IMG/VR virus record: IMGVR_UViG_3300049740_001071 | Span: 1 to 37,872 of that record | Reading direction: 5' to 3' (one strand) | DNA: 37,872 nucleotides | Source: a virus | Part shown: in pieces, positions 1 through 37,872 of the stretch | Numbering within the stretch: the first letter of the stretch is position 1 | Layout of the letters: each line of letters begins with the position of its first letter | Notes under the pieces: generated by a model | Told to the model about the DNA's origin: nothing | Databases searched by the model: none | What the model saw: only the letters and a program-made list of their open reading frames with translations | Made by a program: the position numbers and the translations under genes

Positions 1-435
1 TTGTTGCTTCAGGAACTTTGCGAGTTCCGCTGTTGAACCAACGAACATTGTATTGTTAGTAACGTTCTGTGCTGCTTTGTTCTTCGGTCCTTCTTCAATC
101 TCCATCATTTTCTTATGAAGGTCCGCTAACTTATCCGCAGTATCGGCAACGTTCTTAATTAAATTACCAGCAACTTCGTATGCTCTAGGTGAGTCAGACT
201 CTTGTGCCAACTCAAGAATACCATCAACTGCCTCCTGACCTTTCTCGATCAGTGCGTAAAAGTTTCCACGAGAATACTCATAGTCCTTGACCTGATGATC
301 AGTGACATTTGGTACAATTGAATTATTCTTTTGTGGTTTACCTTGTTCTACCAAGGATGTTTCCACATCAAGAGCATCTTCAATACCGTCGTATTTACTC
401 GTCTGCCCCTGTGACTGGGTTTCTTGATTTGCCAT
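1..435 (-). CDS. 16: Terminase small subunit gp16 (partial, 3' end beyond the window)
   Basis: An open frame starts with ATG at 435 and runs 145 codons to the left edge without a stop. Its translation begins MANQETQSQGQ and contains the core RGNFYALIEKGQEAVDG, then DSPRAYEVAGNLI, KLADLHKKMMEIE and, near the edge, NTMFVGSTAELAKFLKQ. These match T4 gp16 segment by segment (T4 has NADSPRHMEVFATLM, LKLHKDMKDI and NATVFMGSPTELMD). In T4-like phages gp16 binds DNA ends as a ring and regulates the gp17 ATPase/nuclease during headful packaging. The start lies inside the end of the gp15 gene (41-bp overlap), which suggests translational coupling; I see no strong Shine-Dalgarno sequence before it. The order 13-14-15-16 is that of T4, so gene 17 should follow beyond the left edge. 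About 20 C-terminal residues are probably missing, judging by the T4 length. Confidence 0.93.
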   Translation of the reverse strand, partial: MANQETQSQGQTSKYDGIEDALDVETSLVEQGKPQKNNSIVPNVTDHQVKDYEYSRGNFYALIEKGQEAVDGILELAQESDSPRAYEVAGNLIKNVADTADKLADLHKKMMEIEEGPKNKAAQNVTNNTMFVGSTAELAKFLKQQ

Positions 436-1192
436 CTGAGAATTCACTATAGAGTTCATTAAATCCGAAGTTATCATCTGGATCTGCAGTGAGAGGATCA
501 GGTTGAACTGTGTACCTCATCTCGCGTGCTGCAGTTGTCTTGGAATCCAGTGCAGTATCCACGATCGATTTCTTAATAAGTTTATTGGTAACGTCAGAGA
601 CAGGACCATAAACATATGTTTTAGCAGAGAACGAAAGTGTATAGATTAGAGTTCTACGTGTGGTGTAATCACCTTCATAGTCATCTTCATAAACAACTGA
701 GTTCAATGTGACTGGAAAGTCTTTAACTTCGCCGATCGCTTCCTGAAGATTCAGGGTTATGTTGAACATCGGTTGAAAGAATGGTAAGATCTGTTCAAGA
801 ATCTGGAGACCATCATCTTGGTTCTTTGCCATAATCGATAGTTCAAAGTCCACATTGTATGGGACTGGCATAAACGATTTTCTAGTCTTGCTGTCAGTAC
901 CCGTATAACGAATCACCTGTGTGGGTGATACTTTTCTGGTAGCATCATAAGCAAAACCAGAGATCTCAAAAGAGATTCTAGGTAGTGTGATCTGTACAGC
1001 ATCTTTAGTTGTAAGATCTCCTACTTGCTTAAGACGTGCAAGGAACTTATCTTTAGGACCATATGCCAAGGGTACTTTCATAACCTCACTTCTACTACCT
1101 TCCGTACGCTTGATTTCAATATTATTGAACAGTGTACCGAAAGCAATAACAGTCTTTCTAAAAATTTCGTTGTAAGAATAGGTTCCTAACAT
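395..1192 (-). CDS. 15: Tail completion / proximal sheath stabilisation protein gp15
   Basis: The 265-residue product begins MLGTYSYNEIFRKTVIAFG and has LFNNIEIKR, followed by VPLAYGPKDKFLARL, ITLPRISFEI and LQILEQILPFFQPMFNITL. T4 gp15 (272 aa) has LFSNIQIKR, VPITYASKEHFMMKL, TILPRINLHL and FQIVEQILPYFQPHFNTTM at matching places, so homology is clear over the N-terminal two thirds. In T4, gp15 forms a hexamer that caps the contracted or extended sheath and joins the tail to the gp13/gp14 neck. The acidic C-terminal tail (about residues 230-265) is weakly conserved. The ATG at 1192 shares one base with the gp14 stop codon (TAATG), and the 3' end overlaps the gp16 start. No promoter is seen nearby, so it is expected to be read from the late promoter at 9179. 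Confidence 0.95.
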   Translation of the reverse strand: MLGTYSYNEIFRKTVIAFGTLFNNIEIKRTEGSRSEVMKVPLAYGPKDKFLARLKQVGDLTTKDAVQITLPRISFEISGFAYDATRKVSPTQVIRYTGTDSKTRKSFMPVPYNVDFELSIMAKNQDDGLQILEQILPFFQPMFNITLNLQEAIGEVKDFPVTLNSVVYEDDYEGDYTTRRTLIYTLSFSAKTYVYGPVSDVTNKLIKKSIVDTALDSKTTAAREMRYTVQPDPLTADPDDNFGFNELYSEFSDGKSRNPVTGADE

Positions 1193-2058
1193 TACTGAGC
1201 GCCTCCAATTTCACCAAAAGGGTTACCTTCACTAAAGTCAATTAGAGCGTCCCCAAGAGTCTCAAAGGATGAATTCGCTTCAAACTCTGAGTTCGTATTA
1301 TTTAGTGTATTGTAACTTGCAGTAGTCCAGGCAGCACCTGAAGTTTGACCAGTTACTGTTTCAGGAATGGTGAAAATACCAGACCTGTTGTACACTTGTA
1401 GTTGTCTATTAGTTGAATCCCAAGACTTAACTTCGGCAGTAACATTAGATGTACCACCTGCGATCTCTTCACCAACTGTAAATGTACCAGTACCACCAGT
1501 AGCAAAGTTGACAGTGATAGTCTGTGCAAGGTTTCTCTCGATAACATCGATTGCTTCGACGCCAGTATCGAGGTCCTCTCCACTGTATTCGAAGAGTTCA
1601 CACTTGAGACCCCATACGTGGATCTTATTTAATTGATAGAATGGTTGTTCGTGCTCAACATATTGAATAGAAAATAACTTATTAGCAAGAGGGAAGTAAA
1701 TCAAATCTCCTTCATTTGGTCTACCTTCTACAACCAGTGTTGTATTATCATCTACTAGATCTTGAAATCTTTTACGTGCAATAATAAAGTTAACTTGATC
1801 AGCAATCCTTACACCAAATTTACTGAACAGATCTCCATCTCCACCAAACCCCTGTACGTTTTCTAGGTATCCTTCGATTTGATATGCAGAGTCAAATGAA
1901 TTCAAAGAATCTTCTCCAAGAACTGTATCCTCAGAAACCAATGTCTTAGGGATGTAGTAAAGTTCTACACCAAACATTTTAATTTGTTCTACGACAAGAT
2001 CTTCAACGAGTTGTTGCTCGCCGCTTGTCCCTTGTGTGAAGTAAGAATTAGTAGGCAT
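1192..2058 (-). CDS. 14: Neck protein gp14
   Basis: The product is 288 residues. The N-terminal 170 match T4 gp14 (256 aa): LVVEQIKMFGVELYYIPKTL against T4 AESIQMRGVECYYVPREY, then FSKFGVRIADQVNF, EGDLIYFPLANKLFSI and FYQLNKIHVW. gp14 joins gp13 in the head-tail neck in T4, where the completed tail docks. Residues of about 178-250 (nt about 1300-1525) do not look like T4 gp14: they carry a module reading TGTFTVGEEIAGGTSNVTAE, then VKSWDSTNRQLQVYN, then a second partial copy TIPETVTGQTSGAAW. The same module occurs in gp8, the DUF4815 protein, the 624-aa protein and the giant protein of this window, so it looks like an inserted decoration. The start codon overlaps the gp13 stop by one base. Confidence 0.94.
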   Translation of the reverse strand: MPTNSYFTQGTSGEQQLVEDLVVEQIKMFGVELYYIPKTLVSEDTVLGEDSLNSFDSAYQIEGYLENVQGFGGDGDLFSKFGVRIADQVNFIIARKRFQDLVDDNTTLVVEGRPNEGDLIYFPLANKLFSIQYVEHEQPFYQLNKIHVWGLKCELFEYSGEDLDTGVEAIDVIERNLAQTITVNFATGGTGTFTVGEEIAGGTSNVTAEVKSWDSTNRQLQVYNRSGIFTIPETVTGQTSGAAWTTASYNTLNNTNSEFEANSSFETLGDALIDFSEGNPFGEIGGAQ

Positions 2059-2876
2059 TACCCGATCATATCTAGAGGTGGCATTTCGTATGTGCTACGG
2101 AGTTTTTCATCTAGTTGTTCTAGTTCAGTAATCGCATCACTGTAAATCTTTTCTCCGTTCAAGGTGACACCACCAGGAAGTTGCACGTTCTGGAACTTCG
2201 TAAGGTTCTGTCCCCAATACTTTTTAATCATTGCTGTAGTATAATCTTTCACCCAAAGTGTTCCATAAATCTTGCTCCAGTTCAAAGGATCAAGAGCACG
2301 AACACAATCAATAACAACATACGAACCCTCGTGAGCATCAGTCTTAGTATCAAAATCAATGAAAAGACGACCTTGTGTGGCATTAAACCTAGTAGGTTTC
2401 ATACCTTCCAACAAGAAGTTGATTGTTTCAAGGTGGGTCTGAATCATATAGTAGTGATAGAACTGTGTTGATGTAAAATCAAACAGGTCATTCAATCTCA
2501 TTTGATAACGAATATCAAACATATTACGAGTGCCTTTATCAGTAAAGGTAAAAATACCATTCACTGCCAAGACGTGTTCTGGCAAAATCAAGTAATTGCT
2601 CTGTGTCTTAAACACAGTTCCTGTGTTACCTGCCTGTAAAGTATCAGTACCAGTCTCAGATTCATCTGCTTGGAATCTTGTAATATCCTCAGCAGTGAAC
2701 TGATGCTTTAAAAATACTTTTTCCGATCCTCCATAATGAAATTCTTGAAACGTTTCGATTGTATAATCGATAGCGTCATCAATTTGATCGTCAGATACGT
2801 TCACCTCCAAGACTGGTTTACCAAGTCTACGGAGTGCGTATTCTTTTAATTCTGCTTTGGAGGTGGGATTTGCCAT
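2058..2876 (-). CDS. 13: Head completion / neck protein gp13
   Basis: The 272-residue product starts MANPTSKAELKEYALRRLGK and continues PVLEVNVSDDQIDDAIDYTI and FQEFHYGGSEK. T4 gp13 (309 aa) has [20 protein letters not shown] and [20 protein letters not shown] at the same positions. Near the C-terminus the signature WVKDYTTAMIKKYWGQNL followed by LPGGVTLNGEKIYSDA corresponds to T4 WVKDYATALAKELNGQI and LPGGVTIDGQRLIEEA. In T4, gp13 binds the portal after DNA packaging and seals the head together with gp14. The product is somewhat shorter than T4's, mainly in the middle. The start codon overlaps the preceding small gene by one base (TAATG). Confidence 0.95.
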   Translation of the reverse strand: MANPTSKAELKEYALRRLGKPVLEVNVSDDQIDDAIDYTIETFQEFHYGGSEKVFLKHQFTAEDITRFQADESETGTDTLQAGNTGTVFKTQSNYLILPEHVLAVNGIFTFTDKGTRNMFDIRYQMRLNDLFDFTSTQFYHYYMIQTHLETINFLLEGMKPTRFNATQGRLFIDFDTKTDAHEGSYVVIDCVRALDPLNWSKIYGTLWVKDYTTAMIKKYWGQNLTKFQNVQLPGGVTLNGEKIYSDAITELEQLDEKLRSTYEMPPLDMIG

Positions 2877-3202
2877 TACTTTCGATTTTGTAGTTGTTGA
2901 ACAACAGATTCTTTGCCCATAGGAGCAATGTCTCTAAGACCATTAGCATCAAACCAAGGAGCAGTCTCCCAGTTGAAACCTTCACCAAATGTATTATCAG
3001 GTGCTACGACATACCAATGACATTTAGAGTCAGGTATATCAACAGCACACACTGCCCAGTCATCTGCCCACTGAGGTACTTGCACATACATCACTGGTAA
3101 GTGATCAGCAAATACAGGTCCCACACTTACAAAGAGTGAAACTAAGCAAGAGAACACAAATAACAGTGGAACGAATTTAAGTGGGAATGGTGTCTTATTC
3201 AT
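2876..3202 (-). CDS. Small protein with predicted signal peptide, unknown function
   Basis: The 108-residue product has a lysine in its N-terminus (MNKTPFPLK), a hydrophobic stretch at about residues 8-30, and a credible signal peptidase I site after VFA (residues 30-32, next residue Asp). The mature part would be about 76 residues, acidic and tryptophan-rich (five Trp), with two cysteines at 52 and 61 that could form a disulfide. A lipobox around Cys19 (VFSC) is a poorer reading because Phe at -2 is unusual. I do not recognise the family. It lies between the tail-fibre-like gene and gp13 with only two bases before its ATG and a one-base overlap after it, so it is made with the virion proteins. 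A periplasmic or envelope role late in infection is possible, but that is inference. Confidence 0.75.
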   Translation of the reverse strand: MNKTPFPLKFVPLLFVFSCLVSLFVSVGPVFADHLPVMYVQVPQWADDWAVCAVDIPDSKCHWYVVAPDNTFGEGFNWETAPWFDANGLRDIAPMGKESVVQQLQNRK

Positions 3203-3204
3203 TT

Positions 3205-6200
3205 TTATAAGGCAGCGATTGCCGCTTGGAATGCAGCATAAGTAGCGGAGTTTGCAGCAGCAGTTTTGAGTGCCGCTAGTGTAATTGTCTCTGCCTGTAA
3301 TGCAGAGTCAGCAGTTGCACCTTGTGCAGCAGTAGCGTATGCAGTAGATGCAGTCGCAGCAGCAGTTCCTAATGTAGGTTTGCCAGTTAGATCTGCGTAT
3401 GCACCAGAGAATAGTGTAGGCAGGTTACTAAGATCATTATAAGATCCACTGGTTGCAACTGTGGCAAGGTCTCCTGGTTGTGTAGCAGAAGCAGCAAGTG
3501 TACCCTGTGCAGAAGTTGCATATGCAGTTGCCGCAGTGGTAGCAGCAGTGCCAAGACCAAGAGTTGTTCTTGCAGCAGCAGCGTCAGCATCATCAATCAG
3601 GGTTCCACCGAAGGTGCTGACATCAGATGCGTCAAGTTTTCCAGTGATACCAGCAACAACACGAGCATCAGCACGTGCGTTTGTGTAGTATAGATTTGTG
3701 CCTTCACTTAAATTACTTGTTGACTTACTGGATAGGTCTAAGTTTGCACCTGTCTGTAAGTTAACTCTTGCATCAGCACGAGCATTGGTGTAGTAAAGGT
3801 TAGTGCCTTCAGCAAGATCAGCAGTATCGTGGTTAGATATAGATGCAATCGTTGTTGGAATTGTGTATGAGATAACACCAGTGCCACTGTTGTATCCTAG
3901 ATCTCCACTGACTGAGATGTGTCCACGAGTTCTGGCAGCAGTAGTAAAGAGATTGGTTGATCCCTCAGTAATGTTGTCAGTATTAATGTCTGCTTGAGTT
4001 GCACTCAAAGTCAGTAGGTTACCTGCGTCATCGTATGATGCAGTAATACCTGTACCACCAGAGATAAGAGCAGCAACGCGATCATCAACTCTCTCATCAG
4101 TGAAGTAAAGGTTAGTTGAACCCTCAGCAAGAGCGTTAGTATTATGGTTCGCGATAGAACCAACCTGTGACTGACCGAAAGTAATAGTTCCAGTAATGTT
4201 CAAGTTACCCTGAACCTCAAAGTTCGTTGTAGAAACGAAGTTAGTAACACTCAGAGTGTTAGAGAATGGGTTGTATGTAAGGTTGGCAGAGTCAACAAAC
4301 ATTCCTGTATGCCCTGTGTTAGAGGAAGAGAATGTTGGATAGAATGTAGTATTATTATTTGTATTGTTAACGTCAATATTATTTGCGTTCGTTGCAGTTC
4401 CTGTAACATCACCAGTCAAGTTACCAGTAATCTGTCCAGTAACACCCAAGGTGTTGCCCATTGTGACAGCATCGGTAAATGCACCAGTACCAGAAGTAAC
4501 CAAGTTACCCGCCATAGTGACGTGTCCAGTTGTGGATTCAAGAGTAATCTTGTCCTGACTGTTACCGTTCTGTAGTTTCAGTGTCTTAGTAGCACCTCTG
4601 ATAACCACATTATCTTTGAACAGTGAAGTGCTGTTCTGAGTAAGAGCATCATTAAGTGTGGTTGTACCATCAACATTCAGTGTGCTATCAAAGTCAACAC
4701 CCTGAGTCACATTCAATGTGTCATCAATAACAGTTGCACCAAGAATATCAAGTGAACCGTCGATGTCAGTGTTACCGTTGGAAGAGTTAACGTTGAACTT
4801 GTTAGAACCAATCGCGAGGTTACCACCGATCGTTACAGTAGACTGAAGATCAGCAATACCAGATGCAGTGATAGTTGAAACGTTAGTAGCAGCAGTAACA
4901 CCAAGTGTACCTACGATTAGAGTATTACCTGTAGGTCCGTCAACAGTAAAGTTACCGTTACCAACATTAAGATCATCGCCAATATATGCTTTCTTAGATA
5001 CCGCCAAACCACCAGCAGTGAATACTGAAGCGACATTGTTGGATGCACTAACAGCATCTGCAGTATCATTGAATCTTACATTCTCAGCGTAAGTCTGAAT
5101 ACTTGCGTAACTTACAGTTCCATCAATTACTGAGTTACCATAGAGACGAACATCACCTGAAACAACCAAGTTGTTTCCGATTGATGCACCACCCGTAACT
5201 CTAAGAGCACCGTTTCCTGAATAAGATCCAGTCGTGGTTGCTACTGAGTTATTTGTAATTGATGTAACACCTGTTACACCTAGAGTGTTTGTAATGTTTG
5301 TAGCATTCGTTACATCCAGTGTTCCACCGATTGTGGTATTGGATGTCACGTCAAGGGTGCTAGAAAGCGTTGTAGCGTTCGTAACTCCCAAAGTACCACC
5401 GATAGTGGTATTGCTGGTTACTGCCAGTGTAGAGGACAGCGTAGCGGCACCTGAGGAACCGAATGTACCTGCTACTTGTGTATCACCTGTTCCTGCATCT
5501 ACAGTAAACTTATTATTATTGACTGCTAGATCATTAGTAACATCAAATGTTCCTGTTACTGAAAGGTTGCCACCGAAGGATCCATCATCTGTAACAACGA
5601 GATCGTCGCCGACATAAAGATCCATACCGATGCCAGCACCGCCACCAACGATAAGAGCACCAGACCCTGAGTTAGTTGCGTTGGTTGTATCGAATAGTTT
5701 GACTGATCCCGCATCGATGCCTGATCTGGTTCCTGCGAATGCTTCACTTGAGTTTGTTGCATCGTGATAAAGAGCGAATCTGGAAGCGGAGTTATCCCAA
5801 CCGAAGAATCCAATTTTACCAGATCCATCGTAATATCTGAACTCAACACCACGATCCTTAGTATCTGATGACTGAGGAACAGTGTCTCCACCCAGTGTAA
5901 TAACTGGATCATCAAGTTGTGTTGTGGTTGAGTTAACAGTTGTTGTAGTTCCGTTAACAGTCAAGTTACCTTCGATCAAGGTATTTGAATTGACTGTCAA
6001 GTCACCATCAACAGTTACGTTGTCAGTAAACTGAGAGACTGCATTAACTGTCAAGACATCAGTATTTGCATCACCAATAGTGGTCAGAGGACCATTGATT
6101 GTAACGTGACGGTTGAATGTGCTATCACCGTGAACAGTGAAAGTACCGACAGTGCTTGAACCCTGTCCAGTTCTACCAATCTCAGTGTTACCTGATTCAC

Positions 6201-9123
6201 CAAGTACACTAAACTCAACAGTATCATTAGAGTTAAGTTTACCGATGTATAGATCATCACCAATGTGAAGGTCAGTAGCAATACCTGCACCACCATAGAC
6301 TCTCAAGTTAGAGTTGTTATGTGTAGCGTAGGAAGGAGTATATGCAATAGATGTACCAGTTCTAAACTTATATCGTACTCTCAAATAGTTCTGTGTACTG
6401 AATGTTTCAGTCGTAGTACCTTGGTCTTTCTGGTTGATAGCACCGTTGATATAGAGGTCATTATTGAATAGAGTATCTCCTTCAATATAACCACCACCAT
6501 CAAATCTAAATGCACCGTAGTCAGCACCACTGATAACAAAGTTATTATTACCGTCAGTAGAGATTGTAGGTGTATCGGTATCCTCAAGATATACAAACTG
6601 AGCAACGTTTAGAGATCCTTCAATATCAGTGTTACCATTTGTGCTAGTAACTTGGAACTTATTGACTGAACCATTTGTAATGGTCAGTGTCTTAGCAGTT
6701 GTATCAAGAAGAATGTTGTTGTGGAAAGTTGAATTGCCGTCAACATCCAGTTCAGCATTCAATGTTGTGTTCTGATCAACATCAAGAGTGCTATTAAATG
6801 TTACGCCACTATCTACATCTAATGTGCCGTCTGTGTGTGTATTACCATTATCTGTGTCTACATCAAATACACTTACACCTGCAGCAGTTTGAATATCAAA
6901 TTTCTTATTGTCTGCTTGAACGATCAAGTTATCAGTAACTGTGGTCTCTAGTTGTACATCAAGAGTACCTTCGATAACTGTGTTACCTGTGTCAGTATCA
7001 ACTGTAAACTTATCTACACCTGCTGCAGTTTGAATCTTGAAGTCTTCGTTATCAGACTTGATGATAACAGTGTCATTAATTTCTGTCTGACCCGCGATGG
7101 TTACTTCACCACCGATATGTGCATTCTCAGAAAGACCCAAACCACCAGTTACAACAAGCGTACCTGTAGTAGTTGAGGTAGAACCAGTATTTGTAGTTAG
7201 AGAAAGACCACCTGCTTTGATGTAAGCATCAGTTCCAGTAAATGTCTCGCTACTATTTGTTGCATCATAAAGGAATGCATAACCACCAGTACCAGAATCA
7301 AGACGTGTTAGATCTTCATCCCATCCGAAGAAACCAACTCTTGCCTGCGAATCGTAATATTTAAACTCAATACCACGATCTAGTCCATCATCAGACCCAG
7401 GTGCAGTGTCTCCACCAAGGGTAAAGATAGGGTCATCAATAGTAACAGTCGTGCTGTTAACAGTTGTTGTTGTTCCATCGACTTGGAAATCTCCGTGAAC
7501 TCTGACAGTACCTGTGATTGCTCTGTCATCACCAGGGTCAAGGTGAAGAGTTGAGTCAGTCGTAGCAATGTAGTTCTCTTGAATTCTTACATCTTCGACC
7601 CAAATTTTACCTGCAGCATCAGATGCACTGATCTGTACTGTATCTTCTGCTGTAATGATTACATTAGAAGTTCCTGATCCTGCGTTAGTAGCAAGGATAC
7701 TTAAGTTTCTATTAGATGTACTATTTTGTGTAGTCTGAAATATTAGGTTACCATCGCCAGTCTTATCCAGTGTCTGAGCAACTGTTCCATCAAGAGTAAT
7801 ATCAGGATCAGAAAAATAGGAACGGACGTTAACATCAAACTCACCAGCGCCACCATCGCCTGTATTATTAGCGCCAACAAGTAAGTTGCCGCTTGTATCA
7901 TTAACTTTAACATAGTTGAGATAATTAAATCCTCTATAACCTGATGTAGCAGTTAGTTCGTTATCAAGTTCAAATGTTTCAACAGTATTTCCGTCTGCAA
8001 ATCCAAGTACATTATTCTGAAGTTGTGTATTATCTACTGCTGCGGCGGCAATGGTGACGTGCCCGCCACTGTCAACGTCGAAATCTTCCTGTGCAAATGA
8101 TGCCAGTCCCTTCTGCTCCGTCGCCTCAGCCGCGAGGTAGCGCCAACTTCCAGTATCGCCAGTGGTATGAGTAGGAGCACCAAGACCACTACCAATGTCC
8201 GCAATTGCTTGGTAAACTTTTGAGGCATTCTTGATGATGTCATATCTGCTGTATGCTGTACCTGCATCATAGTCTGGCATCTTTGTGCCTTCAGTTGCAG
8301 TAGCAATAGGCACAGTTAAGGCAGCGCCTAAGCGACCATACCTGTCTACACTAAATTTAGTTGCATTGACAGTTTCACTAGACCCATTTCCAGTGACAGA
8401 TGTCAGGGATTCCGTATTATAATTACCAACAACCACTGCAGTATCTGCAAGGTCGATGAATGGGTTTTGAGATGTTCCGTCAGGAACTGTGAACACAATT
8501 CGTCCACCACCACCAGTTAACTGTCTGGTTAAAATATTTCCTTGAGATGCACGAACAAGAATACCAACGTTCGTAAGTTGAGCAAGTGAGGTTAGGTCAT
8601 CATCCAATGCCTGAGCATCAGAGATACCATAGTCAGCAAGTGTAGATGCAAGTTCAGCACCAACCACACGACCTTGTGAGTTAACTCTAACCCTTGTGTA
8701 GAGTGCTTCAGCAGTAGGGTTAGCAGGATCGTAGTGAGGCAAACTCGTCATAAGTGACAAGTCGGTGTTCAATGTAAGGTTAGAAGAACCGTCGAATGAA
8801 CCAGAACCTGTTACCTGACCTGATAATTGTATTTGACGTGCGTTTGATAATCTAGTGGCAGTTGAGGCATTACCGATAAGAGTCGCAGTGACAGCACCCG
8901 CTTGGAAGTTACCGTCAGCGTCTCTCTTTACAAGAGTATTTGCAGCGTTTGATTCTGTTTCTAGTGGTCGCTCATATTTCAGCGAGTTCCACGGGGTAAC
9001 ACCGTCACCAATCTTGATACGTGAAGTATCAATTTCGATTCCAAGTTCACCCTGTGCCAGGATTGGATTGATGTTTGCCCATTGCTGAGCACCATCACGT
9101 CTTAATTGTAGTCTATTTGCCAT
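3205..9123 (-). CDS. Very large tail-fibre-like repeat protein (1972 aa)
   Basis: The N-terminus (MANRLQLRRDGAQQWANINP, then LAQGELGIEIDTSRIKIGDG) is the phage-fibre N-terminal attachment type also seen in tropism determinant and fibre proteins. After about residue 90 the protein is almost wholly low-complexity beta repeats rich in Thr, Asn, Gly and Asp, e.g. LDVTSNTTIGGTLDV and VDTDTGNTVIEGTLDV, as expected of a trimeric fibre shaft. A module starting TTTTVNSTT, then DDPxxTLGGDT, RGxEF(K/R)YYD and GFFGWD, occurs twice (nt about 7100-7500 and 5585-5975). Four copies of a LAEGTNLYYTNARADARV-type motif lie near the C-terminus (nt about 3640-4150). The C-terminus is alanine-rich (AAFQAAIAAL) with no visible receptor-binding or chaperone domain. 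It sits where T4 has genes 12/wac, upstream of gene 13, directly behind a late promoter. Which fibre it forms cannot be told. Confidence 0.85.
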   Translation of the reverse strand: MANRLQLRRDGAQQWANINPILAQGELGIEIDTSRIKIGDGVTPWNSLKYERPLETESNAANTLVKRDADGNFQAGAVTATLIGNASTATRLSNARQIQLSGQVTGSGSFDGSSNLTLNTDLSLMTSLPHYDPANPTAEALYTRVRVNSQGRVVGAELASTLADYGISDAQALDDDLTSLAQLTNVGILVRASQGNILTRQLTGGGGRIVFTVPDGTSQNPFIDLADTAVVVGNYNTESLTSVTGNGSSETVNATKFSVDRYGRLGAALTVPIATATEGTKMPDYDAGTAYSRYDIIKNASKVYQAIADIGSGLGAPTHTTGDTGSWRYLAAEATEQKGLASFAQEDFDVDSGGHVTIAAAAVDNTQLQNNVLGFADGNTVETFELDNELTATSGYRGFNYLNYVKVNDTSGNLLVGANNTGDGGAGEFDVNVRSYFSDPDITLDGTVAQTLDKTGDGNLIFQTTQNSTSNRNLSILATNAGSGTSNVIITAEDTVQISASDAAGKIWVEDVRIQENYIATTDSTLHLDPGDDRAITGTVRVHGDFQVDGTTTTVNSTTVTIDDPIFTLGGDTAPGSDDGLDRGIEFKYYDSQARVGFFGWDEDLTRLDSGTGGYAFLYDATNSSETFTGTDAYIKAGGLSLTTNTGSTSTTTGTLVVTGGLGLSENAHIGGEVTIAGQTEINDTVIIKSDNEDFKIQTAAGVDKFTVDTDTGNTVIEGTLDVQLETTVTDNLIVQADNKKFDIQTAAGVSVFDVDTDNGNTHTDGTLDVDSGVTFNSTLDVDQNTTLNAELDVDGNSTFHNNILLDTTAKTLTITNGSVNKFQVTSTNGNTDIEGSLNVAQFVYLEDTDTPTISTDGNNNFVISGADYGAFRFDGGGYIEGDTLFNNDLYINGAINQKDQGTTTETFSTQNYLRVRYKFRTGTSIAYTPSYATHNNSNLRVYGGAGIATDLHIGDDLYIGKLNSNDTVEFSVLGESGNTEIGRTGQGSSTVGTFTVHGDSTFNRHVTINGPLTTIGDANTDVLTVNAVSQFTDNVTVDGDLTVNSNTLIEGNLTVNGTTTTVNSTTTQLDDPVITLGGDTVPQSSDTKDRGVEFRYYDGSGKIGFFGWDNSASRFALYHDATNSSEAFAGTRSGIDAGSVKLFDTTNATNSGSGALIVGGGAGIGMDLYVGDDLVVTDDGSFGGNLSVTGTFDVTNDLAVNNNKFTVDAGTGDTQVAGTFGSSGAATLSSTLAVTSNTTIGGTLGVTNATTLSSTLDVTSNTTIGGTLDVTNATNITNTLGVTGVTSITNNSVATTTGSYSGNGALRVTGGASIGNNLVVSGDVRLYGNSVIDGTVSYASIQTYAENVRFNDTADAVSASNNVASVFTAGGLAVSKKAYIGDDLNVGNGNFTVDGPTGNTLIVGTLGVTAATNVSTITASGIADLQSTVTIGGNLAIGSNKFNVNSSNGNTDIDGSLDILGATVIDDTLNVTQGVDFDSTLNVDGTTTLNDALTQNSTSLFKDNVVIRGATKTLKLQNGNSQDKITLESTTGHVTMAGNLVTSGTGAFTDAVTMGNTLGVTGQITGNLTGDVTGTATNANNIDVNNTNNNTTFYPTFSSSNTGHTGMFVDSANLTYNPFSNTLSVTNFVSTTNFEVQGNLNITGTITFGQSQVGSIANHNTNALAEGSTNLYFTDERVDDRVAALISGGTGITASYDDAGNLLTLSATQADINTDNITEGSTNLFTTAARTRGHISVSGDLGYNSGTGVISYTIPTTIASISNHDTADLAEGTNLYYTNARADARVNLQTGANLDLSSKSTSNLSEGTNLYYTNARADARVVAGITGKLDASDVSTFGGTLIDDADAAAARTTLGLGTAATTAATAYATSAQGTLAASATQPGDLATVATSGSYNDLSNLPTLFSGAYADLTGKPTLGTAAATASTAYATAAQGATADSALQAETITLAALKTAAANSATYAAFQAAIAAL
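3640..4150 (-). repeat. Four NLYYTNARADARV-type repeats in the fibre-like protein
   Basis: Four units carry versions of the motif: LAEGSTNLYFTDERVDDRV, ITEGSTNLFTTAARTRGHI, LAEGTNLYYTNARADARV and LSEGTNLYYTNARADARV. The last two (around 3770-3815 and 3660-3710) are also very similar at DNA level, which suggests a recent duplication. This motif type is common in phage tail fibres. Confidence 0.85.
5585..7500 (-). repeat. Internal duplication of a fibre module
   Basis: Two copies, at about 7100-7500 and 5585-5975, share TTTTVNSTT, a (D)DP(I/V)xTLGGDT strand, DRG(I/V)EF(K/R)YYD, (V/I)GFFGWD and DATNSSE(T/A)F(T/A)GT. Between them lie many 40-50-residue shaft repeats. The copies differ at many positions, so the duplication is not recent. 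Confidence 0.85.
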
Positions 9124-9142
9124 TGGTTAACACACGTGGTAT

Positions 9143-9152
9143 CCGTTAACGG
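9143..9152. repeat. Perfect palindrome in the leader of the tail-fibre-like gene
   Basis: The sequence CCGTTAACGG is self-complementary, and it extends to a 12-bp perfect palindrome at 9142-9153 (TCCGTTAACGGA). A second GTTAAC lies at 9126-9131 and a CACGTG at 9133-9138, so the 40-base leader between promoter and ATG is rich in short symmetric words. The two GTTAAC copies could pair across a 13-base loop. This may be a leader hairpin or a protein-binding site. No Shine-Dalgarno sequence is seen close to the ATG at 9123; the only purine-rich stretch (GAGAGG, near 9164-9169) is about 40 bases away. Confidence 0.6.
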
Positions 9153-9171
9153 AGATAATCTGCCTCTCAGA

Positions 9172-9179
9172 TATTTATA
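9172..9179 (-). promoter_or_regulatory. T4-type late promoter for the tail-fibre/neck unit
   Basis: On the minus strand the octamer is TATAAATA, the exact T4 late promoter element recognised by gp55 with the gp45 sliding clamp. It sits in one of the few non-coding gaps, just downstream of an intrinsic terminator and about 50 bases before the ATG at 9123. It should drive the fibre-like gene, the signal-peptide gene, gp13, gp14, gp15 and gp16. Confidence 0.88.
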
Positions 9180-9183
9180 CAGC

Positions 9184-9210
9184 AAATAAAAAGGACCCTT
9201 TCGGGTCCAA
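9184..9210 (-). terminator. Intrinsic terminator after the baseplate unit
   Basis: Read on the minus strand, a 6-bp GC-rich stem GGACCC / GGGTCC closes a GAAA tetraloop and is followed by TTTTTATTT. It starts four bases after the stop codon of the 75-aa gene at 9214. It should end transcripts from the baseplate genes just before the next late promoter. Confidence 0.92.
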
Positions 9211-9213
9211 AGG

Positions 9214-9441
9214 TTATGCAGCGTCTACGTTATCCACTTCTGGAGCAGGTTCCGCTTCATTCTCTGTACCGAGGCAGTATTCTAGAGTCTCAATAGCACC
9301 TTGTAATTTAAGTGCTTGCTGTTCATTGCCGCGAATCATCTTCGCCATTCTTTGATTGTCTTCAATAAGACGCTTGTAGCGATCTTTGAAATCACCAAGA
9401 AGTTTATCTTGGTCAATTACTTCAGGTTGGTCTGCAGGCAT
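9214..9441 (-). CDS. Small coiled-coil protein (75 aa), unknown function
   Basis: The 75-residue product begins MPADQPEVIDQDKLLGDFKD and has a charged, heptad-like helix at about residues 12-57 (KLLGDFKDRYKRL, then NQRMAKMIRGN, then LKLQGAIETLEY). An acidic, Ala/Pro-rich tail follows. It contains one cysteine (CLGTE). I do not recognise a named family. Its ATG overlaps the stop of the preceding 73-aa coiled-coil gene by one base (TAATG), which suggests that the two are co-translated and perhaps work together. It is the last gene before a strong terminator. A structural or assembly-factor role is possible only by position. Confidence 0.78.
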   Translation of the reverse strand: MPADQPEVIDQDKLLGDFKDRYKRLIEDNQRMAKMIRGNEQQALKLQGAIETLEYCLGTENEAEPAPEVDNVDAA

Positions 9442-9662
9442 TAATTTTTCTCCAATAATGTTTTCAGTAAGGATTTGATTTCCGACATATCTGATTTTAA
9501 CACATCTACGTCAGATTTCAAGTTATCGAGGGTTTCAGCACTCATTTTACGCTTCTTAGCAGCGTTCCCAGGAGGTGTGGGTTTCATATTTAGGACAGCG
9601 TTGGTATCGGAATCCCGAACTAAATCGGGATGTCCTTTAACGGGAATGTAATCAGAGGTCAC
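9441..9662 (-). CDS. Small protein with C-terminal coiled coil (73 aa)
   Basis: The reading frame starts with GTG at 9662, and the GTG overlaps the last 11 bases of the DUF4815 gene. The N-terminus (VKGHPDLVRDSDTNAVLN) resembles a short segment I associate with small proteins of T4-like phages, but I cannot name the family. It is followed by a basic linker (NAAKKRKMS) and a C-terminal coiled coil at about residues 43-73 (LDNLKSDVDVLKSDMSEIKS). The short overlap upstream and one-base overlap downstream make translation coupled to the neighbours. Function is unknown; location points to tail or baseplate assembly. Confidence 0.76.
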   Translation of the reverse strand: MTSDYIPVKGHPDLVRDSDTNAVLNMKPTPPGNAAKKRKMSAETLDNLKSDVDVLKSDMSEIKSLLKTLLEKN

Positions 9663-12600
9663 TTAATGCCATAACACGAAGGTTTTTGAGTTCAGGAACG
9701 TATGCTTGGTTCCTAGAGGTCATAATAATTTTGATCTGTGCAGAACTAAACTCGGTTCCTTCGAACGTATATTCGAGGTCACGATATAGAATGCCTTCTG
9801 TCTTAGCGACAGTTTTGTCTTCTTTACCGTTTCCGTTAAAATATGTATAACCGATCTCATCAAACGTTAATGATGTACCAACAGGCATTGTCCTGTACAT
9901 CACGTGGATCTCGGTATCTGGGTGTCTCCACGCTTCAAATGAAACTCTCAAGGAGTTGGCAGGTTGAAGCAGGTTCATAACCTTAGAAATATACACTGCT
10001 GAGTTTAGATCACCTGTTCTATCTTCAGCATTAGAATTAGAAGCAGCAATCTGATTAATTCTATTAGATGTTGTAATGAGTGAACAACGATCACGGTCAA
10101 CGATTGGTGACAAGTTTTTGTTAGTTGTACTCATCAACAACTGGAAGTTGAGTGACTTAGAACCAGATAGTTTGGCATCTTCATTAACTTGTGAACAAAC
10201 CATCTTGGGGAATCCAAGGTAGTTGTCTTCGTTAGCAATACAGTCGATATAAACACCATCATTAATGAATGATGCTTCGTTTGTATTGTTACCATCCAAG
10301 AGAGAAGTTGCAGATACAACGTTAATTCTAGGATCAACATCAGTCTCAGGATAAACAGTCATCTGAATTTGAGGATAGAACTGTTCAAACTGTATATTCT
10401 GTGTTGATGTAACTCTTGATCCACCATTTCTAATACCATTGCTAGAAACAGATGTAACTGCAATCTTGTAAGTATCAAGTGTGGGTGAACCAATCTGGGT
10501 ATGAAGTTTGTTGATTTCTACTAATGGAATACCATCAAGGTTGTAACATTCAACAATCGTGCTGGCATTGTGAACCAGAGCAGCAGTTCCTGCTTGACCA
10601 CGAGAACCAGAAGGTAGAGTTAGAATCTTACCATCTGAAGAGATGCCATTGTATTGGACAATCTCAAAATGTTTCTGTCCAATTTCAGGATCACGAAGAA
10701 TGATATATCCAGGGTTACTAGTAGAAACTGCAGAACCATTGATAAGTGGGTGGAATGCAGATGCATCAGCAACGTGTAACTGGAATGTACCAGACACACC
10801 GTCAGAGGCAGTGATACCGTTTGTATGGTATGCAGAGTCAATAATTGTAGGAGCAACTTCTGAGATACATCCTTCAATCTTCACGTTGTTAGCAACGTCG
10901 TGCATACAGTGGTTAGCGTGATGAATAGTAACCTCAGTTGCTTTGTTGAAGTATGAGATAGGAGCAGAAGCATAATCATTGATGTCATCACCACTTGATG
11001 CCACACCACCAGAACCAATCGTACCAGAACCAGTTGTCTGAGAGGCGATTGTTTGAGTGATAGGATCAGCAGGAGCAAATGTACCCGTGACAGACTTAAC
11101 TGTTAAGAGTCCTGAACCTGCGTTCCAAGCGGTAACCATACCAGATGCACCAGTACCATTAACGATTGGTTCGTTAACTGTGAATGTACCTGTTACACCA
11201 GTCAGAGTGATGTTAGCAATAGATCTAGATGAAACCAATCTATAGATGTAATTTGCACCAGATGCAACACCTTCTCTAAATTCACCCTGAACATCATCAA
11301 CAATAATATAAGAGTTAGATGAACCTGAGATACCTTGAACAACTTCTCTAACGATCGCAGAAGGAACTGGGTTAGTATCAGTCTGAGTAATTTCAGCACC
11401 GATAGTAAAGTTAGCAACGTGATCAGAAAGAATAATCTTAAGTTGTGGTTTCAGTGTTTCAATAGGATTGTGACGCAATCTGCTAATACCACCATTACCA
11501 ATAGCAAGTTGAGAGTTATTGAATACAGCAGTACCAGTTGAGTTTGCTGTAAACTCTGCCTTATGAAGGATAAACTTAAGATCCTCATACTGGTCAGCAG
11601 TCCAAGTAGAAGCGTTCTGTGATTTAAAGAGCACACCTGCATATGGTTGCTCAGAGATCGTTCTATCGTTTGTAATATCATCTTCACCCATTCTGGAAAT
11701 CCAGAGTTTATATTCGTTGGAGTCAGAAAGAACAACCAAACAATATTCTCTATTCTCTGTCACATAGATTGGTGACGAGAATGTAAATCTAGTAGAAACT
11801 GTTCCGTTTTCAGATAGATTAATCTGTGAAGGAAGAAGTGTAACATCAGAGAATGCAAGAACTTTAGTGGTTGGATAACCATTTGCCATCTCTCTAACCT
11901 GTACAGATACTGGGATTCTCTCATCCTTAGTATTAAAGTACAAGTCAGCACCAGTTATAAATGCACCACCTTTAGACTCAACCAAGAAGGACTGAGCAAG
12001 AGGGTCGTACCAACCTGTGTCTCTTGTTGATGTACTTGAACTGTTAACGGTTCTACCTTGAGTAACAGTATCTCTAACAACATCGGCGTTTCTAACAGCA
12101 AGAATAGTTGTCTGCTTAGTCTCGATGACACCAGATGCAACGTAGTTAGCAGATGCAGCAGAGTCAACCTGACCAGGAACTCTAGAGTCAGTTGATGAAG
12201 TTGTAAGACGGATAACACGTGTACCTGTAGCAAATCTTGGGTTGGTGTCAACACCAGGATTAGGAATCCACATAATACCTTCAAGGTCACCGTTGGTGTT
12301 AGCAACAAGACGCTTAGTCTTAACAACAGCACGAGCACCAGATGTTTGACCAACAAGGATCTCACCCTCTAGAGGGTTACCATAGTAAGCACCTGCAACT
12401 GTCTCCGACATAATTTTAGTGTCGATATTAAGGAGAGGTGTAGTTGATGCATAGGAACTAGGAAGTTCACTAGAATCAAATGGGTTTAGATCATCATCAA
12501 AACCAGTGTTAGGATCCATCAACTTGAGATGACAATCAGATGACTGACCAACTACTGTCTCTCCAACAACGAAAGGTGTATTGTTTGTTCTTGTATCATC

Positions 12601-15600
12601 AATAGGATTCTTAATAACTTCAATCAATCGAGGCGTTGTGTAGAAATTAACATTAACGTTATCGATGAAAGCATAGAATCTGGTGTTTGGTTTCAGACGC
12701 TGGATCTTAAATGCAATATTTCTTGATCTAATGAAAGGAATAACTGTACGCTCAATAACTCTATCACCAAGAGATTGGCGATCAATTCTAGGAACAACGT
12801 TAGTTCTAAGACCAGATCTAGATTGGTTACTAACAGTATTTGTGGTGTTAGTGTTAATTCTTCTGATAAACGGCCAAGAACCTCTTCTCATAAACTGAGA
12901 TGAAGAAGAACTGTTACTGGAAGACCAGTTAGTTCTCCAAGAGTTCCACTGTGTAGGAACAAAACCTGTGTTGGTGTCACCACCAAGTGCTTGAACCTGT
13001 GCAGTAAAGTCACCTTCAATGTTCACAACTCTATCTGGTTCTCTCTCTTCTGCTACCCAGTCGTCAGATGATGGGAATAGATCCAATCTACCGATGTAAG
13101 CAAACACGTTGAATGGGTTTACATTCTCAACTCGTGATGCATAAGGTTGAACAATAAACTGAATTTCGTTATATGGGAGAGTCAGTGTACCAACACTATG
13201 GTTAGTAACAGCATTAGATGCAACTTCGTTATACTCAAGAGCAACGTTTGTTGTATAATGAGACGCTCTCAAGATACCTTCAGAGAAGTCCAGAGCACAA
13301 GCAAAGTCTTCGTGTCTAGTTTGAGCAGAATCGAATGATGTAAAGTTATCAACTAAGAATCCATTCTTGAATTTATCAAAACCATCAGCATCCTTAACAG
13401 AGAATGATGCAGTTTCCATCTCAAGAAGGTTTAGAGATGTGTAATACTCAAGGTTATCAACTCTCTTTTCAATTCTACCGATGTCACGCATTGTGAAACG
13501 TCGGTTGTTTTCTCTAGAAATTCTTACATCTGCAGGACTATAACCATATGGTTTATGGAAGAATGTTGCCATTAGCATTGCATTATCCATATCACCTGGA
13601 AGTTCTTGGTTCTCACCAGAAATACCTCTGGCAATCTTAAACTCTTGCTGGTCAGTTAGGAATAATTTGTCAACTCTACCAAGGTAGTAGTCATAGTCAC
13701 AACGAAAATCTGACTCAGGTTTTGGAATATCAATGACCGTAGCATTATTTGCAACACCACCAGAAGAGAATCCTCTATCTTTAAAGTCGAGTGATGCACA
13801 GTTTACATAGTATGGTGAACCTACAGTACCAGATCCTGAAAGAACAGGAGTAACGGCAGGTCTAAAGTCAAGAACATCTCTAAGTTCTCTTGTTTCACCG
13901 TCAAGAGTTACAGAAGGAATCCTACCATAGTCAATACCAACATAAGATTGAGCAGCAAAATAGTCACCCGTTGCTTCGTGAGTGAATCTATCAAACACAA
14001 TCATCAACTTTCTAAGAGGTTTAGTTGATGATGCATACCTAACAAGTTTAGAAATATCGTAGAAGTGACCTTTCTGGTTAGCATCAAGGAAGAAATCTGT
14101 AGTAATATTTCTAGAACCATTATCGATAGATCCTTCTGCATCATTTGAAAGACCAGAGATAACTTCATCGTTAGCATCAAAACCACGAATAGTTTCACCT
14201 AACTGGAAGAATGTATCGTTTTCATATACAAAATGGCAGACGTATGAAACAGCGTTGAAGTTTACAACACGCCCTTTTGCTTTAGATGTCTGACCTTCAA
14301 TAATAGTACCTTCTTTGAAGATGGTTGCATCTTGCATTTGAAGGTTAGGAATTATAGCAGCATTATCGTCTGATGATTCATAGATGGCGTGAACGTTATA
14401 AACGTCAGTAGATCCAAGTGAAATCTCTTCGTCTTCAATACGAGTTCCAAACAATGAACCATATGTAAGACCATACTTAACAGCATCAGATGAGTTAGTG
14501 GTTCTCTCAACCTTCATAACTTCCATCTGAGTAGCATTCTTCAACTTCTTCTCTGCTTGGTTTTTAGAGATAGAAGCAATCAAACGACAAGATGTAACAC
14601 CAGTTAAACCAGAAACAGTCAATGATGTTCTTGGAGTACCAGTTGTGTTAAATGCAAGATTTGATTCGATGTCAATCAGTGTACCTGGGGTAGGTGCAAG
14701 AGATACTAACTGATAGTGATCCTTATCATATGCAAGGAACTGTTCATCAGCAGGTAAAGAAATCGTAAAGTCATTAGCACCAGTAACTGTGATGTCGTCA
14801 AAAGAACGTGCAACAATAGCAGATTCATCACTAATATTATTGATCGATTCTTTTGGCATCTCGATCATAAGATCAGCAGTCTCTCTATCATAAATCTGAG
14901 GACGCAATCTAACTAAGAATCCATAATCCCCTGCTGGAATATTGTTACCAGAGTAGGTAGCAGTAGTAGCAGTTGTAATCTTATTATCGATATTACCTGA
15001 AACAGTGCTAATTCTATCAGCGAACAGAGCGTTTACTCCGTTCTGAGTAAAGATGTCATTTGGTCTGATGTCTAATGTGAAGTTAGATTGTGTACCAGTT
15101 AACGTACCAGTAGCACCCGCAGAACTTACATTAAAGTTTGTACCAAGAATAACAACCTGAGCATCGTTGATGAGGTCTCCAGCAAATCTAATGTTGTTTG
15201 TATCTGGATCTCTACCGATCATTGAACGTGCATCGGTAACTTGGAATGAGAAATGGTCGTTTAGAGTACCGATTTCAATACCATCACGCTCAAGAATCTC
15301 CCCATTTCGGAATGAACCATAAACTTGGTAAACGTTGAATACTGAACCACCTGATACATCGCCTTCAACAAATGCTTTTGCCCTAGAAGTTCTACCTCTA
15401 ATAACGTGTCCTTGAGTAAGTGTGACTGCAGCATCTGTTTTAAAGATTGTTAGAGGTTGTAAGTCAAAAATATATGCTTTAAAAACTGTTTCTGTAGAAG
15501 TTACATTAGTACCACTATGATATTCATATGCAGCAATACGACCAAGTGCAACAATCTGACCATTACTGGAAAGGTTATTACTTTGTGCTTGATCTCTAAA

Positions 15601-16863
15601 CTCAATAACTTGATAGTTGGCAGTAATATTATTACCGTTGATGATAGGGGACCCCTGTACATTATTCATCAACATATACTGACCCAACTCAAACGGGATG
15701 ATTGAGTTCTGTAATGCAAGAGTTTCTCTTGGTTTGATCAAGTCAATGAAACTAGGAACCAGAGTTTCTGATTCGTAACCCTTAACGTATGCTTTACCAG
15801 GTCCAATCTCTACAGCATAGTGTGCAGTAGATGCATTATTACCTTGAGGTGAAGTCTCTCCAGGAAGATATACACCACCATTAGAACCATCATTATAATG
15901 TTCTCTAACTCTTACATCAAAATCACGAACAGTATAATCACCAGACTCGTCAAATGTTCTTCTAGCAAGTTCTTTTGCAAGTTCGTTATATGCAGATCTT
16001 TCTACAAAACTTTCAATCTGAGATTTATTAATTCTTAAAAGTTCGATGAAGTTTTTATCAGTATCATCATCGATAACTTTTTTAACTAGACTGGTTCTGA
16101 TCCTAAATCTGTGAGCACCAGGAGCAGAATAGTTGGAAGTACCAGTAGCATTATCGTTTAGATTTGGATCATCTTCTGGAGTAACAATAGATTCGAAAAT
16201 TTCTAGACCAATCCTATAAGAAGGATTGTTTGCATATTGATCAAGAATGATAGTCTGTTCAAGAACATCTACAAAGTGTCCTCTAATAAAGTAAACACCA
16301 TTAGCAATACTAGCAGTAGAACCTACAGCAGTAGAGTTAGTAGGAAGCAACTGAGAGAAAGGAGTGCCGATCTCAATCAGAGAGTTACCATAAGTAATCT
16401 CAGAAGCACAAATCAACTGTTCGTTATCAACAAACTCTCTTGTATCTGAATCTGAACCACCAGATGTTAGATACTTAACGTATAATGTAATATAACCACG
16501 CTCAGATGTAGTAGAAGAAATACTGAATATAACTTTTGCTTTGATACCAGTGGTAAGACCTTCAATAATTTTACCAGTAATTTGTTGTCTATATTGTTCA
16601 ACGTCTGCACCCAAGAATGATCCTTGGAGGATAACTGCTTTAGCATCAAGGTCATAACCAATCTGACCAGGGATGACCATACTGCCATCCTTAAACATAT
16701 GCGTACCAAACGACTCAACCTGATTTTGCATCAGAGATTGAAGCGTCGTTAGTTCACGAGCTTGGATAGGGTACCCAGGGCGGAACAGCACTCGGTAAAA
16801 ATTATTCGCCTTATCGAAATCATCGAAATAAGGAGCGATATTCAGATTGGTATTCTGAGGCAT
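9652..16863 (-). CDS. Giant DUF4815-type virion structural protein (2403 aa)
   Basis: The N-terminus (NLNIAPYFDDFDKANNFYRV, then FRPGYPIQARELTTLQSLMQ) is the DUF4815 type found in large tail or baseplate proteins of marine phages. About residues 1-600 belong to this part. Several beta modules follow, including GTIIEGQTSKAKGRVVNF (nt about 14300), HVIRGRTSRAKAFVEG (about 15380) and GVTGTFTVNEPIVNG with VTAWNAGSGLLTVK (about 11040-11200), which recur in other proteins of this window. A central region with WYDPLAQSFLVES (nt about 12000) and a C-terminal region with SLRVSFEAWRHPDTEIHVMY look like globular beta domains. No enzyme motif is visible. The gene sits right after gp8 with a four-base gap and without its own promoter, so it is probably a baseplate wedge or peripheral baseplate protein. 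I cannot assign it to a specific T4 protein. Confidence 0.85.
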   Translation of the reverse strand: MPQNTNLNIAPYFDDFDKANNFYRVLFRPGYPIQARELTTLQSLMQNQVESFGTHMFKDGSMVIPGQIGYDLDAKAVILQGSFLGADVEQYRQQITGKIIEGLTTGIKAKVIFSISSTTSERGYITLYVKYLTSGGSDSDTREFVDNEQLICASEITYGNSLIEIGTPFSQLLPTNSTAVGSTASIANGVYFIRGHFVDVLEQTIILDQYANNPSYRIGLEIFESIVTPEDDPNLNDNATGTSNYSAPGAHRFRIRTSLVKKVIDDDTDKNFIELLRINKSQIESFVERSAYNELAKELARRTFDESGDYTVRDFDVRVREHYNDGSNGGVYLPGETSPQGNNASTAHYAVEIGPGKAYVKGYESETLVPSFIDLIKPRETLALQNSIIPFELGQYMLMNNVQGSPIINGNNITANYQVIEFRDQAQSNNLSSNGQIVALGRIAAYEYHSGTNVTSTETVFKAYIFDLQPLTIFKTDAAVTLTQGHVIRGRTSRAKAFVEGDVSGGSVFNVYQVYGSFRNGEILERDGIEIGTLNDHFSFQVTDARSMIGRDPDTNNIRFAGDLINDAQVVILGTNFNVSSAGATGTLTGTQSNFTLDIRPNDIFTQNGVNALFADRISTVSGNIDNKITTATTATYSGNNIPAGDYGFLVRLRPQIYDRETADLMIEMPKESINNISDESAIVARSFDDITVTGANDFTISLPADEQFLAYDKDHYQLVSLAPTPGTLIDIESNLAFNTTGTPRTSLTVSGLTGVTSCRLIASISKNQAEKKLKNATQMEVMKVERTTNSSDAVKYGLTYGSLFGTRIEDEEISLGSTDVYNVHAIYESSDDNAAIIPNLQMQDATIFKEGTIIEGQTSKAKGRVVNFNAVSYVCHFVYENDTFFQLGETIRGFDANDEVISGLSNDAEGSIDNGSRNITTDFFLDANQKGHFYDISKLVRYASSTKPLRKLMIVFDRFTHEATGDYFAAQSYVGIDYGRIPSVTLDGETRELRDVLDFRPAVTPVLSGSGTVGSPYYVNCASLDFKDRGFSSGGVANNATVIDIPKPESDFRCDYDYYLGRVDKLFLTDQQEFKIARGISGENQELPGDMDNAMLMATFFHKPYGYSPADVRISRENNRRFTMRDIGRIEKRVDNLEYYTSLNLLEMETASFSVKDADGFDKFKNGFLVDNFTSFDSAQTRHEDFACALDFSEGILRASHYTTNVALEYNEVASNAVTNHSVGTLTLPYNEIQFIVQPYASRVENVNPFNVFAYIGRLDLFPSSDDWVAEEREPDRVVNIEGDFTAQVQALGGDTNTGFVPTQWNSWRTNWSSSNSSSSSQFMRRGSWPFIRRINTNTTNTVSNQSRSGLRTNVVPRIDRQSLGDRVIERTVIPFIRSRNIAFKIQRLKPNTRFYAFIDNVNVNFYTTPRLIEVIKNPIDDTRTNNTPFVVGETVVGQSSDCHLKLMDPNTGFDDDLNPFDSSELPSSYASTTPLLNIDTKIMSETVAGAYYGNPLEGEILVGQTSGARAVVKTKRLVANTNGDLEGIMWIPNPGVDTNPRFATGTRVIRLTTSSTDSRVPGQVDSAASANYVASGVIETKQTTILAVRNADVVRDTVTQGRTVNSSSTSTRDTGWYDPLAQSFLVESKGGAFITGADLYFNTKDERIPVSVQVREMANGYPTTKVLAFSDVTLLPSQINLSENGTVSTRFTFSSPIYVTENREYCLVVLSDSNEYKLWISRMGEDDITNDRTISEQPYAGVLFKSQNASTWTADQYEDLKFILHKAEFTANSTGTAVFNNSQLAIGNGGISRLRHNPIETLKPQLKIILSDHVANFTIGAEITQTDTNPVPSAIVREVVQGISGSSNSYIIVDDVQGEFREGVASGANYIYRLVSSRSIANITLTGVTGTFTVNEPIVNGTGASGMVTAWNAGSGLLTVKSVTGTFAPADPITQTIASQTTGSGTIGSGGVASSGDDINDYASAPISYFNKATEVTIHHANHCMHDVANNVKIEGCISEVAPTIIDSAYHTNGITASDGVSGTFQLHVADASAFHPLINGSAVSTSNPGYIILRDPEIGQKHFEIVQYNGISSDGKILTLPSGSRGQAGTAALVHNASTIVECYNLDGIPLVEINKLHTQIGSPTLDTYKIAVTSVSSNGIRNGGSRVTSTQNIQFEQFYPQIQMTVYPETDVDPRINVVSATSLLDGNNTNEASFINDGVYIDCIANEDNYLGFPKMVCSQVNEDAKLSGSKSLNFQLLMSTTNKNLSPIVDRDRCSLITTSNRINQIAASNSNAEDRTGDLNSAVYISKVMNLLQPANSLRVSFEAWRHPDTEIHVMYRTMPVGTSLTFDEIGYTYFNGNGKEDKTVAKTEGILYRDLEYTFEGTEFSSAQIKIIMTSRNQAYVPELKNLRVMALSDL

Positions 16864-16867
16864 TGGT

Positions 16868-18403
16868 TTAGAACTCTACTACGATCTTAATGTCTTCAAT
16901 TTGGTCGCCAGCACGGGAGATTGCTCTCCTATTGTCTATGTAGATGACTTTTCCAGAGTCCTTTTTCACCTCGGATTTGGCGTAACCAGAAGTGAAAGAC
17001 ATACCTAAGTCATACTCAGTGTTATTAATAACACGAGTTGCTTCACCAGGTACGATAGGGAAGTTAATATCAGGGTCGGCAGAAGTACCAGAACCTGAAC
17101 CAACAACGGTGTTACCACCATCAAAGACTGTTTTATTACCAGAGATTTCAGGGAAGATACCGTCAACTCTGTTTTGGTAATACTTAAGAACTTTTGTTGT
17201 TGAGTTCCAAGATACAACTCGACCTCTAGCAGTCACTTGTTGACCACCAACAGTACGAGTTTGAGTAATAATTTCGTCAGTATTAAATGAACCTGTGAAA
17301 TCTGGCGCGAAAATCACAGCGTTAGTAGCAGACAAAGTAATAGCGTCTGCCAATTCTTCAGTACCATACTTCAGAGGATTCAGAACCAAACCGATACGTC
17401 TGTAATCGTTATCAGTTGGGAAATCTCCAGAACCTTCATCGTATGTGAACTTAGTGTTGATCATAGTACGGAACCCACCCAATTCAATTTGGGGACCTGA
17501 ACCGTGTCCACCTTTCGGAGGAATGATAACGTCGATAGCACCACCAGATCCAGTACCAGCACCGATACCGTTAATCTCATCAATGATGACTTTACCAAAG
17601 GAATAGTTGGCACCACCAGAAGTTACAGTAGCAGAGACGATACGACCACCGTCAACCACAACAGATATTCTTCCACCAGTTCCATCACCTTTGATTGGGA
17701 TGTTCTCGTATGTACCGTTGTTATATCCAGAACCTGCAGATTGGATAACAACAGTGTCAATCTCACCACCAACAGCGTCAGACACAACAGCAGTATCAAT
17801 CAACACAGGCATATAATCACCTGAGAAGAATTTCAGTACCTGACCCACAGGGATCGTGTACATATACTTCCAACGATAACCGTCAGCAGTTGTGATAATA
17901 GATGTAGATGTACCTGTCGGTTCAACCGTTGATGGTTTACCGTTAGGATCACTTGGTGATGTTCCATTGTAAATGCACTTATACGTTTGATAAGATGAGT
18001 TAACAACGTAGAAGTCAGCATCATACAGTTTGGTAGCACCAGACGATGCAGTCTTACTGGATGAATAATCGTGACGATACATATCGTACACATAACCCAA
18101 ACCACCAGTGGTTTGCTCGGGTGGGATCCAGTCAATACGACGAATAACCTGAACAGCGTCGTTCGCAAGAACACGCTTCATCGAGATCATATCATCGAAT
18201 GAATCAGAAAACTCTTGGAAAGAGTCAACGGGGGTCGGAGGGTTATTCTCGTTATCCCATTCCTGAGGACGCCCAATGTACACATACAGACGATCTCTGT
18301 TTGCACCAGCAGCTATGTCACTCTGGTTCTTGTCAGGACCTTCCAGTGATTTGATGAATTTTTCCGCAGTAAAAATTCTAAATTGGTCAGTGAGTAGTGC
18401 CAT
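16868..18403 (-). CDS. 8: Baseplate wedge protein gp8 with inserted modules
   Basis: The product (511 aa) is longer than T4 gp8 (334 aa), but the ends match. Residues 11-50 contain FTAEKFIKSL, GPDKN and YVYIGRPQEW (T4 has GPDKNTIFITFGRSEPW), and residues 484-511 contain KVIYIDNRRAI and QIEDIKIVVEF (T4: EMIYMENRPPI, TEEINILFTF). IGLVLNPLKYG at 337-347 matches T4 ISIITNPLEAK. In T4, gp8 is a dimeric wedge component linking gp7 and gp10. Two insertions explain the size: a GxGY-type module at about 212-305 (SAGSGYNNGTYENIPIKGDG), closely similar to one in the giant protein, and a GSFNTDEI...RVVSWN module at about 370-410. A late promoter and an AGAAGG ribosome-binding site precede the ATG. Confidence 0.9.
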   Translation of the reverse strand: MALLTDQFRIFTAEKFIKSLEGPDKNQSDIAAGANRDRLYVYIGRPQEWDNENNPPTPVDSFQEFSDSFDDMISMKRVLANDAVQVIRRIDWIPPEQTTGGLGYVYDMYRHDYSSSKTASSGATKLYDADFYVVNSSYQTYKCIYNGTSPSDPNGKPSTVEPTGTSTSIITTADGYRWKYMYTIPVGQVLKFFSGDYMPVLIDTAVVSDAVGGEIDTVVIQSAGSGYNNGTYENIPIKGDGTGGRISVVVDGGRIVSATVTSGGANYSFGKVIIDEINGIGAGTGSGGAIDVIIPPKGGHGSGPQIELGGFRTMINTKFTYDEGSGDFPTDNDYRRIGLVLNPLKYGTEELADAITLSATNAVIFAPDFTGSFNTDEIITQTRTVGGQQVTARGRVVSWNSTTKVLKYYQNRVDGIFPEISGNKTVFDGGNTVVGSGSGTSADPDINFPIVPGEATRVINNTEYDLGMSFTSGYAKSEVKKDSGKVIYIDNRRAISRAGDQIEDIKIVVEF

Positions 18404-18425
18404 TGGACAGTTTCTACCTTCTCTT

Positions 18426-18433
18426 TATTTATA
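18426..18433 (-). promoter_or_regulatory. T4-type late promoter upstream of gp8
   Basis: The minus strand reads CTATAAATA, containing the exact octamer TATAAATA, five bases after the stop codon of the upstream gene and about 23 bases before the gp8 ATG. A ribosome-binding site (AGAAGG, near 18414-18420) follows at normal spacing. It should boost gp8, the DUF4815 gene and the two small genes down to the terminator at 9184-9210. Confidence 0.85.
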
Positions 18434-18437
18434 GGGG

Positions 18438-20312
18438 TTAGTCTGGTTCGTTTCTAATGTATGAAAGATATTCAATTTTCAAGGGTGTACCAACTACTCC
18501 TGTCGAACCGCCAGTGAGAGTTTCGTTAGCATTCCAAAGATAGTTTCCAGCGTTTGCAACAACTGTTTTAACTACCAAAGTTTTGGATGCATTATCCCAA
18601 GATTTCACAGTCGCAGTAATACCTGTGATGGATCCCGTAACAGTTTCATCAACTGTAAAGTTACCATTAACAGGGTCAGTGCTACGCATTTTAAATTGCA
18701 CCTCAGCAGGGTGCAAATCACCATCTCCTAGTTCTCCAGCAATGGAAACTGTAGGAGATAATGGAGGACTGGAACCATCAGTCATTTGGTCTCCAATCGC
18801 AAACAGAGTAGTATTGGTACCACCAACGGTTTCCTCAATACCATAAAGTGATGATGCAATACCACCATCAAGACTTATCTCTCCTTGGAAGTCAGTGTTT
18901 GTATTGATCAAATCGGGAATACCATCCCCGAGACCACCAACTTCATCATCATCTTCGAATGCTTTATCTTGAATGTAACTAATAGGAACAGTCAAGGTAA
19001 TGATTCTAGAATCTGCAAGGTCAATCAGAACGTGAGGTTCAACACCAGTGGAAGTTGCTGAAGCAACACCACCACTGAAGTCAATCACCTGTGATTTAAC
19101 TTGAGAAGATCCACCATCAATGAAAGCAAGTTCATCAACCTCGAAGACGAGGTAGAGCGCTCTCTCAGATGGGACCCAATCATATACTCTCGCAATCTTA
19201 TTACTGGAACTTTCTGTTGTTCTAGTAACCCTGTCTCCCACGTTAAAGGTATATCCTGAGACACCGTTAGAATCATTTGCTAATGAATCTATCAGAACCT
19301 TTTGATCGTATCGGAAGTTAAGAGCACGGTCGCAACCAGTGAATGAGGTAAGTGTTTTACCTGTATATCTAATAACCTCTCTACCGATAAGAATCTTACC
19401 TGAACCAGGATAAGGAGTAGTCGTCTGTACATAGATTGTTTGATCGTTCTCATCTACATCTGCAAGTAGACCAGATATGTTATATAGATTTGAATTATAA
19501 GATTGACGGTTACGTGCCTGTTTAGTAAGGTCGGTATTCCTCGTGAATAACACTTGAGGAGCAGATGAATAACCGCCTCCAGGATTAACAACATCAATAG
19601 TTGTAATAGAACCTAAATTGATATTTGCTTTTGCAGTACCACCAGATCCACCACCTCCATTAAGCAAGATCGTAGGTGCAGTTTCATAGAACTCACCGAC
19701 GTTAGAAACATCGACAGATTTGATAACACCAAATTCATCGACTTCTGCAACACCAGTTGCACCTTGACCCCCGCCACCAGAGACAACTAAATTGATGTCT
19801 CCCAACTCATAGTTTGCACCAGGAACTTCTAGTGACAAACCAGTAACAAGACCAACAACGGGACGGAGTTCAGCACCTGATCCACCACCACCTTTTACTT
19901 CGGCAGTTGTGGGAGATGAGAAATACTCGTCACCGTTAGACAAAACTTGTATGTATTGAATAGATCCAGCAGGAGCAATGATAGTACCATCAGGTGCAAC
20001 TTCATCCTGCTCATACAGGATTGCCTTTGCTACTGCACCGTTACCTACACCAGTTGTTTCTAATTCAATTCTAAATGGATCGTACCCTTCACCAGGATCC
20101 AAAACTCTTACTGAAGCAATCTGACCATTTGAAACTACTGGTTGTAAGACTGCATCTCTAATTGGGGTACCACAGTTACCGATTTTAAGTTGAGGAGGAT
20201 CGGAAGAATTATATCCAGTTCCACCATCCACCACATAAACCTCTCTAACCCCAAATATGGAGTTAAAGATAGGTTCAATAATAGCGCCGCTTCCTGGTAC
20301 TGTTCTTGGCAT
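18438..20312 (-). CDS. GxGY/GGGGSG-repeat virion structural protein (624 aa)
   Basis: The N-terminal half is a tandem array of about five beta repeats, each with a turn such as DGGTGYNSSDPPQL, DPGEGYDPFRIEL, VPGANYELGDINLVVSGGGG and NPGGGYSSAPQVLF, followed by a GGGGSGG- or GGGGQGA-type glycine run. This repeat type is common in large structural proteins of marine T4-like phages and also appears in gp8 and the giant protein here. A middle domain (about residues 265-420) includes QTIYVQTTTPYPGSGKILIG, REVIRYTGKTLTSFTGCDRA and DWVPSERALYLVF. The C-terminal 75 residues are the recurrent module FTVDETVTGSITGITATVKS with a second half GNYLWNANETLTGGSTG. It lies between the gp10-like and gp8 genes and is probably a peripheral baseplate protein. 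No catalytic motif is seen. Confidence 0.82.
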   Translation of the reverse strand: MPRTVPGSGAIIEPIFNSIFGVREVYVVDGGTGYNSSDPPQLKIGNCGTPIRDAVLQPVVSNGQIASVRVLDPGEGYDPFRIELETTGVGNGAVAKAILYEQDEVAPDGTIIAPAGSIQYIQVLSNGDEYFSSPTTAEVKGGGGSGAELRPVVGLVTGLSLEVPGANYELGDINLVVSGGGGQGATGVAEVDEFGVIKSVDVSNVGEFYETAPTILLNGGGGSGGTAKANINLGSITTIDVVNPGGGYSSAPQVLFTRNTDLTKQARNRQSYNSNLYNISGLLADVDENDQTIYVQTTTPYPGSGKILIGREVIRYTGKTLTSFTGCDRALNFRYDQKVLIDSLANDSNGVSGYTFNVGDRVTRTTESSSNKIARVYDWVPSERALYLVFEVDELAFIDGGSSQVKSQVIDFSGGVASATSTGVEPHVLIDLADSRIITLTVPISYIQDKAFEDDDEVGGLGDGIPDLINTNTDFQGEISLDGGIASSLYGIEETVGGTNTTLFAIGDQMTDGSSPPLSPTVSIAGELGDGDLHPAEVQFKMRSTDPVNGNFTVDETVTGSITGITATVKSWDNASKTLVVKTVVANAGNYLWNANETLTGGSTGVVGTPLKIEYLSYIRNEPD

Positions 20313-20316
20313 TTAC

Positions 20317-21990
20317 TTAACGAATATCGAGGGTTCCTAGCATTCCACTATGGATTGTGCACTGGTAATACAATGTACTAGGTGCATCCATAGGAACTGT
20401 GAATGATTGCATACCTGTATTTGAACCAGTAATACCTGTGGTATATGCAGATCCACCTGATGCAGTTCTAATTGCTAGTGGATGTGCTCCTCCTGCTTGG
20501 TTGTGGAGATCATATGTAAATCCACGATAGAGAACAACAGTAGGACTACTGGTTCCACCTGATGCAGGAAATCCTGGTCCTGATACTGTGTAACTGCTGC
20601 TGCCAGCAGCAGTAAATCTGAACAGGATACAAGGAGAGGGTTTATGAATTGTGGCGTTATTATATCCCTTAATAATTGATGCACCTGCAGGAGCATTATT
20701 GATCTGAGATTGGAATCCTCCACCAATTTCATTGAAGGTAGTACCATCGTTTGCAACTTCCAACTCACCATTGGAACCAATTTTCATTCTCTTGGTTCCA
20801 ATTTTGATCTCAGTATCAGTAGGAAGTTCTAAGTTATTAGAAGCATCAAACTTTAGTTTCTTAGTTCCACCAGATCCGAAACGAATTTCTGCAGTATCTG
20901 GAACTTCAAGGTTACCACTTCCATCAAATTTGATTGATTTAGCAGCATCACCGCCAAAACGGATGTCAGTACCAGTAGGAAGATCCAAATTACCACTACT
21001 GTCCATAGCAATGACTTTCGTAGACCCACTATCACCAAAACGAATAGAACTGTTTGAAGGAAGTTCAAGGATGTCATTACTAAATTTAAGTTCTTTACCT
21101 GCAGCGAACTTCAGTGATTGTCCACCCAACTCAATGTTGCCTCCTTCATCCTCAGAAACCATACGGTTGTAGGATGTAATCTTGACAGCACTAGAGACAG
21201 ATAATTCTTGTGACTGATCAGCACCTGCAGCAGTTGTTGTTATATAGCCACGTGCTCCACCATTCTCAGCAACGAAGGAAGCAAACATAACTGTTGCCTT
21301 AGCACCAGTTGCATCTTCAATGTTGAGTTTAGTACCAACTTTCATTAATGAGAATCTAAGTCTAAACTTCTCTTCTTGAGTAGAATCTTCAGAAGCAAGT
21401 TTTGATGCAATAGTTCTGGTAGCACCAGTGTCAATACTATTAACAGTATGCTCTTGTCTCTTTCTACGATTTAATTCTTGTGTTACTGTGTCAGTAGAAA
21501 TACCAGTATCTCCCATCCAAATGGTGGATGTATCAAGGTACAAGTCTCTGAATTTCAGTGAGGGTGAACCTAGATCATAGGTTGCATCCGAGTTTGGTAG
21601 AAAATGAGTGTCAATAACAACGTTACCCGATCCGTTGTTAGAAAGATTAGTGATCGAAGAACCACCGCCTCCACCACCTTGTAGATCATCACCTGCTTGC
21701 CAACGAGCATTTGCCTCGTTCCACTTCAGAACTTGACCGTTACTGACACCGCTAACATCAATATCGGTAAGATTGGAAACAGAAAGTTGACCTTCAGTGA
21801 ATACTGAACCATTCCATTTTAGAACCTGATTAGTTGACGGACTTCCGACACTAATTTGCAGATTAGTATTGTCTCCAAGATAGGTGTATAACTCATTAAT
21901 AACATTGTTGAGTTTAATAGCACCATCTCTTAAGGTATCACCAGTGCCATCGTTTGCCGATACACCAATGTTAAGATTTTGCTTAGCCAT
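20317..21990 (-). CDS. gp10-like N-terminus with repeat stalk and C-terminal cupredoxin-like domain (557 aa)
   Basis: Residues 1-41 (MAKQNLNIGVSANDGTGDTL, then RDGAIKLNNVINELYTYLGD) align closely with the start of T4 gp10 (MKQNINIGNVVDDGTGDYLR, KGGIKINENFDELYYELGDG), the part that anchors gp10 to the baseplate wedge. Two VLKWN motifs follow, then a helical or mixed region (about 175-270). From about 280 to 420 there are four short tandem repeats, such as LDLPTGTDIRFGG and LEVPDTAEIRFGS, that would form a beta stalk. The C-terminus (about 460-557) looks like a cupredoxin: His503 (AHPLAI), Cys544, His547 and Met550 (YYQCTIHSGMLG) give the type-1 copper pattern H...CxxHxxM. A virion pin or fibre is likely. 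The copper site is inferred from the motif only. A late-promoter-like octamer lies just upstream. Confidence 0.85.
   Translation of the reverse strand: MAKQNLNIGVSANDGTGDTLRDGAIKLNNVINELYTYLGDNTNLQISVGSPSTNQVLKWNGSVFTEGQLSVSNLTDIDVSGVSNGQVLKWNEANARWQAGDDLQGGGGGGSSITNLSNNGSGNVVIDTHFLPNSDATYDLGSPSLKFRDLYLDTSTIWMGDTGISTDTVTQELNRRKRQEHTVNSIDTGATRTIASKLASEDSTQEEKFRLRFSLMKVGTKLNIEDATGAKATVMFASFVAENGGARGYITTTAAGADQSQELSVSSAVKITSYNRMVSEDEGGNIELGGQSLKFAAGKELKFSNDILELPSNSSIRFGDSGSTKVIAMDSSGNLDLPTGTDIRFGGDAAKSIKFDGSGNLEVPDTAEIRFGSGGTKKLKFDASNNLELPTDTEIKIGTKRMKIGSNGELEVANDGTTFNEIGGGFQSQINNAPAGASIIKGYNNATIHKPSPCILFRFTAAGSSSYTVSGPGFPASGGTSSPTVVLYRGFTYDLHNQAGGAHPLAIRTASGGSAYTTGITGSNTGMQSFTVPMDAPSTLYYQCTIHSGMLGTLDIR
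20320..20630 (-). other. Cupredoxin-like domain, copper ligands intact
   Basis: This stretch encodes the last 100 or so residues of the gp10-like protein. A strand pair FTYDLHNQAGGAHPLAI supplies a candidate His ligand (503). The C-terminal strand YYQCTIHSGMLGTLDI supplies Cys544, His547 and Met550 in the order and spacing of plastocyanin-type proteins, where YFCxPHxxxGM is typical. The chain ends right after the last strand, as free cupredoxins do. Confidence 0.7.
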
Positions 21991-22014
21991 AGCGGTGGGG
22001 TTTTTCTACAGTTT

Positions 22015-22022
22015 TATTTATG
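22015..22022 (-). promoter_or_regulatory. Late-promoter-like octamer upstream of the gp10-like gene
   Basis: The minus strand reads CATAAATA, fitting the NATAAATA form of T4-like late promoters with one difference from TATAAATA. It overlaps the stop codon of the upstream YHYH gene and stands about 25 bases before the ATG at 21990, in the only gap in this part of the cluster. Its position matches the two perfect copies elsewhere in the window. Confidence 0.65.
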
Positions 22023-23757
22023 TGAGGTCGAACTCAAAATTAGTCAAGTCAAATCTAACGTTCGATGTAGTGAAGTCGGGATTGTTATTATCCCTATCAA
22101 AAGGAACGGCGGTCATATCGTATCGTCCTATATTACTATCCCATTTTAAAACACCTGATGTATCTGTACCACTGGTTCCACCAGTGACAGTTAAGATACT
22201 CAGATTAGATGCTAGAGGTGAGTTTAGTGCCTGTTGAGATTCACCAACAGGACCTATTAGCACTACTCTATATCTATAACCAGTCATATAAGATAGTGCT
22301 ACCAAAGTGTAAGTATTTGAAGTAGCACCAGTAATATTAGACCAAGCAAACCCACCATCAGTAGAGACCTGCCACTGATAATTTATAATTCCTGCTTGCG
22401 GTTGGACTTCTGCCAGAACAGTGAATGTTTGTGATCCACCGTTAGCAATAGTTGCATTGGTCGGTTGACTGTTAATAATAATATTGGGTGGTTCAGTATC
22501 ATCACCACCACCTGAATCTCCTCCTCCACTAGATGACTCTTGTTGGATACCTTGGTTTGCAGGAACATTAACCTGCTGTTTTGATACTAAACCAAAGATG
22601 AATGGAAATTTAGGTTCATAACTCATATCTGCGATCACAGTACCGATCGCATTGTTCGCCATACCTGAGTGATTCAGGCAATAGTAATATAGATTTGCAG
22701 GTGCATCTTGGGGTACTGTAATTACAGTTTTAGCACCCGCCTGCCCAGGAGTTCCAAAATATGTTACTCCTGAATTGTATTCTGTACCTAGGTTCCAAGG
22801 TCCGTTCAAGGTTGCTGAGATACGAATATTGTGTGAAGCGTTTGAGGGATCTGACTGATCAAATGTATAGGTAGAACCTTTGGTAAAGGTTATGTCAGGA
22901 TATAAAACGCCATCAAGTCTGTATTTGTTGCCATCACTTTCTGCACTAACAGTGACAACATAAGTCTTATCATCCGAAAGATCGTCGTGAATCGACATAA
23001 AGTACGCAAAGGTACCATTCGGAAACTCGGGAGTATGACAATAACGCCCGTTATATGCATCAAGATTTCTTCCAGTTATATCAGCATTGTATTCATAGTC
23101 TTGAATAAATGCACCTTTAGGGTATGTTGAATCATATGCAGGTCTATTGACAGCAATCTGATCACGCATCTTATACCCTGTGACCATAATTTTAACCGCT
23201 GATGTATTATCAGTCGGGTTATCATATCCATATGGTCCGTAAATAGGATACCCGTCAAAGCAAAAACCGATGATCTTAGAGTGACCATCAGGGTGACGCA
23301 TATTGTCACTTTGATATTGAGTAGAACCGTAGTAATCATTATAGTTTGACATTACCTGATTTGCTTTCCAGCAGTTCAAGAAATGCGAATCACGATAATG
23401 ATATTGTCCTGTGGTTTCAGGATAACCTCCACAGTTGTCTTCACCAAAGTCAACAGCAGTGTTTGTTGCTGATCCAACCCAGTTAAAACCCTGTGGTGGA
23501 GTGCCATCTGGACCACCTGAGGCATTGTAGATAGCAACACCGTTAGCACTGATACCAACGATCCCTACAGGAAGTGTTCCTGAAGCAACTGTGTCATCTC
23601 CACCTCTATATGTAAAATTATGTGAGAAAGTATATGATGTAATTGTATTAGAATTATCACTATTCGGGAAAGTACCAGAAAGCACAGGCGTTGGAAGACC
23701 ATTACCTGTGATAGTCAGAACATCTGTTACTGCGTTGTACTGTCCGTTTGCTGCCAT
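22018..23757 (-). CDS. YHYH + cupredoxin + Ig-like virion protein (579 aa)
   Basis: Residues of about 20-260 look like the YHYH family: GQYHYRDSHFLNCW (117-130), GFCFDGYPIYGPYGY (164-178) and CHTPEFPNGTFAYFMS (240-255). The name-giving motif reads YHYR here. Residues of about 285-375 form a cupredoxin-like domain with SHNIRIS (His309) and YYYCLNHSGMAN (Cys360, His363, Met366), the plastocyanin arrangement. After a Gly/Ser linker (407-420), residues 425-525 are an Ig-like domain (INSQPTNATIANGG, INYQWQVSTDGG) close to the C-terminal domain of the giant protein. The last 45 residues contain VLKWDSN, like the neighbouring gp10-like protein. No signal peptide is seen, which fits a virion component. 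Proteins of the YHYH family are of unknown function. The ATG overlaps the stop of the preceding gene by one base. Confidence 0.85.
   Translation of the reverse strand: MAANGQYNAVTDVLTITGNGLPTPVLSGTFPNSDNSNTITSYTFSHNFTYRGGDDTVASGTLPVGIVGISANGVAIYNASGGPDGTPPQGFNWVGSATNTAVDFGEDNCGGYPETTGQYHYRDSHFLNCWKANQVMSNYNDYYGSTQYQSDNMRHPDGHSKIIGFCFDGYPIYGPYGYDNPTDNTSAVKIMVTGYKMRDQIAVNRPAYDSTYPKGAFIQDYEYNADITGRNLDAYNGRYCHTPEFPNGTFAYFMSIHDDLSDDKTYVVTVSAESDGNKYRLDGVLYPDITFTKGSTYTFDQSDPSNASHNIRISATLNGPWNLGTEYNSGVTYFGTPGQAGAKTVITVPQDAPANLYYYCLNHSGMANNAIGTVIADMSYEPKFPFIFGLVSKQQVNVPANQGIQQESSSGGGDSGGGDDTEPPNIIINSQPTNATIANGGSQTFTVLAEVQPQAGIINYQWQVSTDGGFAWSNITGATSNTYTLVALSYMTGYRYRVVLIGPVGESQQALNSPLASNLSILTVTGGTSGTDTSGVLKWDSNIGRYDMTAVPFDRDNNNPDFTTSNVRFDLTNFEFDLT
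22630..22890 (-). other. Cupredoxin-like domain, copper ligands intact
   Basis: It spans residues of about 290-376 of the YHYH protein. Strands KGSTYTFDQSDPSN and SHNIRISATLNG give His309. TPGQAGAKTVITVPQDAPA leads into YYYCLNHSGM with Cys360, His363 and Met366. The HN dipeptide after the first ligand strand and the YYC strand are hallmarks of plastocyanin-like proteins. Confidence 0.75.
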
Positions 23758-23954
23758 TAGTCTATTTCAGAAAGGTTATATTCACAAATCATCGCAAAAG
23801 TTTGCTTCTTTAATGAATCCAGAAACAATTGCTCCTCAGCGGGACGAGCAGGTGATCCTGGCCACATTCTTATCGAGTAATCTAAATGGGAGTAGAGCAT
23901 CCGAAGAGCGTCTATTCCCATCTTTAACTCGCAATAGAATCCTTCATCTTCCAT
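23757..23954 (-). CDS. Small protein of unknown function (65 aa)
   Basis: The 65-residue product starts MEDEGFYCELKMGIDALRML and looks mostly helical, with a central turn MWPGSPARPAEEQ and a second helix LFLDSLKKQTFAMICEYNL. It has two cysteines (8 and 57) and no membrane segment or known motif. It starts three bases after the giant gene ends, and its stop shares one base with the next ATG (TAATG), so it is a true member of the operon. A chaperone-like or small structural role is conceivable from its position between two large virion genes, but nothing in the sequence proves it. Confidence 0.75.
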   Translation of the reverse strand: MEDEGFYCELKMGIDALRMLYSHLDYSIRMWPGSPARPAEEQLFLDSLKKQTFAMICEYNLSEID

Positions 23955-23957
23955 TAT

Positions 23958-26900
23958 TTAGTTATCGTCGAAGATTTGGTCTGGTGTGAAGTTGTCAACA
24001 GTAGTTGCTCCTATGTTAATTGTAAGAATTGCAGCGTTAGAAAGTGTTGGTGTTGCTCCAGCAGCGGTGAGTCCACATCTGAATTCATCTCCACCATCTG
24101 CCTGTGTAGTAGCAGGAGAAGTGAATGTAGGAGATGTAGCACCATTGACGTTATTCCAGTCACTCTCACCGTAGTTCTTCTTCTGCCACTGATAGGTTAT
24201 TGATCCACCAGCAGGATTAGTAGACGCGATCACGGTGAAGGATGCCACCTGACCTTGGTTAACGGTTGTGTTAACTGGTTGTGATTCAATGACGATTGCT
24301 TGCTCACCCTGTGCCTGATCTTGACCTGGAGGAACGTAGTTTGGATCATAGATGTCGATACCACCGTTGACTCCAACACCTGAAGGTGCGAAGAAGTTAT
24401 CAGGAACAGTGGTGTTCACATTGATTGTTGGTTGTGCATAACCTTGACCTGCGTTCTTCACGTCAACACGTGCAAGACCAACAAGTGCCTTGATGCGTGC
24501 ACCAAAACCTGAGGATGAAATCACATCCACGTTAGGACGTGAATCGTAACCATCACCAGAGTTTGTAAGGATTGCTTCTGTAACACGTCCTTTCTCGATG
24601 ATTGCAAGAGCGTCTCCATTACGTCCCTTAACAGCACCCGAATATTCGAATGTGATTAGTGAGTTAGAAGATTCAATTAGAGCAACCTCTCTAGTCTCGT
24701 CCTCACCTTCGATCTGTAGGATGTCACCTGATTCGATTGGAGGAACAACGGTTGCCGCGATAACGTCAACGTCAGAACCAATGTAAGAGAAGGCGACGAA
24801 GGTTGAACCTGCACGAGGAACTTCAGAGAAGATGATTCTAGAACCAACGATCTCGAAACCAATTCCAGGTTCCTGAATAACACCGTTCAACTGACAGATG
24901 ATATTGTTTTCAGGGAGGATAGTGTTGGACTGTACACCATCAGTTAGTGTAAGTGAGTAGAACACACCACCAAGTTTCAAGTTGAAGGAGTTCCTCAAGG
25001 AGTCAAAGTCGAATGAGATGTCATCCAACTGTCTCAACTTACCGACGTACACACCGTGGAATGTAGATCCAACAGCAGGTGCTTCAGTGAATTGGATGTT
25101 GTCAGAGAATGCTGTGTAAGCGTTGTTACCACCAGGAGGTTGGAGGATACCATTCACGAAGATCATCATATGACCTGCTGGATCTGGGAAGTATGCAGTA
25201 CCGTTTTGTTGTGTTAACTTGAAGTTCTGCTGAACACCATCAAATCCTCTGAAGAATCTCTTCACACGCCCGCGTAGGGTCTTAGCGACTGAACACGCTG
25301 CTCTGAATCCTGCATCACCAATGATCTGAGCATTCTTGAGGAATGTACCAGAAGTATCACCAAGGTGAATAATCAAGCGAAGACCGATTTGTTGGATCTT
25401 CTCAATCTTACCGTAGGCAGATGTTGTGGTGATATTGACCTGTGTAATACCAGATGTATAAACAGATGGGAAGTTAGATCCAGGTGGAATCTTAGCAAGT
25501 TGATATGCTGAGTCGTTTGCGATAGATGAAAGGTTATCACCGATACTTACGAAACGTCCAGTCTCATTTGCTAGGAAGATTGTATTGTTATCAAGGTCGT
25601 GTTCAGTAACAACGAATGTGTGACCAACAGACTGACCTGAGTTTTGGAGTTGTAGAACATCACCAACTTGGAATGTATCAGTAACACCAGTGTCAGTAAT
25701 CAATCCTGCGTACACGAAGGAAGTAATTTCAGTGGAGTGGATGTATTCACCAAATCCAGGAAGGAGTGTGAATGCTTCAACTTCGATAATCTGATCGGTA
25801 ACAGAACCGTAGATAACATCGTTAGGAGCAAATTCTCCAACAACAGTTTCAATGTCGTAGGTAATTCTACCTGATTGGTTATCGACTAGAGAACCATCAT
25901 TGTTTCTAACGATAAGGGCGTTTGCTTTACCTGTATCTTCCTTAGAATAAAGGATGTCAGTAGCAATAAACTCACCTTGCTTGAAGTTGACCAGTGCTCT
26001 ATCGTGAATTCCTGCATTCACAGTTGCAGTTGCACCTGTTGTGATTCCTTCGATATTGTCAGAAGCGATGAAATCACCACCTGTCATCTCTACCTTGATG
26101 TAAGTTGAGTTGTCAGTTGCGATAATTTTACCAGTGTTTGCTGAAGCACCAGTCTTAACAATCATCTCTCCGTTAGTGAATGGAGTTCCACTACTTGTAA
26201 CGGTGATAGGAAGGTACTTAACCTTGTAGTTAACAGCAGCGAGGTTATCTTGAATTCTGATAACTTCAGCATATGCACCTGATGATGTTCCGTAGAATAT
26301 ATCAGCAGGTTCAATACCACCAGATGTAGGTGTAGGAATAATACGATCGCCATATGTGGTTGGAATCCTATTGATACCAGTCTCTCTCGCGATTGCAAGT
26401 GTATGAATTTCTCCTGGAAGTCCAGGTGTTAGAGATGTAAGTTTGTCTCCATCAATGTATTCTGCCAAGTAGATTTTGGAAGAAGTAGTGTCTGGGTGGA
26501 TGTAGTACGACTCCCTGTCAAGTTCCACAATATTTGTACCCAAGACAGTGTAATTAACTCGGTCATATGCTTCGAATGGATGATTGTTTTTAGAGATAGA
26601 ACCGTCAGAGTTTACATCAACACCAACGTCAATTGTTTGTTTGAGGTAAACAGTTGGCAACTTCGATTCTGCAAGAGCAGTATATACCAAATGCCACAAC
26701 TGCTGAATCTTATGTACAGCAGTCATCGTAGGACGCATCTCTCTATCTTTGTAGAGAGGTTCGAAGTTGTAAGTTCCAGGTTCGGGAGCAGTACCAGAAA
26801 GGATATGTGTGATCATATCTGTGGTTGCTGTCGCGTGGAAGATTAGATAGGTTCTAAAGATATTAGGGAATGCGACGAAATTACCCTCGGCATCAAACCA

Positions 26901-29900
26901 AGTATTAATTAGTTCGATTGTTTTAGCGTTACTATCAGTCAACAAGTCATAAATGTACGCTTTTCTGATTATATCGCCAAATGTTTGATCACCAGTGTAT
27001 CCAGAATACTGGTTCACTGTCTTATAATATGCTTCTCTATTAATATAGAGATCATTGATTGAAAGTATGCGTGATGCCTGACGATACATTTCAGGAGCAG
27101 ATCCTAATGTATCCTCAAGAAGATCAAACAGAATGTTGGAAGCAGATGTTACGTTGTAGCAAACACCACCACCAAACAGTAGAGTGTTGTTTAATACAGG
27201 TGCGTTTCTACTAATGCCTTGGTTAGTGAAGTAACTACCATTTCCAGCAGCAGCATCTTTAACAATACCAATAACGATGTCGAATAGAGAACTGATAGTT
27301 GAGGATTCAACATTACAAGCACCAGATCCTGCCTGATCATATGTGATAGTGAGATCACGAACAGCGGCACGTTCACCTGTCAGTGGCCACTCGCCTGGTA
27401 GCGTACGTGAGATGCCATCTATGTAATTTTGTGGGTTACTTGTACCACTGTTGAACAGATCTACAGTGATTCCCATCAATGTTGTGATAGCAGATGCTTG
27501 AGTAGCACATCTTGTTGCTCCACCACCACCTGTGATCCAACTGATTGAATTAGTTGTAGAACTAACGAACGTGTGGTTATAGTTACCACCACCCTGTACA
27601 GCATTAGATACAGCGGATACGAATGTATGAGGATACTGTTCACTAGAAGGTGAAGGGTTAACATTAACCTTGATTCGACCATTCTTAAACTTGATTCCGT
27701 TTGCAACTGCACTGGTAAATGTGTGAGTGTAGTTACCACCAGCAGAGATTGCGTTAGGTGTAGCACTTACAAATGTATGAGAAGTTGTGTTGGTTGAAGG
27801 AGTTCTGCCAGAAGCAAGAACGTTGACTGTGACTGTAGTTGCAGTTGCAGCAGTAACTTCAAGAGGAACATCGTATGCTCTATCCTTCTTCCAAGTAACA
27901 CCACCAGATGTTGCTGAAACAAAGGTGTGTGCAGTAACGTTAGTTGAAGGAATACCATCAGAAAGGAGAACCTGAACTTTAAAGGTATTGGCAGTTACGT
28001 TAGAGATTTCCAACCAAGATCCTGATGCAGGGTCACTGCTTCTTGGATATGCGTGGTTAGATCCATCACCATCTTGAGCACAAGTAAATGTAACTCCATT
28101 ATCAGCAATCTTAATTTGATCACCATTAGAGAACCCGTGCTGAGGAATAGTCAGCGTCATAATACCAGATGTGCCATTGTAAGCAGCATCAGTAACTGTA
28201 TGAGTTGTAGTTGTAGTTCTAGGATACGAATGGTTGGTTGCGTTATCGTCTTCCTCACAAGTAAATGTAAGTGAATTGGGTTGAATCTTAAGATGTGAAC
28301 CAGTAACAAGACCGTGACCATTACCAAGGGTCAAGATCATCAATCCTGTAACGGGATTGTATGCAACGTTTGAAGGCGTGAAGTTAACTGTGCCTGTAGT
28401 ACCAACGTTTACAGTAAATGTATTTGTAGCAACGTTTCCAATAGGAAGGTACTTGTTAGCAGCAGGATCAGATACACGAGGATATGAATGAACAGTATAG
28501 TTGTTGTCCATATCACAAGTGAAGTTCAGGGAGTTGCTAACAATCTGAACGTTGTCCCCGTTGGCGAACCCGTGGTTAGGAACCGTAAGAGTTAGAACAC
28601 CAGTTGCAGGAACATATGCTGCATTAGTTGCAGTAAATTCAGAATCACCAATCTCAAGAACAGTTAGAGATTTACCTGATGCATAGTCAGTGGCACGAGG
28701 ATATGAATGGTTAGTAGCATTACCATCCTTAGTACAAGTAAATGTAACTGCATTGTCAGGTAACTTGACGTGTCTACCAACATCCAAGGTGTTGGAACCG
28801 ATGTCAAGGAACATATCACCAGTTGTTTCATTGTATATTGCGTTCGTTACATCGTAGTTAACGTTACTAGTTGTACCAACATTGACTGTAAATGTAGAAG
28901 AATTAGAAGATGTGACTGGAAGAAGAGCACCGTTTGAAGGATCAAGAGGTCTTGGATAAGTATGCTCTGATTGATTACTGTCAAAGTCACAAGTAAACTT
29001 CAATGCATAAGTTGCAATCTGAACAGCGTCACCTGTCACCAGACCGTGACCAGTCTTAGTTAAGACCAAATCACCTGTTGCTGCATTATAAGTTGCGTTT
29101 GTAGGAGTTAACTGACCAGTTGTTGAACTGCTAGAGTCAATAGTAATACCATTATCATATTGAGGATAACCTTCAGTGTAACCATTAACATTAACTAACT
29201 GCTGTCTCATCACCTCAATAGCGATGTCACGTGCCTGTTCGAAGATGTACTTAACTTCAGTAGCCTGTGAATTGATGTGCTGGATAGCGTTTGCATCAGT
29301 GATATAGAACTCAGTTGCATACCAGACCTTATTATTACCACCGTGCTTGAGGTTCCACGCCATTGCTTCAAGGATGTCAATAACATCATCGATACAAGAC
29401 TGATAACCATAACCACCAAATGTAAGGTTAGGGTATTGAGCATATCCACGTCCTACAGCAGTAGAAGCGATGAATCTCATATTATTGAGGATCTCATTAC
29501 CTGCGTCGTAGTCCTTATTAGTAGTAGCGTTACTATCATAATCACCACGTGGAACTCCACCACCAATAGCATTTCCACCGCCACCACCAGCACTGACATC
29601 TTCGAAGGGAGTAAACCCAAGTTTATTGCGGATCGCGAGAACTGACATATCTCTCGCCATCTTATAAGCGTAGATTGTCTCTTGTGATTGACCAGTGACG
29701 TGACTGAGACCCATATCTGTATTCAGATAGAGTGCTGCAGCATCATATACTTCACTGTTAGAAGAGAATCTCAAATCGTGAGCAACAGAGTTGATGAAAT
29801 CAACGATGTCATCCTCACAATGAACCTTACCACCAGGAACTCTGAAGTTGTAATGCTTGAATGCTGATGTCTTAGTTACAATGTCAACTGCTTCAGCAGC

Positions 29901-32900
29901 AATAGTACGAGCATTTCTTTCAATGATGTTTGCAGAATCAAGTGCTCTATGTGATCCTTGGAAGATCTTAGGATCGGGAGGATAGAATGTGCTTTCGGTA
30001 ATTACTGATCCAGTTAGATCGTAGTTGACAGTAGCATCATATTCTTTTCTGTATGCAGTCAGGTCACTATACTGAAGTTGATAGAAATCATCGATAGTAT
30101 TAGGAGTTGTACCTACAATATTAGCAATGTTCTCGTTTCTACCTACCAAGAGGTTCTGAAGTGCTTTATTTGCAAGGAACTTGACGTGCTCAAGAGCATC
30201 AAGCATTGCAAGCAATTCGTGCTCAATATAGTTAATATTACTCTGTGAATCAAGATAAGAATCAATCATACCCTGAATATTAGAGTTACCACCAGTGATC
30301 AAGTCACCTGCAACAGCGGGTACGATGTGATCTCTAATGTCTCTAACACACTTCTCTCTGCTAGGAATGTCAATCTTATCAATCTGGATAAAGTTGACCA
30401 TAACGTTCCATTCTTGCTCCATCATAGAGACTGCTTCATCAGCAATCACACCACGGTTGAAGTAAAGAAGATCAGCACCATCTCTAAATCTATGTCCTGT
30501 TGGAGACATAACTTCCAACATATTGTCAATCAAGTCAGAGATGAAACCTGTAATTGTAGATGCTGCAGGAGATGCGAAATAATTAGGAACTCTAATTCTG
30601 TTTGTGTACTCGCCAGTCAGATCAGTTGCATCTTTAGTGATGATGTCATTACAGATCTTACCAACTTCACGCCAAGTGTAGATTGACTGTAGAAGTTCAC
30701 CGTTGATATGCTTCAGAGCACCAGATCCTTCCAAGTATCCTCTACCTGCAACGATTGTGTGATAGTTACCACCCAACTTAAGGTCATCGATAATAGCAGG
30801 GATTATAAAGGAATGAGTATCGCGAATACACTTATCAGTACCTTGAGTTGAAGTACCTGTGTCACCTGGAATATTAAATGCAGGATATTTCGCCTTCATT
30901 CTACCAACTGCTTCTTCAGCGATCCAATAACGGTTCTTATAGATGATGTCACCACAGTCTCTATAAGCATCACGAGAAACATCAACTTCCTCTGTCATAA
31001 TCTCTTCACGCCAGAGTTCTACTCCATCGGCATTAGCAGAAGAGATGATAGTCTGTTCATATGTCGCGTAGACAGCAGAGAGTTCTATTGGGAATGGTGC
31101 TTCTCCGTTGAAACCAAACGAGATGTCAAGAGCACGGAAATCATAAACGGTGGGGGGTATAAACCCACTAGAATAGCTGGCGGTTCCTTTTCTGATAATA
31201 AGGTTATCCATATTACCTGTGAAAGTCTCACCATTGTTCCAAGATGCACCAACACTGATAGGACTATTACCATAGTCTGAAGCGTCAGTGTAATCTGATC
31301 CAACCTGTTGTCCCGCAACGAACAGTTTGGTCACATTAGATGCTCTGGAAATAGCAATGTGATACCACTGATTTGCATTAGGAATAGCACCTGCAGCAGT
31401 GATATGGTCAGTTGTGGCAATACCAAACTTCAGTGATGTACCCTGTAAGAAGATTGAACCAGCACTGCTGCTGGATGCAGTTCTGAAATCAATAAGTCTT
31501 TGTGTTCCAGATACAGTTGTAGGATAGATCCACATCTCGATCGTATAATCACCAGTGCCAAAAGCAAAGGCGGCATTAGAAGCGTGGTTGATTCTAGAAG
31601 ATGTACCAGAGAAATCTAGTGATCCTGTACCAGTTCCAGGGTTCAACTTATCAACAGTAACGTTGTTATAAGTGATTGTGGAGTTTGTGATGTACTCAGC
31701 AGTGGTGAATGCACCAGTAACACCTTTTGTATATGCCCATTTAGAACCAGCGTTGGTTCCGATGATCTCTGCAACAGCACCTGAAGATATACCTTTCAGT
31801 GTTTGACCGAAGTTGAAGAATCCACCAGATGATTTGTCCTTATAAGAATGCTTAATAGAACGGATTGTCTCACCTTCAGTGAAGGTGTACGCTGGTGCAA
31901 TTCTAGGAACATTACTAATAGACCACTGATAAGTTGCAGGATTAGCACCAGTAGGATCTTGTAAGGTGTCAGTAACAATTTTGAAGAAGTTTGCAACAGC
32001 AGATGTTTGAGCAACACAAGCATTTACATTAGGAATTGTAGTTCTACCTTGTGAGTAGTCTGCCTGAGGTGCAGTTGATGTAACTGCTGCTTGGAATGCC
32101 GCTCTAGTGCCTGGAGATGCAGTTGTACCAAGGTTTGTAATCAGAATGTCCATCAGTGTAGTGATGGCAGCAGCAACCGCCTGACAGGTCGGAGACGCAG
32201 TGTCAGCAGTGATAGAAATAGTTACTTGGTTCCAACCGTGTGATCCTACCTTAGTGACAGCAATATTTCTCATAATATCGAGAGACATTGCCTTTGCCTT
32301 AGTAAAGGAGTTGACAATAGTGTCTCTATCACCAGATGTCACACCATAATGAAGGATTCTGTCTGTTGCTTCCCAGATGAAATCGTTACCACCGTGTGCA
32401 ACGTTATAAGCAAGTGCTTCAATAACATCAACGATGTCTGATAGACAATGCTCATCTCCACCAGATACGTTATATCCTGGGTTCTGAGTCTTAGCATAAT
32501 GAAGTGCTTCGTAAGCAATGTACCATTTGTTAGCAAGTAACAAGGTTCTAGCGTCACCGTGACTGTTGCTTACAACTTCATATTCTGGAGTGATGGTAAG
32601 ATCTTTCCACTGAGACAACGTTGTGTGCTCTGTGGTGATGTTAACCATATTAATACACTGGTTAGCGAGGTCTCTCGCAGCATTCATTGCATATACAGTC
32701 TGTGCTTCCTGTCCACCAACGTGATAGACAGTATTATTCTGAACATAGAAGTTTGCAGCATCCCAGACTTCAGAGTTACCATCGTGCTCAAGTTGCCAAG
32801 CAATTAGGTTGAGCATATCAACGATGTCATCCTCACAATTAGCACTGCCTGTAGGAATGGTAAAGGAGGGGTAGAAAGCCAACATTCTGCCCACCGCTTC

Positions 32901-35900
32901 TTCAGCGATGAAGCGATTATTCTTCACAATCGCTTCAGCAGCGTTATTAGCACGAGTATCGTGTACTGTTCTGATAGAAGAGTTACCGAAGTAGATCTTC
33001 TTAAGTCTGATATTTGTTCCAGGTGCAAAGTCATTACCAGTTAGACTGTCGTAACGAATCTCTTGGTTTCTAACTGCTTCGAAATCTAGGAAGTCTTGGT
33101 TGTTAGTTGTCTCAGGATCGTATAGTTCAGTTGGGTTAATAACAGTTTCACCGATGTCATCAAGAATGACGTTCGGGAATGTGATTGAAGGAACTCTCTG
33201 GAAGACAAGAGCAAAGAAACTAGATGAAGGTGAAAGGTCAACAGTATCGATAATCTGATTAGATATTTCATCCTGATAAGGTGAGATAGCAGAAACAGTT
33301 GCTGCAATGTTAGATCTTGCAGAGTAGATTATGTCATTGAACTTGATCTCAAATTCACCAGTTTCAAACTTAGAAGTACCAGATGTTCTAGAAACAACCA
33401 GAGAGGTATTGATGTTACCTTCATCAAGGTTGTTCTCCTCAATGATTGCAAACTTACCAGATAAGTTAGTAACTCTCTCACCCTGTTCAAAGATTGTCTT
33501 AGATGAAACTGGGAAGATACCACCAGTTCCTTCTCCAGAATCACCGATTCTAGAGTTAAATCCAGTAGCACTGTTAAGAATAAATTCGCCCTCTTGGAAT
33601 CCTCCGCTTGGTCCGTTCTCAATATTAAGAAGGTCAATGTAGTCAGTACCAGAATCCACAACAATACCAGTTGCTTCAGAGATAATACCTCTGACCCTGT
33701 TACCAACTAAGGGGAAGATACCACCGAGTTCAGAGAACTGAACACGAGTAATTAAAAGTTGAGTGAATGTAATATTTCTGAACTTAATTCTAGAAGGTGC
33801 CTTTGGAGGTTCAGAGAATACAATAGAAGGACCTGCTGTAGAGAATGAATCTCCAGGTGCCTGTGCGACACCATTAAGAAGAACAAACATCTGATCTTCA
33901 GTCGCAGTAATAGAACCACCCTCAACATTCAGTGGGAATTGAGTTCTGATACCATCAAAGTCTTCGGAAATGTTATCAATCTTCTTAACGATAGAAGTTA
34001 GAATTTCCTCAGAGTTAGTAAGTCTCTTCTGTCTGAATAGGACTTCAGTGTTATTAAATTGTGTGTATATTGGTTGTGCGTTAGCAAATGATGTAATCTG
34101 GTTAATATTAGTGAATGCGTTGATATTAACTTCTTTAACAAGATCAGATACAACCTTTCTTCCAGAAATATCCTTACCACCAGTGATTGATAGTTCACCA
34201 AATAGGTTGAATCCAACAGGGTGGTTTGTTTCTAGTACAGGTTTTCTCCACTGGTTGATAGGTGTTTCAGACTTAATAACGTAGGAGAAGTTCTGATAGA
34301 AGTAACTATCTTGAATTTTCTGAACGATTTCAGATGGTTTACCAACGTCATCGATAAACTGACCTGGAGTATTAGTTAGTGAGTCAATATTAAGAGTACC
34401 ACGAGCGATTGAAAGGTTATCAATCAAACCAGAAGCACGAGAAACTTCACCAGTTACACGCTCACCTGGGGTCCAAACACCGTCATAGTTCTCAAGTTTA
34501 AGGATTCTAGGTCCAATCTGCCAACCTTGGTTAGTAGAAACATAACCTGTAGCAGATGCAAGTTCAAGTGAAGAACCTTGATAAACAAGTTCACCTTCTA
34601 AGAAACGAGATGTTTCAACGATAGCAGTTGCTTGACCACCAAACACTTCGGTTAAGAGAATCTGTCTACCTTCACCTTGTGTCAAGAATGTGATGTAAGA
34701 ACCAGATTCAGCGTCAAGTTTAGTAAGTGAGATTCTAAGTTGGTCAGATTCAAGACCATTTGCCTCTCCAGCAATAGCATAGTAAGTCTGAGTAGAAGAT
34801 AGACTGACCAAACCAGCAGAACTTGGTTTTGGTAGAATACCAACTGTAGATCCAAGATCTTCTGCTCTCAACTGGATTTCAGCACCAGTCGTAATACCGT
34901 GTGGGAAGTTAAACTGTAGGTAACCGAGGTCAATGTTAACAACGTAGTTAAATTCTGACTTAAGTGTGACTGAAGGTTCAGAACTGTATCCTGCACCAGG
35001 ATCTTTGATGATAACTTCACTAAGACGATTATTCTTAACGATCGCTTCAGCAGCAGCACCTGATCCACCACCACCAGAAATAACAACAGCAGGTGTAGAG
35101 GTGTAACCAGAACCAGGGTTTGTGATCTTGATTTCTGCAAGAATAGCGGTATTAAACAACTGAAGGTTCACTGGGAAAGTGATTTCAGGTCTCAAAGTAT
35201 AGTCGTGAGAATAACCGAAACCAAATTCGTTGTTCTTAAGTTTCTTGATACGTCCGATACTCTTACCTTGTAGGAATACAGAAGCACCTGAACCTTCAGA
35301 AGGAATCACAACATCAAGAATACCACCTGAACCAGCAAGTAGAGGTCCAAGAATTCCAGAAATAGAGTCAATATCTATAGATGCTGTTGTATATCCTTTA
35401 CCAGCAGAGGTTAAAACAACGCTAGTGATAACACCAGTGAAGTCTCCATCATCAGTAACAGTGATATTACAACTTGCACCTTCTCCATCTCCTGAAATAG
35501 GTACGTTATAGTACACACCATTAACATATTCAGTACCACCATTGGTGATACGAACCTTTTCAATCTCTCTGTTAGACGCAATATCAGTAACGATAGGTAA
35601 TTTCTGATAGAATCCACCTGGATTCACCAATTTAATGGTTGAAATAGGTCCAATTGCCTTAATTGATGTTGTAGAGTAGATAGAACGTGGAAGTCCAAAC
35701 TCATTATTGCCTACAGGAGCGTTAGATTTCTCTGGTTCAACAAGAAGTGGGAAGTCAAACTCCAATCCATCACTAGAAACGTTAGAAATAGTGAATGTTC
35801 CTGCATAAGGAGACTGAATAACGTCAATAAATGATCCCTCACCAACAGGAGAGTTGTCTGCTGAGGTTCTAGATGGGTCAAAGTAGTATGAGATGTTAGT

Positions 35901-37872
35901 AATATCTTCATTGATGATAAATTTAACCAACGGAGTCGGTGAATCATCATCAGTAAATCCAGGTGTACCCTCTCTAATGATGTTAATGAATGGATATTCC
36001 AGTTTATACTGGTTATCTCTAGAGAATGACAGGAAGTATCCAAGGTTAGAAGGATCGTCAAGGTCAAAGAGATACTGATGTCCTCTAACAAATAGGAACT
36101 TAGGATGCTTAGCGTAGATATTAATGTTAGAAACAGAAGAACCTGTACCTGAGAAGGTAGGATCCTGAACAGCAGTGCTTCTTATACGGAATGTGAAGTC
36201 TCTACTAGTAAATATTTCCTCAACAAAGAATGAACCGTTATATTCATTAGTAGCGAATCTCTCAGTAAAGATAATATCATTTACTTCATAGTTGTGTCTG
36301 CTAGTAGCAGAGCAGTAAACAAGGTCAGTATTTGTTAGTGCTTGTGAAGGAACAACGTCTTTATTGAGTTTTGCCTGAAGATTGAATTGTTTAACACCAA
36401 CAAGACCACCAAATGTTGCAATCTTACCAGTTGCATCTACAGCAAATGTCAAGTTAACAGCATCAGCATCAATGGTGTCTCCTTTAATAAAGGTGGAGTC
36501 AGCATAGATCTGTTGAATTCTAATAGTATAGTCAGCAGAATTGAAAGGTTTCCAAGATGCAAATGCTGCAAGAGTACCAGATCCGTGAACACTGTTCGCC
36601 AAATCTACTTGGAATGAACCTGCAGTCGATGTGAATGCCCAGTTGATATTACCATCAGAGACAGTACCTGATGTGTGTACAGGAGCAACAGCACCTGCAG
36701 TAGCAGTTGTACCAGATGTATAGATCTTACCGTTACTATAAACAACATCACCAACTGTATAGTTCTGATTTTCCTCCCAAACAGGAGTTGTGGTAAGAAC
36801 GGTGAACTCTTTGTCCATCTCGTTCACATCACCAACAGTTGATTTTAGAAGTTTAGAGGTATCAAACGTACCAATAATCTTACCGATCTTACAAGAACTT
36901 GTTCCAACCTCAACGACAGTACCGTATGCAGATACAACATCATTACCACCAATCACAGAATACTGTTGAAGTATTGACCCTTTAGTAAAGGTAGCATTCT
37001 GATTGAATGTGAGTGTCTTAACAAGGTCAATAGTAGAGTATTTTGCATCTCTAATATAGAACTTAGGAATAACCTTAGTAGTAAGAAGCAATTTCTTACC
37101 ACCCTGTGTAGGAATAGTTGCAGTTCTAGTTGCGTATGACTGGTCAGTAGATGTAACTGTATAAACTCCAGGGACGTGGGTTGATACAACATCTGAGTAA
37201 TCAAGGATCTGAATACCAGCAGGACCTATTAACCAGGGGTTAACAGCAACCGACTGGGTATTAAACGTATAACTGCTGCTGGCGGCGACGTTTATGGTAT
37301 GTCCTGTCTCTACATCATTCAGGGTGAATGAACCAAGTTTTGTCTTATCTTTGTCAATCTTATAAATGAATGCTTTATCAACTGAGTTTGTTCCAGTAAC
37401 AAGACCAGCAGTGAATGCATCTATGTACTTAGCAGAAGGTGTAACAACAAAGTTGTCAATCCAACCGATCCAGTTGTTAGTAGAACTTGGAGTTGAGATA
37501 GGACCAAGTGTTGCCTGCATCATATTAACGTCAACAGTAGCACTGTTAACTGAATGTGCTTCTACACCATTAATGTAGATACGATAGATGTAAGAACCAA
37601 CTCCAGGGCGTTGCTTAGAAATAGCAACGTGAACCCACGCTTCAGAGTTAAATGTAGTCCAGAATGTTGTACCAGTAGAATATGAGGTAGATCCATTAAG
37701 ATCAAGGAAGATCTTACCGAAATTAGCACTACCTGAAGTACCATCGACACCAACCTTGACTTCTTGAGTTAACTGAGAGACAATACCGAAGAATTCTGGG
37801 TTAGATGCCTGTGCAGCATATTGAGTATTGCCAAGAGCAAACCAACCTTCCATTGTCCACTCAACACTAATA
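23958..37872 (-). CDS. Giant modular virion protein with gp7-like region (partial, 5' end beyond the window)
   Basis: The frame is open to the right edge. The six codons before the first ATG (37853) read ISVEWT and complete a LamG-like strand (EWTMEGWF), so that ATG is internal and the gene starts outside the window; at least 4637 residues are present. Parts in order: LamG-like domain (nt 37410-37872); degenerate cupredoxin-like domain (35815-36095); GxGY/GGGGSG repeats (34960-35660); a T4 gp7-like motif (KSETPINQWRKPV, HPVGFNLFGEL; 34190-34300); NGVxQxPG repeat (33770-33950); helical repeats A and B (32250-32965); second LamG (31145-31630); helical repeats C-F (29190-30985); five YPR repeats (27960-29125); HTFVSA repeats (27530-27960); Cys-led helices; two more NGVxQxPG repeats (24770-25250); Ig-like C-terminus (23985-24295). 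Position before gp10/gp8 fits gene 7 (1032 aa in T4), here hugely expanded. Calling it gp7 is inference. Confidence 0.82.
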   Translation of the reverse strand, partial: ISVEWTMEGWFALGNTQYAAQASNPEFFGIVSQLTQEVKVGVDGTSGSANFGKIFLDLNGSTSYSTGTTFWTTFNSEAWVHVAISKQRPGVGSYIYRIYINGVEAHSVNSATVDVNMMQATLGPISTPSSTNNWIGWIDNFVVTPSAKYIDAFTAGLVTGTNSVDKAFIYKIDKDKTKLGSFTLNDVETGHTINVAASSSYTFNTQSVAVNPWLIGPAGIQILDYSDVVSTHVPGVYTVTSTDQSYATRTATIPTQGGKKLLLTTKVIPKFYIRDAKYSTIDLVKTLTFNQNATFTKGSILQQYSVIGGNDVVSAYGTVVEVGTSSCKIGKIIGTFDTSKLLKSTVGDVNEMDKEFTVLTTTPVWEENQNYTVGDVVYSNGKIYTSGTTATAGAVAPVHTSGTVSDGNINWAFTSTAGSFQVDLANSVHGSGTLAAFASWKPFNSADYTIRIQQIYADSTFIKGDTIDADAVNLTFAVDATGKIATFGGLVGVKQFNLQAKLNKDVVPSQALTNTDLVYCSATSRHNYEVNDIIFTERFATNEYNGSFFVEEIFTSRDFTFRIRSTAVQDPTFSGTGSSVSNINIYAKHPKFLFVRGHQYLFDLDDPSNLGYFLSFSRDNQYKLEYPFINIIREGTPGFTDDDSPTPLVKFIINEDITNISYYFDPSRTSADNSPVGEGSFIDVIQSPYAGTFTISNVSSDGLEFDFPLLVEPEKSNAPVGNNEFGLPRSIYSTTSIKAIGPISTIKLVNPGGFYQKLPIVTDIASNREIEKVRITNGGTEYVNGVYYNVPISGDGEGASCNITVTDDGDFTGVITSVVLTSAGKGYTTASIDIDSISGILGPLLAGSGGILDVVIPSEGSGASVFLQGKSIGRIKKLKNNEFGFGYSHDYTLRPEITFPVNLQLFNTAILAEIKITNPGSGYTSTPAVVISGGGGSGAAAEAIVKNNRLSEVIIKDPGAGYSSEPSVTLKSEFNYVVNIDLGYLQFNFPHGITTGAEIQLRAEDLGSTVGILPKPSSAGLVSLSSTQTYYAIAGEANGLESDQLRISLTKLDAESGSYITFLTQGEGRQILLTEVFGGQATAIVETSRFLEGELVYQGSSLELASATGYVSTNQGWQIGPRILKLENYDGVWTPGERVTGEVSRASGLIDNLSIARGTLNIDSLTNTPGQFIDDVGKPSEIVQKIQDSYFYQNFSYVIKSETPINQWRKPVLETNHPVGFNLFGELSITGGKDISGRKVVSDLVKEVNINAFTNINQITSFANAQPIYTQFNNTEVLFRQKRLTNSEEILTSIVKKIDNISEDFDGIRTQFPLNVEGGSITATEDQMFVLLNGVAQAPGDSFSTAGPSIVFSEPPKAPSRIKFRNITFTQLLITRVQFSELGGIFPLVGNRVRGIISEATGIVVDSGTDYIDLLNIENGPSGGFQEGEFILNSATGFNSRIGDSGEGTGGIFPVSSKTIFEQGERVTNLSGKFAIIEENNLDEGNINTSLVVSRTSGTSKFETGEFEIKFNDIIYSARSNIAATVSAISPYQDEISNQIIDTVDLSPSSSFFALVFQRVPSITFPNVILDDIGETVINPTELYDPETTNNQDFLDFEAVRNQEIRYDSLTGNDFAPGTNIRLKKIYFGNSSIRTVHDTRANNAAEAIVKNNRFIAEEAVGRMLAFYPSFTIPTGSANCEDDIVDMLNLIAWQLEHDGNSEVWDAANFYVQNNTVYHVGGQEAQTVYAMNAARDLANQCINMVNITTEHTTLSQWKDLTITPEYEVVSNSHGDARTLLLANKWYIAYEALHYAKTQNPGYNVSGGDEHCLSDIVDVIEALAYNVAHGGNDFIWEATDRILHYGVTSGDRDTIVNSFTKAKAMSLDIMRNIAVTKVGSHGWNQVTISITADTASPTCQAVAAAITTLMDILITNLGTTASPGTRAAFQAAVTSTAPQADYSQGRTTIPNVNACVAQTSAVANFFKIVTDTLQDPTGANPATYQWSISNVPRIAPAYTFTEGETIRSIKHSYKDKSSGGFFNFGQTLKGISSGAVAEIIGTNAGSKWAYTKGVTGAFTTAEYITNSTITYNNVTVDKLNPGTGTGSLDFSGTSSRINHASNAAFAFGTGDYTIEMWIYPTTVSGTQRLIDFRTASSSSAGSIFLQGTSLKFGIATTDHITAAGAIPNANQWYHIAISRASNVTKLFVAGQQVGSDYTDASDYGNSPISVGASWNNGETFTGNMDNLIIRKGTASYSSGFIPPTVYDFRALDISFGFNGEAPFPIELSAVYATYEQTIISSANADGVELWREEIMTEEVDVSRDAYRDCGDIIYKNRYWIAEEAVGRMKAKYPAFNIPGDTGTSTQGTDKCIRDTHSFIIPAIIDDLKLGGNYHTIVAGRGYLEGSGALKHINGELLQSIYTWREVGKICNDIITKDATDLTGEYTNRIRVPNYFASPAASTITGFISDLIDNMLEVMSPTGHRFRDGADLLYFNRGVIADEAVSMMEQEWNVMVNFIQIDKIDIPSREKCVRDIRDHIVPAVAGDLITGGNSNIQGMIDSYLDSQSNINYIEHELLAMLDALEHVKFLANKALQNLLVGRNENIANIVGTTPNTIDDFYQLQYSDLTAYRKEYDATVNYDLTGSVITESTFYPPDPKIFQGSHRALDSANIIERNARTIAAEAVDIVTKTSAFKHYNFRVPGGKVHCEDDIVDFINSVAHDLRFSSNSEVYDAAALYLNTDMGLSHVTGQSQETIYAYKMARDMSVLAIRNKLGFTPFEDVSAGGGGGNAIGGGVPRGDYDSNATTNKDYDAGNEILNNMRFIASTAVGRGYAQYPNLTFGGYGYQSCIDDVIDILEAMAWNLKHGGNNKVWYATEFYITDANAIQHINSQATEVKYIFEQARDIAIEVMRQQLVNVNGYTEGYPQYDNGITIDSSSSTTGQLTPTNATYNAATGDLVLTKTGHGLVTGDAVQIATYALKFTCDFDSNQSEHTYPRPLDPSNGALLPVTSSNSSTFTVNVGTTSNVNYDVTNAIYNETTGDMFLDIGSNTLDVGRHVKLPDNAVTFTCTKDGNATNHSYPRATDYASGKSLTVLEIGDSEFTATNAAYVPATGVLTLTVPNHGFANGDNVQIVSNSLNFTCDMDNNYTVHSYPRVSDPAANKYLPIGNVATNTFTVNVGTTGTVNFTPSNVAYNPVTGLMILTLGNGHGLVTGSHLKIQPNSLTFTCEEDDNATNHSYPRTTTTTHTVTDAAYNGTSGIMTLTIPQHGFSNGDQIKIADNGVTFTCAQDGDGSNHAYPRSSDPASGSWLEISNVTANTFKVQVLLSDGIPSTNVTAHTFVSATSGGVTWKKDRAYDVPLEVTAATATTVTVNVLASGRTPSTNTTSHTFVSATPNAISAGGNYTHTFTSAVANGIKFKNGRIKVNVNPSPSSEQYPHTFVSAVSNAVQGGGNYNHTFVSSTTNSISWITGGGGATRCATQASAITTLMGITVDLFNSGTSNPQNYIDGISRTLPGEWPLTGERAAVRDLTITYDQAGSGACNVESSTISSLFDIVIGIVKDAAAGNGSYFTNQGISRNAPVLNNTLLFGGGVCYNVTSASNILFDLLEDTLGSAPEMYRQASRILSINDLYINREAYYKTVNQYSGYTGDQTFGDIIRKAYIYDLLTDSNAKTIELINTWFDAEGNFVAFPNIFRTYLIFHATATTDMITHILSGTAPEPGTYNFEPLYKDREMRPTMTAVHKIQQLWHLVYTALAESKLPTVYLKQTIDVGVDVNSDGSISKNNHPFEAYDRVNYTVLGTNIVELDRESYYIHPDTTSSKIYLAEYIDGDKLTSLTPGLPGEIHTLAIARETGINRIPTTYGDRIIPTPTSGGIEPADIFYGTSSGAYAEVIRIQDNLAAVNYKVKYLPITVTSSGTPFTNGEMIVKTGASANTGKIIATDNSTYIKVEMTGGDFIASDNIEGITTGATATVNAGIHDRALVNFKQGEFIATDILYSKEDTGKANALIVRNNDGSLVDNQSGRITYDIETVVGEFAPNDVIYGSVTDQIIEVEAFTLLPGFGEYIHSTEITSFVYAGLITDTGVTDTFQVGDVLQLQNSGQSVGHTFVVTEHDLDNNTIFLANETGRFVSIGDNLSSIANDSAYQLAKIPPGSNFPSVYTSGITQVNITTTSAYGKIEKIQQIGLRLIIHLGDTSGTFLKNAQIIGDAGFRAACSVAKTLRGRVKRFFRGFDGVQQNFKLTQQNGTAYFPDPAGHMMIFVNGILQPPGGNNAYTAFSDNIQFTEAPAVGSTFHGVYVGKLRQLDDISFDFDSLRNSFNLKLGGVFYSLTLTDGVQSNTILPENNIICQLNGVIQEPGIGFEIVGSRIIFSEVPRAGSTFVAFSYIGSDVDVIAATVVPPIESGDILQIEGEDETREVALIESSNSLITFEYSGAVKGRNGDALAIIEKGRVTEAILTNSGDGYDSRPNVDVISSSGFGARIKALVGLARVDVKNAGQGYAQPTINVNTTVPDNFFAPSGVGVNGGIDIYDPNYVPPGQDQAQGEQAIVIESQPVNTTVNQGQVASFTVIASTNPAGGSITYQWQKKNYGESDWNNVNGATSPTFTSPATTQADGGDEFRCGLTAAGATPTLSNAAILTINIGATTVDNFTPDQIFDDN
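23985..24295 (-). other. C-terminal Ig-like domain of the giant protein
   Basis: The segment contains VIESQPVNTTVNQGQVASFT, ITYQWQKKNYGESDWNNV and a late-strand cysteine (EFRCGLTAAG). These are the usual Ig-like features in phage surface proteins. It closely resembles the Ig domain at 22183-22485 in the YHYH protein, suggesting duplication or exchange between neighbours. Such domains are often exposed on virions and may bind host surface glycans weakly. Confidence 0.78.
27960..29125 (-). repeat. Five YPR repeats in the giant protein
   Basis: Five units of about 65-90 residues each contain a Y-N-x-x-(T/S)-G opening, a hairpin such as NHGFANGDNVQI, a strand with one cysteine (LKFTCDFDSN, VTFTCTKDGN, LNFTCDMDNN, LTFTCEEDDN, VTFTCAQDGD) and a closing H(S/T/A)YPR. 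At nucleotide level the units are related but diverged, so this is an old array kept by selection. The single Cys per unit and its acidic neighbourhood (DxDxN/D) could be a metal- or Ca-binding loop. Confidence 0.85.
29190..32965 (-). repeat. Six copies of a ~105-residue Cys-containing helical repeat
   Basis: Approximate spans of copies A-F: 32640-32965, 32250-32570, 30620-30985, 30140-30500, 29620-29955 and 29190-29515. Each has an opening helix such as VKNNRFIAEEAVGRM or YKNRYWIAEEAVGRM, a spacer, a CxxD(I/V/T) helix (CEDDIVDMLNLIAWQL, CLSDIVDVIEALAYNV, CIRDTHSFIIPAIIDDL, CVRDIRDHIVPAVAGDL, CEDDIVDFINSVAHDL, CIDDVIDILEAMAWNL), usually a GGN or xxN turn, and two more helices with an H(I/V) near the turn. 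A LamG-like domain separates copies B and C. I know no family name for this repeat. Confidence 0.85.

Follow-up and report, generated by a model that had tools for sequence, protein, structure and literature searches.

Why should two neighbouring structural proteins of a virus each carry what looks like a copper site? The window analysed here, the whole 37,872-nucleotide stretch of viral DNA, holds two adjacent minus-strand reading frames whose products, a gp10-like protein and a YHYH virion protein, had been proposed to bear copper-site domains and to act as copper-binding or redox-active parts of the virion. The observation of two copper-site-like domains is confirmed, and the interpretation as copper-binding or redox-active virion parts is partly supported. 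Both reading frames lie where the original prediction had placed them, with the following layout:

20317..21990, minus strand: gp10-like baseplate wedge / tail-fibre connector protein, 557 aa (PF07880 T4_gp9_10_N, 2.8e-10; phrog_677, 1.2e-66)
21757..21984, minus strand: T4 gp9/gp10-type N-terminal domain, residues 3-78 of the gp10-like protein (PF07880)
20320..20670, minus strand: predicted cupredoxin domain of the gp10-like protein, residues 441-557, at the extreme C-terminus (AF2, Foldseek, VIA)
22018..23757, minus strand: YHYH virion protein, 579 aa (PF14240, 2e-29; phrog_25852, 2.4e-136)
22993..23565, minus strand: YHYH domain, residues 65-255 (PF14240)
22639..22980, minus strand: predicted cupredoxin domain (residues 260-373) of the YHYH protein, following its YHYH domain and preceding the fn3-like one (AF2, Foldseek, VIA, phmmer)
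22237..22470, minus strand: fn3-like domain of the YHYH protein, residues 430-507 (PF00041 at 20 bits, under the Pfam cut-off of 25)

PF07880 scores 41 bits on the gp10-like protein against a cut-off of 25 which, together with a baseplate gene neighbourhood (the gp8 gene lies at 16868-18403, two genes downstream), identifies it as a T4 gp9/gp10-like connector. A Pfam search of both proteins found no enzyme domain. The placing of the two domains, each of about 115 aa, on structural proteins was well founded, an association with baseplate and fibre being supported by phrog_677, PF07880 and the annotation of isolates. All eight putative ligands, H503, C544, H547 and M550 of gp10 and H309, C360, H363 and M366 of YHYH, are the residues that had been named, and alignments show that H503, rather than H496, was rightly chosen as the conserved His of gp10:

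20482..20484, minus strand: His503, first putative ligand of the gp10 domain (conserved column, aligned to the plastocyanin copper His)
20341..20361, minus strand: gp10 putative ligand loop C544-x2-H547-x2-M550 (codons C544 20359-20361, H547 20350-20352, M550 20341-20343)
22831..22833, minus strand: His309, first putative ligand of the YHYH domain (SHN, compare plastocyanin PHN), in register with plastocyanin
22660..22680, minus strand: YHYH putative ligand loop C360-x2-H363-x2-M366 (codons C360 22678-22680, H363 22669-22671, M366 22660-22662)

Both domains have the sequence arrangement of a type-1 copper site, with an early His and then Cys-His-Met on a loop before the last strand, and in the gp10 model the C, H and M (104, 107, 110) stand on or past strand 99-104 and ahead of strand 111-116. 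Global profile alignments bring all four ligands of both domains into register with plastocyanin. Across the 14 ORFs taken as genes (12,423 aa in all), the CxxHxxM pattern is expected 0.008 times and occurs twice, once in each protein, which rules out a chance origin of the motif.

The predicted fold agrees with this arrangement, both domains being modelled as a beta-sandwich that superposes on solved cupredoxins. The AF2 model of the gp10 domain (pLDDT 90.5, pTM 0.81) gave 34 Foldseek matches in the PDB at E<=0.001, every one of them a cupredoxin-fold copper protein, with amicyanin 2idq as the best (E 1.0e-4), and VIA superposed it on 2dv6_A with Z 10.5 and rmsd 2.3 over 93 aligned residues. 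The non-cupredoxin structure that had been named as telling against the idea is thus not what the gp10 model predicts. The YHYH domain (modelled stretch 22612-22980; pLDDT 88.0, pTM 0.83) had no Foldseek match at E<=1e-3, its best being the copper nitrite reductase 6tfo_B at 2.1e-3; among the matches listed, 47 of 50 were cupredoxin-fold copper proteins, and by VIA 50 of the 50 listed were cupredoxin-fold proteins. Its superposition on 2dv6_A reached Z 8.7 (rmsd 3.1, 104 aligned), slightly above the 7-8 that is the tool's typical range for models without a clear match, and phmmer aligned it with plastocyanin 1fa4 at E 0.68 with H, C and H in register. Alignments A1-A3, on which the AF2 modelling, the searches for similar folds and the profile behind the 183-domain set described below all depend, were a selection out of 66 distinct domains found in the first loci, with ligand-losing rows excluded.

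How close is the relation to plastocyanin itself? Plastocyanin (PF00127, TIGR02656) shares with both domains the cupredoxin fold and the register of H, C, H and M, so that much of the proposed plastocyanin-like character stands; the loop does not fit, since plastocyanin has C-x2-H-x4-M and both phage domains have C-x2-H-x2-M. Moreover, plastocyanin is a soluble single-domain carrier, whereas the phage domains are fused to baseplate proteins. Pfam PF00127 Copper-bind matched no window protein at E<=1 and nothing in the whole record from which the window comes, and on the window proteins no NCBIfam cupredoxin model matched. Among relatives, 14 of 46 match PF00127 weakly (best E 0.0037), and the fibre copy of P-SSM2 stops at 20.5 bits where the gathering cut-off is 21.2; as this cut-off is not reached, we rejected filing the domain under PF00127. 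Profile comparison with plastocyanin by hhalign gave local E values of 0.0017 and 0.0033 (probability 15% and 10%) and global ones of 0.00064 and 0.0014 (11% and 7%). A separate plastocyanin-family gene is often present in the same phages (for example G001:124114-124365, E 2.6e-20), exceeding the cut-off in 7 of the 9 named phage records and in contigs G001-G003, and it could suggest that the domain is a captured plastocyanin which carries electrons while infection proceeds, in the manner of the auxiliary gene petE. Yet this already disfavoured idea is very improbable, given the fusion to baseplate or fibre proteins, the different loop length and a divergence too great for Copper-bind. An origin from the phage's own petE is likewise not supported, as the loops differ and the hhalign match is weak, though the four ligands are in register.

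The two domains are homologous, since iterated profiles started from either of them converge on the same 156 ORFs in the window and the first 95 loci (their union is also 156). In a joint alignment of these ORFs, grouped into 27 clusters at 85% identity, each ligand column is kept in 26 clusters, one cluster lacking H, C and H together and another only M. The four ligands are invariant across the 46 rows of alignment A2, from which ligand-losing rows had been excluded beforehand, and counts from certain pattern scans, some combining a pattern that included ligand residues with others and some using only such a pattern, favour intact sites for that reason. A wider set, made from 327 matches by dropping those that cover less than 65% of the profile, holds 183 distinct near-full-length domains including those of the window; 150 have four ligands, 6 have three, none has two and 27 have one or none. 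Nearly every domain has either the whole set or almost none of it. The 27 ligand-poor domains cannot be counted as independent cases, because 24 of 25 rows gapped at the ligand loop belong to one protein type. A second profile search gave 399 matches, 249 of them distinct, of which 157 were kept after those with under 60% coverage and near-copies were dropped. A tree built without the ligand columns requires no fewer than 10 changes of ligand state, 5 of them forced by the starred branches alone; it rests on few columns, and 75 of its 154 inner branches stay open.

The pattern of conservation bears on what the residues hold. Among the representatives having all four ligands, 69 of 72 have a single Cys in the domain, which disfavours a disulfide in place of a metal, the window gp10 domain itself having a second Cys, C454, besides C544. 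Zinc is far more available than copper in the cytoplasm, and the site might take this or another metal, or Cu(I) only, or be retained for purely structural reasons, in each case without copper redox chemistry; the metal reported in tails is iron, in HxH sites (available text of PMC11705849). We regard this as unlikely: a His2-Cys-Met set borne by a cupredoxin-like fold is that of type-1 copper, and of the 78 representatives having a residue in the Met column, 75 have retained this Met, which zinc would not need.

Proteins found without the domain as bait allow a fairer view of its retention. Frequent loss of the Cys or His in close homologues, which the original prediction had named as speaking against it, is not seen for gp10: among the best 80 of 269 gp10 loci, 8 of which end at the locus edge and 72 are complete, all 47 distinct complete proteins have the site intact. 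For the YHYH protein the claim of a copper-site domain survives in part, the site being intact wherever the domain is present (10 of 30) and the whole domain being optional (absent in 20 of 30, with ligand-less domains in none of the 30). Four of the 20 domain-free YHYH proteins end at the locus edge, L393 too early to tell and L387-L389 after 1,035 aa.

The gp10-type domain occurs in 331 of 50,697 phage records, nearly all of them cyanophages, and many of the isolate carriers are annotated as baseplate or fibre proteins. Carriers of the domain include phages that infect Synechococcus, Prochlorococcus, Pelagibacter and Methylophilales. Cultured relatives with intact sites include P-SSM2, which has four copies, and S-SM1. 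Where two carriers of the domain are neighbouring genes, both members have the motif in 51 of 55 distinct pairs, which are no unbiased sample because the loci were found by the cupredoxin-like domain itself. Similarly, the presence of A2-profile matches in 16 of 16 records gives no prevalence because these were chosen for having matches; their 44 domain places were all inspected except G002:39354-39680. In the two gammaproteobacterial proteins scanned, the domain comes after cadherin/Ig domains, an adhesin-like context. A role in adhesion or docking would be conjectural.

Ligand-less copies of the domain were also found in neighbouring structural proteins, therefore the fold can serve without metal. 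The window has one such copy:

35802..36242, minus strand: third copy, weakly matching and lacking the ligands, in residues 538-684 of a 4,631-aa structural ORF (A2-profile match, no CxxH)

This copy, in which no CxxH was found, was scored in the near-identical contig G001 (A2 profile E 3.1e-4; local search 0.0015).

Type-1 copper sites are redox centres by nature, and with the domain placed on a connector between baseplate and fibre, two genes bearing it often paired and most carriers infecting photosynthetic hosts, copper reduced or oxidised at the host surface could perhaps help to trigger baseplate rearrangement or fibre release. We hold this to be rather improbable, as no redox partner, potential or conformational coupling is known, Met is replaced by Gln or Lys in some relatives, and the domain is also found in an Autographiviridae phage, a family without a contractile baseplate. 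The fuller proposal, that redox-active copper on marine T4-like baseplates helps to trigger opening or fibre release on host contact, infection thereby depending on the trace copper of the sea, seems improbable to us. A copper-loaded head could instead dock on host surface proteins for copper uptake or handling, as in the iron Trojan-horse idea, for which the marine setting, the location on tail proteins and the iron precedent proposed for tail HxH sites (in the accessible part of PMC11705849) might speak. However, no such receptor is known, and phages of hosts as different as the four named above need not share one copper receptor, so we think it quite unlikely too.

We favour, as the probable explanation, a portable module of cupredoxin type carried by baseplate and fibre proteins, likely copper-binding and forming a metal-stabilised exposed head. 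What the computations establish is homology, a cupredoxin-like predicted fold, ligand conservation, frequent pairing of the domain genes and recurrence in marine phage tail proteins. On the baseplate, each of the two proteins would present a mononuclear cupredoxin domain, with His, Cys, His and Met as ligands and a loop of amicyanin length, as an accessory head: the gp10-like connector at its C-terminal tip, the YHYH protein in the stretch that separates its YHYH and fn3-like domains. Family and gene order suggest that the domain would be assembled into the virion, where it would bind copper, the likely source being the host or, once the cell has lysed, seawater. The metal may lock the loop end and so stiffen an exposed surface to which fibres could dock or which could meet the host, and electron transfer would not be needed for such a metal-stabilised head. 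Phage assembly is cytoplasmic, and copper is scarce there, which counts against copper loading. Also counted against the metal-stabilised head are the PF00127 miss, the plastocyanin probabilities of 7-15%, C454, the ligand-less copies and the dispensable YHYH domain.

Judged from sequence, the module may make the particle of a marine cyanobacterial virus a copper carrier. Should copper occupy these sites, common ocean viruses would have a copper protein as a core part of the tail, and in surface water their particles could form a pool of protein-bound copper. Adsorption would gain a simple handle through copper chelation or addition and mutation of the Cys, and a redox fold would have been reused as a structural or adhesive module, the ligand-less copies alongside showing metal-free use of the fold. 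Copper would also be added to the list of metals that have been proposed or demonstrated for phage tails, such as iron in HxH sites (PMC11705849, as far as its text was available).

No earlier description of such a cupredoxin-like domain in phage tail proteins was found in the open-access literature, in the portions available, so this absence is weak. YHYH domains are named among the putative receptor-binding parts of pelagimyophage structural operons in the available part of PMC7029224, which mentions neither "cupredoxin" nor "copper". Partial texts also give 41 virion proteins for S-SM1 (PMC3037559) and, for S-PM2d, adaptive mutations in gp8 and the short tail fibres (PMC9910659), the latter having no established link to the cupredoxin-like domain.

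Among known copper proteins, the Hyphomicrobium nitrite reductase N-terminal plastocyanin-like domain (2dv6, 6tfo, 6tfd) gives the best superposition for both domains; it is part of an enzyme, unlike the phage proteins, which are without a Pfam enzyme domain. Amicyanin (2idq, 3ply), the best Foldseek match of the gp10 domain, has the same ligand order, and its ligand loop we take to be C-x2-H-x2-M, as in both phage domains. Nonetheless, the identity is only about 18%, the phage domain is fused to a baseplate protein whereas amicyanin is a soluble periplasmic electron carrier, and the NCBIfam amicyanin model matched neither window protein at E<=1. Among known tail proteins, the T4 gp9/gp10 connectors share with the gp10-like protein the N-terminal domain (PF07880; 2fl8, E 1.8e-5 over residues 3-50) and a nearby gp8, but by sequence comparison T4 gp10 has no counterpart of the C-terminal cupredoxin-like domain. 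HxH iron sites have been proposed or shown in T4 gp37 and in marine tail fibres, those of cyanophages included (available text of PMC11705849). Neither the gp10-like nor the YHYH protein has an HxH motif at any of its His positions, which sets both apart from such iron fibres. Like the HxH sites as presented in that part of PMC11705849, the phage domains would offer a metal site on a tail protein, from which they differ in having a candidate His2-Cys-Met set within one domain rather than HxH and iron.

Both proteins of the original prediction, which had placed plastocyanin-like copper-site domains in two adjacent virion proteins, were confirmed at its positions and with its named residues: H503, C544, H547 and M550 in gp10, the gp10-like baseplate wedge/tail-fibre connector protein, and H309, C360, H363 and M366 in the YHYH protein. 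The CxxHxxM motif is expected 0.008 times in the 12,423 aa considered and was found twice, once per protein. The genes concerned are as follows.

Window, minus strand: T4-like structural block with tail sheath stabiliser, head-closure and head-tail adaptor proteins, large structural proteins, gp8, gp10 and the YHYH protein
Window 20317-21990, minus strand: gp10, 557 aa, domain at residues 441-557
Window 22018-23757, minus strand: YHYH protein, 579 aa, domain at residues 260-373
Window 35802-36242, minus strand: third domain copy, without ligands; weak match, residues 538-684 of a 4,631-aa structural ORF
G001:C1:124114-124365, on the contig nearly identical to the window but outside the stretch they share: plastocyanin-family gene of this phage (PF00127, E 2.6e-20)

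A 181,945-base contig is nearly identical to the window (99.98% over 13,001 bases and 100% over 1,601 bases in the stretches compared), and among named relatives phages of Prochlorococcus and Synechococcus come closest, with a DNA identity of ~70% across no more than 51% of the searched stretch. Family and gene order suggest that gp10 and the YHYH protein are both in the virion. At the sequence level T4 gp10 shows nothing that corresponds to the gp10-like protein's C-terminal domain. The YHYH domain proper (window 22993-23565, minus strand) has histidines of its own (H120, H125, H155, H159 and H241) and may bind metal too.

The two copper-type domains are homologous to one another, as iterated profiles seeded by either one recovered the identical 156 ORFs from the window plus the first 95 loci. 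Each ligand column is kept in 26 of the 27 clusters formed from these ORFs at 85% identity; H, C and H are lost in one cluster and M alone in another. AlphaFold2 models, built on aligned sequences from the window and the loci that had been picked for intact ligands, reached pLDDT 90.5 and pTM 0.81 for the gp10 domain, and 88.0 and 0.83 for the YHYH-protein domain. All 34 PDB matches of the gp10 model at E≤0.001 are cupredoxin-fold copper proteins, with amicyanin on top, and VIA-align superposed it on the N-terminal domain of Hyphomicrobium nitrite reductase with a Z of 10.5. The predicted cupredoxin fold of this domain is close to certain. The YHYH-protein model had no PDB match at E≤0.001; its best match, at E 2.1e-3, is the same nitrite reductase (Z 8.7), and its fold is well supported by homology.

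At the sequence level alone the cupredoxin signal is weak. PDB profile searches gave 17 and 16 chains, of which 9 and 10, respectively, are cupredoxins (best E 0.02-0.04), the remaining chains in both being unrelated. Of 46 relatives, 14 matched Pfam Copper-bind, the best of them at E 0.0037, and the window member was not among the 14; one P-SSM2 fibre copy matched Cupredoxin 1 (4hcf) at E 0.0014 and scored 20.5 bits against PF00127, under the cut-off of 21.2. With phmmer the H, C and H of the YHYH-protein domain lined up with those of plastocyanin, at an E of 0.68 that is non-significant alone. In global alignments to a profile of 17 PF00127-family sequences (from phages, a Prochlorococcus, a Halobellus and a gammaproteobacterium), the four ligands of both domains land on those of plastocyanin, with low probabilities of 7-11%.

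The ligands tend to be kept or lost together. Among 183 distinct near-full-length domains, all four are present in 150, three in six (Met replaced by Lys or Gln, or His by Phe), two in none and at most one in 27; for 94 representatives the counts are 72, 4, 0 and 18. When columns are ranked by conservation over rows with a residue, the Cys is first, the second His second and the Met fourth, while the first His falls outside the top 16 because ligand-less rows carry another residue there. Rows with a gap in the loop are, in 24 of 25 cases, one baseplate protein type of ~1,380 aa adjoining gp10 in one phage group. On a poorly resolved tree of 157 domains, made with the first His and the loop excluded, at least 10 changes of ligand state are needed, against a shuffled mean of 27, and starred branches force five of them. 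Ligands that are repeatedly gained or lost together, as this tree would have it, are to be expected of a single metal site. A variant class (L070:4790-5248, L128, L173 and L216) reads WCHxH with Met replaced by Gln or Lys, i.e. with an extra His beside the Cys.

Searches baited outside the domain separated the two carriers. The 76-aa N-terminus of gp10 kept 80 loci, 72 of them complete; all 47 distinct complete proteins from these best 80 loci end in H...CxxHxxM, bearing out conservation of the predicted site among gp10 homologues. With the YHYH bait, the domain was present in 10 of 30 distinct proteins, each with the motif, but was not recognisable in the other 20, one of which ends too early to tell and three of which end after 1,035 aa. 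The site is therefore strict in gp10 of this group, and the module of the YHYH protein is whole or absent.

At E≤0.001, 331 of 50,697 phage records have the gp10-type domain; they are named Synechococcus (252), Cyanophage (54), Prochlorococcus (19), Marine (3), Pelagibacter (2) and uncultured (1); the YHYH-type query found 145, four of them Methylophilales phages. In 16 records selected for carrying the domain, 43 of 44 places were read: 28 have the full motif, two CxxH only and 13 neither. P-SSM2 has four full copies, and cyanophage PSS2 two copies, neither with ligands. Pelagibacter phage HTVC028P has the domain in a putative fibre and Autographiviridae phage P-SCSP2 in an unnamed protein; other carriers include baseplate connectors and proximal tail fibres, and several carriers are called only "hypothetical". 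Adjacent domain-bearing ORFs have the motif in both members in 51 of 55 distinct pairs, the commonest classes being 500-599 with 500-599 aa (n=16, the window's type) and, equally, 400-499 with 1,300-1,399 aa (n=16, the S-SM1 type). Among cellular carriers, marine gammaproteobacterial proteins have the domain at the C-terminus (L107, L109, L110, L115 and L116); the two scanned, L107 and L116, have cadherin/Ig domains followed by the copper-type domain. Several of the five show, by eye, a lipobox-like ACGGGG start. The gp10 model also matched giant-virus proteins in BFVD, namely "beta-sandwich" proteins of Pithovirus and Marseillevirus and a Fadolivirus "blue type 1 copper protein" (E 2.3e-4).

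That the tail module is simply the phage's plastocyanin-family gene was rejected, since many of the phages with the module have a separate gene of that family, which exceeds the cut-off in seven of nine named phage records and in G001-G003. A metal site in the domains is very likely, and copper is likely to be its metal. The plastocyanin-like reading is partly supported: it agrees with fold, ligand register and gp10 conservation, with the qualification that the module of the YHYH protein is often absent. As the simplest use in keeping with which proteins carry it and with how strictly gp10 conserves it, the domain would give connector and fibre proteins a stiff, exposed head. Cupredoxin copper sites, as predicted here, appear to be reused as a portable virion module.
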